Part shown: one piece after another, positions 1 to 53,496 of the stretch | How positions within the stretch are numbered: position 1 is the stretch's first letter | Layout: each line of letters opens with the position of its first letter | DNA from: an uncultured Caryophanales bacterium | Lineage (GTDB): Bacteria; Bacillota_I; Bacilli_A; RFN20; CAG-826 | Assembly: GCA_946185585.1 (NCBI GenBank) | Contig: CAMHJP010000003.1 | Location: 1-53,496 of the forward strand | Reading direction: 5' to 3' | Length of the DNA stretch: 53,496 nucleotides | Position numbers and translations under genes: made by a program | Notes under the pieces: generated by a model | What the model saw: the letters and a program-made list of their open reading frames with translations, nothing else | Database searches by the model: none | What the model was told of the DNA's origin: nothing

Positions 1-2
1 GA

Positions 3-131
3 AAAAATAAACGCGATAAAATCCTCAATAGTGTTTATAAAGCTGTCGGTTTATCTACCGACGGACAAGGAATTGCCTTCTCTTTGCCAGTTAGCGATGT
101 TGCCGGATTAAAATTCGATTCGGATCAATAG
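3..131 (+). CDS. C-terminal fragment of a possible P-II-like nitrogen-regulator family protein (5' end outside window)
   Basis: Open frame from the window edge: KNKRDKILNSVYKAVGLSTDGQGIAFSLPVSDVAGLKFDSDQ*. The GQGIAFSLPVSDVAGL tail resembles P-II-like proteins (by eye only). Confidence 0.45.
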   Translation, partial: KNKRDKILNSVYKAVGLSTDGQGIAFSLPVSDVAGLKFDSDQ

Positions 132-148
132 ACTTTAGAGTATTAGAT

Positions 149-200
149 ACGCGCCCGCAATTAATTACATTTATTAATTATGTTGTTGGCGCGTTTTTTT
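149..200. terminator. Terminator between convergent genes
   Basis: ACGCGCC(149-155)...GGCGCGT(188-194) stem followed by a T-run. Confidence 0.7.
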
Positions 201-1500
201 AAACAAATAATTGAAGCATTAGTAACGCGACCGTAATCGTTGGGATCGAAACAATTGAACCGTATTTAATAAAATCTAGGAAGCTAAAGCGGATGTTTTG
301 TTTATTGACTAATGAAGTAAACATAATGCCTGCTAGAGCACCGATAGGCGTTAAAAACGCGCCGATATTGCTTCCGATAATCGAAGCATAAGTTGCTTGA
401 TAAAACATTGATCCAGATAAGCTAGATGAGACCCCAGAATAAAGAATACTCATCGGAATATTGTTGATTAAGTTACAAACAAGAAAAGATGAATATCCAT
501 ACGTATAAATGACGTGTGAATCTCCGAGTAATTTTGAAATTTCACCAGTAATTCCTTGATAATTTAAAGAAACAACAATCACAAACATTGATAAGAAAAA
601 CGGAATTAATTCATAAGGAAGTCTTTTATAAGAATTTCCCATAATTGTTAGTTTTTCTCTTGTAGCTAAAAGATAAATTAAAGTAAATAAACTTAAGAAA
701 CATGCACAACCTAAAGAGATCATCCACATCTCTAATGGTAGGTAGTGGACAATAATCAGAAATACTAAACAAACTAGTAATGTGGAAACGCCCACACTAA
801 GGAGAAGTTTGTTTGGAACTTCTACTTCTTCGTCTTCAACATGAAATGGCTCTTTTAGGGAGTTTCTAAATAGAAGGAAGAGAATTCCAAGTTCAACTAA
901 TCCAGCTACTATGGTTGGAATCGCCATAACTTTAAAATATTCGACAAAATTAATGTTTGCGGCGGTGGCAAGATAAATGTTTGTAGGGTTACCAATCAAA
1001 AACATAAGTGACCATGTATTTGCAGCAAAGAATTCGGCGATTAAATATGGAGTTGCTTTGATATTTGCTCGTTTAGCAAAGAAACAAATAAACGGAGTTA
1101 ATGTGAGAATCACAATATCGTTTGATGTAAATACGGTTAAAACACTTGTTAACGCATATAAAGCAAAGAAGAGCGTGTATTGGTTTGTTTTTGCTCGTTT
1201 AGTTGCTAGTTGAGCTAGATATTTAAATAATCCAAATTCATCTAGGAGAATCGAGATAATTGTCATTGAGAAAAACAAGACCAGAATCTTTAATGGATTA
1301 ATTGATGTATTTGATGTTAGTTGGTTCCAGACATCGCTGATTGGTGCTAATCCAATTGAGATTAAAAGGATTGCTCCAACTAACGCAACTACCCAATAGG
1401 TTGAAATAGAAAACTTACCAATCTTAATCTTTGGAAGTAAGAGAATTGATAAGGTCACTAAGACAAACGTTACTAAACAAATAACTAATGTTGGAATCAT
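199..1500 (-). CDS. ArsB/NhaD-type anion permease (SLC13-like membrane transporter)
   Basis: Long polytopic ORF with motifs typical of the ArsB/CitM superfamily (e.g. TSNDIVILTLTPFICFF, GNPTNIYLA). ATG at 1500; the track start at 1506 is TTG. Confidence 0.8.
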   Translation of the reverse strand: MIPTLVICLVTFVLVTLSILLLPKIKIGKFSISTYWVVALVGAILLISIGLAPISDVWNQLTSNTSINPLKILVLFFSMTIISILLDEFGLFKYLAQLATKRAKTNQYTLFFALYALTSVLTVFTSNDIVILTLTPFICFFAKRANIKATPYLIAEFFAANTWSLMFLIGNPTNIYLATAANINFVEYFKVMAIPTIVAGLVELGILFLLFRNSLKEPFHVEDEEVEVPNKLLLSVGVSTLLVCLVFLIIVHYLPLEMWMISLGCACFLSLFTLIYLLATREKLTIMGNSYKRLPYELIPFFLSMFVIVVSLNYQGITGEISKLLGDSHVIYTYGYSSFLVCNLINNIPMSILYSGVSSSLSGSMFYQATYASIIGSNIGAFLTPIGALAGIMFTSLVNKQNIRFSFLDFIKYGSIVSIPTITVALLMLQLFV

Positions 1501-1577
1501 ACACAAAGTGTATTATCTACCTCTAAATTGAAAAGTGTTAGTAAAATCAATATATTTATCTTAAAGAGGAATAAACA

Positions 1578-2096
1578 ATGGCTAATAAAACAATTCAAAC
1601 AATTCTTTCACGAGTTTCATGTCGTGAATATAGTGAAAAGAAAGTATCGTTAGGAAAAGTAAACCAAATTCTTGAAGCTGGTAAATATGCTCCAAGCGCA
1701 ATGAACCGTCAAATTGGAAATATTACTTGCGTACGTACAAAAGCAAAAGTTGAAAGACTAAGAGAATTATTAAAAGAACAATTTGGTCGCGACTGTTTAT
1801 ATGGTGCAAACACAGTCGTTCTTGTTCACGCGCCAAGAGAAGATAAGTTCACTGTTCAAGACTGTTCTTGCGTATTGGAAAACATTTTTGTCGCTGCAAA
1901 CGCTTTAAAAGTTCAATCTTGCTGGATTAATCAATTTGATGAACTGTTCTCAACTCCTAAAGGAATGAAAATGAAAGAACGTTTAGGAATTCCAGCTGAA
2001 AATAAAGTAGTTGGCGCAGCAATTCTTGGTTACGCTAAAGATCCATCAAAACTTGTCGTAAAAGAAAGAAAAGCTGACTATATTTCTATAAAATAA
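1578..2096 (+). CDS. Nitroreductase family protein
   Basis: N-terminal SRVSCREYSEKKV, APSAMNRQ, and C-terminal GYAKDP motif. Confidence 0.9.
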   Translation: MANKTIQTILSRVSCREYSEKKVSLGKVNQILEAGKYAPSAMNRQIGNITCVRTKAKVERLRELLKEQFGRDCLYGANTVVLVHAPREDKFTVQDCSCVLENIFVAANALKVQSCWINQFDELFSTPKGMKMKERLGIPAENKVVGAAILGYAKDPSKLVVKERKADYISIK

Positions 2097-2121
2097 CCAT
2101 CAAAACCTCAATATTTTATAC

Positions 2122-2153
2122 AAAACCCTCACATTTTGTGGAGGTTTTCTTTT
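2122..2153 (+). terminator. Rho-independent terminator
   Basis: AAAACCCTCAC-atttt-GTGGAGGTTTTCTTTT. Confidence 0.8.
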
Positions 2154-2242
2154 ATGAAAGTAAGCACTCTCATAAAGAAATATATAACGGGTTTCAATTT
2201 TATTGATACAATATATAGCCGTGAAAGAAAGAAGGTATTAAT

Positions 2243-3217
2243 ATGCCATTAGTTAACTCTAAAGAACTATTTGAAAAAGCCTATAAAGAAGGTTATGCCA
2301 TTGGTGCTTTTAACTGCAACAACATGGAAATCGTTCAAGCGATCACAGAAGCTGCTAAAGAATGTAACTCTCCAGTTATTCTCCAAGTTTCTGCTGGTGC
2401 AAGAAAATATGCTAAGCCAGTCTACTTAAAGAAAATGGTCGAAGCTGCAGTTGAAGACACAGGTTTACCAATTGTCCTCCACTTAGACCACGGTGCTGAC
2501 TTTGAAATTTGTAAAGACTGTATTGATGGTGGATTCACATCCGTCATGATTGACTGCTCTAGCAAACCATTCGAAGAAAACATCGCTATTACCAGAAAAG
2601 TCGTTGAATATGCTCACGCTCATAAACCATACGTTACAGTTGAAGCTGAACTTGGTACATTAGCTGGTATTGAAGACGAAGTCAAAGTGGAACATGGTGC
2701 TGAAAGTTACACCAACCCAGACCAAGTTGAAGAATTCGTTAAACGCACTGGTGTTGATAGCTTAGCTATTGCTATCGGAACAAGCCACGGTGCTTATAAG
2801 TTCCGTCCAGAACAATGCACACGTGATCCAAAAACAGGTGTCTTACTCCCACCTCCACTCCGTTTCGATATTCTTGAAGAAGTCTCTAAGAGACTCCCGG
2901 GATTCCCAATCGTTTTACACGGTTCATCCTCTGTTAACCAAGAATACGTCAAGATTATTAACGAACACGGTGGTGCATTAAAGGATGCTGTCGGTGTTCC
3001 AGAAGATCAACTTCGCCAAGCTGCTCGTATGGCTGTTTGTAAGATCAATATTGACTCTGACTTACGTCTTGCGATGACTGCTGGAATTCGTGAACACTTC
3101 GAAGCTCATCCAGACCACTTCGATCCACGTCAATACATCGGTGATGGACGTGCTTACGTGAAACAACTCGTTAAACACAAAATTACTGACGTTCTTGGAT
3201 CAAACGATAAGATCTAA
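2243..3217 (+). CDS. fba: Class II fructose-1,6-bisphosphate aldolase
   Basis: GAFNCNNMEIVQAI, LHLDHGADFE, VEAELGTLAGIED, GTSHGAYKF, VLHGSSSV motifs. Confidence 0.95.
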   Translation: MPLVNSKELFEKAYKEGYAIGAFNCNNMEIVQAITEAAKECNSPVILQVSAGARKYAKPVYLKKMVEAAVEDTGLPIVLHLDHGADFEICKDCIDGGFTSVMIDCSSKPFEENIAITRKVVEYAHAHKPYVTVEAELGTLAGIEDEVKVEHGAESYTNPDQVEEFVKRTGVDSLAIAIGTSHGAYKFRPEQCTRDPKTGVLLPPPLRFDILEEVSKRLPGFPIVLHGSSSVNQEYVKIINEHGGALKDAVGVPEDQLRQAARMAVCKINIDSDLRLAMTAGIREHFEAHPDHFDPRQYIGDGRAYVKQLVKHKITDVLGSNDKI

Positions 3218-3235
3218 TTTGAATTTATAAAGTTA

Positions 3236-3257
3236 AACATGCCTAAGCATGTTTTTC
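3236..3257 (+). terminator. Rho-independent terminator
   Basis: AACATGC-ctaa-GCATGTTTTT. Confidence 0.75.
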
Positions 3258-3350
3258 TTTTGCAAATTTTTATGTGAAACAAATTTTATAAAAATGTTTC
3301 ACATATAATCTTCTTAGATTAAAATTAGATTAGCAAAGAGGATTCGTTTT

Positions 3351-4595
3351 ATGCAACAACCACTCGCTGATTTATTAAGACCAAAATCATTTGATGATGT
3401 TTTAGGTCAACAACATTTACTAGGAAAAGGAATGGCTTTTAGAAAGGTTGTTTCCTCTAATCACATACCAAACATGGTTTTCTATGGTCCTCCAGGTGTT
3501 GGAAAGACCACGGTTGCAAACATTATTGCGGAGAAGACAAATATGTCTTTATATAAGCTTAATGGAACAACCGCATCAACAGACGATATTAAGCAGATCA
3601 TTGCGAATATCAATTCAGTTCTCACTCAAAACGGAATCCTTTTATATTTGGATGAAATCCAATATTTAAATAAGAAACAACAACAATCTCTTCTAGAGTT
3701 TGTTGAAAAAGGCGATATTACATTAATCGCTTCGACAACCGAAAATCCATTCTTCTACATCTATCCAGCCTTACTAAGTAGATGCACAGTTTTTGAATTT
3801 AAACCTTTATCAACAAAAGATATTTCTAAAGGTCTACTCAAAGCTGCTGAACAATTTGGATTAGTCTTTGAAGATGACGCTTTAGAATATCTTGCTCTTT
3901 CTGGTAACGGAGATATGCGTAAAGCATTAAATAATTTTGATTTCGTTCGTTACGCAGTGAAGAAAGGTAGTAATAAAATTACTCGCGACATTGTTGATCA
4001 AGTCGCGATTAAAGGAAATATTTCCTATGACCGTAGCGAAGATAAACACTACGATAATCTTTCTGCTTTAATGAAATCTTTACGTGGATCTGATCCAGAT
4101 GCTGCAATCTATTATCTAGCAAAGATGCTTGAAGCAGGTGATATTATCGCCGCTTCAAGAAGACTACTTTGTAGTGCGAACGAAGATGTTGGTCTAGCCT
4201 ATCCACAAATTATTCCAATTGTGAAAGCGGCAGTGGATACTGCTCTTCAACTTGGTATGCCAGAAGCATATCTACCTTTAGCAAATGCAGCTGTTTTAAT
4301 TGCAACTGCACCAAAATCAAATTCTGCTCCAATGGCGTATTGGAAAGCCCAAGCCGATATTGCTAAAGGAAAAGGTGTTGGAGTTCCTCGTGCCTTACAA
4401 AACACCCATTATGATGGTGCTGATGCCAAAGTAAAGGGACAACACTATAAATATCCTCATGACTATAAACATCATTGGGTGAAGCAACAATATCTTCCAG
4501 ATGATTTAAAGAATGAAACTTATTACCAATATGGTGATAATAAATATGAACAAGCCATTAAAGAATACTGGGAAAAGATTAAACACAATGACTAA
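3351..4595 (+). CDS. rarA: Replication-associated recombination protein A (AAA+ ATPase RarA/MgsA)
   Basis: PLADLLRPKSFDDVLGQQHLLG, Walker A GPPGVGKTT, C-terminal MgsA-like region. Confidence 0.93.
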   Translation: MQQPLADLLRPKSFDDVLGQQHLLGKGMAFRKVVSSNHIPNMVFYGPPGVGKTTVANIIAEKTNMSLYKLNGTTASTDDIKQIIANINSVLTQNGILLYLDEIQYLNKKQQQSLLEFVEKGDITLIASTTENPFFYIYPALLSRCTVFEFKPLSTKDISKGLLKAAEQFGLVFEDDALEYLALSGNGDMRKALNNFDFVRYAVKKGSNKITRDIVDQVAIKGNISYDRSEDKHYDNLSALMKSLRGSDPDAAIYYLAKMLEAGDIIAASRRLLCSANEDVGLAYPQIIPIVKAAVDTALQLGMPEAYLPLANAAVLIATAPKSNSAPMAYWKAQADIAKGKGVGVPRALQNTHYDGADAKVKGQHYKYPHDYKHHWVKQQYLPDDLKNETYYQYGDNKYEQAIKEYWEKIKHND

Positions 4596-5520
4596 GCAGA
4601 AAATTATTTTAGATTGTGATCCTGGACACGATGACGCGATTGCCATCATGCTTGCTGGTTCTGCTCCTAGTTTAGAAATCTTAGGAATAACTGTTGAAGC
4701 AGGAAACCAGACATTAGAGAAGACAGGGAACAACACATTGAATATAGTTCAATATTTGGGTCTCGATGTTCCTGTTGCTTTAGGTTCTGGAAAACCACTA
4801 AAACGAAGCCCAATGACCTGTGCCGAAATTCATGGCGAAACAGGTTTAGATGGTTTTCCATTTTCCCCATTAAAAATCAAATATCACCAGCAAAACGCGG
4901 TTGAATTAATGAAATCTTTGTTAGATAAAAACGAAGATGTGATATTAGTTCCAACTGGTCCATTAACCAATATTGCTGAACTTTTAATCAAGCATCCAGA
5001 AGTGAAAAAATATATCAAATCAATTGTCCTCATGGGTGGATCAATTGGATTTGGTAATGTATCTCCTGCCGCAGAGTTTAATATTCTTTGTGACCCAGAA
5101 GCTGCAGATATTGTTTTTAATTCTGGATTAGATGTTTATATGCTTGGGCTTGATGTTACAAGAAAAGCTCTTGTCCTTCCTGATGTGATGGAAAGAATGT
5201 CAAAGATTGATAACAAAGCGGGTAGGCTCTTTATTGATTTAATGAAAGTTTTTAATGAGAACCAACTCAAAATCTTTGGCCATAGTGGAGCGCCTCTTCA
5301 TGATCCAGCAACAATCATTTCATTATTAAATCCAAATGTTTTCACTTTTAAGAAGATGAATGTTGTGATTGATGTCACTGGTGGTCCATCTTATGGAAGA
5401 ACAAACTGTGACCAATATGATTATTTACATCAACCACATAATGCTTATGTTGCAATTGACATAAATGTCAAAGAATACTGGAACGAAGTTGAGAAAGGTC
5501 TAAAACGTTACTCAAAATGA
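4588..5520 (+). CDS. Inosine-uridine preferring nucleoside hydrolase family protein
   Basis: ILDCDPGHDDAIAIMLA signature; true start ATG 4588 overlaps the rarA stop. The ORF-track extension to 4513 lies within rarA. Confidence 0.92.
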   Translation: MTKQKIILDCDPGHDDAIAIMLAGSAPSLEILGITVEAGNQTLEKTGNNTLNIVQYLGLDVPVALGSGKPLKRSPMTCAEIHGETGLDGFPFSPLKIKYHQQNAVELMKSLLDKNEDVILVPTGPLTNIAELLIKHPEVKKYIKSIVLMGGSIGFGNVSPAAEFNILCDPEAADIVFNSGLDVYMLGLDVTRKALVLPDVMERMSKIDNKAGRLFIDLMKVFNENQLKIFGHSGAPLHDPATIISLLNPNVFTFKKMNVVIDVTGGPSYGRTNCDQYDYLHQPHNAYVAIDINVKEYWNEVEKGLKRYSK

Positions 5521-6404
5521 ACACTATTTATGTCCTTGGATCATTAAATATGGATCTTGTGATTGAATCCGACAAGATTCCTACAAAAGGCGAAACTGTT
5601 CGTGGTGAAAATTTTTCAACCTGTCCTGGAGGAAAAGGATTAAATCAAGCTATCGCTGCTGCTAAACTTGGTGCCAAAGTAAAAATGCTTGGCGCCATTG
5701 GCTATGACTCGTTCGGTGAGAAAATGTTTAATGCGTTAAAGGAAAACAATGTTGATGTTTCTCATATTAAGATGGTTAAAGGTGTTTCTAGTGGAATCGC
5801 GATGATCCTTTTACACAATAAAGATAATCGAATCATTCTCGACTTGGGAGCCAATTTAAAATTAACAAAAAGTGATGTTGATAGTTTTCTTAAAGGAGCT
5901 AGTGCTGGCGATGTTTTCTTATCTCAATTAGAGAATAGTCTTGAACTTGTCGGTTATGCCCTAGAGGTCGCAAAACGTAAAAAAATGCGTACCGTAATTA
6001 ATCCTGCTCCATGTGATATTGGAATAAAAAAATATGCCAGATTTATCGATGTTATTACTCCAAATAGTGGAGAATTGCGTATGCTTCTAAAATACGGAAA
6101 ATACCAGCAAAAACCGGATAAATTAGGAATTTCCACAATTGTTGAAACTAGAGGAAAGGACGGTTATTGCTGTTATAAAGGAAAAGACACAATTTCTGAA
6201 AAAGCAGTCAAAGTAAAAGTGGTTGATACAACTGGTGCAGGCGATGCATTTAATGGTGCGTTATGCTACCAGCTTGCCCAAGGAAAAGAAATTAATAAGA
6301 CATCATTAAACTTTGCTTGTTTGGCTGCATCAATATCGACAACCAAACACGGAACAAGCGTTTCTTCTCCAACACTGGATGAGATAAGCAAATTCAAAAA
6401 ATAA
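5517..6404 (+). CDS. rbsK: Ribokinase (PfkB family)
   Basis: GSLNMDLVIESDKIPTKGETVRG, PGGKGLNQA, DTTGAGDAFNGAL; ATGA overlap with the preceding gene. Confidence 0.93.
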   Translation: MNTIYVLGSLNMDLVIESDKIPTKGETVRGENFSTCPGGKGLNQAIAAAKLGAKVKMLGAIGYDSFGEKMFNALKENNVDVSHIKMVKGVSSGIAMILLHNKDNRIILDLGANLKLTKSDVDSFLKGASAGDVFLSQLENSLELVGYALEVAKRKKMRTVINPAPCDIGIKKYARFIDVITPNSGELRMLLKYGKYQQKPDKLGISTIVETRGKDGYCCYKGKDTISEKAVKVKVVDTTGAGDAFNGALCYQLAQGKEINKTSLNFACLAASISTTKHGTSVSSPTLDEISKFKK

Positions 6405-6409
6405 AATTC

Positions 6410-6433
6410 AAGCTCTTCACTAAGAAGGGCTTT
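6410..6433 (+). terminator. Rho-independent terminator after rbsK
   Basis: AAGCTCTTC-actaa-GAAGGGCTTTTT. Confidence 0.75.
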
Positions 6434-6639
6434 TTAAATTCCCATTCAATTTAAGGTGAAATTTTTTCTTACAGTGTAAGAAGTTTTCTTTTTTGAAAAA
6501 TTGAGTGCAAATTTTTCTTTTAAAAACGGATTTAGTTAATGAGAGCGAAAAACTCTCAGGCAAAGAAAAGCCTTAAAAACTCGGAACGGGAACTCCTGAC
6601 TACATGCGTCATTCACGCAATAGAAAGGAGGCAACCGAA

Positions 6640-6723
6640 ATGAAAACTAATAAAGAAATCATCTATGGTTTCATGTTGGTAATTGTTGACCTTGTTTATT
6701 TGATATTGGAATTAATCCGATAA
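6640..6723 (+). CDS. 27-aa hydrophobic micro-peptide, candidate type I toxin (module 1)
   Basis: SD AAAGGAGG at 6624-6631; MKTNKEIIYGFMLVIVDLVYLILELIR*. Not in the ORF track because of length. Paralogous layout to 6900-6986. Confidence 0.7.
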   Translation: MKTNKEIIYGFMLVIVDLVYLILELIR

Positions 6724-6724
6724 A

Positions 6725-6783
6725 GAAAAAACGAGTCCTTGACTCATTGACATAAAGTAGTCTTGGAGGATCCCGTTCTTATG
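6725..6783 (-). ncRNA. Candidate antisense (antitoxin) RNA of module 1
   Basis: Minus-strand promoter TTGCAA(6817-6812)-16 nt-TGC-TATAAT(6795-6790); terminator GAGTC-aag-GACTC-g-TTTTTT ending about 6725. RNA overlaps the toxin mRNA 3'UTR. Confidence 0.6.
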
Positions 6784-6789
6784 TTTCTC

Positions 6790-6817
6790 ATTATAGCAAA
6801 GCTAAAAATCTTTGCAA
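6790..6817 (-). promoter_or_regulatory. Antisense promoter, module 1
   Basis: TTGCAA-16-TATAAT with extended -10 TGC. Confidence 0.7.
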
Positions 6818-6899
6818 TACGACAAAGACAAGTCGTTAAAACTCAGAACGAATACTTTCCTAGGGTAATTCAAAAAATTATTTGAAGGGAGGTGATACG

Positions 6900-6986
6900 A
6901 TGAAGCAATTGAAAGATTTAGAGTCACTCTTTATCTTAGTTGTGATCATCTTGTTTCTTCTTTTGCTCCTAAAAGTTGCAAAATAA
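6900..6986 (+). CDS. 28-aa hydrophobic micro-peptide, candidate type I toxin (module 2)
   Basis: SD GGGAGGTG just upstream; MKQLKDLESLFILVVIILFLLLLLKVAK*. Same flanking architecture as module 1. Confidence 0.72.
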   Translation: MKQLKDLESLFILVVIILFLLLLLKVAK

Positions 6987-6987
6987 A

Positions 6988-7041
6988 AAAAACAAATCCC
7001 TAGACTGACACTTTGACCGGTGTTGGAAGGATTCGTTCTTG
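6988..7041 (-). ncRNA. Candidate antisense (antitoxin) RNA of module 2
   Basis: Minus promoter TTGCAA(7075-7070)-16-TATAAT(7053-7048); the RNA ends in a structured segment followed by GTTTTTTTT on the minus strand. Confidence 0.58.
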
Positions 7042-7047
7042 TGTCTC

Positions 7048-7075
7048 ATTATAGCAAAGTTTTGTTACTTTGCAA
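7048..7075 (-). promoter_or_regulatory. Antisense promoter, module 2
   Basis: TTGCAA-16-TATAAT, same spacing and extended -10 as module 1. Confidence 0.68.
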
Positions 7076-7102
7076 CATGCCAAACTTAAAATGTAATCAT
7101 CA

Positions 7103-7130
7103 CCGTAATAACTAAGTTATTATGTTTTTT
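7103..7130 (+). terminator. Terminator downstream of the tandem modules
   Basis: GTAATAAC-taa-GTTATTATG followed by TTTTTT. Confidence 0.6.
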
Positions 7131-7193
7131 CTACTTGCGTATATGTGCATATAATGGTTAAATAATACCCGTTCGCCCAAATAAGGAGAAATT

Positions 7194-8876
7194 ATGATAC
7201 TTAAGAAAATGAATGGCGTTCAATTTAAAGAATTGATCGTCAGTGGAGCTAAAAATCTTAGAGCCCATTATCAAGAAGTAGACAATTTGAATGTCTTCCC
7301 GGTCCCAGATGGTGATACGGGTACAAATATGTGCCGCACAATCGAAGGCGGCGTTAGTAACATCATCAAAGAAGAAAGCAAATCCTTAAGTGATATTGCT
7401 AAAGTTCTTTCTAAAGGAATGTTACTCGGAGCTAGAGGTAACTCTGGTGTTATTCTTTCCCAAATCTATCGTGGTATTTGCCGTTCATTTGAAGGCAAAC
7501 AAGAAGTTGACGCTAAACAATTAGCCGAAGCTTATCGAGTTGGTGTAAAGCAAGCTTATGCTGCTGTTATTACACCGGTCGAAGGAACAATTCTGACCGT
7601 CTTTAGAGAAGCAACAGAATATGCTGCCAAGAAGATGACTAAGGAATCCACGATTAACGAATTCTTTGAACTTCACTTAAAACAAGCTTCTAAGTCATTA
7701 AAAATGACCAAAGAACTTCTTCCAGTATTAAAAGAAGCCGATGTCATTGACTCTGGTGGTGCTGGTTACGTCTATATCGTTAAAGGTATTGTTAAATACT
7801 TAGGCGGAGAAGTTATTGATGCTGAACTAGACTTAGGTAAGAAAGATGAAAAAGGTGAGGAAAAACCAGCGATTGATTTTTCTGCATTCTCTCGTGATGA
7901 TGAATTAACCTTTGGTTACTGCACAGAATTCATCTTACGTTTACAGAGTAAAAAAGTAAACGTTGATGAATTCGATGTTCAAACAATTATTGATATTTTA
8001 AATTCCAAAGAAATCTCTGGTGACTCGATCGTCGCCTTAAAAGACGATGACGTCGTCAAAGTTCACGTTCACACCAAAGATCCAGGTTTAGTTCTTCATC
8101 AGATGCGTCAATTTGGTGAATTCTTAACCACTAAAGTTGAAAACATGTCTCTTCAACATAATGAAAACATGACTGAAGAAGAAAAACTTGCTTCTCAAAA
8201 AAGAGAACACAAGAAATACGCTATTGTTGCTGTTGCTCAGGGCGAAGGAATCTGTTCTCAATTCGAAGCGTTAGGTGTTGATGTCATTGTCAAAGGAAAC
8301 CAAACAATGAACCCATCTACCGAAGACTTCTTAAAAGCATTCAAACAATTAGATGCTGAAAACATTATTGTTTTCCCAAATAACAAAAACATTATTATGG
8401 CTGCTAAACAAGCAGCTGGATTATATAAAGCTGCGAAAGTGAAAGTTGCTGCAAGTAACTTCATCCCACAATGTTACTCAGCTCTAACAATGTTAGATTT
8501 CTCTAGTGATGATCTTGAACTCATCATGGGTAACTTTAACGCTGCTTTAAGAAACGTTGTTTCTGGATCAATTACAACTGCTATTCGTAGCACCAGACTC
8601 AACGGAGTTAACATCCGCAAAGGTGAAAATCTTTGTATTGTTGATGGCAAAGTTGTTGCCTCAACAATTAATAAGTACCATGTTGTTGGTGATCTTTTAA
8701 GAAAGATCCCTGACATCCAAGACAAACAACTTCTCACAGTTTTCTTTGGTAAGGATTGCACTGAAGCCGAACGAAAGAAAAACATGGATTGGGTGAAACA
8801 AAAATACCCACATCTTGAAGTTGGTTGTGTTGATGGTGGACAAGCCGTTTATAAGTTCTTATTAGCTATTGAATAA
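7194..8876 (+). CDS. fakA: DAK2 domain-containing protein, fatty acid kinase catalytic subunit-like (YloV/FakA family)
   Basis: LNVFPVPDGDTGTNMCRTIEGG, GARGNSGVILSQI, DSGGAGYVYI; SD aaggag. Confidence 0.9.
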   Translation: MILKKMNGVQFKELIVSGAKNLRAHYQEVDNLNVFPVPDGDTGTNMCRTIEGGVSNIIKEESKSLSDIAKVLSKGMLLGARGNSGVILSQIYRGICRSFEGKQEVDAKQLAEAYRVGVKQAYAAVITPVEGTILTVFREATEYAAKKMTKESTINEFFELHLKQASKSLKMTKELLPVLKEADVIDSGGAGYVYIVKGIVKYLGGEVIDAELDLGKKDEKGEEKPAIDFSAFSRDDELTFGYCTEFILRLQSKKVNVDEFDVQTIIDILNSKEISGDSIVALKDDDVVKVHVHTKDPGLVLHQMRQFGEFLTTKVENMSLQHNENMTEEEKLASQKREHKKYAIVAVAQGEGICSQFEALGVDVIVKGNQTMNPSTEDFLKAFKQLDAENIIVFPNNKNIIMAAKQAAGLYKAAKVKVAASNFIPQCYSALTMLDFSSDDLELIMGNFNAALRNVVSGSITTAIRSTRLNGVNIRKGENLCIVDGKVVASTINKYHVVGDLLRKIPDIQDKQLLTVFFGKDCTEAERKKNMDWVKQKYPHLEVGCVDGGQAVYKFLLAIE

Positions 8877-8931
8877 AATTGTTCCAATAAAATCAAAAGA
8901 TTTAATTGTATAAAGTCTATAGCGAAAGAAA

Positions 8932-11172
8932 ATGGGTAGATATTTGTATTACATTATTGCTCTAGTAACCGCTGGGTTAATGTTTTTAACCTATTTTCTT
9001 GTTCACAAAAAAGCTAATAAACGCATCCACTTAGTTCACGTTATCGTGGCGTGGGGCGTTTTTGCTTTATTCTTCGTTTGGTCACTCCTCTCTAAAGGAG
9101 GTTACCTTAGAAACGTTGTTCGAGTCGAACTATTCTCTCCGTTTGAAGGAGTAAAAACTGTTGTATCAACTGCTGACGCAACAAGAATGGCGCTTTTTGG
9201 CTATTGGATGTTTATCGTTTTGCACATTACAACAATTGTTTCGGCGATGTTTAAATTCAAAGTTATTCATCGAATGGAACACATTATCTCCCCAGTTCTT
9301 GCTTTATTCTGTTTAATTTTCCTTCCTTATTTCATTTTTGGTGAAGTTAAAACATTTGAAGTTACAGCTTGTGGAATTCTTATTGCTGTGGAACTTGGTG
9401 TGATTGTTGGTAAATTGATTTATCAAGCAATCTTTGAACAAATTAGCTACAAGATGGACAAATACGAGATTGTTGAACTCGTGATGTGCACTCTTGGAGC
9501 TGTTTTATTTACAATGCCAGAATTCCTTCCATATTCATTATTTGGAAACGTCACATTCTATGCTCCAATGAAGAGCTTCGCGACAGGACATCGTTACTAT
9601 TTGTACATGACCTTTATCTTCTTGATTGGCTTACCAATCTTGCTCAGACATCGTCGTGGTGAATACGCCCGAATGATTATGTTCTACATTTCTATGGGTG
9701 GATTAATTGCCTTTGCTAATGGCTATAGTTTTGCTGATATTATTCATCCATGGGACTGGCCATTACATATTTGTAATACTGCCATGTTTATTCTCCCAAT
9801 TGCCCTTGTCACTAAGAGTGAAAAGGTTTTCTATTTCACATTCTTTATTAATATTCTTGGTGCGTTCCTAGCGATTATGATGCCAGAATACGCTGATGAT
9901 ACAAATTTCATTGCTCCTCGAGCTGTGGAGTTCTTCACAAACCACATTTTAGCGTTTGCTGGACCACTTGTTTGTGTTTTAGCTGGAGTTTTTCCTCGAC
10001 CAAAGAAAAAACAATTCTTCTATTCCATGGTTGGATTCGCTATCTACTACCTAGTTGTATTATTTGCTAATACATTCTTTACCGCATTTGTTCCACGTTA
10101 TGATGCTCAAGGTAATCTTGATCGATATAACTTCTTCTATATTAATGACGACTTTGTCGCGAAGAAGATTGGAGCATCTGACTTGTTATACAAGTTTGCT
10201 TGGAACTTCGATATTGCGGATAAACACTTCACTATGTACCCACTTTATCAAGTGATTTATTTCTTTGGATTCGTTTTAATGTCCATTGGAATGTGGTACG
10301 TTTACGCTTGGATCTTCCAATTCCAAGATACGCTAATTTATTTAAACAATCGTGCAGCAGCCATGAAAATGGATCAGCTTGCTTTAACTCAAAAGTTTAA
10401 TCAAAAGGAGGTTTCGTCCTGTATGAATCCTGAAAGTGTCGACAAATTAGTCATTTCCCATTTTGGGAAACGATACTCCGAATCTGCTCCATTTGCAGTT
10501 CGCGATATTAACTTTGTAGCCAATGCTGGTGAAATTATTGGTTTCCTTGGACCTAACGGTGCAGGTAAATCCACAACAATTAAAGCTATTGTTGGTATTC
10601 ATCTTCCAACCGAAGGAAAGATTGAAGTAAATGGTTTCGATGTCGCTGTTCAACCAGTTCAAGCAAAACGTCAAATCGGTTTCGTTCCTGACCATTATGC
10701 TTTATACGAAAACCTCTCTGGTCGCGAGTATTTAAACTACATCGCTGACCTTTATGAAGTTTCACAAAAAGACCGTGACGAATTCCTCGAAGAATTCTTA
10801 GATACACTTGCTATGAGAGAAGCCATCGATAACAAGATGCAAACCTATTCTCATGGTATGAAACAAAAAATTGCTATTATGGCATCTATTATTCATAACC
10901 CAAAATTATGGATTCTTGATGAACCATTAACTGGTCTTGACCCAGTGTCAATTTTCCAAGTTAAGCAATGTTTAAAGCGTCACGCTGAAAAAGGAAACAT
11001 CGTTTTCTTCTCGTCTCACTTAATTGATATTGTGGAGAAACTTTGTGACCGTATCATTATCATTTCTCACCATAAAGTTGTGGCGGTTGATAATGTCAAA
11101 GAACTCACTGATAAGGGAGTTAACCTCGAACAATATTACATGGAGAAAACAGGACAAGAAACCGGAAATTAA
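8932..11172 (+). CDS. Fusion: YwaF/TIGR02206-like polytopic membrane domain + ABC transporter ATP-binding domain
   Basis: N-terminal TM region with WPLHICNTAMFILPIAL; C-terminal Walker A GPNGAGKST, signature YSHGMKQK, Walker B LWILDEP. Confidence 0.85.
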   Translation: MGRYLYYIIALVTAGLMFLTYFLVHKKANKRIHLVHVIVAWGVFALFFVWSLLSKGGYLRNVVRVELFSPFEGVKTVVSTADATRMALFGYWMFIVLHITTIVSAMFKFKVIHRMEHIISPVLALFCLIFLPYFIFGEVKTFEVTACGILIAVELGVIVGKLIYQAIFEQISYKMDKYEIVELVMCTLGAVLFTMPEFLPYSLFGNVTFYAPMKSFATGHRYYLYMTFIFLIGLPILLRHRRGEYARMIMFYISMGGLIAFANGYSFADIIHPWDWPLHICNTAMFILPIALVTKSEKVFYFTFFINILGAFLAIMMPEYADDTNFIAPRAVEFFTNHILAFAGPLVCVLAGVFPRPKKKQFFYSMVGFAIYYLVVLFANTFFTAFVPRYDAQGNLDRYNFFYINDDFVAKKIGASDLLYKFAWNFDIADKHFTMYPLYQVIYFFGFVLMSIGMWYVYAWIFQFQDTLIYLNNRAAAMKMDQLALTQKFNQKEVSSCMNPESVDKLVISHFGKRYSESAPFAVRDINFVANAGEIIGFLGPNGAGKSTTIKAIVGIHLPTEGKIEVNGFDVAVQPVQAKRQIGFVPDHYALYENLSGREYLNYIADLYEVSQKDRDEFLEEFLDTLAMREAIDNKMQTYSHGMKQKIAIMASIIHNPKLWILDEPLTGLDPVSIFQVKQCLKRHAEKGNIVFFSSHLIDIVEKLCDRIIIISHHKVVAVDNVKELTDKGVNLEQYYMEKTGQETGN

Positions 11173-11174
11173 CG

Positions 11175-12911
11175 ATGAAAAAATTCCTAGCAAAAGTTAA
11201 ACATTTTTTGCAAAAGTCCACTCAATCTGTGAAGGGATTCTTTCAACGTGTCTTTAGAAAAATTGCTTCCTACAAGTTAACAACACTTGTGTTGATGCAA
11301 TTAAAAGACAAGTGGAATTTATCGTTCAAAAACAATAAGAGAGCGGCTATTTTTAAACTATCCGCTTACTTAGTTTTATTTGCAGTTTTAACCGCTCTTT
11401 GCTGGTTTATTATGTTTTTCATTGGGTCATATCTCCACATCTTTATTGGTTATCGAATTCCATTAAATGCAATGATTCCAGTAATCGGCATCTTGACCGT
11501 ATTTGAAGGTGTTTCAATCTTAATTGGTTTAACACGCTCCTTGTTCTTTGCCAAAGATAATGTCGTTTTAATTACATACCCAGTTAAATCCAACACATTA
11601 TTTATTTCTAAACTCATTGTTTATTACATTGATGCTTTAAAGAAATCATTCATGATGTTTGTTCCAATCTTAATTGGATTTGGAATTATTTATGGTTACG
11701 GTGTTGGGTTCTATTTCTTAATCATCCTTTTGGATTTGTTCTACATGGCTGTGATCGTCTTAATCTGCGGATTATTAGCTATTCCAGCTTGCTATGTTTT
11801 AAGATTCATTGATAAGTTTAACTTTGTTAAAATCATTGTCGCTTTAGCTTTAGCTGGAGCATTCATTTATGTCTCAATCATTGTGATTGGAGTTATTCCA
11901 TCTAACATCAACCTTATGGAAGAATACGATAAGTTTTCCAAGAGCATGAATAACTTCTTGTTTAACTTCTCACAGACATTTACTGTTTTAAGATCGATTA
12001 CAAGGATGTTCCTTGGAACAAATAATGGTTTATCCATGTCATATGCCTCCATTTATACACTCCTTGGTTTAGCAATTATGATTGGTGCAATTGCACTCCT
12101 TGTTGTTGGAAATGCTTACTTAAGTAAACCTTTCTATACGAAGATGATTGCCACATCAAATATCTCCAAGAAGCCTGTCACAAAACCAAGAAAGAACGTT
12201 CGTGTTTGGAATTGGGTTTCTGTTCTTAAATACGAAACCTTACGTATTTTGCGTAACGAAAAGATTATTATTGCCTCATTAGTTTGTATTATTGTGATGC
12301 CAATTGTCTCAATTTTAGCTAACAAGATTTATTGCTCAATTAACACTCGTTCAACCGGGGCATATTACATTTATGTCTTTAATTTCATCTTTGTTTTAAT
12401 TGTTTTGTTTTCACACAATACATCAACTTCATATATTTACAGTAAAGATGGACCAAGCTGGCCAGTGAATAAGACAATGCCAATCAATCCAAAGATTTCT
12501 TTACCTTTACGTTTGGTTTATAACGCATTAATTTCATTAGCCATTATCATTCCGGCTTGTATCATTTTCTATCATAACTACAAGGATTCGATGTTCTCAT
12601 TACCAATCATGATCATCACTTTATTCATTTTGTCTTGCTTCCATATCTTGCTTTCCGCATCTTATGACTACTCACACTCCAAGAATAAAGATAAAGCTGA
12701 TATTGGTAGTGAAATCGTTACTGCCCATGAAATGGCTTCATTAGGCTTTGGCTTTGGAATTACTGTCGCGTTCCTTTTAATAATGATCCTCTTCCATTTA
12801 ACTGGAACAGTGAATCCAAATATTCGCTTATTAATTCTTTCAATCCTAGTGTTAGGATTTGAATTATGGTTCTTCCTTAGGAAGATTCGTTTAACATATC
12901 AGGAGAATTAA
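11175..12911 (+). CDS. ABC transporter permease (ABC-2-like exporter)
   Basis: About 12 hydrophobic segments; directly downstream of the ABC ATPase with 2-nt spacing. Confidence 0.75.
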   Translation: MKKFLAKVKHFLQKSTQSVKGFFQRVFRKIASYKLTTLVLMQLKDKWNLSFKNNKRAAIFKLSAYLVLFAVLTALCWFIMFFIGSYLHIFIGYRIPLNAMIPVIGILTVFEGVSILIGLTRSLFFAKDNVVLITYPVKSNTLFISKLIVYYIDALKKSFMMFVPILIGFGIIYGYGVGFYFLIILLDLFYMAVIVLICGLLAIPACYVLRFIDKFNFVKIIVALALAGAFIYVSIIVIGVIPSNINLMEEYDKFSKSMNNFLFNFSQTFTVLRSITRMFLGTNNGLSMSYASIYTLLGLAIMIGAIALLVVGNAYLSKPFYTKMIATSNISKKPVTKPRKNVRVWNWVSVLKYETLRILRNEKIIIASLVCIIVMPIVSILANKIYCSINTRSTGAYYIYVFNFIFVLIVLFSHNTSTSYIYSKDGPSWPVNKTMPINPKISLPLRLVYNALISLAIIIPACIIFYHNYKDSMFSLPIMIITLFILSCFHILLSASYDYSHSKNKDKADIGSEIVTAHEMASLGFGFGITVAFLLIMILFHLTGTVNPNIRLLILSILVLGFELWFFLRKIRLTYQEN

Positions 12912-12914
12912 CGT

Positions 12915-13409
12915 ATGAAAAAGTCATCAATTTTCTTATTGCTAATCGCGTTAATTGCTTCGATTTTCTACGTCTCGTTCTATGGAGCCCAATCACGTAA
13001 TGATCAGTTTAAGTCATATTTAACTTATGCTGAAATCACAGGTTACACACTTCGAGGAAGTGATGAAGAACTTCCAGTTGAAATTTATACTGATGATGAC
13101 ACTCATAAAGTGTATAAAGAAATTTATTTACCATTTGACCAACAAGACGGGCTACCTTATTTGTATATCAGCTATAACGTTGGTCCGAAGGAAGCTACAA
13201 ATGCTGATGCGTTTGAACTAAAAATTACTTCTGAAGTTCCTCAAGCACTTATTGATGGGGAAATGAGAGATCTAGTTACGCTAGATCACAACATCGTCAC
13301 ATTCTATGGACCATGTTGGGTTAGAATTGTGCTACACACAATTGATGGATCCGAACTAACCGACAATGTACGTATTAAATGTTACGCTGTCGAAGAGGAC
13401 GATGATTAA
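12915..13409 (+). CDS. Membrane-anchored extracytoplasmic protein of unknown function
   Basis: N-terminal signal anchor MKKSSIFLLLIALIASIFYVSFYG; remainder hydrophilic. Confidence 0.6.
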   Translation: MKKSSIFLLLIALIASIFYVSFYGAQSRNDQFKSYLTYAEITGYTLRGSDEELPVEIYTDDDTHKVYKEIYLPFDQQDGLPYLYISYNVGPKEATNADAFELKITSEVPQALIDGEMRDLVTLDHNIVTFYGPCWVRIVLHTIDGSELTDNVRIKCYAVEEDDD

Positions 13410-13465
13410 AATTGGATTATTTGCACTAGGTGCTAATAATATATAAAAAAGAAAGGAAAAAAGAG

Positions 13466-16162
13466 ATGAATAAGAAAAGTATCTCATTAGCAATTGCTTC
13501 TTTATTCTGTGCCACAGCTATGCTTGCTGGATGTAGCAAAAACGGTCCTGAAGAAGTTAAAGAAGTTGCTAATATGAAAATCTCTGGCATTCCAACAGCT
13601 TACCAAGTTGATGAAACAATCAATTGGTCAGCTCTTAAAGTTTCTGTGTCTTATAAAGACAACTCTAAAGAAACTTATGCTGGAAGCCAAATCCAATACG
13701 ATGTGACATCTGAAGTTGCTGCTGCAACAAAACTCGTTGTTTACACATCTGGCTTACATGATCAAACCACTCTTGCCGAGGGCGAATATAACATTGAAGC
13801 CGCATTTGCAACCAAACTTACTGAAAAGTATTCACTTGGTCGTATCGTTGTTGGAAAAATTACCGATGATAAATACACACTTGACTCATTTGAAGCTCCA
13901 GAATTCGTCGATACTTATAGACAAAAAATCGCCGATTCACAAGCTCACCCAGAAGAAGAATCAAGCTTCAAGTCAACAAGTGATCTATTCACTGTTGGTA
14001 CCAAAAATGTTTTCCGTTTCGTTCCACGTGCATCATTTGAATTAAAAGGTGCCACTGGCGGACACGCGAAACGTTATACAAACTATGAAAAGAACTTCTT
14101 CCTTAAGGAAGTTAAGTCTGATAGTTCCAAAGTTGACGCTGATGTTAACGATTACTCAATTCCAGCCGATCAAAGTGGAATTCAATTTAATGAATCTGCT
14201 GCTGGTAAAACATTTGAATTAACAGTTACACCAAAAGCTAGTGGATTTGCTGAAGATAGTAACGGACATCCAGCTGTTGTTACTTTTGCATTCCAAGTTA
14301 AGAGTGGATTAAACGTTTATACCGCAAAAGAACTCGGTGCATTAAACCTCACCAGCAAGGGTCTTGCTTATAACGCTGATGGAACACATGCTTATGTTGC
14401 TCACATTGGTAAAGCCGGTGGACAACCAGAAGCTGGCCGTACAAAACATTATTACACAGAAGGCATTCGTGCTAACGAAGTTGATCAAGTCTTCTACGAT
14501 AAGCTCAAAGGTGACTATGCCTATGTTGATACCGCTGGACTTTGGAAAGATTTCTTAACATATGATGAAAATACAAATCCAACCGGTATTTTCACTCCAG
14601 AAGAAATTACTAAATATACCGACATTAAAGGTGTCTTCTTCCAAAACAAAATTACATTAAACAAAGAAGATATTCCAGCTGACTATTTTATTACAGCTAA
14701 CGAACCAGGTAACCTTGATGGTTATGCTGATATGGAATGTTTCCGTGACGGTGCTGAAATTTATACACCAATCATTAACGCTGCTGAAAGTGGCGATGAC
14801 CGTTCACAAGACGTGGAAGTCAATGGTAACTACTTCATGCTTGACAACAAACTTCCACTTTGTAAATCAAACAGAGGTGATGCTGCTCACTCCGGTTTCC
14901 ACACTTATGGTCCAAATACATCAAGTGTTATGGGAACCTATGATCCAGGACACGCCTCATTATTCAAATTCTGTGGTATTGGTCCAGATCATTCCGATAA
15001 TTGGATCTACAAAAATAAAGATCTTCTCAAAGGTGCTAAAGGCATCTTGAAAAACCTCAACACAAAAGGTGTTATCGAAACAGTTACAGGTGATAACGTC
15101 CTTAGCGTTACCGCAATGATTGCTGCTAAAAACACCTATTGTAGTGCCGAATACAAAAATAACATTATTAAGTCATATCAAATTGGCTTATTCCCAGATA
15201 AGATGATTAAAGGTGAATTCTTAACCGAAACAATGGGAAGTAAAACTTACAAATGCAACACACTTATTGAAAACTGCCGTGTTTACGACTGCTCTAACTG
15301 TGCTATTTGTAACTACCACAATGGTGGTACAGTTGTGAAAACATCTGAATTTGCTCGTTTCGGTGGCGCCGCTATTCTTAACGCTGGTGATATCGAAGAA
15401 CTCAATACTGATGGAAATTATTGGCCATACGCAAAAGAAATTCGTGATCAAGAAATTGCTGAGAAAGGATCCAGTGATATTGACCCAACTGCAGCAACTT
15501 CTGATTTTGAGGACATTTGGCGTTCCTTCACCTACGTTGATGAAGCTTCAAGCTTAAGTTTCAACAACTATGTTGTTGGTACAGAAGCTTACTTCACAGC
15601 TGTTGGTATTGCTACAATTATGCCAGAAGTCTTCCAATACATTCTCCCAGGATACAATGAACTCTTTAATAAGATTAGTCATGCATTCAGATTCCAACAA
15701 CAAGGTAAGAATGTTTATAACATTGTTTCATTAAACCTTGATGGTCATGACTATGTCATGTCTAAAAATAGATACTGGTATGGTGATGTCGTTATGTATG
15801 CTGACAATGATGCCAAGAGACTTGATGCTGGTTGCAAGACCGAAGAAGCTCCATTTGCTAAATATCAAACTATTGACACAATCTTATCTTCCATGGGCTC
15901 GGCTTGCCCAGCCATCTTCTATACAGAAAAGGGTGATGTCTTTGCTTCATTATGGAATCCAGAAACCCAAACGCCAGGTGAAAACGATTACTTCTTTACA
16001 GCAGATTCGATCATTAACTTCTTCATGTCTGGTGGTACTGATACTTCGAAATTAGTTCCATTTGTCATGACAGATGCTAACGAATCCAACACAGTCAGTG
16101 TTCTTCTTCCAACTGGAAATACAACAATTAACGCTGTCTTTGAATTAAAGAAACTCGGTTAA
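13466..16162 (+). CDS. Large lipoprotein
   Basis: Start ATG 13466 after GAAAGGA; signal peptide with lipobox LAGC (AMLAGCSKNG); Ig-like region (SGIPTAYQVDETINWSALKVSVSYKD). Confidence 0.75.
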   Translation: MNKKSISLAIASLFCATAMLAGCSKNGPEEVKEVANMKISGIPTAYQVDETINWSALKVSVSYKDNSKETYAGSQIQYDVTSEVAAATKLVVYTSGLHDQTTLAEGEYNIEAAFATKLTEKYSLGRIVVGKITDDKYTLDSFEAPEFVDTYRQKIADSQAHPEEESSFKSTSDLFTVGTKNVFRFVPRASFELKGATGGHAKRYTNYEKNFFLKEVKSDSSKVDADVNDYSIPADQSGIQFNESAAGKTFELTVTPKASGFAEDSNGHPAVVTFAFQVKSGLNVYTAKELGALNLTSKGLAYNADGTHAYVAHIGKAGGQPEAGRTKHYYTEGIRANEVDQVFYDKLKGDYAYVDTAGLWKDFLTYDENTNPTGIFTPEEITKYTDIKGVFFQNKITLNKEDIPADYFITANEPGNLDGYADMECFRDGAEIYTPIINAAESGDDRSQDVEVNGNYFMLDNKLPLCKSNRGDAAHSGFHTYGPNTSSVMGTYDPGHASLFKFCGIGPDHSDNWIYKNKDLLKGAKGILKNLNTKGVIETVTGDNVLSVTAMIAAKNTYCSAEYKNNIIKSYQIGLFPDKMIKGEFLTETMGSKTYKCNTLIENCRVYDCSNCAICNYHNGGTVVKTSEFARFGGAAILNAGDIEELNTDGNYWPYAKEIRDQEIAEKGSSDIDPTAATSDFEDIWRSFTYVDEASSLSFNNYVVGTEAYFTAVGIATIMPEVFQYILPGYNELFNKISHAFRFQQQGKNVYNIVSLNLDGHDYVMSKNRYWYGDVVMYADNDAKRLDAGCKTEEAPFAKYQTIDTILSSMGSACPAIFYTEKGDVFASLWNPETQTPGENDYFFTADSIINFFMSGGTDTSKLVPFVMTDANESNTVSVLLPTGNTTINAVFELKKLG

Positions 16163-16179
16163 TTAGCAATTTAAATCTA

Positions 16180-16208
16180 AAAGAGGCGACTTCTGTTGCC
16201 TCTTTTTT
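16180..16208 (+). terminator. Rho-independent terminator
   Basis: AAAGAGGCGAC-ttct-GTTGCCTCTTTTTT. Confidence 0.85.
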
Positions 16209-16234
16209 CGTGTCAGTGTGTATAATATACACGT

Positions 16235-18640
16235 ATGATAGTTGTTAAAAATCTAGTCAAAAAATTCAAATCACCAAATAAAGATGAAGAAGTAATTGCG
16301 TTGGATCATTTATCTTTAACTTTACCTGATAAAGGATTTGTCGCGATTTATGGGGCCTCTGGATGTGGTAAATCAACCCTTTTAAATGTCTTAGGCGGAT
16401 TAGATTTAGCTGACGAAGGTGAAATGATCGTTAATGGTCGTAATACCTCAAAATTCTCGAAAGGTGATTGGAACTCTTATCGAAACCAAGAAGTTGGCTT
16501 CATTTTTCAAAACTACTATCTCTTACCTCACCTGAATGTTAAAGAAAACATCGCGATTACCTTACAAATGTCTAAACAAACTAAAGACATGGATCAGAAG
16601 ATTCACGATGCTTTAGTAGCGGTTGAACTGCCAAAATATGGAAAACGTTATCCAAAACAACTCAGTGGTGGTCAACAACAACGTGTCGCGATTGCTCGTG
16701 CCTTAATTTCTAACCCAACAATTATTCTTGCTGATGAACCAACTGGTGCTCTTGATGAGAAATCGAGCAAGATTGTTATGCATATCTTAAAAGAGATTTC
16801 CAAGAAACATCTCGTTGTCATGGTGACCCATAACGAACGTATGGCCAAAGAATATGCTGACCGTATGATTGAAATCTCTTATGGAAAGATTTTAAATGAT
16901 GAAAATCTCCAAAAAGTACCGCAAATCTCGGTTAATCGTGAACCTTTAAAGAGAGTTCATCTTCCATTTTCATCATCATTTAAATGGTCTTGCAGGAACG
17001 TAATAAAGAAAAAAGGAAGATCAATTCCAATCGCGATTGCGACGGCGATTGGTCTAGCTTCTGCTGGCCTAGTTTTGTCTATGACTAAAGGCGTGAATGA
17101 CTTTGTTGCTCAAGCCCAAAAAGAAGCCATCGGAGACTACCCAGTTTATGTTTCTTGCTATCCAAAAACATCTAGTGAATCCAACAAGGATAACTTAGTC
17201 GAATTCCCTGATGTTAACGAAATCATCATTGAGAAATCTGATTATGAAGTTCAAGAACACTATATCTCGATGCAAAAACAATTCATGGATTACATGGATG
17301 ATATGCCGAAAGAATATTACGCTGGACGACAAACAAACGAATCTTTAACGTTTAACTTATTTACTTCTCCATCTACTGGATCATATAAAAAGGTGTCTTC
17401 AACATCTTATACAATGTCGATTGCTCCTTATACTAAGAAAGCTGAAGAAGGTAACGATGCCTATAAATTCATTAAAGAACAATATGATGTTTTAGCCGGA
17501 CATCTTCCAGAAAGTGATACAGATTTAACCCTTGTCTTAGATACATTTAACCGTATTGACCTTGGTTACTTAACCAACATGGGTTTTGATACATCAGGTG
17601 AAAATATCACCTTTGATGAAATCCTCAACAAAAAAGAATACCGTGTTGTTTCCAACGATGACTATTTCATTCAACACGATGAAACAAAAGCAGATTACTT
17701 AGGAAAACACTACTATGAACCAAAAGGTGACTCGGAATATAAAGATCTCTATGATAACCATTCTGTTCATCAAATGAAAATTACCGGAATCATTCGTCCA
17801 AAGAAAGATTCTCCAAACCCACTATATAAGACGATTTTGTTGTACAACCCATCTTTCTTAGAAAATGTTATTAGAAAAATTAATAATGATTCACAGATTG
17901 TTAAAGACCAGAAAGAATACGGAATTTCTTATAACACCCATTACAAAGAGCGTGAGGCTTTTAAAGATACTTATGTGAATGGCCGAGCTATCACAGCAAA
18001 CTATCAATACGAATCGAGATTAGTTGATATTGGTTCATCGAGTCGTGTCACCGCGATTTACTATTACACAGCAACATTCCAACAAAGAGCCCAGATTGCT
18101 GACTACATTGATAAGTACGTTAAAGGAATGGATAAAGATTCTGATATTGTCTTAAAAACAAAAGACTATCTAGAAACTGTTACAGCAGCATTCTCTTCAA
18201 TTGCCTCAACATTCTCATCAGTCATGTTAATTTTCTCTCTTGTAACTATCCTTGTAGCGATGATTTTAACCGCAATTCTCACATATATTTCGGTAAACGA
18301 GAGAAAACGAGAGATTGGATTACTAAGAAGTTTAGGTGCACGGCGCATCGATATTTCGCTCATGTTTATCATTGAAGCAACGATCATTGGAATTGTCGCC
18401 GGCTTGCTTGGAATTGGTCTATGTTTTGGTCTAGCGCCAATCGTTGCTAAAGTCGTTGTTTCATTAATTTCAGCAGCTAATTTAAAAATCTTGACTCCAG
18501 ATGCAGCAACATTCTCAACGATTCAACCTTGGGTTATTCCAGCATTATTTATTGCCGCAATTCTTATTGGCGTTGTTGCTTGTTTACTACCAGCAATAGC
18601 TGCTGGACGTAAACGTCCTGCCGAATCACTTAAGGAATAA
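16235..18640 (+). CDS. MacB-like ABC transporter: ATP-binding domain fused to FtsX-type permease
   Basis: GASGCGKSTLLNVLGGL, LSGGQQQRVAIARAL; C-terminal FtsX region NERKREIGLLRSLGA. Confidence 0.9.
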   Translation: MIVVKNLVKKFKSPNKDEEVIALDHLSLTLPDKGFVAIYGASGCGKSTLLNVLGGLDLADEGEMIVNGRNTSKFSKGDWNSYRNQEVGFIFQNYYLLPHLNVKENIAITLQMSKQTKDMDQKIHDALVAVELPKYGKRYPKQLSGGQQQRVAIARALISNPTIILADEPTGALDEKSSKIVMHILKEISKKHLVVMVTHNERMAKEYADRMIEISYGKILNDENLQKVPQISVNREPLKRVHLPFSSSFKWSCRNVIKKKGRSIPIAIATAIGLASAGLVLSMTKGVNDFVAQAQKEAIGDYPVYVSCYPKTSSESNKDNLVEFPDVNEIIIEKSDYEVQEHYISMQKQFMDYMDDMPKEYYAGRQTNESLTFNLFTSPSTGSYKKVSSTSYTMSIAPYTKKAEEGNDAYKFIKEQYDVLAGHLPESDTDLTLVLDTFNRIDLGYLTNMGFDTSGENITFDEILNKKEYRVVSNDDYFIQHDETKADYLGKHYYEPKGDSEYKDLYDNHSVHQMKITGIIRPKKDSPNPLYKTILLYNPSFLENVIRKINNDSQIVKDQKEYGISYNTHYKEREAFKDTYVNGRAITANYQYESRLVDIGSSSRVTAIYYYTATFQQRAQIADYIDKYVKGMDKDSDIVLKTKDYLETVTAAFSSIASTFSSVMLIFSLVTILVAMILTAILTYISVNERKREIGLLRSLGARRIDISLMFIIEATIIGIVAGLLGIGLCFGLAPIVAKVVVSLISAANLKILTPDAATFSTIQPWVIPALFIAAILIGVVACLLPAIAAGRKRPAESLKE

Positions 18641-18643
18641 CAA

Positions 18644-19996
18644 ATGAAATTTGACCGTGTTAAAGGAAAATGTGTTGACCTCTCCTTTGAAGGAAAAGGT
18701 GTGGTGAAGCTTTCTTATGGAACGGTTTTTGTTGATGGATTATTTCCAGGCGAAGAAGCAGAAATTGAAATTCAATATAAACGCGCTGGAAATTATTTTG
18801 GTAAAGTCTATCGATTGATCAGTAAATCCCCGGATCGAATTCAACCTCGATGTGGTGTTTGTACAGCTTGTGGTGGATGTCAGCTTCAACAACTTTCTTA
18901 TCCTGCTCAATTGGCTTACAAACAACATAAAGTCGAAGATGCTTTAAGACGTCATGATTTGAAAAATATTCATGTTTTACCGGTGATTGGCATGGAAAAT
19001 CCTTATCAATACCGTAATAAAATCCAAGTTCCAATTGGTCGTGATCCACATGGACATATTGTTTCCGGATTCTATCGACAAGGCACACATAAGATCATCC
19101 CAATTGACCAATGTATGATTGAAGATGAACGTTCTTCAAAGATTATTTTTGCAATTAAACAATTAATGAAGGAATTTAAATACGCTCCTTATGATGAAGA
19201 CCAACAAACCGGTTTAATTAGACACGTTTTAATTCGAACATCAAAACATTATGATGAAATTATGGTGACTCTAGTCACTAGACTTGATGAATTTAAAGGC
19301 AAAAACAACTTTGTGAAAGAACTTGTTAAACGTTGCCCAAATATTTCTACAGTTATTCAAAATATTAATCACCGTGATACAAACGTTATTCTTGGAGAAA
19401 AAGAAAGAGTCTTATATGGTAGTGGTCAGATTAAAGATTCTATTTTAGGAGTAGACTTTTTAATCTCTTCAAAATCATTTTTCCAGGTTAATCCTGTTCA
19501 GGTTGAAAAACTATATCAAACCGCGCTTGATTTAGCAAAAATAACCAGCAAATCCAGGGTATTTGATGCTTATTGTGGAATTGGAACAATTTCATTAATC
19601 GCTGCAAAACACGCACAAAATGTCGTTGGAGCAGAGATTGTTAAAGAAGCAATTATTGATGCTAAACGAAACGCTAAATTAAACAAAATTAATAATGCCG
19701 AATTCTATGTTGGAGATGCTGGAGAAATCTATTCTAAACTCCGTTATGAAGGAAGAAACTTCGATTGTGTTTTTGTTGATCCTCCGCGAAAAGGATTAAC
19801 TCCTGAATTTATCGAATCTCTATTAAAAGAGGAACCTCCAACAATTTGTTATGTTTCATGTGACCCAGAAACACTTGCACGTGATTTAAAACTATTTTCT
19901 CAAAAATACTCGATTTCAAATATTCAACCAGTTGATATGTTTCCAATGACTTTTCACATTGAGTCTGTGGCATGTCTACAACTAAAAAAGCGATAA
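18644..19996 (+). CDS. rlmD: 23S rRNA (uracil-5-)-methyltransferase, RlmD family
   Basis: TRAM-like N-terminus, Fe-S cysteines CGVCTACGGCQLQ, FDAYCGIGTISL, VDPPRKGL, YVSCDPETLARDL. Confidence 0.93.
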   Translation: MKFDRVKGKCVDLSFEGKGVVKLSYGTVFVDGLFPGEEAEIEIQYKRAGNYFGKVYRLISKSPDRIQPRCGVCTACGGCQLQQLSYPAQLAYKQHKVEDALRRHDLKNIHVLPVIGMENPYQYRNKIQVPIGRDPHGHIVSGFYRQGTHKIIPIDQCMIEDERSSKIIFAIKQLMKEFKYAPYDEDQQTGLIRHVLIRTSKHYDEIMVTLVTRLDEFKGKNNFVKELVKRCPNISTVIQNINHRDTNVILGEKERVLYGSGQIKDSILGVDFLISSKSFFQVNPVQVEKLYQTALDLAKITSKSRVFDAYCGIGTISLIAAKHAQNVVGAEIVKEAIIDAKRNAKLNKINNAEFYVGDAGEIYSKLRYEGRNFDCVFVDPPRKGLTPEFIESLLKEEPPTICYVSCDPETLARDLKLFSQKYSISNIQPVDMFPMTFHIESVACLQLKKR

Positions 19997-20013
19997 TATA
20001 TCGCTTATTTTTT
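19988..20013. terminator. Bidirectional terminator between convergent genes
   Basis: AAGCGAT-aata-TATCGCTTATTTTTTT. Confidence 0.7.
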
Positions 20014-20630
20014 TATTTAATAAAGTGAGTATATGTGGTGTCTTCTTTTTCTGGAAGACCATATTTCTCTTTTGCATCTTTAATAGCTTTCATTAGAAAC
20101 ACCATGTTCCTTGCTACTACTCTTGCATTTTGTAGACCTTCTTCATCTTTTTCAATTTGACCCTGTTCTCTACCAAAGCCGTTATTCCAATATCGACCAG
20201 AGGCAATCGGCATTTGATTAATCGTGAAGTATTTATTTAATTCATCAAATGTCGCGGTGGTTCCTGCACGTCTTGCTACAGCAAATGCCGCACCAACTTT
20301 AAAACGTTTATCAAAATGAGAACTATAGAACAATCTATCTAATAAAGAAATGATCGAACCATTCGCTGAACCATAATAGACCGGAGAAACAATTACTAAT
20401 CCATCAGAATCTTCAAACCTTTTAGCTAAATCATTCACATCATCTTTAAAAACACATTGACCATGTTCATAACAATAATTACAAGCCATACAACCTCTAA
20501 TGGCTTTAGATCCGATTTGATATTTATCAACATCTATGCCCTCTTTGTTAAAGATGCTAACCATCTCATCAATTAATCTAGATGAATTCCCATTAAGACG
20601 AGAACTACCATTAATAATTAATACTTTCAT
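20013..20630 (-). CDS. NADPH-dependent FMN reductase / flavodoxin-like oxidoreductase
   Basis: MKVLIINGSSRLNGNSSRL, GCMACNYCYEHGQCVFKDD, SPVYYGSANGS; likely start at the sixth track residue. Confidence 0.88.
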   Translation of the reverse strand: MKVLIINGSSRLNGNSSRLIDEMVSIFNKEGIDVDKYQIGSKAIRGCMACNYCYEHGQCVFKDDVNDLAKRFEDSDGLVIVSPVYYGSANGSIISLLDRLFYSSHFDKRFKVGAAFAVARRAGTTATFDELNKYFTINQMPIASGRYWNNGFGREQGQIEKDEEGLQNARVVARNMVFLMKAIKDAKEKYGLPEKEDTTYTHFIK

Positions 20631-20754
20631 CAGTCTTTCCTCCACTAACTAGTATGATTTTACAAGAAATTTAATTTAATTTAAATTAAAAACAATAAAT
20701 ATGCTTCTAATCAATTGAAAAGTTCGTCATATTTTGTTTTTGTTTGTGGCACTT

Positions 20755-20802
20755 TTGTGACAATGCATACGATAATCTATAATTAGCAATGAAATCATTG
20801 CT
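20755..20802 (+). promoter_or_regulatory. Promoter with dyad at the expected transcript 5' end, upstream of the 5'-nucleotidase-like gene
   Basis: TTGTGA-17-TATAAT(20778-20783) followed by perfect dyad AGCAATGA-AA-TCATTGCT (20785-20802). Confidence 0.6.
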
Positions 20803-20850
20803 GATTAGTAAATAAGTGATAGATTAATAAAAGTAGAAGGATTTCAAAAT

Positions 20851-23169
20851 ATGAAAAAACGCTTTATTGTTTCACTCTTAATATCATTGATGACTGTATC
20901 TTTGGTGAGTTGTGGAAAAACTGATCCAACTGATCCAGAAGATCCACCTAAAAAAGAAGATAAAGATATCTCGATTATTTATACAACCGATGTTCACTGT
21001 GGCGTGGATAAAAATTTAGGTTATGCCAAAGTCGAAAGCTATAAAAAGAATCTAGAAAAAACGAATTATGTCGCTTTAGTGGATGCTGGTGACTATTTAC
21101 AAGGTGAATTCATTGGAGCCATCTCCAAAGGTGAATACATCATCGAAGTCATGAACGAGATGAAATATGACGTTGTTACTTTGGGTAACCATGAATTTGA
21201 CTACGGTATTGATGTTTTGAAAGATCGATTAACTCAATATGAAGGAGACGTTGTCTCTTGTAACTTCTCTTATATTGGAAATAAAGAAAATAAATTAAAT
21301 AAGGTTCAACCATACGTCATTAAAGAGTACGGAAATAGAAAAGTCGGTTTTGTTGGTATTACCACTCCAAAAACATTAACCCAATCTGACCCAAAAACAT
21401 TTATTGAAGATGGCCATGTCGCCTATAGTTTTGGTGCTGATACTGTCGAAAACTTCTACAATGTTGTTCAAAACAATATTGATAAATGTAAAGCTAATGG
21501 AGCGGATTACGTCATTGCATTATCACACTTAGGAAGTCCTGATTCATTCTCCCCATTTAGTTCAATTGATGTGATTTCACACACCAATGGTGTGACTGCC
21601 TTTTTAGATGGCCATAGTCATACCGATTTACCTTGGACAACTAAGAAAAATAAAGATAACGTTGATACATTACTTGTTGATACTGGTTATAAATTAAACG
21701 AATTCGCTTCCTTAACTATTTCTAAAGAAGGAGATATAACCCACGAATTCATCACCGAATATGAAGAAAAAGATCAACACATTGACGAATTCGTTGCCTC
21801 AGTTAAGACCAAAGCTGAAGATGCCGGAAGCAAAGTTGTGGCAAACATTGATATCGATTTAGAAGGCGAAAAAAACTTTGTTCGAACTAGAGAAGCCCAA
21901 ATCGGTGATTTAATCGCTGATGCCTACCGTTATTATGGCGAATCTGATATTGCTCTTGTGAATGGTGGAGGTATTAGAGATAGCCTCAAGAAAGGCGATG
22001 TCACTTATGAACAAATCATGAATGTCCATCCGTTTGGTAACTCTTTAATGAAAAAGAAAACAACTGGAGCCAAGATTCGTGATTATCTAGAGTTCACTTC
22101 AATGAAAGTTACTGATGTACCTAGAGAAAACCAATTTGGCGCATTTGCCCAGGTTTCTGGACTCAAATACAGTATCGACACAAGAATTCCAAGTAGTGTA
22201 GTAACTACGACATCTGGAGAGTTTGTTAGTGTCGATGGAGAAAGAAGAGTTAAAGACATTAAAGTCTTAGAAAATGGCACTTATGTTGATTTAGTTGATA
22301 CTAAAGAATACACAGTTGCCTCCCACGACTTCTTGTTATCTAGTGGTGGTGATGGAGCAAACTTATTCGTGAACGATGAAGTTCTTGCTGCACCAGTCTT
22401 ATTTGACTATGAAGTTTTAATTAACTACATCGTTGATGTTTTACATGGTCAACTCGCATCTAAATATTCAAAAGTTGATAACCGTATCATTATTGAACCA
22501 GCTGGTGGAGAAGAAGGAAATGTGATCACCATCAGTAAAGACATGCTTTTTAACGCTAAATTAGAAGACTATCGTCATGCTGGTAAAGAATATGGTAAAG
22601 ATGGAGCAGATAAGAAATTCACAATTGATGTTGGCAATGGACGAACTATTCAAGGTGCAATCATCTTTAGAGATTGCTCCTACCAATTTGTTGGTGATAA
22701 CTTATTAGATGCTATGGGCATCAATAATAAGAGCAATTCCTCCCAAGCTTATAACTTTAATATCCTATTCTCTGTTGATAACTTAATGAGACTGGATATT
22801 GCTTATACCGCTAGCTCAGACGTTTATAACTGGATTGATCAAGAAATTAAGTTTGGCAATTTATCAGGTACTTCTGATTTTTATACAAACTTATCCGCTG
22901 TTAATTATGATTGGATTACTGAGCGAGCTGGTGGTGGTTATGGACATCGATTATTCCCTGGTGGTGAAATGGCAGCCAGTAATTACTTTGAACTCAATCA
23001 CGGAGACACTCCAGGAACTCGTGATCGAGCATTTAATTGGGCACTAGTTTCAGAACCAGCCAACCTGGTTGCATATAACTTTAGTTACTATGATAACAAT
23101 TTCATCGAAGCTCATGGTGAACTGAGCTTTAACATTAGATCGCTTGTATTTACTTTAAAAAGCGAATAA
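20851..23169 (+). CDS. 5'-nucleotidase/UshA-like metallophosphatase lipoprotein
   Basis: Lipobox VSLVSC; IIYTTDVHCG, GNHEFDYG, 5_nucleotid_C-like ALVNGGGIRDSLKKGDVTYEQIMNVHPFGN; extra C-terminal region. Confidence 0.88.
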   Translation: MKKRFIVSLLISLMTVSLVSCGKTDPTDPEDPPKKEDKDISIIYTTDVHCGVDKNLGYAKVESYKKNLEKTNYVALVDAGDYLQGEFIGAISKGEYIIEVMNEMKYDVVTLGNHEFDYGIDVLKDRLTQYEGDVVSCNFSYIGNKENKLNKVQPYVIKEYGNRKVGFVGITTPKTLTQSDPKTFIEDGHVAYSFGADTVENFYNVVQNNIDKCKANGADYVIALSHLGSPDSFSPFSSIDVISHTNGVTAFLDGHSHTDLPWTTKKNKDNVDTLLVDTGYKLNEFASLTISKEGDITHEFITEYEEKDQHIDEFVASVKTKAEDAGSKVVANIDIDLEGEKNFVRTREAQIGDLIADAYRYYGESDIALVNGGGIRDSLKKGDVTYEQIMNVHPFGNSLMKKKTTGAKIRDYLEFTSMKVTDVPRENQFGAFAQVSGLKYSIDTRIPSSVVTTTSGEFVSVDGERRVKDIKVLENGTYVDLVDTKEYTVASHDFLLSSGGDGANLFVNDEVLAAPVLFDYEVLINYIVDVLHGQLASKYSKVDNRIIIEPAGGEEGNVITISKDMLFNAKLEDYRHAGKEYGKDGADKKFTIDVGNGRTIQGAIIFRDCSYQFVGDNLLDAMGINNKSNSSQAYNFNILFSVDNLMRLDIAYTASSDVYNWIDQEIKFGNLSGTSDFYTNLSAVNYDWITERAGGGYGHRLFPGGEMAASNYFELNHGDTPGTRDRAFNWALVSEPANLVAYNFSYYDNNFIEAHGELSFNIRSLVFTLKSE

Positions 23170-23252
23170 TTTTAAGCCAGTTCAAGCTGAATAACTTGTT
23201 AAATATTATTAATTAGAAATAAAATAAATCTATCTAACAAAACGGAGGATAA

Positions 23253-24401
23253 ATGATGAAATTCTCAAAGAAACATTTCGTTGTCGGTTTAATCGGCAAC
23301 CTTCTAGTGTGTGCTCTTGGGCTCACTGGAATCATTATGCTAATGCTAGAAAATAGCAACCTAGCTGAAACAATGAAGTATTTCACAACACTATCAAATA
23401 TATTAGTAACACTTTGTGCGTTTGTGAATCTAATTCTTTATGCGGTGTCTATTTCAAAAAAGAAAAACTACGTTAAAGAATTCTTCCAAGTGATGAAACT
23501 CATTTCTGTCGTAGCCGTCGCAATTACATTTACGATTGTGATGGTTTATCTAGCACCAAACAACTCTACTAACTTTGACTTATTCGCCGGATCACAACTC
23601 TTCTTGCATGTGATTACTCCAATCGCAGCGGTATTCTCATTTATTTTCCTTGAATATCAAACAAAGATTAGATTTCGATTCTTCTATTTCCCAGTCTTCT
23701 TTGCTTTAGCTTATGGAGCGTTTTATATTTCTTACGCTTTCTTAGCTCCAGCCGGTACGGCAATTGACTGGTATGGATTTATATTTGAAGCCGGTGCAAG
23801 AGTTGCTCCAGCTGATTTAACTAAATTTACCTTAGGTTCATTCTTACTCTTCTTAGGTGAATCATTAGGCGGTGGTCTCGTCTTTGGATTTGTCTTCTGG
23901 TTACTTAACAAAATCATGAATCTTATCTTCATTGGTTATACTGTTGCTCCTGAAGTCGAAGAGGGATCTCCAGCTGAAGCTCAAGAACCAGTTAGCGAAG
24001 AAAAAGAAGAACCTGTTTTCGAAGAGAAACCAGTCGAAGAGGCTAAAGAAGAAGCACCTGAAGAGGTTAAAGAAGAAGCATCTGATGAACCTGAGGCTAA
24101 AGAAGAAAAAGAACCAGGAATTGCAGAAAAATTACCAGCAAAACCTGCCTCTTCTGAAAAACCAAAAACAAAAAGAAACGTTAATTATAATCCAAATAAA
24201 TATAAAGACGGAGTTCGTGTCTATCACATCTCTCGTAGCAAATTTATGTCGAAGTATTGGCAGGTTAAACTTGCTGGTGGAGAAAAGGCGATTAAGATTT
24301 TCCCAACCCAAGCTGAAGCAATTACTTATGCTAAAGAACTTGTCAGAAAACAAGGTGGATCAATCCGTATCCACTCGATGAAAGGACAATTACGAAAATA
24401 A
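23253..24401 (+). CDS. Pr6Pr-like membrane protein with acidic linker and C-terminal DUF2188-like domain
   Basis: Six or more TM segments, then Glu/Lys-rich linker, then YWQVKLAGGEKAIKIFPTQAEAITYAKELVRKQGGSIRIHSMKGQLRK. Confidence 0.7.
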   Translation: MMKFSKKHFVVGLIGNLLVCALGLTGIIMLMLENSNLAETMKYFTTLSNILVTLCAFVNLILYAVSISKKKNYVKEFFQVMKLISVVAVAITFTIVMVYLAPNNSTNFDLFAGSQLFLHVITPIAAVFSFIFLEYQTKIRFRFFYFPVFFALAYGAFYISYAFLAPAGTAIDWYGFIFEAGARVAPADLTKFTLGSFLLFLGESLGGGLVFGFVFWLLNKIMNLIFIGYTVAPEVEEGSPAEAQEPVSEEKEEPVFEEKPVEEAKEEAPEEVKEEASDEPEAKEEKEPGIAEKLPAKPASSEKPKTKRNVNYNPNKYKDGVRVYHISRSKFMSKYWQVKLAGGEKAIKIFPTQAEAITYAKELVRKQGGSIRIHSMKGQLRK

Positions 24402-24459
24402 TTGTTCGACCAATATAATTTATTTATATCTTCTTAAGAAAATTATTAGATCTATTGAA

Positions 24460-25398
24460 CTATAAAGTTTCGATAATTTTCTTTAACTGAACTCCAGATT
24501 CATGGAGTTTTTCTTTTTCAACACTAGATAAATTAATCTCGAGAACTTTCTCCACTCCAGAACTACCAACTAATGTCGGAACGGATAAAGATAAACCACT
24601 TAATCCATATTCTCCATCAAGTTCAGTAGAGATGGTTAACATGGTGTGAGAATTATTGACAATTGCGCGACAAATATAATCCACAGCAATCGCAATACCG
24701 TAATAAGTCGCTCCCTTCTTTTCGATAATCTTATAGGCGGCATCACGAACTTCTTCGTAAAGCTTTCTCATACCTTCTTCGTGGTTCTTATAACCTCTAA
24801 TTTCACAGAATTCATTTAATGGAACTCCGGAGATATTTGTGATCGACCATGCAGGGAATTCACTGTCACCATGTTCACCCATAATTAATCCATGGACATT
24901 ACGTGTATCAACGTGGAGGTGCTGAGAAATTAAGTATTTTAGTCGAGCAGTATCTAAAACGGTTCCTGAACCGATAACGCGGTTCTTTGGTAAGCGAGAT
25001 TCTTTTAAAGCAACGTGAGTTAAGACATCAACTGGGTTAGAGACAATTAATAAGATTCCTTCGATTTTAACTTTGTTAATCTCGGAAATAATACTTCTCA
25101 TAATCGAAGCATTCTTCTTAATTAAATCTAATCTTGTTTCTCCCGGTTTTTGATTGACTCCAGCAGTGATAATGATAATTGAAGCATCCTTTAAATCTTC
25201 GTATTTACCCGCATAGATATTCATTGTGCCTTTATAGGCTAAGCCATGCGATAAATCCATCGCCTCACCTTCTGCTTTAGCAGTGTTGTTATCAATTAAA
25301 ACCATCTCGGAGAAGATTTGGGATTGGATTAATGTAAAAGCGATTGAGCTTCCGACAAATCCACATCCAATAATTCCAACTTTCTTGACGTTCACCAT
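24460..25398 (-). CDS. ldh: L-lactate dehydrogenase
   Basis: KVGIIGCGFVGSSIAFTL, VSNPVDVLTHVA, IGSGTVLDTARLKYL, GEHGDSEFPAWS. Confidence 0.93.
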   Translation of the reverse strand: MVNVKKVGIIGCGFVGSSIAFTLIQSQIFSEMVLIDNNTAKAEGEAMDLSHGLAYKGTMNIYAGKYEDLKDASIIIITAGVNQKPGETRLDLIKKNASIMRSIISEINKVKIEGILLIVSNPVDVLTHVALKESRLPKNRVIGSGTVLDTARLKYLISQHLHVDTRNVHGLIMGEHGDSEFPAWSITNISGVPLNEFCEIRGYKNHEEGMRKLYEEVRDAAYKIIEKKGATYYGIAIAVDYICRAIVNNSHTMLTISTELDGEYGLSGLSLSVPTLVGSSGVEKVLEINLSSVEKEKLHESGVQLKKIIETL

Positions 25399-25649
25399 AT
25401 TGATATCTCCTTAGTGTGTAGCGTCTTAATTTTATCTTTAGGGTGGATATTTTTAAATAGTAGATTAGTTAAAACTAACCCAATAATGGTATTCAACTAG
25501 AATAATTTTATATTTGGAATGTATCGATTTTATCGCAATTTCTTCCTTATTTATGGTGGGATTATTTAATAAATAATTAAGGAAGAATACTTTTTAATTT
25601 ATAATAAAAATATCATTGGAGTCGTTTAACAAACGAGAAAGGAAGGCTT

Positions 25650-28484
25650 ATGAAGAAAAAAAGTTTTCTCCTTTTACCTGTTCTAGCCATGCTTTTAGCA
25701 GGCTGTAACGGAACAGCTAGTAAAGGCAAAAAAGACGAAGAACATTCATATGAAGAAACTCGCGAAATGGTCGAGGAAGCTTTGGATGAAGTTCCAGTCG
25801 AAGTCAGTGATTATGATGGTGACTTAACCCCTCTTCCAGTTAAAGAAGTGGATTGTCCAGAAACAGAATCTCTTGTGAAATTCAAACAAGGCGATCAAGA
25901 CCAATTTGTTTACGTGACAAAAATCGAAGACACTGAATCACCATCTGTCAGTAGTTACACTCCTAAAAATGATGATGTCATTATTCGTGATGAAAATGAT
26001 GAAGCATTGGAGTGTGAATTCATGTCTTACGATAGCGGTGTTTCTAAATACCGCGTTCCAGTCTCGAAGTTTAGTGAAGACCACTTTTATCACTGTGAAC
26101 TCAAAAACAACGGATTAAAGTTTCTTAAGAAAGATCCTTCAATTCGTGATCTCACCTACTACTCCATTGACGTTAACGATAGCAATCGTCGTCATACTTA
26201 CTCATACAATCAAGACAATGAATGGGTCGATTTTGACGTGAATAACGTTCAATACTTTGATGTCGACGCTCTTGGTGCATATTTCATTAGTAATGAAGCA
26301 ATGAACCTTGAAGTAGATGCCATGTTTAGAATCGCTGATCCAAGCGTGGCTGAAGACAATAAAGATACAACCTATGGTCGTTTTGTTAGTTGCGCAAAGA
26401 ACCCAAATGGTTCTGGCTACATTGTTCGCTATAATCCTTGCCGTGCTAACGATGTTTACTCCAACATCGATGTTAACGACAGTATCACTGTTGATGAAGG
26501 AAACATCAAAAATCTCCAAACCTTTGGTGATGAAGAAAGCGTGGAGCAACAACTCGCCCATAATTTCTTACACAACGATCAAACAGTCGCGGCGATGCTT
26601 GGCTTAATGAATCACTATCATGTTGAGCCAAGAAACTTTAAAAAGTCAGCGATCGACTGGGCAACCCATGTTAATGTGAAATTTGATGTTCATTTTGAAG
26701 ATTCCACGTTTACTTGGGGTGCTAAATTAACACTCGATCTTAGCCCGGAAGATTATTTAGATATTTCGATTGAATTAGGTTATAAGTCGACAACAACATA
26801 TGACATTAGTGCTGATTTAGATATTGAAACCAAATTCTTCATTCCTGTTGGCGTAAGCTATAAGCTTGAAGTAAAAGAAAACGCCACCAAAGAAGTCTAC
26901 TTTAAAATCGTTTTGTCTAGCCAAGTTCATCCTTATGATAAGGACAAAATTGAACAAGGTATCGAAGATGACTTAACTGATGCCTTAAAAAATGACACAG
27001 CCTTCAAATCGAAATTTAAAGGTGACTCAGCTACCGGAACTCCAAATGGTACAAGTTATCCTTTAATTCGATTTGATATCATGTACTTCTTCCCACTCGA
27101 TATTCGTTTCGAAGTCGATTTCTACTGGGAAGTTCAATTAACATTTGAAACCGATGTTGTTTATACATCACATACAACTCGTACAGACGTTTCTATTTCT
27201 AATAAGAAAGGATGCGACCCATCCTCAGAATCGAAAGCAGAGAATGATAAAGAAGTAAAACTCTACTTTATGGGAACATTCCACGCCGAGGTTGGTTTGC
27301 GAGTCTCTTTCGGTCTAGGAATTTCCGGCTTCTATAAATTCTTCCACGCCGAAGTCTTTATTAAAGCTTATGGTGCTGTTGATGCTTTAGGCTTCCTCTT
27401 AATTGATGTGACATGGGGCGACCACGGATCAGCAATTAGTGGAACAATGGGAGGCAAATTTGAAATTACCGCCGGAGTTAAATGGGGCGTTGATATTAAT
27501 CTCCTCTTTGGAGGCATCACACTAGACTGGCCGGTCAAAGTCTGGACACTAGTTGGCTTTGCCTCAGATAACTCGGTAAGTAAATTTATCCAGCCAGAGG
27601 ATACCTTAGAAATAACGGATAAAGACTATGGCGATGGTAAATTTATTGATTTAGATACTTATCATTACTTATCTTTAGAAACATTTGAAGCCCAATCTTT
27701 TAGTACAAAGTTTGTTGATCTAGCCTTTGATGCTAGTGTCTCCACACGTTATGGTGAATGGCTCGATCCGAATGAAGTCAAATATTTCTCAGCTGAAGTA
27801 ATTGAAGGCGATGAATGGATTGCCCTAGACGGCTTTAAAATTAGTATTATCAAAGATATTTATGGCACGGATGAATTCACGGCCAAAATTAAAGTCACAG
27901 TTAATCCTGATCTTCTTTGTTTAGATTTACCTGAACAAAGCGGAGATAACGAAGACCAAGAAGTGGCCAAGATTATTACTGTTCACTTTACAAATAACCT
28001 TAGACAAACTGTCTACACCAAAGAACCTAATAGTGAAGAAAAAACCTTAGTTGGTACCTGTGTCGAAGGTAAGACAATTACTCTTCCAGTTCCAACCGCT
28101 CCACAATACATGAAATTTGTTGGATGGAAAAATCTCACTACTGAAGAAGTGATTAATTATGATCCAACAAATCCAGATTGTGCCAAATACACTATTCCTC
28201 ACTTAAGTGAACCAAACGAAGTCACATTTGAGTACATCTATGTTGATTACTACTACTGGGACGTCGTTTGGGTTGATGGATTTGGTAACATTGTCCAAAT
28301 CGATCATGTTTATAACGATCAACCAATCGTCGAAATTGATCCAGCCGTCCGTGACAAATGGATGGTTTCTAATGATGCGATGTATGAATACGTCTTCGTT
28401 GGATATGACGTTGATATCAATGTTGTTCCAACAGAAAACATGGTTATTCATGCTCAATATGAATATCGAAAGGTGGGTGCATAA
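25650..28484 (+). CDS. Large lipoprotein with C-terminal InlB-type (Flg_new-like) repeats
   Basis: Lipobox MLLAGC; C-terminal VGWKNLTTEEVINYDPTNP / VWVDGFGNIVQIDHVYNDQPI. Confidence 0.75.
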   Translation: MKKKSFLLLPVLAMLLAGCNGTASKGKKDEEHSYEETREMVEEALDEVPVEVSDYDGDLTPLPVKEVDCPETESLVKFKQGDQDQFVYVTKIEDTESPSVSSYTPKNDDVIIRDENDEALECEFMSYDSGVSKYRVPVSKFSEDHFYHCELKNNGLKFLKKDPSIRDLTYYSIDVNDSNRRHTYSYNQDNEWVDFDVNNVQYFDVDALGAYFISNEAMNLEVDAMFRIADPSVAEDNKDTTYGRFVSCAKNPNGSGYIVRYNPCRANDVYSNIDVNDSITVDEGNIKNLQTFGDEESVEQQLAHNFLHNDQTVAAMLGLMNHYHVEPRNFKKSAIDWATHVNVKFDVHFEDSTFTWGAKLTLDLSPEDYLDISIELGYKSTTTYDISADLDIETKFFIPVGVSYKLEVKENATKEVYFKIVLSSQVHPYDKDKIEQGIEDDLTDALKNDTAFKSKFKGDSATGTPNGTSYPLIRFDIMYFFPLDIRFEVDFYWEVQLTFETDVVYTSHTTRTDVSISNKKGCDPSSESKAENDKEVKLYFMGTFHAEVGLRVSFGLGISGFYKFFHAEVFIKAYGAVDALGFLLIDVTWGDHGSAISGTMGGKFEITAGVKWGVDINLLFGGITLDWPVKVWTLVGFASDNSVSKFIQPEDTLEITDKDYGDGKFIDLDTYHYLSLETFEAQSFSTKFVDLAFDASVSTRYGEWLDPNEVKYFSAEVIEGDEWIALDGFKISIIKDIYGTDEFTAKIKVTVNPDLLCLDLPEQSGDNEDQEVAKIITVHFTNNLRQTVYTKEPNSEEKTLVGTCVEGKTITLPVPTAPQYMKFVGWKNLTTEEVINYDPTNPDCAKYTIPHLSEPNEVTFEYIYVDYYYWDVVWVDGFGNIVQIDHVYNDQPIVEIDPAVRDKWMVSNDAMYEYVFVGYDVDINVVPTENMVIHAQYEYRKVGA

Positions 28485-28486
28485 GT

Positions 28487-31087
28487 ATGAAAAAGAAATT
28501 TATTTATCTTCTCGCTTGTGCTTTAGCACTCCCATTAATTGCTGGTTGTGGAAAATCAGATCCAGAACCAACTCCACCTGCACCAGGACCAACTACTTAT
28601 AAAGTGATTGTCAAGAATGATGGTCATGTCAAAGTTGAAGGTAAAAAAGAAGGTTTACTTGCTGGTGAAGGCGTGAGCTTAACCATTCAAGCTCTTGATA
28701 ACTTTGTTCTTGTTTCTAATGACTTCTCGCTATGTGAAAACACCGATGAAAAAGCTAGTGTTGAGTTTACCTGGTTGGAAGATAGTGGAAAACTAAACTT
28801 CACCATGCCAGCTCATGATGTTGTCTTTACAGCCGCTGCAAAAGATCCAGAATACGACATTGTTTTAGACCAATTCACCCATCTTGATGGTGGCGATGTT
28901 GAAGTTAACGGAGTGAAGTTACACTTCGATGAAAACATGGTTAACGAAAACTGTGAAGATGGTTTTGTTGAACTTGCTCCATATGGATCACTTTGCTTAG
29001 AAACTTATTTCCCAGGTATTACTAAAGTCTATGCCGAAGAAATCTATGATGGTGGAACAGAAGGTGGATTCTTCCTTGATTCCTCCGCCACACCAAACGT
29101 CATTGATGGAGATACTTGGTATACCCAAACAAGTCACACGATTAATATGTCTGCTGATGCACCATATTTCATGATTAAGAACCGTGACCAAGTTAATGTG
29201 ATTAAATGTATTAAAATTAAATACGTTTCAATTGATCCGGAAAAAGTTCTTCGTGAGCTGATTCAAGTGGAGGATTTAGAAACCACATTTAGTCCAGGTG
29301 AATATCTTAATCCATACGAAGTTAATCCAATTGATGAATCGCTGATTCCAGACAATCGTATTGTTGAACCAATAGAACCTCTTGAATACACCGAACCAGG
29401 TGAATATCTCTATGGATACGAAGTCTACACCAAAACTGGTGAAGGAAATAAAGGTAAACTTCTTTATTCTAGCCAAGCGACATGTAAAATTGCCGGAACA
29501 TCCACCTTTAAACATTGGGCGGTGTTCCACCTCGAAGACCATGCGGAATATATCTCTGTTGGTAAGAATAAAAAAGTCGATCTTTCCTTAAATCCAAAAG
29601 TCAGTGGATACAACTGGAAAACTCCATTTAATGATTTCGAAACTCCATTTACCGAAGATCGTCATTTCTATCCAGAATACTCCATTATTGGTTTACCAAA
29701 CCACAAAAATGGTGATGGTTGTGAACCATTAAAAGCTTCTTATAACGGCTTTGACCGTCACATTGATATGCCAGATCCAGATATGATGGATGGCTACACC
29801 TTTGGTGGTTGGTACATGGATTTTGATTGTACCCAACCATTCGATCCAGATGCCGCTTATAGCGGAAACCTCGTTTTATACGCGAAGTGTCTTGAAGAAG
29901 TAAAGAACTACCGTAAAGTTCTCTATTATGACTACGATGGTATTATGCTTAACCGTATCGACCTTCTCGAAGAGAAAGATGGCGCAAACATTTCTCTTCC
30001 AACATTCGACGAAATCGGAACAAGACTTGGTTCAAATAAATGGGAAACAAGAATGTACGAAGTTCGTTTAGGTGCTGTTAGAGCGAATATGCTTAGACCA
30101 GAAGGCGAATATCCTCTAGATAGTGCGCACCCCGATATGGCAAGCAATGCTCCAAGACCAGCTCAAGCTCCACTTGGGCAACATTATGATGGTGATAAGC
30201 TTTATTACAATGATATTAAGGATTACGATGGTGACATTAAATTAATTGTCACCAAAGCGGAAGTCTATGCCAACCCACTTGCTGTCTACACCTTATTCTG
30301 GAAAGATATTGATCAAGAATATTACGATGGTTATGGTCATGTCTATGATCCAGCTGATCCAGAGGAAGAGCCAGTATTAGACAATAACTACGTTGCTAGT
30401 GGATTTACCCAGGATGAAGCCTTTAAAGAAGGCGACCGTATCTTAACTGGTCGTTATCTTGACTGGAATGAAGACTGGAGCTTCGACTTTTCAACCTATT
30501 ATGATCCACAACGATGTGATGAATTCGCTGTCACTGACGAAGTCAAAGGCTACATCATTGACCAAGGTTCATATAACTCCATCGCTGCTTATGGCTATGG
30601 AAATAAGTACGTTGAGCACTCTAAACCTCTTGAAGGCATCTTACGTCATGATTCTGTAATCAAAGTTAATCGACGTGCCTTCTTCAATCGTTATGGAATG
30701 AAAGGAACGTATTTCCCTAAAAACGCTCGTGAATTTGCTCTAGAAAGCTACGCAAATGTTCACTTTAATAAAAATCTTCTTCTTCCAAAGAACTTAAGTA
30801 AGATTGGTGACAGAGCCTTTGTTGGTTCGACTAACATTGAAACCATCTGCTTACCAAAATCACTGAAGAGTGTTGGAAAAGGAGCGTTCTCCTTGGCGGA
30901 TTACGATAATGAGACTTATCTGTTCTCAAATGTCCGTTACCGCGAAGGTGATGAAAAGATTATCTTCTACTATGAAGGTAACGAAAGAGACTTCAAAGCG
31001 CTTGATGATGCCACAAAACTAGAAATTACATCAAACGCTTCCAAGATTATCTATAATGTGGATTACACTCCATATTATGGAAGATAA
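28487..31087 (+). CDS. Large lipoprotein with InlB B-repeat and BspA-type leucine-rich repeat
   Basis: Lipobox LIAGC; FGGWYMDFDCTQPFDPDAAYSGNLVLYAK; C-terminal LPKNLSKIGDRAFVGSTNIETICLPKSLKSVGKGAF. Confidence 0.78.
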   Translation: MKKKFIYLLACALALPLIAGCGKSDPEPTPPAPGPTTYKVIVKNDGHVKVEGKKEGLLAGEGVSLTIQALDNFVLVSNDFSLCENTDEKASVEFTWLEDSGKLNFTMPAHDVVFTAAAKDPEYDIVLDQFTHLDGGDVEVNGVKLHFDENMVNENCEDGFVELAPYGSLCLETYFPGITKVYAEEIYDGGTEGGFFLDSSATPNVIDGDTWYTQTSHTINMSADAPYFMIKNRDQVNVIKCIKIKYVSIDPEKVLRELIQVEDLETTFSPGEYLNPYEVNPIDESLIPDNRIVEPIEPLEYTEPGEYLYGYEVYTKTGEGNKGKLLYSSQATCKIAGTSTFKHWAVFHLEDHAEYISVGKNKKVDLSLNPKVSGYNWKTPFNDFETPFTEDRHFYPEYSIIGLPNHKNGDGCEPLKASYNGFDRHIDMPDPDMMDGYTFGGWYMDFDCTQPFDPDAAYSGNLVLYAKCLEEVKNYRKVLYYDYDGIMLNRIDLLEEKDGANISLPTFDEIGTRLGSNKWETRMYEVRLGAVRANMLRPEGEYPLDSAHPDMASNAPRPAQAPLGQHYDGDKLYYNDIKDYDGDIKLIVTKAEVYANPLAVYTLFWKDIDQEYYDGYGHVYDPADPEEEPVLDNNYVASGFTQDEAFKEGDRILTGRYLDWNEDWSFDFSTYYDPQRCDEFAVTDEVKGYIIDQGSYNSIAAYGYGNKYVEHSKPLEGILRHDSVIKVNRRAFFNRYGMKGTYFPKNAREFALESYANVHFNKNLLLPKNLSKIGDRAFVGSTNIETICLPKSLKSVGKGAFSLADYDNETYLFSNVRYREGDEKIIFYYEGNERDFKALDDATKLEITSNASKIIYNVDYTPYYGR

Positions 31088-31105
31088 TCAATTAATCTAA
31101 TTCAT

Positions 31106-31144
31106 AAGCACCTGTCTAAAAGCATACTGACAGGTGCTTTTATT
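31106..31144 (+). terminator. Rho-independent terminator
   Basis: AAGCACCTGTC...GACAGGTGCTTTTATT. Confidence 0.88.
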
Positions 31145-31213
31145 AAAGATATTTGTTTACAAATAAGACAATATTTAGTAGATTATTTTTTGCGTCTTTA
31201 CAGGAGGGCGGGA

Positions 31214-32356
31214 ATGAAAATTGTTATTGTTAGTGATGTCTTATGTAACGAAGGTAATGGGACGAATGTTGCCACAATGAACCTTGTTCGTTACTTAATG
31301 GATCATAATTATGATGTTCGTGTTCTCTGCCCGTATAGCGATAAAGAAGACGATGATCGATTCTATATTGTTCCAACACTTGATTTAAAGATCTTTAACG
31401 GATTATTAGACAGAGTTGGAGTTAAACTTTCTCACGCTGATGATAATGTCATTAACGAATGTTTAGATGGAGCGGATTATATTCACGCGATTGTTCCATT
31501 CCATTTATGTAACACAGTCATTCGTTTAGCGAACAAATATAACATCCCAGTATCAATTGGTTTTCATATGCAAGCCGAAAACCTCACCTCATATTTTGGA
31601 TTAAAGAATTTTAGATTAGTGAACCACTGGGTTTATAAGTACATTTACCGAAATACATTCTCCAAAGTTGATGCGATTCATTATCCAACCAAGTTTATTC
31701 GTGACATCTTTGAAAAGAATATTCATTGTCACACAAATGGTTATGTTATCTCCAATGGTGTTAACCCTGATATGAGACCTAGAATTGTGGAAAAACCCCA
31801 ACAATTTGCCGATAAAATTGTCATTTCTTCCGTTGGTCGACTCTCCAAAGAGAAATCCCAAGATACCTTAATTAAGGCTGTTTTAAATAGTAAACACGAG
31901 AAAGAAATTCAACTTGTTTTAGCTGGACAAGGTCTACAGGAAGGTAAGTTTAGACGTCTAGCGAAAAAGCTCACTAATCCAATTGTGATGCAACAATTCT
32001 CTCGTGAAGAAGTAGTGGATATTATGCATTACTCAGATATCTACGTTCATCCAGCAATTGTGGAATTAGAAGGTATCGCTTGTATTGAAGCATTAGCTTG
32101 TCAAAAACTGACCATTGTTTCTGATAGTAAGAAAAGCGCGACACATTTATTTGTTCGCGACAAGAAATGTATCTTTAAGAAACGTAACTATAAATCTTTG
32201 TCTAAACTGATTGATTACTTTATTGATCATCCAGAAGAAAAAGAACGTATCGAAAAGCTTTATGATGGTTTCGCTGATGAATACTCAATTGAACACTGTA
32301 TGAGTCGTATGGAACAAATGATTCTTGAAACCAAAAAACATAAAGATGAAAACTAA
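31214..32356 (+). CDS. Glycosyltransferase family 4 (GT-B) protein
   Basis: SD AGGAGG then MKIVIVSDVLCNEGNGTNVATMN; VISNGVNPDM, SSVGRLSKEKSQDTLIKA, HPAIVELEGIACIEALAC. Confidence 0.88.
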   Translation: MKIVIVSDVLCNEGNGTNVATMNLVRYLMDHNYDVRVLCPYSDKEDDDRFYIVPTLDLKIFNGLLDRVGVKLSHADDNVINECLDGADYIHAIVPFHLCNTVIRLANKYNIPVSIGFHMQAENLTSYFGLKNFRLVNHWVYKYIYRNTFSKVDAIHYPTKFIRDIFEKNIHCHTNGYVISNGVNPDMRPRIVEKPQQFADKIVISSVGRLSKEKSQDTLIKAVLNSKHEKEIQLVLAGQGLQEGKFRRLAKKLTNPIVMQQFSREEVVDIMHYSDIYVHPAIVELEGIACIEALACQKLTIVSDSKKSATHLFVRDKKCIFKKRNYKSLSKLIDYFIDHPEEKERIEKLYDGFADEYSIEHCMSRMEQMILETKKHKDEN

Positions 32357-32410
32357 ATATACCAAAAGTGTTTATCAGTGATAAAATACTCGTGGAAAAG
32401 GAGAAATATT

Positions 32411-33112
32411 ATGTTTAAAAAATTAGTTGCTGAATTCTTCGCAACATTCATTCTCGTTGTTGTCGGTTGTGGTGTTGCCATTGGAACAGGTGCTGCAATC
32501 GTTCCTACCGCTGCTGCGTTCGGTGTTTCCATTGTTATCTTAGCCTACACCGTTGGACAAGTTAGTGGTGGACACGCTAACCCAGCTGTTTCTTTAGCGA
32601 TGGCCATTCGTGGTGACATTACATGGAAAGAATTTTTTGCCTACTGTGGTGCCCAAGTTTGTGGTGCTTTAGTTGGTAGTGGTGTTCTTGCTTTAATGTT
32701 CTTCACAGTTAAAGCCACTGGAAACAACTCACTTGATAACATCGTCTATTATGCCGGTGCAACTGACTACACATTTGGTGTTGTTATGCTCGGTTTGTTT
32801 GCCGAAGTTGTCTTAACCTTCTTATTTGTCTTAGCCGTCTTAGGTGCAACAAGCAAGAAAGAACACGGGCACGCGACAGGAATCATTATTGGTTTAGCCT
32901 TATTTGGTGTTCACCTTTTAGGTATTCCATTAACTGGTACATCTGTTAACCCAGCTCGTGCATTAAGCGCTATTATCTTTAGATTATTTGATAGTTCCGC
33001 TAACGCTGGTCACTTAGCATTAACATTAATTGCTGTGATCATCGGACCATTCATTGGTGCTGCTCTTGCTGCTTACCTTTGGAAGAAGATTCAACCAAAA
33101 GAAGAAAAATAA
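32411..33112 (+). CDS. MIP/aquaporin family channel
   Basis: Two NPA boxes: SGGHANPAVSLA and TGTSVNPARAL; start ATG 32411 after AAAGGAGAAA. Confidence 0.92.
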   Translation: MFKKLVAEFFATFILVVVGCGVAIGTGAAIVPTAAAFGVSIVILAYTVGQVSGGHANPAVSLAMAIRGDITWKEFFAYCGAQVCGALVGSGVLALMFFTVKATGNNSLDNIVYYAGATDYTFGVVMLGLFAEVVLTFLFVLAVLGATSKKEHGHATGIIIGLALFGVHLLGIPLTGTSVNPARALSAIIFRLFDSSANAGHLALTLIAVIIGPFIGAALAAYLWKKIQPKEEK

Positions 33113-33145
33113 CCAAAAATAACAAAGAATTGCTGTATATTTTTT

Positions 33146-33186
33146 AAAATGATGTCTCTTTTTGGGACATCATTTTTATTTTTTCT
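33146..33186 (+). terminator. Rho-independent terminator
   Basis: AAAATGATGTC-tctttttg-GGACATCATTTTTATTTTTT. Confidence 0.85.
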
Positions 33187-33221
33187 TTTGTACTTTTTGC
33201 TAAAACGTAAATAATATTTGT

Positions 33222-33527
33222 ATGAATTATGGTATTAGATTTAAAAGATATCGTTTGAGAAAAGGCCTTAGTCAAACTGAAGCCGCAAAACTTATTGGTG
33301 TTAAGAATTATCAATTGGGAAACTATGAAACAGGAAGAAGTGAACCAAGTATTGATATTTTAAAAAAGATGTCGAATCTTTATGGTGTTAGTATCGATTT
33401 AATGGTTGCTAACATTCATTATAAAGTTGATGATGAGCTGATTTACGACGACAAAAGAGCGGAAATAGACGAAATTTTAAATGATCTTAATACAATGGTT
33501 AAGAAAATTAATAGCTCAAAAGATTAA
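33222..33527 (+). CDS. XRE-family HTH transcriptional regulator
   Basis: RFKRYRLRKGLSQTEAAKLIGVKNYQLGNYETGRSEPSIDILKKMSNLYGVSID. Confidence 0.9.
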   Translation: MNYGIRFKRYRLRKGLSQTEAAKLIGVKNYQLGNYETGRSEPSIDILKKMSNLYGVSIDLMVANIHYKVDDELIYDDKRAEIDEILNDLNTMVKKINSSKD

Positions 33528-33647
33528 TCTTTCTTTTTTTGTGCCTCTTTCTTTGTAAAAATTGCTATATCGTAAAAATTACAAAAATATGATGCAAATC
33601 GACTTGCGTTTTTTTATAATAACATTAAAGAGGAAAAGGAGATTATT

Positions 33648-33806
33648 ATGGGCGCGAACAAAAATGATGAAAACACATATATCATTGAACTCGTTGATGT
33701 CTATTACAAAATTAAGAACGGAAAAATTAAAGCAAAAGCAAAAATCAAAGACGATGATGACTTGGAACGTTTAATGAAAGAGTTTTTTGGTGAAAAGCAA
33801 AAATGA
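33648..33806 (+). CDS. 52-aa charged protein of unknown function
   Basis: SD AAAAGGAGAT; MGANKNDENTYIIELVDVYYKIKNGKIKAKAKIKDDDDLERLMKEFFGEKQK*, stop overlapping the next start (ATGA). Below the track length cutoff. Confidence 0.7.
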   Translation: MGANKNDENTYIIELVDVYYKIKNGKIKAKAKIKDDDDLERLMKEFFGEKQK

Positions 33807-34690
33807 AAACGTATTTTGTTTGTTCTGATCTTCATGGTTTTTATAAAGAATTTCTTGAATCTTTAATATTGTCTGGGTTTGATCAATTTAATCAAGAGCA
33901 CATTTTGATTATTTTAGGAGATATTTTTGATCGTGGAAAACATCCGTGGGAAATCTTTCAATTTTTAACACAATTTCCACGCGAAAGAGTAATTTTGGTT
34001 AAAGGAAATCACGAATATCTCTTGGAAAAATTAGTCAAGAGAAAATATCCATTAGAGCACGATTATAGCAATGGAACATATGGCACGCTTATATCGTTGT
34101 ATAAAGACCCTATGAAAGAGCAACATAAATGGATAGAAAACCATCGAGGAAAGATTTCTAACGAAGTTCTCTTTCTCCAAAGCGTGGATTATTATCATCA
34201 CGTCGAAAATAAACTTTATAACAACAAAAAAATTAACAAAATTTTAAATTGGTTAAAATCAGCAAACTGGTTAAATTATTATGAACTCGGGCAATATATT
34301 TTTGTTCATTCTTTTATTCCGTTGAAAGTTAAAGATGAACTTTATTCAGAGCCAATCTCGTTTGAATATTTTCAAGATTGGAGAGATTGTAAAGATAAAA
34401 AAACATGGGAACTTTCTACATGGAATTGTCCTTACGATTTGTATTTAAAAGGATATTTCAATAAGGAATTAAAGAAAGGAAAAACGCTTGTTTGTGGGCA
34501 TTGGCATACGGCGCTTTTCTATAATGATTTGCTTTATAAAGATGAGCCAACAAAACAACTTGATGTTAGAAGAGAGAACCCAATTTTTAAATCCGATAAA
34601 TTTCCTGGATTAATTGGGCTTGATACATGCACTGTATTAACAAGGAAAGTAAATGTTCTTGTTATACAAGAAAAAGATATCAAATTTTAG
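33803..34690 (+). CDS. Calcineurin-like metallophosphoesterase (PPP-like)
   Basis: SDLHGFYKEF, ILGDIFDRGKHP, LVKGNHEYLLEKL, VCGHWHTALF. Confidence 0.88.
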   Translation: MKTYFVCSDLHGFYKEFLESLILSGFDQFNQEHILIILGDIFDRGKHPWEIFQFLTQFPRERVILVKGNHEYLLEKLVKRKYPLEHDYSNGTYGTLISLYKDPMKEQHKWIENHRGKISNEVLFLQSVDYYHHVENKLYNNKKINKILNWLKSANWLNYYELGQYIFVHSFIPLKVKDELYSEPISFEYFQDWRDCKDKKTWELSTWNCPYDLYLKGYFNKELKKGKTLVCGHWHTALFYNDLLYKDEPTKQLDVRRENPIFKSDKFPGLIGLDTCTVLTRKVNVLVIQEKDIKF

Positions 34691-34696
34691 GAAAAA

Positions 34697-34736
34697 CTAG
34701 GTGTTTATTGACAAAAGACCTAGAAATACATAAATT
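34697..34736 (+). promoter_or_regulatory. AbiE promoter with overlapping inverted repeat
   Basis: CTAGGT(34697-34702)...ACCTAG(34718-34723); TTGACA(34708-34713)-17-TAAATT(34731-34736), immediately followed by ATG. Confidence 0.65.
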
Positions 34737-35288
34737 ATGGATGTGGTTTATACGACAAAAGAACTTCTAAAAAATGGTGAAACAGAGTATTCAATTCGTA
34801 TGAAATTGAACTCCGGTCTTTTAACTCGTCTTGAAAGGGGTGTTTATGCTACTAGCCAGGATCATGTTATTTATGATGAAGAACTTTTGTGTAAAAAATA
34901 TCCGAAAGCAGTTATAACTGGTTTATCTGCTTTTTATTTGTATGATTTAACTGACCACATTCCTGATTTCTATTATTTGGCAACAGAACAGCATAGTTAT
35001 CCGATCCGTAGAAAAGAGGTAAAACAATCTTATCAAGATGCTTCTTTCTTTAACGTTGGAATTGTTGAAAAAGAAGTTGGTGGAGTGATGGTTAGAATTT
35101 ATGACCTAGAACGTTTGTTTATTGAACTATTGAGACTTAAAGAAAAATATCCAAGCGATGTATATTATGAAGTTTTGAATTCTTTTAGAAACATTAAAGA
35201 CTCCATCGATTTTTATAAATTGAGTCTGTATTTGAGAAAATTTCCAAACGAAGACTCGTTGATTGAAAAAACGATGGAGGTTATTTAA
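34737..35288 (+). CDS. abiEi: AbiEi-type antitoxin (type IV TA / abortive infection)
   Basis: N-terminal wHTH YTTKELLKNGETEYSIRMKLNSGLLTRLERGVYA; adjacent to an AbiEii nucleotidyltransferase. Real start may be GTG at 34743. Confidence 0.82.
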   Translation: MDVVYTTKELLKNGETEYSIRMKLNSGLLTRLERGVYATSQDHVIYDEELLCKKYPKAVITGLSAFYLYDLTDHIPDFYYLATEQHSYPIRRKEVKQSYQDASFFNVGIVEKEVGGVMVRIYDLERLFIELLRLKEKYPSDVYYEVLNSFRNIKDSIDFYKLSLYLRKFPNEDSLIEKTMEVI

Positions 35289-36112
35289 TGAATATTCGAG
35301 ATTTAGTACATAAATATTCTAAGCAAAATTACAACAAAATTGATTCTCTCAATTTGACTGCTGAAGAAATAATCTTATCGAAGATTTGTCTTTCTCCTTT
35401 GTCTAATCATGTGACAATAAAGGGCGGGATAGTGATGTTTGCGCTAACAAAAGGACAAAGAAGCGTGACAAAAGATATTGACTTTGACTTTGTTTCGTTT
35501 CCTCTAAATGAAAACGCCATAAAATCATTTATTGATTCACTAAATAGAAATAGTGACGATTTTAAAATTTCAATAGGTGGTGTACTTGTTCCGCTAAAAC
35601 ACGATGATTATCACGGAATAAGAGTCCCATTATTAATTACTGATACTAATGGCGATAAACTATCAATTAAGATAGATGTCGGAGTTCATACAAACAAAGA
35701 GATTCATCAACATAAAATAGAGTTTTTAAAATTAGATTCTGGAAGATTGGTGGTTTTAAATGCAAACCCACCAGAACAGATTGTTGCTGAAAAGCTTGTT
35801 GCATTAGCGCGAATCGGTGAAAAAACAACAAGATACAAAGACATATACGATGTCTATTTTCTTCTTGTAAGTAAGATGGTTAATAATGAACTATTAAAAG
35901 AGATTATCAATATTCTTTTAGAAAATTGTCGATTAACCATATCGGAATTTAAGAATAACATCCATTGTGTCTTAGAAAACAAAAAGTTTGAGCATAATTT
36001 TAGAAGAGCAAAAAATCAATGGATTAAAGAAGATTATCAAACAATGAAAAAATATATTTTAAACTACATTGATACTCTTGATGATGTATGTACAGTTAAA
36101 GTACTCGAATGA
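35288..36112 (+). CDS. abiEii: AbiEii/AbiGii-type nucleotidyltransferase toxin
   Basis: IKGGIVMFALTKGQRSVTKDIDFDF (NTase core), PPEQIVAEKLVALARIGEKTTRYKDIYDVYFL. Confidence 0.87.
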   Translation: MNIRDLVHKYSKQNYNKIDSLNLTAEEIILSKICLSPLSNHVTIKGGIVMFALTKGQRSVTKDIDFDFVSFPLNENAIKSFIDSLNRNSDDFKISIGGVLVPLKHDDYHGIRVPLLITDTNGDKLSIKIDVGVHTNKEIHQHKIEFLKLDSGRLVVLNANPPEQIVAEKLVALARIGEKTTRYKDIYDVYFLLVSKMVNNELLKEIINILLENCRLTISEFKNNIHCVLENKKFEHNFRRAKNQWIKEDYQTMKKYILNYIDTLDDVCTVKVLE

Positions 36113-36375
36113 AAAAAGAAGCTCGGATTTGTATTAGGATCTCAAGCGACTTAAAAGATGCTTTTCGCGTATTCGCAATAAAAGAAGGATATTCAATGTC
36201 TGAAATTGTTGAAGCCATTATGAAATATGTTGTTGAGACAGATCCGGAAACACACGCTCAGTATTTGGCAATGCAATCAAACACGGACCGGACTTATGGT
36301 TTGCCCGATTATTCTTTAGAAGATTCGTTCAATTTAATAACCAAAATAATTAATGGGAAAAATAATAAAAAATAG
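36109..36375 (+). CDS. Ribbon-helix-helix-like protein translationally coupled to AbiEii
   Basis: ATGA overlap; ARICIRISSDLKDAFRVFAIKEGYSMSEIVEAIMKYV. Confidence 0.7.
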   Translation: MKKEARICIRISSDLKDAFRVFAIKEGYSMSEIVEAIMKYVVETDPETHAQYLAMQSNTDRTYGLPDYSLEDSFNLITKIINGKNNKK

Positions 36376-36405
36376 TGAAAATATTTGTGTTTTGCATGGA
36401 ATAAT

Positions 36406-36440
36406 AAAAAATGCGTCATTCATTTACGCAATTTTTTATT
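36406..36440. terminator. Bidirectional terminator
   Basis: AAAAAATGCGT-cattcattt-ACGCAATTTTTT. Confidence 0.7.
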
Positions 36441-36446
36441 CGATAG

Positions 36447-37931
36447 TTAACCCTTGAAATATAAACGTTTCTGATAATTAATTGGTTCTTCCGTAACATT
36501 AATCCCAAGAGCCTTTAATGTATTTCTATCTACTTCGGAAAGGATGGTGGTGGAATGAAGTTCCGATCCTTTTAGTTTCGGTATTTGTTTGAGCGCTAAA
36601 TCAGCAAGAGGATTGGTGTTTGCTTGAATTGATAAAGCAAGAAGAATTTCTTCGGCACGTAAGCGAACATGGTTTTTGTGGAAGTGGACAACTTTCAGTT
36701 CTTTCACTGGTTCAATAACGCTTGGTGAAAGAAGATAAATACTCTTATCAATCTTCGCTAAATGCTTTAAAGCATTTAATAGAAGTGCAGCTGATGCACC
36801 AAGAAGACTTGAACGGTGTCCGGTAATAATCTTTCCATTTGGTAGTTCAATGGCTTCGCTTGGTTCATGTTCTTTAGCTTCAATTTCTAGAGCTTTAGCG
36901 ACACACTTACGATCTTCTGGACGGACATCTGCTTTATTCATCAGCATTTCCATCTTCTCTAAAGCTTCTTCTGGAAGTTTACCTAAGAAGATTTTTGTAC
37001 GTGTATCGTAATATCTTCGAACAATTTCTCTTTTTGATGCAGAGATGACTTTTTCTTCATCTTTAATCGCATAACCGACCATGTTTACACCCATGTCAGT
37101 TGGTGAAAAATATGGGGATTCGCCATAGATTTTTTCAAAAATTGCCTTCAAAAGTGGGAAAACTTCCACATCACGATTGTAGTTAACTGAAGTCACTCCA
37201 TATTTTTCTAAATGGAATGGATCAATCATATTCACATCGTTTAAATCAACTGTCGCAGCTTCATAAGCTAAGTTAACTTGATGGTTTAAAGGAAGATTCC
37301 ACACTGGGAATGTTTCATATTTAGCATAACCAGCTCGAACACCATTTTTATTATCTAAATAAATTTGGGATAAACATGTCGCCATCTTTCCGCTTCCTGG
37401 TCCAGGTGCGGTCACAACAACTAATGGACGAGTTGTTTTAACATATTCATTTCGACCTAAGCCATCATCAGAAACAATTAAAGGAATGTTTCTTGGGTAT
37501 CCATTAATGTGATATGACTTATAAACATTCATTCCGTTGTTCTTGAGTTTTAACTCAAACTCTTTAATGTTTGGTGAATCTTGATAGAAGGAAATAACAA
37601 CGCTAGAAACAAATAATCCAACATCTTTATATGTATCAATTAGACGTAGAACTTCCTCTTGATATGTTGTTCCAATATCAGCGCGAACTTTATTCGTATT
37701 TATATCGTTCGCGTTAACAACAATTAACACTTCCGCTTTATCTTTAATACCTAATAACATCTGTAGTTTTGTATCTGGTTCAAATCCAGGTAAAACACGA
37801 GACGCATGAAAATCATCAAAGAGTTTTCCGCCAAATTCGAGATATAATTTGTCGCCAAATCTTTCAATTCTCTTCAGAATATTTTCTCTTTGAATTTTTA
37901 AATATAAGTTCTTGTCAAAAGGAGCTTTCAT
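36447..37931 (-). CDS. DUF1846 family protein
   Basis: GGKLFDDFHASRVLPGF, NDINTNKVRADIGTTY, TAPGPGSGKMATCLSQIYLDN. Confidence 0.85.
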   Translation of the reverse strand: MKAPFDKNLYLKIQRENILKRIERFGDKLYLEFGGKLFDDFHASRVLPGFEPDTKLQMLLGIKDKAEVLIVVNANDINTNKVRADIGTTYQEEVLRLIDTYKDVGLFVSSVVISFYQDSPNIKEFELKLKNNGMNVYKSYHINGYPRNIPLIVSDDGLGRNEYVKTTRPLVVVTAPGPGSGKMATCLSQIYLDNKNGVRAGYAKYETFPVWNLPLNHQVNLAYEAATVDLNDVNMIDPFHLEKYGVTSVNYNRDVEVFPLLKAIFEKIYGESPYFSPTDMGVNMVGYAIKDEEKVISASKREIVRRYYDTRTKIFLGKLPEEALEKMEMLMNKADVRPEDRKCVAKALEIEAKEHEPSEAIELPNGKIITGHRSSLLGASAALLLNALKHLAKIDKSIYLLSPSVIEPVKELKVVHFHKNHVRLRAEEILLALSIQANTNPLADLALKQIPKLKGSELHSTTILSEVDRNTLKALGINVTEEPINYQKRLYFKG

Positions 37932-38061
37932 AATAATAAATTCCAAATTTATATTGATATGATATATCAATTGAAGACAAAAATCATCAGTTTTTTATAA
38001 TCAATTTCTCAACTAATTTTACGAAAATTTTGTTGAAAACATGTATTTTAATACTAAAAAC

Positions 38062-38112
38062 TTGAAAAAAATACGTTTTTTGTTATAATAAAGCCATGAT
38101 TATATATCATGG
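38062..38112 (+). promoter_or_regulatory. Leaderless-type promoter and start-codon dyad for the DUF3990-like gene
   Basis: TTGAAA(38062-38067)-16-TATAAT(38084-38089)-6 nt-ATG; dyad CCATGAT-TATAT-ATCATGG (38094-38112). Confidence 0.65.
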
Positions 38113-38752
38113 CAGTAAGCAAATAATTAAAAAACCAGTTGTAAATGGCTCTGATGAACATAACGATTACGGAGCATCTTTCTATTTAACAACTGATTTA
38201 GAAAGCGCAAAAGTCTGGGCATGTAAACACAACACACTTGGTATTGTGAATGAATACGAAATTAGAAAAACAGAATATGAAAAATTAAAAATATTAAACC
38301 TAACTGATAAAGAAAAGTATTCACCTTTAAATTGGATTGCAATCATTGTTCATTTCCGTAAGTTATCAGGAAAATTTAGAAACGAATATCAGCTATATTT
38401 GGATTGGTTAGAAAAATATTACATTGATATCAGTGAATATGATGTCGTTATTGGATATCGAGCTGATGATGCTTATTTTGCTTTTCCACTTAGCTTTATT
38501 CAAAATCAACTTTCATACGATGACCTTGAGCGAATTTACCGTCTTGGAAATCTCGGTGTGCAACAAGCGTTTATGTCTGAACGAGCGATCAAACTATTAA
38601 AGTTCATTCGAACACGTGAATGCGACGACAGTTATATTGGAAAGTACTATGAAATAGTTCGGGTAGCCGCAAAGGAATTTGAAGATAGTATCAGTGTAGT
38701 AAAAGATCCATATAAGACCTATATCATTAATATGGTTAGAGGTGAAAAATGA
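38096..38752 (+). CDS. DUF3990-like (ADP-ribosyltransferase-fold) protein, candidate toxin
   Basis: IIYHGSKQIIKKPVV...NDYGASFYLTTDLESAKVWA...DVVIGYRADDAYF, typical of the DUF3990 arrangement. Confidence 0.72.
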   Translation: MIIYHGSKQIIKKPVVNGSDEHNDYGASFYLTTDLESAKVWACKHNTLGIVNEYEIRKTEYEKLKILNLTDKEKYSPLNWIAIIVHFRKLSGKFRNEYQLYLDWLEKYYIDISEYDVVIGYRADDAYFAFPLSFIQNQLSYDDLERIYRLGNLGVQQAFMSERAIKLLKFIRTRECDDSYIGKYYEIVRVAAKEFEDSISVVKDPYKTYIINMVRGEK

Positions 38753-39360
38753 AAGAAGAGCACTTATATAATTATATCGACATAGTTGAACGTGTTTTAG
38801 CCTACATTTATGTACGTAAAATATTTTTAAGATATGCCGAACACCAAATTTCATATTCACCGTTTTTTCAAGGTTTAGAAAAGGATGATGGTGTTAACAA
38901 CCTCTATCAGATTGGAGAAGAAATCGTTATAGACATGTTTCCGAAAATGTCACACGATTTTTCAGACATCGGCACATATGTTCAAAGTTTGTGGGCTGCT
39001 GAAGTGTTGCTTCGATTGCAGATTTATTCACATTTAACATTCGAAGCAATCTTTATCTACATGCCATTAGATTTAATATATCAATGTTTCTTTGTTTACC
39101 ATGAAATGGATTTTACTCACATGGAAAAGCGATTCGACGAAGAACGAGCAAAAACATCTGTATTAGGATTCTTGTTAAAACGAAGAAAAATTAAAATGTC
39201 TGAGTTGTCCAAAAAATTATCAATCTCGTATCAAACGCTTATCAGTTTAAAAAATCGTCGTCTCGATATTAAAAAGACTTCGTTTGATACGATTTATAAA
39301 CTGGCAACATACTTTAATGTTCGTCCAGAGACAATTGCTGAAATAGAAGTAGATAAATAA
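38749..39360 (+). CDS. Helical domain + C-terminal XRE-like HTH, candidate antitoxin partner
   Basis: ATGA overlap with the upstream gene; C-terminal KRRKIKMSELSKKLSISYQTLISLKNRRLDIKKTSFDTIYKLATYFNV. Confidence 0.68.
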   Translation: MKEEHLYNYIDIVERVLAYIYVRKIFLRYAEHQISYSPFFQGLEKDDGVNNLYQIGEEIVIDMFPKMSHDFSDIGTYVQSLWAAEVLLRLQIYSHLTFEAIFIYMPLDLIYQCFFVYHEMDFTHMEKRFDEERAKTSVLGFLLKRRKIKMSELSKKLSISYQTLISLKNRRLDIKKTSFDTIYKLATYFNVRPETIAEIEVDK

Positions 39361-39388
39361 AAAATAGCAAGGATTTGCTAGCTATTTT
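39360..39388. terminator. Bidirectional terminator
   Basis: AAAATAGC...GCTATTTTTC. Confidence 0.65.
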
Positions 39389-40770
39389 TCTTCATCTATG
39401 TTTTTTGTGTCGGGTTCTACTGGGACTTTTTTCTTTGGAGAAACGTGCGTTATCACATTAACCAAAATTCCAACAAGAAGTGAACAGGCGATGGTTGGTA
39501 ATTCAAATCCATAAAGGTAAATAATCATACCTCCAATACCTGTGACAAGAATTGAGGAAGCAATAAAGATATTTCTTTGATCGTTTAGGTTAACATCTTT
39601 AAGCATTCTAAGACCACTTGAGGCAATATAACCGTATAAGGCGATTGATAACCCTCCAACGATACAGTTTGGGATTGTCTCAAAGAATGTCATTAATGGG
39701 CCAAAGAAAGAAATAGCCATTCCTAAGCATGATGTTACGACGATTGTTATAATTGATGCGTTTTTAGAGAACGCAACACACGAAATTGATTCTCCATATG
39801 TTGTATTTGGACATCCGCCAAAGAAGGCACCAACCATTGAACCAACGCCATCACCAAGTAGTGTGCGGTGGAGTCCCGGATCTTCAAGAAGATCTTTTTG
39901 GATGATAAATGATAAGTTCTTATGGTCAGCAATGTGTTCAGCAAAAACGGCAAATGCTAATGGGACATAAAGTAAGGCGATTGTACCAAAATACTTCCAG
40001 AATGAGCCTGTCTCAGAAAAATCTCTGAAAGCTTGTCCAAGATGGAGGAACGAGAAATCTGGAACCCATCTGATATTTTCAAATGGGGAAAAATCGATAA
40101 TTTTAATTGCGTCTGCTCCAGTTGCGTTTCCGATCACTGTAAGAATTGCTGCAATAATATATCCAACAAAAACACCCACGATTAAAGGAATCAATTTCAT
40201 AAATCCTCTACTATGAGTGGCGATAATAACGATGACAAATAATGTAATTAAGCCTATTAAAATACACACTAGTGGTGAAGCAACAGGAACACCATCTTGA
40301 AGAACATTTCCTGAATAGATATTGTGGATGGCGTTTGGCGCTAGTGTTAAACCAATCAACATCACAATTGGTCCGATAATTACTGGAGGCATTACTTTAG
40401 ACACCCAGTTTGTTCCGGTCTTTTTAACAACAATCGATAAAATGACATAGACTAAACCAGCTAAAGTAGCACCTAAAATAACTCCGAAATAACCAATTGC
40501 TGCTGTTGCAGCACCAGCGAATGCGGAAAACATTGAACCAAGGTATGTAAAAGAAGATCCAAGGAAGACAGGAGATTTAAACTTTGTAATCGCTAAATAA
40601 ACTAAGGTTCCAATGCTTGCACCAAAAAGAGCAGCACTTTGGCTCAATCCATTTCCAATAATTAATGGAAGTGTGATTGTTCCAGCAATAATTGCTAATA
40701 ACTGTTGAAGTGCGAATACGATTAATCGTCCTACTGATGGGCGATCTTTGACCTGATACAACATTTGCAT
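39382..40770 (-). CDS. Uracil/xanthine permease (NCS2 family)
   Basis: MPPVIIGPIVMLIGLTLAPNAI, GDGVGSMVGAFFGGCPNTTYGES, GGLSIALYG. Confidence 0.92.
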   Translation of the reverse strand: MQMLYQVKDRPSVGRLIVFALQQLLAIIAGTITLPLIIGNGLSQSAALFGASIGTLVYLAITKFKSPVFLGSSFTYLGSMFSAFAGAATAAIGYFGVILGATLAGLVYVILSIVVKKTGTNWVSKVMPPVIIGPIVMLIGLTLAPNAIHNIYSGNVLQDGVPVASPLVCILIGLITLFVIVIIATHSRGFMKLIPLIVGVFVGYIIAAILTVIGNATGADAIKIIDFSPFENIRWVPDFSFLHLGQAFRDFSETGSFWKYFGTIALLYVPLAFAVFAEHIADHKNLSFIIQKDLLEDPGLHRTLLGDGVGSMVGAFFGGCPNTTYGESISCVAFSKNASIITIVVTSCLGMAISFFGPLMTFFETIPNCIVGGLSIALYGYIASSGLRMLKDVNLNDQRNIFIASSILVTGIGGMIIYLYGFELPTIACSLLVGILVNVITHVSPKKKVPVEPDTKNIDEEK

Positions 40771-40811
40771 AACGAAAAAGATTATATCACTCGGTAGATA
40801 ATTATCTAATA

Positions 40812-41540
40812 CTAAATATGAAGTTGGGAGAAGACCTCTCCAACTGGTTCGTTAATTTCTAATGAGACTGAGTCAGCTAGATATAGTGGTTCTTTATTAA
40901 TCACAACGATATGTTTACCACGGAAATAGTTTACTAATCCTGCGGCAGGATAAACTCTTAATGAGGTGCCAGCAATGATTAGAAGGTCAGCATTTGAAAT
41001 AGCCTCGATTGATTGATGCAACACATCTTGGTCTAATCCTTCTTCATATAAGACAACATCTGGCTTGATTAATCCTCCACATTTTGGACAATATGGAGTG
41101 CCTTTTAATTTCATAATGTCATCCAGCGAATAATGCTCTCCACAACGTAAACAAGTGTTGCGGTGAATTGATCCGTGAAGCTCTAAAACATTCTTACTTC
41201 CAGCAAGTTGGTGAAGACCATCAATATTCTGCGTTATAACCGTCAATTCTCGGTTATTTTCGAGTTTTGCAAGGAATTTATGAGCGGCGTTTGGCTTCAC
41301 ACCTTTTGGGACCATGAACTCTTTGTAGAACTCATAAAAAGTATCTGTATGCGAGAAGAAATAAGTATGTGAAAGCATCTCTTCATAACTTGTTCCGTAC
41401 TTGCTATGGAGATGATACAAACCATCTTTACTACGGAAGTCTTTGATCCCACTTTCCGTAGATACTCCAGCGCCACCAAAGAAAACAATTCTTCTGGACG
41501 AATTAATCAACCGTTGTAAAGTTTGTATCTTATCGTTCAT
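40812..41540 (-). CDS. cobB: Sir2-family NAD-dependent protein deacylase
   Basis: FFGGAGVSTESGIKDFRS, TQNIDGLHQLAG, CLRCGEHY...CPKCGG zinc site. Confidence 0.93.
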   Translation of the reverse strand: MNDKIQTLQRLINSSRRIVFFGGAGVSTESGIKDFRSKDGLYHLHSKYGTSYEEMLSHTYFFSHTDTFYEFYKEFMVPKGVKPNAAHKFLAKLENNRELTVITQNIDGLHQLAGSKNVLELHGSIHRNTCLRCGEHYSLDDIMKLKGTPYCPKCGGLIKPDVVLYEEGLDQDVLHQSIEAISNADLLIIAGTSLRVYPAAGLVNYFRGKHIVVINKEPLYLADSVSLEINEPVGEVFSQLHI

Positions 41541-41592
41541 AAATTAATTATTAATCAAACTAGAAAAGAATGAAAATTGATTATTAAGAAGT

Positions 41593-41614
41593 GTGTTTAA
41601 TAATTATTAAACAC
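41593..41614. promoter_or_regulatory. 22-bp perfect palindrome between divergent genes
   Basis: GTGTTTAATAA|TTATTAAACAC, followed on + by CTCTTTTTT. Confidence 0.55.
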
Positions 41615-41661
41615 TCTTTTTTGTTGTTTTAAAGCTCCAGATTTCATGTAAAAATAGAGAC

Positions 41662-43743
41662 ATGATTACCAAAACCGTTATTAAAGATTATGTCTCCAAA
41701 AAATGTCCTTATTTAGTGAAAATGGAGCTAGAGGACAAAACCTTAGTCCAACTTTTAGAGAACTCAATTGATTCTCGAAAGAAGTATCAAGAACTCGCCG
41801 AGCAAGAAAAAGAAATCAGTGTTGAAGGAGGCGATGAAGACGAAGGTTTTAACTTGGTTGAGATTCTTCGCGACTATCCTCATTTAACTAAAATAATTAA
41901 GAAATACGAGAGAAATCTACCGAAAAACGCGGTTGAACAGTTAATTGAACAATATAATGACGATCAAATTGTTTCAAAGCTTTCTCGCACATATTTCGAA
42001 AATAAATATGGAAAAGAAAACTGTCGTCGTTGTGATGTTAATGAAGATGGAGAGGACTTCTATAATCAATCAGCAGTGGTTCATCTAACAAACAAATACC
42101 TCAATGATTCAAACGTAAAAGTAATCTTCGAAGGCCAGATTGAATTAAATGATCTTAGAGCACGTTTTGACGTATTAATTAAAAATGATGATGGTTCGTT
42201 TGATATTGTTGAAGTCAAAGGAACAAATGACGTCTTTAAACATCCAAAGAAAGCTCCAGAGATTGATACAGCGATTAAAGACAAATACCTTTATGACTTA
42301 TTATTCCAATATCACATCTATCTCAAAGTCCATCCAAATATCCGTAGTCTCTTTTACATGTTCACAAACCGTGAATATGAATTAAAAGAACATACATATC
42401 CAACAAGTAATAATGAGTTAAATGATCTGTTTATCTTGAAAGACTTTATTAACCTGAAAGATGGAACGATCTCATTAAGAGAATATTTCGATGGCGACTA
42501 TTATATTGATGAGTCTTTATCTGACGAAGAGAGAGAAGAAGTATCGATTGAAGGTATTATTGATAAGATCCATCAAATTGAGAAACAAACAAAAGTCGTT
42601 CCTCAAATGTCTTACTTCTGTCGAAAAGGTCCAGCATGCCCATTTATTTCGATGTGCTTTGGAGAAGAAGCAGAACAACCTAATTCTATCTTTAAACTAA
42701 CAAATTGGGGCTCATATGGAGGATATTTTGGAAGAACTTATCGAATCATTAATGATGGAATCTCCAAAATCTCCGATATTAATCCTGAGCTATACGAATT
42801 TAGTGAATTTAAAAGAAATGGCGAAAGAAGTAACGCCTACTCACAAATTCAATATCAAAAAGGCGCAATCAAAGAAAAATATCTTTTGGATATGAAGAAA
42901 ATCGAAGAAATTATTAAAAGAGATTATTTAAATGACCAAATTGATTATCTTTTGTTCTTTGATTTCGAATCTTTCCAATATCCAATTCCTTTAGTTGATC
43001 ATGTTGGTCCATGGAAACAAGTTGTTTCTCAATATTCGATGCATATCGTTAAAAAAGGTTACGATCTTGGTAAACATGATTTTGCTAAAGGTAGTGGTGG
43101 TTTATGTCAGCATTATGAGTTTATTGCTAATCCTGACGAAACGAAATATGAAAACCCATCGGTTGCTTTATATCAAACACTCAAGAGTCAGCTAGAAGAA
43201 TTTGGTATCGATCCATTTGTCAAGAACTATCGAGTCGTTGTTTTTAATCAAAACTTTGAAAAAACACGAATGAAAGAATTCAACGAAGATTTTGCTACTA
43301 TGGCAGACTTTGATTTGCTGCAATTTGTTCGTAATTTTAACGAAAATGTTGTTGATTTGCTGGATTTTTTCACTTCTGGAGGAATGTATTGTCGAGACTT
43401 TAATGGACGCGGATCTTTAAAAGTTGTTCAACCAACATTAGCTGATGATGAAGATGTTAAAGAGTTCTACAAAAAACGTTTGCCATTCGATCTAGGATAC
43501 TCACTTGATTACCACAAAGGCGACAAGTGCCTCGTTTATAATGGTGGGATTTGCTTAGACTTATATAAATCTTTATTAGTACGTAGTCATTTAGGTGAAG
43601 AAAACCCAAAATTAAAAACCAAAGATTTACTTGCTGAAGCTCTTGCTTATTGCAAGATCGATTCGTGGGGAACTGTAATTATTTATGACATCCTTAAGAA
43701 CGTGTATTTAGGCACTTTAAAATTGGATGCTAAAATAATTTAA
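41662..43743 (+). CDS. DUF2779 domain protein with PD-(D/E)XK-like nuclease region
   Basis: RARFDVLIKNDDGSFDIVEVKGTND (D...ExK-like), Cys cluster YFCRKGPACPFISMCF, C-terminal YLLFFDFESFQYPIPLVDHVGPWKQVVSQYSMH. Confidence 0.82.
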   Translation: MITKTVIKDYVSKKCPYLVKMELEDKTLVQLLENSIDSRKKYQELAEQEKEISVEGGDEDEGFNLVEILRDYPHLTKIIKKYERNLPKNAVEQLIEQYNDDQIVSKLSRTYFENKYGKENCRRCDVNEDGEDFYNQSAVVHLTNKYLNDSNVKVIFEGQIELNDLRARFDVLIKNDDGSFDIVEVKGTNDVFKHPKKAPEIDTAIKDKYLYDLLFQYHIYLKVHPNIRSLFYMFTNREYELKEHTYPTSNNELNDLFILKDFINLKDGTISLREYFDGDYYIDESLSDEEREEVSIEGIIDKIHQIEKQTKVVPQMSYFCRKGPACPFISMCFGEEAEQPNSIFKLTNWGSYGGYFGRTYRIINDGISKISDINPELYEFSEFKRNGERSNAYSQIQYQKGAIKEKYLLDMKKIEEIIKRDYLNDQIDYLLFFDFESFQYPIPLVDHVGPWKQVVSQYSMHIVKKGYDLGKHDFAKGSGGLCQHYEFIANPDETKYENPSVALYQTLKSQLEEFGIDPFVKNYRVVVFNQNFEKTRMKEFNEDFATMADFDLLQFVRNFNENVVDLLDFFTSGGMYCRDFNGRGSLKVVQPTLADDEDVKEFYKKRLPFDLGYSLDYHKGDKCLVYNGGICLDLYKSLLVRSHLGEENPKLKTKDLLAEALAYCKIDSWGTVIIYDILKNVYLGTLKLDAKII

Positions 43744-43762
43744 AAAAAGTTAATCTTCATTA

Positions 43763-43806
43763 AAAAACCAGCAATTCTTGGATAAACAATCAGAGAATGC
43801 TGGATT
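43763..43806. terminator. Convergent-gene terminator
   Basis: CCAGCAATTCT...AGAGAATGCTGG followed by ATTTTAATTTT. Confidence 0.6.
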
Positions 43807-43817
43807 TTAATTTTCGT

Positions 43818-44273
43818 TTATATGATGTCCATCGAGAGTTTTTTATCTAACCCAGAGACAATCTTATAAATCATTTTAATTGATGGGTTAGCGTTACCCT
43901 TTTCAATTTTAGATAAATCGGATTGATCGATTCCAACTTTTGTAGCAAGTTCATCCTGTGAGAGATTTAGTTCAAGTCTTTTTTGTTTGATTTTATATCC
44001 AATGATGGCGTTCTCGATGTCATCATATTCGCTGGTCACATCGATTCCGTCATAATATGGGTCTTCAGTCGAAACATCGAGTTCATCGTTCCATTGAACA
44101 GTGCTCCATCCAAGAAGATGTCCCTTCAGGAAAAGCTCACGATTTTTTAAAGCATTCAGTTGTGGGAATTTTTTTGCAAGTGAAAGGATGTCGTATCTTT
44201 TCACAGATCCGTCTAAATAGTAAACATCGAATGTTGTTCCTTCTTTAAGAACCAGTTTAATTGCAGTAATCAT
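43818..44273 (-). CDS. DUF2442 domain fused to C-terminal XRE HTH
   Basis: N-terminal DUF2442-like (LDGSVKRYDILSL...); C-terminal IKQKRLELNLSQDELATKVGIDQSDLSKIEKGNANPSIKMIYKI. Confidence 0.78.
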   Translation of the reverse strand: MITAIKLVLKEGTTFDVYYLDGSVKRYDILSLAKKFPQLNALKNRELFLKGHLLGWSTVQWNDELDVSTEDPYYDGIDVTSEYDDIENAIIGYKIKQKRLELNLSQDELATKVGIDQSDLSKIEKGNANPSIKMIYKIVSGLDKKLSMDII

Positions 44274-44275
44274 AA

Positions 44276-44530
44276 TTATTCAATAGGTGGGAGTTTGCGA
44301 TATGTTTCCGTTTCCCACATCTCCAATAGTTCCTTCTTATATTTTAAAACAAATTTTTTAACAAGGGCAGCTCCAGTGCTAGGAAAGCTTCCGTTCATAA
44401 TCTCTCCATTAGAGATATAAAATGATGCATCATATTCTCCATAATAGGCGTGAATATGTGGTGGGTTATGTTCCTTGCTGGTAAGTCTCATAACAATTAA
44501 TATTCCATAGAATTGACAGATAGTCGGCAT
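44276..44530 (-). CDS. DUF4160 family protein
   Basis: MPTICQFYGILIVMRLTSKEHNPPHIHAYYGEYDASFYISNGEIMNG; SD GGAGG upstream of M at 44530. Confidence 0.82.
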   Translation of the reverse strand: MPTICQFYGILIVMRLTSKEHNPPHIHAYYGEYDASFYISNGEIMNGSFPSTGAALVKKFVLKYKKELLEMWETETYRKLPPIE

Positions 44531-44549
44531 AGGTTTATCCTCCATCAAT

Positions 44550-44578
44550 ATTATAGGGTATTTATCCCCTAATGTAAA
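44550..44578 (-). promoter_or_regulatory. Promoter and operator-like inverted repeat for the DUF4160/DUF2442-HTH operon
   Basis: Minus strand TTTACA-17-TATAAT; inverted repeat TAGGG-N8-CCCTA (44554-44571) inside the spacer. Confidence 0.68.
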
Positions 44579-44708
44579 TATAAAATATGGAATATTTACC
44601 CTAATTTGAAATCTACTGATACCGTTTGTTAAAAAATGTAGGTTTGTTAAATCAAAACCATTAGACTAATATAGTTATTAAATCTGAGTCATATAAGGAA
44701 ATGCTCTT

Positions 44709-45662
44709 ATGAAAAAAGAAATTGCGATCGGTGTTGATATTGGAGGCACTTCCATTAAAGGTGCTGCAGTCACTAGTGAAGGCGAAGTTTTAGATGTCTT
44801 TGCTTTTGATGTAGATAAAGAGAAAAACCAAGAAGAAATCATCTATCAATTAATCGATGAAATTAAAAAATATACCGCAATTCACGGTTATAATAAGGAA
44901 AATCTCCTCGGAATTGGTGTTGGAATTCCAGGAACGATTGATACTGTCAATGGAGAGGTTATCTATTCCAATAACTTGAGATGGAATCATCTTCCAATTC
45001 GAAAAATGATGGAAGAAGGTACTGGCTTTGAAGTCCGTATCATTAACGATGCCAAAGCTGCTACATTAGCTGAAAACAAGTTTGGTGCAGGTAAGAAACA
45101 CAAAGACTTTGTTTTGATTACTCTAGGTACAGGAGTTGGTAGTGGGATTATCACGAACAACAAACTCTTAACTGGTAACAAAGGTTATGGAGCTGAACTA
45201 GGTCACATCATGCTTCGACTAGATGGAGAACCATGTACCTGTGGACGTAGTGGTTGTTTTGAAGCGTATGCTTCTGCAACCGCACTAAATAGAGATACCA
45301 AACGTATGATGAATCAACATCAAGACTCCTTGATGTGGAAAAAACTAGAAGAATATGGATGTCTGAGCGCTAAAGTAGCTTTTGATGCTGCTAAAGAAGG
45401 CGATAAATATGCTTTAGAAGTAGTTGACAACTACTGTATGTATCTAGCAGAAGGATTATTAGATATCTGTAACGCCTTCCGTCCAGAAGTTATCGTTCTT
45501 TCTGGAGGAATTGCTAAAGCGGGAGATTTTCTCCTCTCTAAAGTGGTTAAACACTGTGAAAAATACCATTATGGTTATGATGGATTACCAAAGGTAGAGA
45601 TTAAAATCTCCGAACTTGGTTACGATACCGGAAAAATTGGGGCTGCTGCTCTGTTTTTCTAA
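44709..45662 (+). CDS. ROK family sugar kinase (glucokinase-like)
   Basis: IGVDIGGTSIKGAAV, LGTGVGSGIITN, GHIMLRLDGEPCTCGRSGCFEAYAS. Confidence 0.93.
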   Translation: MKKEIAIGVDIGGTSIKGAAVTSEGEVLDVFAFDVDKEKNQEEIIYQLIDEIKKYTAIHGYNKENLLGIGVGIPGTIDTVNGEVIYSNNLRWNHLPIRKMMEEGTGFEVRIINDAKAATLAENKFGAGKKHKDFVLITLGTGVGSGIITNNKLLTGNKGYGAELGHIMLRLDGEPCTCGRSGCFEAYASATALNRDTKRMMNQHQDSLMWKKLEEYGCLSAKVAFDAAKEGDKYALEVVDNYCMYLAEGLLDICNAFRPEVIVLSGGIAKAGDFLLSKVVKHCEKYHYGYDGLPKVEIKISELGYDTGKIGAAALFF

Positions 45663-45690
45663 GAGAATTGACTTCTTATTCGAAGTAATG

Positions 45691-45716
45691 AACACACCAT
45701 TTTTGGTGTGTTTTTA
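45691..45716 (+). terminator. Rho-independent terminator
   Basis: AACACACC-attttt-GGTGTGTTTTT. Confidence 0.8.
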
Positions 45717-45728
45717 TTTGAAAAACTG

Positions 45729-45758
45729 ATGTAGTAAAATGTAGTAAAATGTAGTAAA
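45729..45758 (+). repeat. 3 x 10-bp tandem repeat ATGTAGTAAA
   Basis: Three exact consecutive copies directly upstream of the ATPase gene SD. Confidence 0.9.
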
Positions 45759-45780
45759 CAAAGAGAGGAGAAATGTCAAA

Positions 45781-47463
45781 ATGGATCTCAAAGGTAGCAT
45801 CGTTATCAAAAAAAATCGAGGGAAAATGTACTATGTTCACCAGTATCGCGAAGGAAGTAAAGTTGTTAATCGTTCACTGAGTGAAAATAAAGCGTATGAA
45901 CTAGCTTTCCAACTCGAATATAGTAAGCATGATAATTATGAAGAATTCAAAAATCACCAATTCGAAACCGATGTTCAATTTGGAATGAATCTTTTCTATC
46001 TCTTTGAAAAGTCTCGTAACTATAACAAGAGATATTGTTTTAAAACAATTCAATCATTTCTATATGATGAAAATGTCTATGGAAAAGTTCTGGCATTATA
46101 TGGTTTAAGAAGAACTGGTAAGACAACACTGATCTTTCAAAGTCTCGCTTCTCTTTCTTTGACTGACTATGCAAAAGCAGCCTATATTAAGATCTCTCCA
46201 AAAGACACTTTCCGTTCTTTAACGAATGATCTTTCATATCTAACAGAACACGGATTTCAATACATCTTTATTGATGAAGTAACTTTAATTAAGGATTTTA
46301 TTTCTCTATCTTCAACATTATCTGATATTTATGGATTGCGAGCTAAAATCATTCTCTCTGGTACAGATTCACTAAGTTTAATGATGTCGAAATATGATGA
46401 ACTATATGATCGAGTCATCTTCATTCATACAACATATATTTCTTTTAAAGAATTTTCTGAAGTACTAAATAAAAATTCGATTGATGAATATATTGAATAT
46501 GGAGGTTTAATGTCGATTGAATCAAAACCATATCAACAAAACCAAATTTTTAGTATAGAAAGCGTGAATGAATATGTTGATAGTGCCATTGCACATAATA
46601 TTGAGCATTCTTTGAAATATTATCAGGATGGTGACCATTTTGGAGCGCTCTATCCTCTATATGAAAAGCATGAGCTCACCAATGTCATCAATCGACTGAT
46701 TGAAGATAGTAACCATCGATTCGCCATCTCCGTCATTGAACAATCATTTAAATCTCATGACTATGGATCTTTAAAGAATCTTGTTTTGAAACATCCAGAT
46801 CCACAATACCAATCATCATTAGATGAAGTTGATGAAAAGAAAGTTATTTCTTTACTGATGGATGAACTTTCTATCATCAACAAAGAAAAACAAAGTCAAA
46901 AGGTTGATGAACATGTTCTTAGTGAAATTGATTCCTATCTCGATCTTCTTGATTTATGTAAAGAAATTGATGTTGTAAGAATCCCATCATTCTATGTTGA
47001 AAAAAGAAAACTCTTTATTCAGCCAGGATTACGATATTCCCAAGCTAAATCACTTTTAGAGATTTTATTTAAACAACCAAAGGTTTTAGAACTTCCAATT
47101 AAGATTCGCTTATTCCTTAAAGAGAAATTACTAAGTGACATCAAAGGAAGAATGTTAGAAGAAATTGTTGTCTATCAAACCCTTCAATCCGGGATTGATG
47201 CCTTTAAAGTGATGTTTCCAATCGGAGTAATCGATCTTGTTTCTTTAGATAATCAAAAACAAGAAACATCACTTTATGAAGTTAGATATTCAACTGAAAC
47301 CAATCCTCGACAATCTGTCTTTTTGCATGATGAAGAAAAACTATCTACCATTGAAAGAGCGTATTATCCAATCGTTAAAAAAGCGGTCTTATATCGAGGA
47401 GAGACCAAACGTATTGACGACATTGACTACATTAATGTTGAAGAATATTTAAAATCTCTTTAA
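45781..47463 (+). CDS. AAA ATPase (AAA_14/DUF4143-like)
   Basis: LYGLRRTGKTTLIFQ Walker A, QYIFIDEVTLIKDF Walker B, KIILSGTDSLSLMM; C-terminal VRYSTETNPRQSVFLHDEE. Confidence 0.8.
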   Translation: MDLKGSIVIKKNRGKMYYVHQYREGSKVVNRSLSENKAYELAFQLEYSKHDNYEEFKNHQFETDVQFGMNLFYLFEKSRNYNKRYCFKTIQSFLYDENVYGKVLALYGLRRTGKTTLIFQSLASLSLTDYAKAAYIKISPKDTFRSLTNDLSYLTEHGFQYIFIDEVTLIKDFISLSSTLSDIYGLRAKIILSGTDSLSLMMSKYDELYDRVIFIHTTYISFKEFSEVLNKNSIDEYIEYGGLMSIESKPYQQNQIFSIESVNEYVDSAIAHNIEHSLKYYQDGDHFGALYPLYEKHELTNVINRLIEDSNHRFAISVIEQSFKSHDYGSLKNLVLKHPDPQYQSSLDEVDEKKVISLLMDELSIINKEKQSQKVDEHVLSEIDSYLDLLDLCKEIDVVRIPSFYVEKRKLFIQPGLRYSQAKSLLEILFKQPKVLELPIKIRLFLKEKLLSDIKGRMLEEIVVYQTLQSGIDAFKVMFPIGVIDLVSLDNQKQETSLYEVRYSTETNPRQSVFLHDEEKLSTIERAYYPIVKKAVLYRGETKRIDDIDYINVEEYLKSL

Positions 47464-47525
47464 TTATTCAAAAATACCAGCAATTCTTGGTTAAAACATT
47501 TGCAAATAATGAATAAAACATCATA

Positions 47526-47570
47526 CTTGAAATAAACTTTTTCGTATCTTATAATGGTATCACTTGATAC
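47526..47570 (+). promoter_or_regulatory. Consensus-like promoter with palindromic operator
   Basis: TTGAAA(47526-47531)-17-TATAAT(47549-47554) followed by GGTATCA-CT-TGATACC (47555-47570). Confidence 0.72.
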
Positions 47571-47614
47571 CTAATTAAATCTTAGATGTTTGTCACTAGA
47601 GGGAGGAACACTAT

Positions 47615-48031
47615 ATGTCTAACAAAGTAGTTTGTATGTATTGTGACCACGAAGAAGAATACATCATTAAAGAAGAACCACAACACATCTGTATTAATGG
47701 AGTAGACTTCGACACCACATTTAAATACGCCTACTGTAAAAAATGTGGTGGAGATGTCTACCCATCTAACCTAGGTCGATATAATGACCTCCAGATGTTT
47801 GATGGTTATAAAAAACGTGTTGGTCTACTAACTAGTGATCAAATCAAAGATATCAGAAAGAAAAGAGGAATGAGTCAAGTTGAACTCGCTAGGTTCTTAC
47901 GACTTGGCGATAAAACAATTGCCCGCTATGAAACAGGAACCATCCAAGAAAAATCACTTGATCTTTTACTAAGACTAGTCGACAACGACGAATCATACCA
48001 GATTATTAAAAAGCTCAATCAAAAGAAGTAA
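47615..48031 (+). CDS. MqsA/YgiT-type zinc-finger + HTH antitoxin-like regulator (no adjacent toxin seen)
   Basis: CMYCDHEEEYIIKEE...YAYCKKCGGDVY; HTH IKDIRKKRGMSQVELARFLRLGDKTIARYETG. Confidence 0.83.
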   Translation: MSNKVVCMYCDHEEEYIIKEEPQHICINGVDFDTTFKYAYCKKCGGDVYPSNLGRYNDLQMFDGYKKRVGLLTSDQIKDIRKKRGMSQVELARFLRLGDKTIARYETGTIQEKSLDLLLRLVDNDESYQIIKKLNQKK

Positions 48032-48051
48032 ATTCTCTTCTTTCCTTAATC

Positions 48052-48084
48052 GACCCGTTAGACTCTCTCTAATGGGTCTTTTAT
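48052..48084 (+). terminator. Rho-independent terminator
   Basis: GACCCGTTAGA-ctctc-TCTAATGGGTCTTTTATTT. Confidence 0.85.
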
Positions 48085-48132
48085 TTATGTATTAAATCTA
48101 CATACCTAATAATAAAGAACAAACACCCACGA

Positions 48133-48240
48133 ACATATATATAGGGGGAACAAAAGAATTAACAAAGAAATTTTGCTATTAAAAAAATTTTTTTGTCATA
48201 TCTAATACTTTGTATTAAATTGTTCTCCCTATATATGTGT
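48133..48240 (+). promoter_or_regulatory. Promoter region bracketed by a long inverted repeat upstream of structured RNA A
   Basis: ACATATATATAGGGGGAACA (48133-48152) versus TGTTCTCCCTATATATGTGT (48221-48240); TTGTCA(48193-48198)-17-TAAATT between/overlapping. Confidence 0.6.
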
Positions 48241-48640
48241 ACTTGTTTTCTCGTACACGTACATATACAATACGTACAAGTTCAGAGACGAAACGAATCA
48301 ATTGTTCCTGGTCAAAACAAATGATGAGTGAAGTCAATGAACTAAGTTAGAAGAATCAATAGATAAGAATATCGATGCATAATATTCTCTAAAAGAGATT
48401 CTCCTAACAAGTCACTACATTTCTTGTTATTTAGAACAACTTAGATGTGGTGACACAACTACATTTGTTTTTGCTTTATCGTTCAATCTAGTGAACAAGG
48501 TGCAAAAACAAATGAGATCTTTCTCCTTATTCATTGGAGGTGTTATTTAGAATAACCTCAGAATTTCATGAATAAGAAAAAGATCACAGTTGTTCATATA
48601 CCTCACGAGTGTAAATTATCGAAAACGCACTCGGAGGAAT
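48228..48640 (+). ncRNA. Large structured leader RNA or ncRNA (RNA A) upstream of the surface-protein gene
   Basis: At least six phased hairpins, e.g. TTGTT-CCTGGTCAA-AACAA (48302-48320), CATTTGTTTTTGC...GCAAAAACAAATG (48462-48514), and nested stems at 48516-48585; no long ORF. Confidence 0.7.
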
Positions 48641-48663
48641 AAAGAAAGGAGAAAAAAACAAAT

Positions 48664-51600
48664 ATGAACAAATTATTTACAAAGATTGCCTCGCTTGCCT
48701 TAGGCGCAGCGATGGCAGTCGGAGTAGGTGTTGCTGTAAGTGGTAAGAATGTTAGTGCTGCTCATGCCGATACGTCTCCTGCAACATTCACTGTTTCATC
48801 TTATGCCTCTGCGCACAGCTGGACTGGGAGCGGTGGTGGTCCGTATGGGCAAGGCTCTACTAATGCTTTAGATATTGATGCAAACGTTTCGGTATATTGT
48901 ACCGGTTCGTCAAATAGTGGTAAGTATTATACCGATTGGCGTATGTATCAATCTGAAAGTGCAACCGTTGTTGTTTCTGCTAAGTCTGATAGCGTTAAAT
49001 TAACCGCTATTACATTTACATATGGACAAAGTAATGGTGGATGTTTGCACACAAGTAAAGCTCAAAGTGTTACAGCTTATTATTCTACTGGAACAAAAAA
49101 GACCTTAAGTAGCGTTTCTAGTGTTACTGCTTATGTTGCTAATACAGGAACAAAAACAAACGGCCAAGCAAGAATTACTTCGATTGTTGTTGAGTACACT
49201 GTTACAGCCTCAAAAACAGTATCTAGTGTTTCATCAAGTGGACATAAAACCTCATTTGCTAACGGGGAATCATTTGCCTATGGTGGAACATTGACCGCAA
49301 CATATAGTGATTCGACATCATCAAGCGTAACACCTACATCATTTAAGTATGGTGCTTCTGGTATAAATCCAACAAGCGCTGGAACGGCTATCACTGTTGG
49401 GACAGCTCTTAGTTATGCAACTCACAATGATAAATACATATATGTGTTGTATACAGAAAGTGGAACAACAGTTTATACCAGCTACCAAATTTCTGTAAGC
49501 GCACCAAAAACGCCTGCTAGTGTCTCGTCAAGTGGTCATACAACAACATTTACTGCTGGTGACACATTTGCCTATGGTGGTACATTAACTGCTACATATA
49601 CAGACAGTACTAATGCAACAGTTACACCAAGTTCTTTTAAAATTGGCGATGCTGGTATCAATCCAATTTCAGCAGGCACAGTTATTGTTCCTGGCACAAC
49701 TGTTTTGAATAGAAATGATCATCATGGAAAAACAGTCTATGTTCTTTATGAAGAAAATTCGACAACAGTTTATGCTAGTTATACGATTTCCGTTGCTACA
49801 ATAAGCAAAATTTCGTTTGTTGGTGGGACTGACATAGGAACAGCTGGCGGTCAAGGTCAATCTGACACATTAACCAAGAGTGGAATCTCTATGTCTTGTG
49901 ACAGCTGCTATACAAAAAGTGGAGCATACCGTTTTTATAGTGGTTCAACTCTAACTATTTCTTCTACTGTTGGAAACATTGCAAAAATTGAATTCAACAT
50001 GAATGGTTCTTATAATTCAAACTTATTAAGCACATCCACAGGGACATATAACTCTGATGATTCATCTAAAGGCGTATGGACTGGCGATGCAGCTTCTATT
50101 GATTTTGATTTAAGTGCTCAGGCTAGATGTGATTCAGTTGATATTACACTTGCATCTAATGATCCATTGGTGGAACTCGCGCCAGGTTCTTCTAGTGAAG
50201 TTTCAATGTTCAAAGGTGACCAAGATACCTCTGTTAAAGTCCTTGTCAAAAATATTGAAACCAAAACATGGTCATTTACATTTGATGAAGATGCACAAGA
50301 AGGAATTACCACATCTTCATATATCAGTGTATCTGCTGGTGCTGCAGTTAGTGATGTTCACACTTTAACTATCACAACAAAAGCTATTGGCTCAACAACA
50401 ATGCACATTGCTGTTTCTGGAACTGCGTGCGAAACTGCAATTCCAGTTACTGTTAACGCTAAACCAGCATCAATGACAATTAACCATAGCGATATCCATG
50501 AAGGTGAATTAGAAATTATTACTGGTTTATACAAACAAGTATCATTCTCTGGATTAGATACTGACGGTAATCCATATAGCATTGCTGCCGCAGACGTTAC
50601 TCCATCCGCAACAAGTGGTGCTTCTTACGTTACTTTGAGCGGAACTAGAATCACTGGTGCCTCACAAGGTACAGCAGTGGTCAGATACACATTAAAAGCT
50701 TTAACTAGTGTATATGCTGAAGTTACAGTCAATGTTGTTGACGACTACATTGAAACAGTCGGAGAACCAACATTTGCTACTGGTTTAACCGATACACAAG
50801 GACAAAGTCCAGATGTATCAGTCTTTACTTCAAGACCAGGTACAATGCATTCAGGTACTTCAACAACAATTCTATTCGAAAACTATAAGTTCTCTTATGA
50901 ATCAACATATGCTTCTGCAGAATACGGTGATGTATTCAGCTATGACTTCAGTCATGGTACAACAGTGGATTCAACTCATAAGTTACAAACAATTTATGTT
51001 TTCTGTGATATTGATGAAGCTGCTCATGGTAGCTATACAGTTACAGTTGAACAATTCAACGATCCATTAACCGCTATTACATTTACAAATGTGACAGAGA
51101 ATGCTGTTAATGTGGCTCGTGGAAGCACATTCCAACTCGAATGGGCTTATACTCCAGAAAACCCAACTGATGGAAAGGAAGTAGTTTTCAGAATTGATAC
51201 AAACGATGATAACATTTCAATTACCGTTAGCGAGTCGGGTTTAATCAGCATTGGAGCATCATCTAACTTAGGTGAAGCACTTGTCATCATGGAAAGTGCC
51301 CACGATGAAACCATCTATGACTTTGTTATGGTTTCTGCTGTGTTAGAAACAATGAAATACACTGTTCGTGAAGATGAATCGTGGTCATTAGTCAGCGATC
51401 CAACAACCTTAGTTGCTGGCGATGTTGTTGTCATGACAGGTGAGAAAAACAGTGAAATACTTGCTATGGGTACCTATTCCTCGGGAAACAACGTTAAAGC
51501 CGTTGTTAGTAGCCCATTAACCGTTTCAGATGGCGAAATTACTGCTGGTATTACTGATGCGATGATTTATACCCTAGTTTCTGGTACTACAAGTGGCACC

Positions 51601-52296
51601 ATAGCATTCGAAGACTCCACAGGAAATTATTTAAATGCTTGTAGTTCGGGAAGCAACTACATGCACTCAGAAAGTTCAGTAACTGTCAATTCTTCGTTTG
51701 CCATTGATGATTCTGGAAACGTTTATGCTTCAGGATCTTCTTATACTAGAAATTATATGAGATTCAATCCAAACGGAAGCAATGACGCTATCTTCTCTTG
51801 CTATGCTTCAACCTCTACAACAGGTAGTGTTGTTACCTTCTACAAGAGAAGTGGCGGTGATACACCATTCGATGTTACCGCTGATTTATTCAATGCTGTT
51901 CATAACAACTTTGGTGAAGGAAAAACCTACGAATGGAGTGAATCTTGCCCAGCTTTTGATGAAGATGCTTGGGTTGATGCATGCGCGGCAATTACTGATT
52001 TGAGCGACTACAGTTCATATAAACTCAATCGTGCTGTTGCCAACATTAGTGGTAATGAAATTGAAGTATTACTAGCAAAATACGACAATATTATTACCAA
52101 ATTCGGCACGGCACACGATTGGTTAGGAAGATTTGATGAAGGTGGAATTAACCACGGTTCTTTAACAAAAGTTAATTCGTTATCATTACTCACAAATAAC
52201 GGAACTGAAGTTGCCATTATCGTTGTGGCCTCAATGATTGGCTTATCTGCTGTTGGAGGATACTTCCTCTTACGTAAACGTAAAGAGAATATCTAA
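48664..52296 (+). CDS. Large secreted/surface adhesin-like protein with Ig-like repeats and C-terminal TM + basic tail
   Basis: Signal peptide MNKLFTKIASLALGAAMAVGVGVAVS; tandem ~95-aa repeats VSSSGH...FAYGGTLTATY; C-terminus VAIIVVASMIGLSAVGGYFLLRKRKENI. Confidence 0.82.
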   Translation: MNKLFTKIASLALGAAMAVGVGVAVSGKNVSAAHADTSPATFTVSSYASAHSWTGSGGGPYGQGSTNALDIDANVSVYCTGSSNSGKYYTDWRMYQSESATVVVSAKSDSVKLTAITFTYGQSNGGCLHTSKAQSVTAYYSTGTKKTLSSVSSVTAYVANTGTKTNGQARITSIVVEYTVTASKTVSSVSSSGHKTSFANGESFAYGGTLTATYSDSTSSSVTPTSFKYGASGINPTSAGTAITVGTALSYATHNDKYIYVLYTESGTTVYTSYQISVSAPKTPASVSSSGHTTTFTAGDTFAYGGTLTATYTDSTNATVTPSSFKIGDAGINPISAGTVIVPGTTVLNRNDHHGKTVYVLYEENSTTVYASYTISVATISKISFVGGTDIGTAGGQGQSDTLTKSGISMSCDSCYTKSGAYRFYSGSTLTISSTVGNIAKIEFNMNGSYNSNLLSTSTGTYNSDDSSKGVWTGDAASIDFDLSAQARCDSVDITLASNDPLVELAPGSSSEVSMFKGDQDTSVKVLVKNIETKTWSFTFDEDAQEGITTSSYISVSAGAAVSDVHTLTITTKAIGSTTMHIAVSGTACETAIPVTVNAKPASMTINHSDIHEGELEIITGLYKQVSFSGLDTDGNPYSIAAADVTPSATSGASYVTLSGTRITGASQGTAVVRYTLKALTSVYAEVTVNVVDDYIETVGEPTFATGLTDTQGQSPDVSVFTSRPGTMHSGTSTTILFENYKFSYESTYASAEYGDVFSYDFSHGTTVDSTHKLQTIYVFCDIDEAAHGSYTVTVEQFNDPLTAITFTNVTENAVNVARGSTFQLEWAYTPENPTDGKEVVFRIDTNDDNISITVSESGLISIGASSNLGEALVIMESAHDETIYDFVMVSAVLETMKYTVREDESWSLVSDPTTLVAGDVVVMTGEKNSEILAMGTYSSGNNVKAVVSSPLTVSDGEITAGITDAMIYTLVSGTTSGTIAFEDSTGNYLNACSSGSNYMHSESSVTVNSSFAIDDSGNVYASGSSYTRNYMRFNPNGSNDAIFSCYASTSTTGSVVTFYKRSGGDTPFDVTADLFNAVHNNFGEGKTYEWSESCPAFDEDAWVDACAAITDLSDYSSYKLNRAVANISGNEIEVLLAKYDNIITKFGTAHDWLGRFDEGGINHGSLTKVNSLSLLTNNGTEVAIIVVASMIGLSAVGGYFLLRKRKENI
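49209..49797 (+). repeat. Two tandem ~290-bp coding repeats (Ig-like domain duplication)
   Basis: SSVSSSGHKTSFANGESFAYGGTLTATYSDST... versus ASVSSSGHTTTFTAGDTFAYGGTLTATYTDST... Confidence 0.8.
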
Positions 52297-52320
52297 TTAC
52301 AGTATGAAAAAATAAAAAGA

Positions 52321-52395
52321 CCTCAATCAAATAGTTGATTTGAGTTCTCTAACCAAATAGGTTATCCGGGTTGTACATCATGTATGACCCGGATT
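52321..52395. terminator. Triple-hairpin convergent terminator region
   Basis: CTCAATCAA-atag-TTGATTTGAG; AACC-aaat-AGGTT; ATCCGGGT...ACCCGGAT followed by TTATTTTTT. Confidence 0.7.
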
Positions 52396-53003
52396 TATTT
52401 TTTCTTTAATTTCCAAATGTATCCATAGGCCGTCTTATATTTCCCATTGATACAATTAGATATTAAAAGAGGTCTTTTCTTTAACTCTTTTGCTGCGCTA
52501 GAAATCGAAGGATATTGTTTAATATATTTCCCATCAAGAGAGTATTGAACAATCCTTTTCTTCTTCGAGAGGCTGATACCTTTCGATTGTTCAATACTCG
52601 CTTGATTCTCATAGACAAAAATATGTCCTCTCGCATGAGGATATTTTTTGTTTAAAACATCCCGAATGGAATGAGGGTCAATATGTAGCTCTAATGAGGC
52701 ACTTCTAATTGATGGAAACCTTCTTAGAACTTGATTTTCTTTATTAACCTCTAAGATCGCTTTACTTGTTCGAGAAATATTAAAATATTTAATTCCTTCA
52801 ATACTCTCTTTTATTTCGTCGACATTTACCCGTCTAAAAAGATAACCATATGCGGTGGAGGCTTCACCTCTTAAACACTTCTCAATTTGTCTTCCTTTTT
52901 TATGTAGTGAGCGTCTAGCATGAGAAGTGTTTAAGTAAACTTGAAAAAGCCTTCCATCAAGATGGTAACAAGCAATGCGTTCGTTCTTTTTTAGACGGGC
53001 CAT
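52395..53003 (-). CDS. Protein of three NUMOD1/IENR1-like DNA-binding repeats, no nuclease domain visible
   Basis: Three repeats ending in AYGYLFRR / ARGHIFVYE / AYGYIWKLKKK, each with the S.R.A/S..A.. helix motif (e.g. VQYSLDGKYIKQYPSISSAAKELKKRPLLISNCINGKYKTAYGYIW). Confidence 0.78.
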   Translation of the reverse strand: MARLKKNERIACYHLDGRLFQVYLNTSHARRSLHKKGRQIEKCLRGEASTAYGYLFRRVNVDEIKESIEGIKYFNISRTSKAILEVNKENQVLRRFPSIRSASLELHIDPHSIRDVLNKKYPHARGHIFVYENQASIEQSKGISLSKKKRIVQYSLDGKYIKQYPSISSAAKELKKRPLLISNCINGKYKTAYGYIWKLKKK

Positions 53004-53109
53004 AGAAGAACTATAAACCCTTGTATAAGCGCACTACTTATGTGTCATATAGGGATTTTTCGCAATGCAAAAAATCTCACTAAAAACACTTGACATGTTC
53101 CCATAACAC

Positions 53110-53496
53110 TAGCTTCATCTACTCCTTCTTGTTTCTTTTTAATTCTTAAAAACTTGTATATAACCTAGTTATATACATTAGCACTCTACACGTGCGAGTG
53201 CTTGCAAGAAGAAGAAGAAGAAGAAGTTATACTCATAGCAAGATTTTTCGAAATCCATCTCATAGAGATTCTCCCTGGTCAAGAGAAACGGAATGAGAAA
53301 ATGGATTTCGATAATCACGTTAAGGAAAATCATTTAGATAGAACAACGGTGCACATTGCTCTTAATAGAGATTCTCCTTAATGGGTCGTTTTTTTGGTTA
53401 TCTAGAACCTAAGAAAGAAAAACGACCAACAACTTTGACACGAATTTGTTTCGTGGGTGGATTTTTAGGAAACCCACATCTAAACAAATTATTTGT
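53110..53496 (+). ncRNA. Second large structured leader RNA (RNA B), truncated by the window end
   Basis: TGTATATAAC-cta-GTTATATACA; AGCACTC...GAGTGCT; CGAAATCCAT...ATGGATTTCG enclosing TTCTC-CCTGGTCAA-GAGAA; GGTCGTTTTT...AAAAACGACC enclosing GGTT-ATCTAG-AACC. Confidence 0.68.
53206..53226 (+). repeat. (AAG)7 microsatellite within RNA B
   Basis: Seven perfect AAG triplets. Confidence 0.95.

Follow-up and report, generated by a model that had tools for sequence, protein, structure and literature searches.

Our study points to a new, previously unnamed family of type I toxin-antitoxin-like modules, which is our best reading of the sequences. With a probability of roughly three in four, each unit is an autonomous module of this kind, with a proposed switch between its leader and its 3'UTR. 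We infer the type I assignment from sequence, where it is strongly supported; every feature of the class that can be tested in this way was found, namely a peptide gene with a Shine-Dalgarno (SD) sequence, an antisense gene and a sequestered SD. The analysis shows a structured mRNA that should encode a hydrophobic, single-helix peptide of 25-29 residues, an opposing promoter that lies just past the 3'UTR and should drive a short, terminated RNA with full complementarity to this region, and a leader with the predicted capacity to pair either with the SD, as an anti-SD hairpin, or with the 3'UTR, as a long-distance pairing (LDI). A preliminary description of this DNA had proposed a possibly new type I family in tandem, a view that the sequence supports, every in silico test able to overturn it having come out in its favour.

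Two head-to-tail units occupy positions 6541-7075 of the window (the whole stretch of 53,496 nucleotides that was analysed), and their starts lie 262 nt apart. The locus is laid out as follows.

6404-7194: gap flanked by PfkB-type and DAK-type kinase genes, with no conventional ORF
6541-6557, plus strand: unit 1, extra 5' hairpin GAGAG-cgaaaaa-CTCTC, limited to the first units of this locus
6558-6573, plus strand: unit 1, conserved 5' hairpin AGGC-AAAGAAAA-GCCT, with covariation
6573-6588, plus strand: unit 1, leader element TTAAAAACTCGGAACG, conserved across units
6582-6596, plus strand: unit 1, LDI 5' arm CGGAACGGGAACTCC, doubling as anti-SD arm
6626-6631, plus strand: unit 1, Shine-Dalgarno sequence AGGAGG
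6640-6723, plus strand: unit 1, putative toxin ORF MKTNKEIIYGFMLVIVDLVYLILELIR, 27 aa
6722-6783, minus strand: unit 1, predicted antisense RNA of about 60 nt, start placed from the -10
6765-6780, plus strand: unit 1, LDI 3' arm GGAGGATCCCGTTCTT, template for the antisense 5' end
6790-6817, minus strand: unit 1, antisense promoter TTGCAA-16-TATAAT with TG extension, 10/12 matches
6819-6836, plus strand: unit 2, conserved 5' hairpin ACGAC-AAAGACAA-GTCGT, with covariation
6835-6850, plus strand: unit 2, leader element GTTAAAACTCAGAACG, conserved across units
6845-6860, plus strand: unit 2, LDI 5' arm AGAACGAATACTTTCC, doubling as anti-SD arm
6887-6894, plus strand: unit 2, Shine-Dalgarno sequence GGGAGGTG
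6900-6986, plus strand: unit 2, putative toxin ORF MKQLKDLESLFILVVIILFLLLLLKVAK, 28 aa
6985-7041, minus strand: unit 2, predicted antisense RNA of about 57 nt, with a closing stem and then U8, ends inferred
7025-7040, plus strand: unit 2, LDI 3' arm GGAAGGATTCGTTCTT
7048-7075, minus strand: unit 2, antisense promoter TTGCAA-16-TATAAT with TG extension, 10/12 matches

The common architecture claimed for the two units was found again in both: a hairpin of 4-5 bp with an AAAG-rich loop, TTAAAACTCRGAACG, the SD, the hydrophobic ORF of 27 or 28 aa, the 3'UTR and the opposing promoter. Each 3'UTR ends in CGTTCTT, directly followed by the extended -10 promoter of the minus strand. The units had also been called unrelated in sequence, which is wrong; three families of direct repeats (28-45 nt, 71-82% identity, spacing 258-262) recur from one to the other and mark them as the diverged copies of a tandem duplication. 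As for the two 5' hairpins described per unit, the second is indeed conserved (6558-6573 and 6819-6836), but the one placed first in unit 2 (6796-6815) corresponds to unit 1's antisense promoter and is not conserved as an mRNA hairpin across units. The extra hairpin of unit 1 is identical in L035 and L036, and altered yet still paired in L038 and L039. Three elements were absent from the earlier account: the 5'-3' LDI, the SD/anti-SD hairpin, and the antisense terminator abutting the toxin stop codon. The predicted mRNAs of the window's two units fold much more stably than dinucleotide shuffles, with z values of -6.4 and -5.05.

An intrinsic terminator lies at 6410-6432, just 3' of the upstream kinase gene, which suggests that the array is not transcribed by read-through from that gene. 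No clear sense promoter for the two units is visible in 6433-6540. Across the family, a -10 adjoins the conserved hairpin in 28/71 first units, against 22/404 controls, and in only 5/30 later units. Several first units with one neighbour gene (L147, L125, L146 and L153) carry GTTGT-N(5-8)-ACAAC just 5' of the sense -10, which is either the terminator of the upstream gene or an operator.

Searching for relatives by DNA similarity identified them in 21 of 96 genomes. We then relied on a 49-nt covariance model (R1) built from 30 leaders, from which the ORF and the 3' part of the module were left out. Within the family it had matches in 51 of 196 genomes, with E values down to 1e-20; at the level of the order the figure was 58 of 279 genomes, and all but one weak match fell in the same family. 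The leader model alone thus retrieved more than 100 units from one uncultured family of Bacilli, mostly from ruminant-gut MAGs (all data come from MAGs). Such a search of relatives for the paired layout had been proposed at the outset, and both the ORF and the antisense promoter recurred although the model used neither. Outside this family, 395 genomes of the class and 392 of the phylum gave only weak, partial matches; those elsewhere in the class were rejected as members, since the rest of the module is missing. When 84,980 species genomes were scanned for the exact pattern, 54 stretches came up, all in MAGs of uncultured Erysipelotrichaceae, Bacillales or Bacilli, and every sample source named for them is a ruminant or deer gut compartment. 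An origin in mobile elements was considered and rejected: the full leader pattern had no match in IMG/VR, and plasmids and phages gave no blastn match.

The units form 77 arrays, 57 with a single unit and 20 with two to six, at a unit spacing of 229-266 except for one of 429. The window's own locus holds three (L114), four (L177) or six (L176) units in relatives, so copy number changes in place. In a set of 30 units the leader hairpin covaries, with 94% of its cells paired and 14 of them compensatory, and shifted registers fail. A resemblance of AACTCTCAGGCAAAG to glycine riboswitches was dropped for want of Rfam support.

The opposing promoter noticed past the 3'UTR is present in both units and recurs at a fixed distance in the family. 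An antisense -10 (TTCTT-N(2-10)-[CT]ATTATA) stands about 200-230 nt 3' of the leader in 101 of the 114 leader matches with enough downstream sequence, and at 264 of 3000 (9%) random positions in the same loci. Aligning the units on this box brings out a TTG at -35 and TGNTATAATG, with an extended -10 consensus. In unit 1 the predicted antisense RNA ends in a terminator stem (6748-6730) and a U-run; an A-run of at least five, which would be read as the antisense U-run, occurs at the toxin stop codon in 76/93 units. Conservation of both promoter and terminator, established in silico, argues for an antisense gene overlapping the toxin mRNA.

The LDI joins the leader arm CGGAACGGA-gaCCTC to the complementary end of the 3'UTR, GAGG-cTCCGTTCTT. 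Over its eight pairs in 71 non-redundant units, 97.7% of cells are paired, with 41 compensatory cells, whereas registers shifted by 1-2 pair in 47-62%. Duplexes between cognate arms average -23.7 kcal/mol, against -16.9 for non-cognate ones (permutation sd 0.37), and the cognate arm is still preferred inside tandem arrays (-22.3 vs -16.3). The CCTC of the same leader arm also pairs with the SD, which is predicted to be sequestered in the truncated mRNA lacking the 3'UTR, with a mean of 7.65 anti-SD/SD pairs; this pairing too is cognate-preferred (-11.6 vs -9.7). Covariation supports the existence of both pairings, which are maintained and which compete for the same leader arm.

Which way this competition works is predicted by the thermodynamic model: the LDI would open the ribosome-binding site (RBS), and antisense binding would close it. 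Opening the RBS costs 7.8 kcal/mol in the full-length mRNA, compared with 12.0 when the 3'UTR is masked in imitation of a bound antisense RNA (65/66 units, p about 2e-12) and 12.1 when it is removed; the mRNA 3' end was assumed to lie past the LDI 3' arm. A foreign 3'UTR gives 10.7, a shuffled one 11.8, and neighbouring genes 6.3. Even when the mRNA is folded at full length, the SD is for the most part paired (mean unpaired probability 0.22 vs 0.13), so the switch rests on modelled opening energies.

We propose the following course of events. While nascent, the mRNA would be kept silent by the leader anti-SD, which covers the SD. Once the 3'UTR is made, the LDI would pull the anti-SD arm off and leave the ribosome-binding site open, so that the mRNA would stay locked until its 3' end, the site of antisense action, has been made. 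The 5' end of the antisense RNA, a copy of the leader arm, would occupy the 3'UTR and block the LDI; the anti-SD would then close the SD again, and decay by RNase III would probably be triggered as well. Should the antisense supply fail, the peptide would be made and would perturb the membrane. Tandem units would be copies that have diverged, the specificity of LDI and antisense RNA differing from unit to unit. This inverted logic, whereby translation is possible in the LDI state and the antisense RNA takes the place of the leader arm in the 3'UTR so that the RBS recloses, is put forward tentatively, and we give it somewhat less than even odds.

The opposite direction is also conceivable, with the LDI as the inactive full-length state and 3' trimming as the step that activates translation, as in AapA/IsoA and Hok. 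AapA3 is characterised by an LDI together with an upstream anti-SD hairpin that is metastable (PMC6733600), such systems typically form multi-copy families on chromosomes, and the SD of the new module is, as said, mostly paired at full length too. But here the LDI engages the anti-SD arm instead of the SD, and in the model removal of the 3'UTR makes the RBS harder to open, both of which render this direction unlikely. We are just as doubtful of an antisense RNA that acts mainly in trans on the SD, the inverted repeat serving mimicry or RNase III decay and no intramolecular LDI. The antisense 5' arm has by construction the sequence of the leader arm, and the cognate preference of the anti-SD/SD pairing fits such a role; yet the covariation of the LDI extends past the SD-complementary part into AACGGA/TCCGTT, and relief of the RBS requires the cognate 3'UTR.

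The peptides themselves are conserved. An ORF of 25-29 aa follows the SD in 95/100 complete units, starting with ATG, TTG, GTG or, once, CTG. Its product is hydrophobic (best 19-residue Kyte-Doolittle mean 2.1-3.4) with the consensus MKxxKE-LLxL-CLLLxLL-LLxK, charged at the N end and with K/R close to the C end in 81/84 peptides. Over 197 pairs, pS is 0.49, pN 0.16 and dN/dS 0.23, a signal that is lost in both shifted frames; the comparison indicates that the micro-ORFs are conserved under purifying selection, and a lack of such conservation in relatives had been named as a point that could refute the toxin reading. The RNA scaffold is intact in the remaining 5/100 units, but they have lost the start codon or acquired a nonsense codon, the pattern expected of decayed toxins. 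These units (L123, L139, L176 at 5057, L177 at 4946, and L179) keep the leader, the LDI arm and the antisense promoter. Purifying selection and a single hydrophobic helix with charged ends would also suit a small regulatory membrane protein under antisense control, and the toxicity of the peptide is putative. Nevertheless, we find such a protein decidedly unlikely: the modules are multi-copy, sequence-diverse and tandemly amplified, they are present or absent from one species to another and occupy 54 contexts, and decayed ORFs on intact scaffolds are typical of toxin-antitoxin modules, not of a partner-specific regulator.

Around the arrays we counted 54 distinct pairs of neighbours, mostly housekeeping genes, which include recA/rny, rpsO, fba and rpsR (as judged from the neighbour sequences), so the module is context-independent. 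A cis-regulatory leader peptide or attenuator of a downstream gene is for this reason rejected as extremely improbable: five arrays in this genus do precede the same DAK-type kinase gene, but against this stand the neighbour pairs, a downstream gene on the opposite strand in 15+5+1 of the 77 arrays, and a terminated antisense unit between array and downstream gene.

Pieces of the leader have counterparts elsewhere. In three genomes of another family in the class, GACAAAACAAAGTCTTTAAAACTC, which combines the module's hairpin with TTAAAACTC, is followed by an SD, by a conserved ORF of 27 aa that differs from the module's (MKFLYELFKTMADVLIICNVNISDPKC) and by a terminator; the antisense promoter is missing (L181:1645, plus strand; L182, minus strand; L183:1621, plus strand). 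It may be a cousin of the module or a 5' RNA element common to both. Viral contigs carry at non-coding sites a 25-nt element, a paired hairpin with a CAAAG-NN-AAG loop plus TTAAAACTC, with no toxin module after it. Its sites lie just after a -10 box or tRNA genes, after terminators, or ahead of a capsid-like gene; stems are fully paired in 11/65 matches of the pattern, and the piece could be a 5' RNA element of wider occurrence. One genome contains about 15 copies of a repeated, RNA-like intergenic element, CGAG-AAGGAAAA-CTCG-TAAAAACCTCATAGACTTAACTCTT plus a terminator. Its loop AAGG and tail CCU correspond to the loop AAAG and tail CU of the toxin leader, which suggests a small H-type pseudoknot.

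L273:2345-2371, minus strand: viral 25-nt element
L280:223-247, minus strand: viral 25-nt element
L269:916-942, minus strand: viral 25-nt element
L254:6775-6800, minus strand: viral 25-nt element
L262:611-635, plus strand: viral 25-nt element
L265:10273-10297, minus strand: viral 25-nt element
L257:109-134, plus strand: viral 25-nt element
L261:4058-4104, minus strand: viral 25-nt element
L305, L306, L308, L311 and L312 (genome G419): repeated intergenic element
L290:3506-3528 and 3975-4023: repeated intergenic element

Known families gave no match. Rfam at its gathering threshold had none in the window or in 13 unit-bearing loci, and RsaJ, which surfaced at a relaxed threshold, was discarded as a chance match (E 0.91). 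Searched against Pfam, NCBIfam, PHROGs, PADLOC and PDB, the peptides returned nothing above chance; curated Pfam and NCBIfam toxin models, including TxpA/BsrG/Hol_Tox, gave none above cut-off for 25 members, and models of Hok, Hol_Tox, TxpA/Bsr and other toxins did not match either. The initial impression that the peptides lack an obvious match to known toxin families therefore holds in the Pfam and NCBIfam model searches. We found no description of the family in the literature consulted, mostly outside subscription journals. The result is a large, delimited family (more than 100 units, alone or up to six to an array) of apparently antisense-controlled micro-peptides, unannotated in current libraries, with a covariation set rich enough for direct testing of the RNA switch. 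Its tandem arrays with unit-specific pairing may be a natural archive of the divergence in antisense specificity that follows duplication.

Several known systems resemble the new module in part. Like Fst/Ldr (par of pAD1), it has convergent promoters, a short hydrophobic peptide with charged ends and a hairpin near the shared 3' region. It nonetheless lies outside Fst/Ldr on sequence grounds: the PXXXG motif occurs in 0/84 distinct peptides, the family model does not match, and the direct repeats DRa/DRb are missing, the LDI arms being inverted repeats. The zorO/orzO and zorP/orzP loci of E. coli O157:H7 are likewise tandem type I loci with a hydrophobic toxin of similar size, 29 aa (PMC11264685). 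They form an enterobacterial two-copy locus, unlike the arrays of up to six units described here, whose predicted antisense RNA overlaps the 3' end and whose sequence is unrelated. The hok layout includes an overlapping leader ORF, missing from the new module, and places its antisense elsewhere than over the 3'UTR. The two have in common a structured mRNA with paired 5' and 3' ends, known for hok (PMC6733600), but the new module has no Hok_gef match and its antisense RNA would overlap the 3'UTR.

In bsrG/SR4 of Bacillus subtilis, which also encodes a small hydrophobic peptide, the antitoxin overlaps the 3' end of the toxin mRNA, and its binding there extends SD sequestration from 4 to 8 bp (PMC6562991); a similar further closing of the SD is predicted for the new module. 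The latter differs in its peptide of 25-29 aa, in its 5' element, in having no match in Pfam, NCBIfam or Rfam, and in a covarying 5'-3' LDI whose cognate arm is predicted to open the RBS. With aapA/IsoA of Helicobacter pylori, the new module shares a multi-copy chromosomal family, a metastable upstream anti-SD hairpin and a 5'-3' LDI in the full-length mRNA (97.7% paired, 41 compensatory cells), although sequence and host are unrelated. In aapA/IsoA the SD is locked within the LDI and activation comes from 3' trimming (PMC6733600), whereas the model predicts the opposite here, the LDI freeing the SD (7.8 vs 12.1 kcal/mol). If the predicted direction is true, 5'-3' pairing within a toxin mRNA can switch its translation on, the reverse of the rule set by AapA and Hok.

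Follow-up and report, generated by a model that had tools for sequence, protein, structure and literature searches.

We report a family of small modules from gut Bacilli in which the 5′ and 3′ untranslated regions (UTRs) of a predicted peptide mRNA are joined by a long-range helix whose arms covary, and in which the 5′ arm carries an anti-Shine-Dalgarno (anti-SD) sequence that can pair either with the Shine-Dalgarno (SD) or with a copy of it in the 3′UTR. On balance, we regard it as fairly probable that each module is a type I toxin-antitoxin-like unit built around a three-strand RNA switch, in which fold-back of the mRNA would open the SD and an antisense RNA would close it.

The window, a stretch of 53,496 nucleotides from a contig of a reduced-genome Bacilli MAG, carries at positions 6541-7080 two tandem modules, each read from the sequence as containing a tiny hydrophobic open reading frame (ORF). 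They are flanked by a ribokinase-like gene (5517-6404) and a gene beginning at 7194, with flanking gene names assigned by reading the sequences. On the + strand each module comprises, in order, a small hairpin at the predicted mRNA start, a conserved UUAAAACUC stretch, the 5′ arm, the SD, an ORF of 27 or 28 codons and the 3′ arm; on the − strand, a TTGCAA-16-TATAAT promoter with a TGn element lies directly past the 3′ arm. The antisense terminator was located by a scan in module 1 and as a folded stem with a U run in module 2. The features are:

6559-6572, + strand: module 1 hairpin near the predicted mRNA 5′ end, GGC-AAAGAAAA-GCC, with conserved UUAAAAACUCG after it (from the alignment)
6584-6603, + strand: module 1 5′UTR arm of the long-range helix, with the anti-SD CUCCU inside (6593-6597)
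6626-6631, + strand: module 1 SD, AGGAGG
6640-6723, + strand: module 1 hydrophobic 27-aa peptide MKTNKEIIYGFMLVIVDLVYLILELIR, a putative membrane toxin
6757-6778, + strand: module 1 3′UTR arm, partner of 6584-6603, with the SD copy UUGGAGGAU inside
6728-6783, − strand: module 1 predicted antisense RNA, starting near 6783, with a terminator hairpin (6748-6730) and T run; ends predicted
6790-6817, − strand: module 1 antisense promoter TTGCAA-16-TATAAT, with TGn ahead of the -10
6821-6834, + strand: module 2 hairpin GAC-AAAGACAA-GUC, near the predicted mRNA 5′ end (from the alignment)
6845-6860, + strand: module 2 5′UTR arm of the long-range helix, with the anti-SD CUUUCC inside (6855-6860)
6887-6892, + strand: module 2 SD, GGGAGG
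6900-6986, + strand: module 2 hydrophobic 28-aa peptide MKQLKDLESLFILVVIILFLLLLLKVAK
7025-7039, + strand: module 2 3′UTR arm, partner of 6845-6860, with the SD copy GGAAGG inside
6987-7041, − strand: module 2 predicted antisense RNA; its terminator is the stem AACGAAUCC / GGGAUUUGUU plus a U run; ends predicted
7048-7075, − strand: module 2 antisense promoter TTGCAA-16-TATAAT, with TGn ahead of the -10

The 5′ hairpin and the UUAAAACUC stretch are present in all aligned modules. Just 5′ of module 1 (6541-6567), a GAGAG/CTCTC hairpin is followed by CAGGCAAA, resembling the 3′ end of a glycine riboswitch; this segment has no Rfam match. Possibly an additional 5′ stem, the hairpin is kept in the first modules of genomes G001 and G003.

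The two 5′-3′ complementarities put forward in the sequence-only reading proved exact in letters and coordinates. In module 1, GAACGGGAACTCCTGACTAC (6584-6603) pairs with GTAGTCTTGGAGGATCCCGTTC (6757-6778) over 18 pairs at -30.1 kcal/mol; in module 2, AGAACGAATACTTTCC (6845-6860) pairs with GGAAGGATTCGTTCT (7025-7039) over 14-17 pairs at -20.8 kcal/mol. Among 20,000 random segment pairs taken from the window at similar spacing, 14 reach -20.8 kcal/mol and none reaches -30.1, and the best 5′UTR × 3′UTR duplex is matched by 2 of 2000 dinucleotide shuffles for module 1 and by 14 of 2000 for module 2. Both helices appear in the minimum free energy (MFE) folds of their mRNAs, with z-scores of -6.5 (module 1) and -3.7 (module 2). 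Pairing between the arms in the window is thus real and stronger than chance; two modules by themselves prove little, and the proof of pairing comes from homologues.

DNA, pattern and model searches recovered 89 modules of the same design, mostly from 57 matching genomes among the 279 genomes of the order that were searched. A covariance model of the leader (R1) matches 57/279 genomes and 14/56 genera of the order, all in the window's own family of gut Bacilli; with only 3 pairs it models sequence for the most part, and its role was confined to searching, with no weight given to it as structural evidence. Multiple units per genome are common, often in tandem, the maximum in the present set being seven, and where neighborhoods were inspected the units adjoin ordinary chromosomal genes (ribokinase/YloV-like, trmU-like, rimP/nusA-like and acyltransferase-like, named from reading the sequences). 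True modules also occur in two rumen Bacilli MAGs, an Erysipelotrichaceae MAG (L129) and a Bacilli MAG from goat reticulum (L175); these are the exceptions among the matches listed from loose IUPAC scans of genome and viral contigs, nearly all of which are chance matches. A strict pattern found no module in viral contigs, and a class-wide sample yielded merely weak leader-like matches outside the window's family.

Several related units depart from this design. Class-level matches in another family have only the 5′ hairpin leader in common with the modules; on inspection by eye, neither the antisense promoter nor the arms were seen there. Three of these units (L403:1500-1650, L404:1500-1650 and L405, on the reverse strand) share a very similar leader, GUAGACAAAACAAAGUCUUUAAAACUC; after it come a different ORF, some 27 codons long (MKFLYELFKTMADVLIICNVNISDPKC in L403), and an ordinary terminator, and no antisense promoter was seen in them. 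As an mRNA element, the 5′ hairpin leader may be more widespread. Leader and ORF units at L041, L378 and L384 have a similar A-rich sequence (AAATTAGATAA..AAATCAAG) in place of the 3′ arm and antisense promoter, and in genome G003 the unit stops at a contig end, with the matching other half at the end of another contig, an arrangement that insertion of a repeated element close to the stop codon might produce. A unit of genome G251 (L390:209) has a shortened 3′UTR and an arm without most of its complement, its own duplex reaching only -12.8 kcal/mol; it is a possible natural loss-of-switch variant.

Covariation was assessed without any alignment: every 5′ arm was paired in turn with its own 3′ arm and with those of all other modules, and the duplex energies were compared. 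If the arms drifted independently, own and swapped partners should give equal energies. Across 72 non-redundant modules, own pairs average -26.1 kcal/mol and swapped pairs -17.8 (z = -18.9, with 0/5000 permutations as good), a difference assessed, like all covariation statistics given here, by partner-swap permutation and shuffles, not R-scape, and without a phylogenetic null. The same test on 33 modules gives -26.6 against -17.0 kcal/mol (z = -13.9). The upstream flank (z = -15.7), the anti-SD part (-11.9) and the downstream flank (-8.7) each covary separately, from which it follows that the helix runs through the anti-SD. In a structure-free MAFFT alignment of 33 modules, 86% of cells pair and two-sided changes occur at 11 of 14 pairs; the covariation score is 0.455, compared with 0.26 after shuffling and 0.09-0.19 when the partner is slid, a slide of one column already bringing it below 0.2. 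Negative controls are flat (left arm × downstream DNA, z = -1.2; ribosome-binding site and ORF start × 3′UTR, z = +1.4), and pairing persists in arms with very different letters, such as GAGCCAAA/UUUGGCUC, GAAGGAAG/CUUCCUUC and GAACUGAU/AUCAGUUC. The compensatory differences with retained complementarity that had been noticed between the two modules of the window thus extend across the family, and the covariation expected among homologues is present, since all three sub-segments show it independently. Inverted repeats 150-170 nt apart can exchange sequence, and gene conversion or replication-template switching might keep the arms alike without any function. We consider such an origin extremely unlikely: a bulge of one or two bases recurs at the same place of the 5′ strand and, together with G-U pairs, persists in most modules, and the arms are embedded in anti-SD and antisense stems that covary in their own right.

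The anti-SD lies within the 5′ arm and the SD copy within the 3′ arm. Anti-SD and SD covary (own vs swapped z = -9.2) and are 84% paired on the alignment. In the 52 modules with a CCUC anti-SD, base 5 of the anti-SD pairs with the SD in 52/52 and with the 3′UTR copy in 47/52, the latter count being somewhat favored because the 3′UTR site is the best of local candidates. The resulting triplets of anti-SD, SD and SD copy include CCUCAC/GUGAGG/GUGAGG, CCUCGC/GCGAGG/GCGAGG, CCUCGU/ACGAGG/ACGAGG and CCUCAA/AUGAGG/AUGAGG. Because the anti-SD covaries both with the SD and with the 3′UTR copy, it has two mutually exclusive partners. This double covariation is left unexplained by a model of the txpA/RatA type, in which the antisense RNA does no more than form a duplex for RNase III to degrade, with the 5′-3′ helix protecting the mRNA ends and having no part in translation control. 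The convergent 3′ overlap is like that of Gram-positive type I systems (PMC4147584, PMC6562991) and the conserved 5′ hairpin adjoins the predicted mRNA start, both in keeping with decay and end protection; we nevertheless judge decay as the sole mode of action to be quite improbable.

The predicted antisense RNA is about 55-65 nt long and convergent, lying over the 3′UTR. Its -10 element is exactly TATAAT in 84/87 modules and is accompanied by TGn in 72/87, at a near-fixed distance from the arm; module selection tolerated one -10 mismatch, so that the exactness is informative and the presence partly selected. The closing stem and the terminator stem of the antisense RNA covary (z = -8.3 and -5.8), with flat controls. 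The antisense is an exact complement of the 3′UTR and resembles its own 5′UTR (mean similarity 0.76) more than those of others (0.64). This would make it a competitor of the 5′ arm for the 3′UTR and bears out the near-identity of antisense and 5′UTR and the competition that had been suggested for the window. In genomes with multiple units, the own partner is strictly best in 52/62 cases (about 18 expected), which suggests that paralogous units within one genome use mostly separate pairing codes. Covariation is also seen between the antisense segment and the SD (z = -6.9, own vs swapped), as would be expected if the antisense closed the SD directly in trans through its own anti-SD copy, the SD copy in the 3′UTR serving merely as template. 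That arrangement seems very unlikely to us: it would offer about 6 bp at the SD against a perfect complement of the whole antisense in the 3′UTR, and it leaves the covarying flanks outside the anti-SD unexplained.

Folding models indicate the direction in which the switch would work. Across 33 modules, blocking the 3′UTR raises the probability of anti-SD:SD pairing from 0.30 to 0.84, and SD accessibility is 0.26 with the 5′-3′ helix enforced vs 0.12 with the 3′UTR blocked, being higher with the helix in 61/70 modules. Openness of the SD in the folded-back state (0.263) equals that of synonymous ORF shuffles (0.264), and this test found no selected ORF element hiding the SD in that state. Even under the enforced helix, varying ORF segments keep the SD about 74% paired, and the models show no full "on" state. 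The outer 8 bp of the helix can coexist with anti-SD:SD pairing in many modules, and a 5′-3′ contact would therefore be compatible with a closed SD. The full enforced helix lies on average 2.5 kcal/mol above the MFE, energies for the long-range helix being rough.

The sequence-only reading had invoked hok, in which fold-back keeps the full-length mRNA inactive, and that expectation is not supported here. A lock of the hok or AapA kind, released by trimming of the 3′ end, would fit the high stability of the folded-back mRNAs (the z-scores of -6.5 and -3.7) and an SD that mostly stays paired, in module 1 with the ORF, and hok and AapA3 use their 5′-3′ interaction in this manner (PMC6733600, PMC8167048). 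However, since the anti-SD is part of the 5′ arm and shows covariation with the SD and the 3′ arm alike, loss of the 3′UTR by trimming or by antisense binding frees it to close the SD in the folding models, where the lock would have it open. Trimming would also delete the antisense target. Fold-back that hides the SD would moreover predict a selected partner for the freed SD, whereas synonymous ORF codons leave accessibility unchanged and no selected downstream lock was found. We thus consider a lock of this kind unlikely, and prefer opening by fold-back and closing by antisense because blocking the 3′UTR favors anti-SD:SD pairing and lowers SD accessibility, because synonymous shuffles do not alter that accessibility, and because trimming would take the antisense target with it.

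The preferred switch would operate as follows. In a nascent or 3′-shortened mRNA, the leader anti-SD would be held on the SD just downstream, giving a closed state. In the full-length mRNA, the 3′UTR arm would capture the anti-SD together with bases flanking it on both sides, leaving the SD more accessible. The antisense RNA, as a mimic of the 5′ arm, would then occupy the 3′UTR, sending the anti-SD back onto the SD and stopping translation, and the antisense-3′UTR duplex would probably also be cleaved by RNase III.

The encoded peptides, 25-29 aa long, carry a single hydrophobic stretch in 87/87 modules, hydrophobicity being one of the selection criteria. Differences between ORFs are concentrated at the third codon position (493/320/895 for positions 1, 2 and 3). 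Pfam and NCBIfam gave no credible match: among 25 peptides there was one weak NCBIfam match to the Hok family (E 0.76) and none in Pfam, and no Fst match in either library. Rfam returned nothing at gathering scores and chance-level matches below them. The peptides are putative membrane toxins.

A recurring design in which letters change and pairing is kept suggests an RNA on/off switch for a toxin-like peptide. Long-range 5′-3′ interactions in toxin mRNAs have so far been probed experimentally in a few cases; here, covariation preserves mutually exclusive pairings across some 90 natural variants from about 14 genera, which allows the switch to be read off the sequence and its polarity to be put to the test with compensatory mutations. 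For the family as a whole, we give even chances to the full proposal that the peptide mRNAs are translated only if their own 3′UTR folds back to remove the anti-SD, that the antisense serves as a 5′UTR mimic and not as a blocker, and that most paralogues have a code of their own. With such a code, as many as seven paralogues in one genome would be largely insulated from each other, and the suggested antitoxin principle is an antisense that imitates its target's own leader, mirroring hok/Sok.

Searches of Rfam, Pfam and NCBIfam assigned the modules to none of the bsrG/SR4, hok/Sok, AapA/IsoA or par/Fst systems, with each of which they share part of their logic. In hok/Sok of plasmid R1, the mok initiation region is reportedly contested by Sok and the mRNA 3′ end, going by the title of a 1994 report by Thisted and colleagues. 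The modules likewise combine a 5′-3′ fold-back of a toxin-like mRNA with competition between an antisense and one mRNA end, but as a mirror image: here the 3′ end would be the target over which antisense and 5′ end compete, and the predicted polarity is the opposite. The leader alignment holds no conserved mok-like upstream frame, and the antisense lies over the 3′UTR and not the 5′ region.

In AapA/IsoA of Helicobacter pylori, a long-distance interaction masks the SD of AapA3 and 3′ processing activates the mRNA (PMC6733600). Anti-SD hairpins, which form early in AapA (PMC6733600), and a long-distance 5′-3′ interaction are common to both systems; unlike the AapA partner, which masks the SD, the 3′ partner here has a copy of the SD and would mask the anti-SD. 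The par/Fst systems of Enterococcus and other Firmicutes resemble the modules in their convergent toxin and antitoxin RNAs (RNAI and RNAII), SD stem-loop, 5′-end helix and coexisting paralogues, which in par do not cross-react (PMC7472228). Direct repeats there let RNAII pair with the RNAI 5′ region (PMC7472228), whereas the arms here are inverted repeats, so that the antisense resembles the 5′ region, and the peptides have no Fst family match.

By analogy, the closest known system in logic is bsrG/SR4 of the Bacillus subtilis SP-beta prophage, where an SD stem of 4 bp grows to 8 bp once the antisense has bound the 3′ end (PMC4147584, PMC6562991, PMC7430163). Both systems have an mRNA for a small hydrophobic peptide and a convergent antisense, here a predicted one, across its 3′ end. 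In bsrG/SR4 distant antisense binding strengthens an SD-sequestering stem, and for the modules folding predicts a similar effect, with the rise in anti-SD:SD pairing from 0.30 to 0.84. Searches of Rfam, Pfam and NCBIfam revealed no sequence relation. The modules differ in their shorter antisense (a predicted 55-65 nt or so, against 180 nt for SR4) and in the mimicry of the 5′ arm by the antisense and the three-way anti-SD/SD/SD-copy code, kept over many genera. Judged from their sequences, the modules would form a variant of type I toxin-antitoxin-like systems, with predicted transcripts and a putative toxin.

Follow-up and report, generated by a model that had tools for sequence, protein, structure and literature searches.

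Genes for S-layer proteins, e.g., slpA of Lactobacillus, carry long and stable 5′ UTRs in front of an abundant surface protein, and these leaders have been described as protecting the mRNA from RNases; among them we know of neither a switch built from anti-start and anti-SD nor a conserved RNA family. The leader reported here is likewise a long, stable 5′ UTR before a surface-protein gene. It also resembles the translational riboswitches (e.g., SAM-I of Xanthomonas campestris, PMC7270179), in which alternative pairings within a 5′ leader hide or expose the translation start, commonly through anti-SD and anti-anti-SD logic and with no terminator involved. It differs from them, however, in having no known aptamer, in its size (~430 nt, seven hairpins), in that the main element to be sequestered would be the start codon itself, inside the coding sequence, and in its restriction to a single family of surface proteins within a single bacterial family. 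Large size and many conserved hairpins are shared with ROOL, GOLLD and OLE, which stand alone as noncoding RNAs, the first two often in prophages near tRNA islands (PMC12286853), whereas the present RNA is joined to a gene and has no sequence or model match to them. One of its loops, that of hairpin P2, is palindromic and covaries between self-complementary sequences, just like the symmetric kissing loops OLE L9.3 and GOLLD L21a, which covary between palindromes (PMC12286853). Finally, the vlhA genes of Mycoplasma gallisepticum have GAA-repeat promoters (PMC6258824), and trinucleotide (AAG/TTC) repeats likewise stand just upstream of many of the surface-protein genes described below, but only some of the leaders have them, and where present they precede the conserved RNA or lie at its 5′ end.

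Here we describe a leader of an uncultured Caryophanales bacterium that is probably (we would say about three chances in four, judging from sequence comparison and modelled folds) a cis-acting translational switch of a new class, dedicated to one surface-protein gene family. It belongs among the cis-acting translational leaders; its architecture, size and target are new.

Extent and fold of the leader

The window, i.e., the whole stretch of 53,496 nt that was analysed, is contig 3 of a 689-kb genome estimated as 72% complete. About 630 nt without a gene-size ORF separate the terminator of an HTH gene from the gene start at 48664 (Table 1). The preliminary description had reported this gap and a series of strong stems within it, and was accurate on both: every stem lies where it had been placed, and the only ORFs in the leader are chance ones of at most 43 aa. 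Positions 48225–48663 (439 nt) fold at −128.1 kcal/mol, compared with −80.0 ± 5.1 kcal/mol for 100 dinucleotide shuffles, none of which came as low (z = −9.4). When the whole window was scanned in 300-nt stretches, those of the leader (starting at 48001, 48451, 48151 and 48301) ranked among the lowest z-scores, as did one at 53101, in a second copy. The strand cannot be read from the fold energy alone, because the reverse strand folds equally well, as expected for perfect hairpins; we assigned it from the position beside the SD and ATG, from G-U pairs and from covariation. A large multi-hairpin leader before a surface-protein gene, as originally proposed, is borne out; its 3′ end, however, had been put at 48640, and since the start codon is part of the conserved structure, the RNA reaches into the gene and extends from about 48228 to 48671, 8 nt into the coding region.

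The hairpin at 48052–48079, found in two registers, is the sole terminator-like site, 5′ of the leader. No intrinsic terminator was found inside the leader, which argues against transcription attenuation, and we rejected it. The earlier view that the RNA is too elaborate for a simple attenuator is supported. A leader peptide was likewise rejected, given only the chance ORFs, and leaders of relatives differ by indels of any length. The promoter call is weak, because such matches are no commoner than in shuffled sequence. Around it lies a 26-nt inverted repeat (TATAGGGGG / CTCCCTATA, within 48128–48245), a possible operator pair, and similar motifs occur 5′ of several relatives.

Table 1. Features of the leader, its neighbors and the second copy (positions in the window).
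Feature	Positions	Strand	Details and basis
MqsA-type HTH gene	47615-48031		upstream of leader
Rho-independent terminator of the HTH gene	48052-48078	+	11 pairs, T tail
Inverted repeat, 26 nt	arms 48128-48153 / 48220-48245	.	85% complementary; flanks presumed promoter
Promoter-like TTGTCA-17-TAAATT	48193-48221	+	implied transcription start ~48228
P0, 5′-terminal hairpin	48234-48267	+	fold
P1 hairpin	48279-48343	+	loop CUGGUCAA at 48308-48315; fold
P2 hairpin	48346-48408	+	models R1/R3, covariation, anti-SD tests
P2 SD-like decoy strand (5′ strand)	48346-48355	+	
P2 palindromic loop AUGCAU	48375-48380	+	
P2 anti-SD strand UUCUCCU (3′ strand)	48399-48405	+	
P3 hairpin	48411-48454	+	UUAUUUAGAA tip; fold
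Linker ACAACU	48455-48460	+	complements AGUUGU 48588-48593 (5′ half of anti-start)
P4 hairpin	48462-48514	+	13-bp perfect stem CATTTGTTTTTGC/GCAAAAACAAATG; inverted repeat, fold
P4′ hairpin GATCTTT...AAAGATC	48516-48585	+	fold
Anti-start UUGUUCAUAU	48590-48599	+	perfect complement of 48662-48671; covariation
P5 inner helix CCUC-A(bulge)-CGAGUG / CACUCG-GAGG	48601-48637	+	covariation
Shine-Dalgarno AAAGGAGAA	48645-48653	+	in large 3′ internal loop of P5
Start codon region AUAUGAACAA, 3′ strand of P5	48662-48671	+	covariation
Surface protein, 1210 aa	48664-52296	+	signal peptide-like N-terminus, repeats, C-terminal hydrophobic stretch and RKRKENI
Second leader copy, cut by contig end	53178-53496	+	R1 E 1.5e-9, R3 E 1.5e-8
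Copy 2 CIRCE-like site	53178-53205	+	TTAGCACTC-N9-GAGTGCTTGC
Copy 2 (AAG)7	53206-53226	+	
Copy 2 P1 loop	53275-53282	+	CUGGUCAA
Copy 2 P2	53319-53382	+	loop GUGCAC 53349-53354; anti-SD UUCUCCUU 53372-53379

The seven hairpins (~430 nt) are those of the window, and the RNA is smaller in some relatives. P4′ is missing from several of them, between 67 and 255 nt separate P2 from the start codon, and one leader (L106) has neither P3 nor P4, so that we regard P1, P2 and P5 as the core. In P1 the stems are variable and the loop is conserved, reading (C)UGGUC[AG] in 35 of 44 distinct leaders where 1.5 would be expected. The P1 (UGGUCR) and P2 (RUGCAY) loops presumably bind whatever tips the balance between the states proposed below, and as conserved loops they are candidates for a small-molecule aptamer. 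P5 is formed by UUGUUCAUAU paired with AUAUGAACAA and encloses an inner helix, in which eight of nine pairs show compensatory change and the bulged A is conserved.

Covariation and the anti-start

Among 47 distinct sequences, 97.9% of the P5 cells are paired and 14 of the 19 pairs show compensatory changes; for P2 (43 distinct sequences) the figures are 88% and 15 of 18, these percentages leaning upward because the alignments and models were fitted to the very structures that were counted. The covariation scores (0.436 for P5 against 0.120 when shuffled and at most 0.090 with slid partners; 0.477 for P2 against 0.183 when shuffled) stand far above their slid and shuffled controls, the leaders being mutually related and this relatedness controlled by thinning only.

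The anti-start UUGUUCAU complements the gene's own AUGAACAA and covaries with the synonymous codons of the start region. At the third P5 pair (column 14:120) we counted G-C in 38, A-U in eight and C-G in one of the 47 sequences, with no mismatched intermediate; the A-U cases belong to genes starting AUGAAUAA, a synonymous change, and by our reading of the loci arose in at least three separate groups. In leader L117 the gene starts AUGAAUUU and the leader has AAAUUCAU. An exact 8-nt complement of the own gene start is present in 36 of 42 leaders; such a complement of its own start precedes only one of the 39 genes in the window, namely that at 48664, and none of six paralogues with an identical start and other leaders. 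A start codon that is itself the covarying partner, with the leader tracking synonymous change, makes for unusually clean comparative evidence for start-codon sequestration.

These observations bear on one alternative, a constitutive structured 5′ UTR whose hairpins only shield an abundant surface-protein mRNA from RNases, with no switching. The type of gene and the long stable hairpins would fit, as would the 5′-terminal P0 of the window and the CIRCE-like hairpin of many relatives; stability, however, needs no exact complement of the start codon that follows synonymous change, and it would leave the strand covarying with the SD, as well as the conserved loop sequences, without a use. We regard this explanation as unlikely.

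Alternative pairings and the proposed switch

The 3′ strand of P2, UUCUCCUU, is the complement of a Shine-Dalgarno sequence, and can pair either with the SD-like decoy, closing hairpin P2, or with the SD of the gene (CUCUCC with GGAGAG, AUCCUU with AAGGAU, UUUCCUC with GAGGAAA). Any anti-SD strand necessarily looks like the 3′ end of the 16S RNA, so that part of this complementarity is automatic and only the excess within a locus is informative. Such an excess is found: in 33 leaders sharing less than 75% identity, pairing with the own SD averages −11.06 kcal/mol against −10.17 ± 0.21 kcal/mol with the SDs of others, a difference reached in none of 20,000 permutations, and in 18 leaders below 65% identity the values are −10.54 against −9.72 ± 0.28 kcal/mol (P = 0.0016). 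Two control regions put through the same comparison of own and others' SDs gave no effect.

A third pairing involves the linker. Of 42 leaders, 20 have ACAAC somewhere between P2 and P5 (4 expected), and its complement GUUGU makes up the 5′ half of the anti-start. When the leaders were folded minus the gene start, at least four of the seven linker:anti-start positions were paired in 36 of 42, and scrambling the anti-start cost 1.75 kcal/mol on average (P = 5.5e-6). About half of the leaders pair strongly here, whereas in L106, and in those with UUAUUCAU, which gain little energy from it, the pairing is weak or missing; the linker arm is the weakest of the three.

On this basis we propose the following model. 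In the OFF state, anti-start and start region would form helix P5, with the start codon buried in it, or the SD would be held by the 3′ strand of P2, or both. In the ON state, closure of P2 would tie up the anti-SD on its decoy strand, and the ACAAC linker, which lies below P4, would capture the anti-start by its 5′ half, so that both SD and AUG are accessible. The energies computed at 37°C, with pseudoknots outside the model, are −126.4 kcal/mol with P5 formed, −123.0 with SD:anti-SD and −123.1 with SD and AUG open; the three states lie within 3.4 kcal/mol and the leader is hence predicted to be poised, differences of 3 kcal/mol falling within model error. Conservation, covarying helices, mutually exclusive complementarities and near-equal predicted state energies all come directly out of the computation. 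We infer a single transcript of leader and gene, interconversion of the states, and regulation at the level of translation. The signal could be a small molecule, a protein, a second RNA or temperature. As in riboswitches, a conserved 5′ leader structure stands upstream of one gene class, and, as far as complementarity and covariation indicate, its mutually exclusive pairings would occlude or free the SD and AUG.

The P2 loop reads AUGCAU in 25 and GUGCAC in 18 of 43 distinct sequences and is never mixed. Such a palindrome might allow two leader RNAs to kiss and dimerise, so that each mRNA would sense the dose of the other and their translation would be coordinated or made mutually exclusive. 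Two such leaders are present in many of these genomes, so dimerisation would couple surface-protein mRNAs, and since the window has AUGCAU in copy 1 and GUGCAC in copy 2, self-recognition by allele is conceivable; if true, this would be an RNA-only quorum of mRNAs. We consider the idea speculative and rather improbable, and a simple A-U or G-C pair closing the loop explains the data equally well.

Distribution and Rfam status

A DNA search of 24 genomes of the genus recovered the whole leader, 92–97% identical, in four other species and pieces of it in others, in each case before a gene with the common N-terminus. Covariance models were built of hairpin P2 (R1) and of the 3′ element including the start codon (R2), and a third (R3) was rebuilt from 46 matches. 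R1 matched in 31 of the 225 genomes of the family; R3, the homologue search that had been recommended at the outset, found the same RNA in 34 of them, in 8 of 35 genera; and R2, run on the R1 loci, matched 3′ of nearly every R1 match. Outside the family there were no matches in 281 genomes of the order (R1), 397 of the class and 396 of the phylum, these wider searches having used strict filters by which distant members may be missed.

The Rfam comparison that had likewise been advised assigned no known class: at gathering thresholds the window gave no match, and 20 related loci gave only one neighboring tRNA, while relaxed filters returned sub-threshold, implausible matches, mostly to eukaryotic miRNA and snoRNA families. 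The initial idea of a new riboregulator is plausible. The other initial idea, a member of the ROOL/GOLLD class, is not supported; the RNA is, moreover, tied to the start codon of its gene and is not free-standing near tRNA islands. A free-standing ornate RNA of this sort, upstream of the gene by chance, would account for the size, the many hairpins and a palindromic loop reminiscent of those that kiss in OLE and GOLLD (PMC12286853), but the ROOL and GOLLD models have no gathering match in the window or the 20 relatives (ROOL none even at E ≤ 10 within 48030–48720), no terminator stands ahead of the gene, and the 3′ helix includes the downstream start codon in all full-length members; we find it barely credible. 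No tRNA was found within the window. A phage or plasmid origin was considered and dropped, blastn giving no match in phage or plasmid records.

The RNA was described nowhere in the literature that we searched, which covered S-layer leaders, structured-RNA screens and this lineage; a human-microbiome screen reports only RNAs of 27–219 bp (PMC8040213). The RNA family is uncatalogued in the sense that it matches no Rfam family and that we found no published description.

The gene and its relatives

The 1210-aa protein has no Pfam match above the cut-off; related proteins match Big_2 or, weakly, Big_3 (Ig-like). The genes downstream of the leaders encode signal peptides starting MNKLFTKI...GVGVAV, in one case MNLFKKI, and in all 43 distinct leaders with a visible start the next gene starts MN(K)LF... 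followed by the hydrophobic GVGVAV stretch, a count from genomes searched without exhausting weaker matches. Complete relatives combine a signal-peptide-like start with a terminal hydrophobic stretch plus RKRK, and on account of these starts and ends and the Big_2/Big_3 matches we take them to be surface proteins by architecture.

A second class of MNKLFTKVAA paralogues (L065, L067, L048, L061 and L055) has a different leader, in which CTTCTCCTTT complements AAAGGAGAAG, hairpin loops carry UGCA and the anti-start is absent. This leader may be a divergent form of the same switch.

The second copy and its repeats

The contig ends at 53496, inside the second leader, and a search of the rest of the assembly did not recover the missing 3′ half. 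Because conserved copies of the leader may cause such assemblies to break, the copy numbers should be read as lower bounds. Between the two leaders lies a NUMOD1/I-HmuI-like (homing-endonuclease-related) gene (52395–53003, − strand); a similar-looking gene stands directly 5′ of a leader in relative G004 (L043, 9200–9805), and a gene resembling a transposase (L043, 5629–7062, − strand) separates the two surface genes that have leaders in that genome.

Copy 2 has a near-match to the CIRCE operator TTAGCACTC-N9-GAGTGCTAA, absent at copy 1, and such a CIRCE-like site precedes 14 of 44 leaders, copy 2 included. These heat-shock-type operators, along with the pairing of the SD/AUG region and the ~3 kcal/mol between closed and open states, are what an RNA thermometer would offer in its favor, P5 melting to free the start codon. 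We nevertheless think it quite improbable: conserved loops and 430 nt of ornament exceed the needs of a melting hairpin, P5 is not graded with mismatches, copy 1 is without the operator, and no HrcA was found in the organism's own 72%-complete genome.

Tracts of (AAG)n or (TTC)n with four or more units, in either orientation, occur in about 18 of 44 leaders. A DNA-level element, with inverted and simple repeats serving promoter switching or recombination among surface-protein genes as at vlhA of M. gallisepticum with its GAA repeats (PMC6258824), could explain these tracts, the paired gene copies, the assembly break inside copy 2 and the 26-nt inverted repeat around the promoter. The compensatory changes, G-U pairs and SD/start-codon coupling, however, are signatures of RNA, and the repeats are missing from copy 1 and from many relatives, which makes this reading very improbable.

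Implications

A translational switch of the kind proposed would explain, in a way open to direct test, how these cells choose the surface protein that they make. It would give a bacterial family that is mostly known through metagenomes an uncatalogued family of large regulatory RNAs, whose three pairings covary and exclude one another, and it would be a candidate sensor of a ligand or protein.
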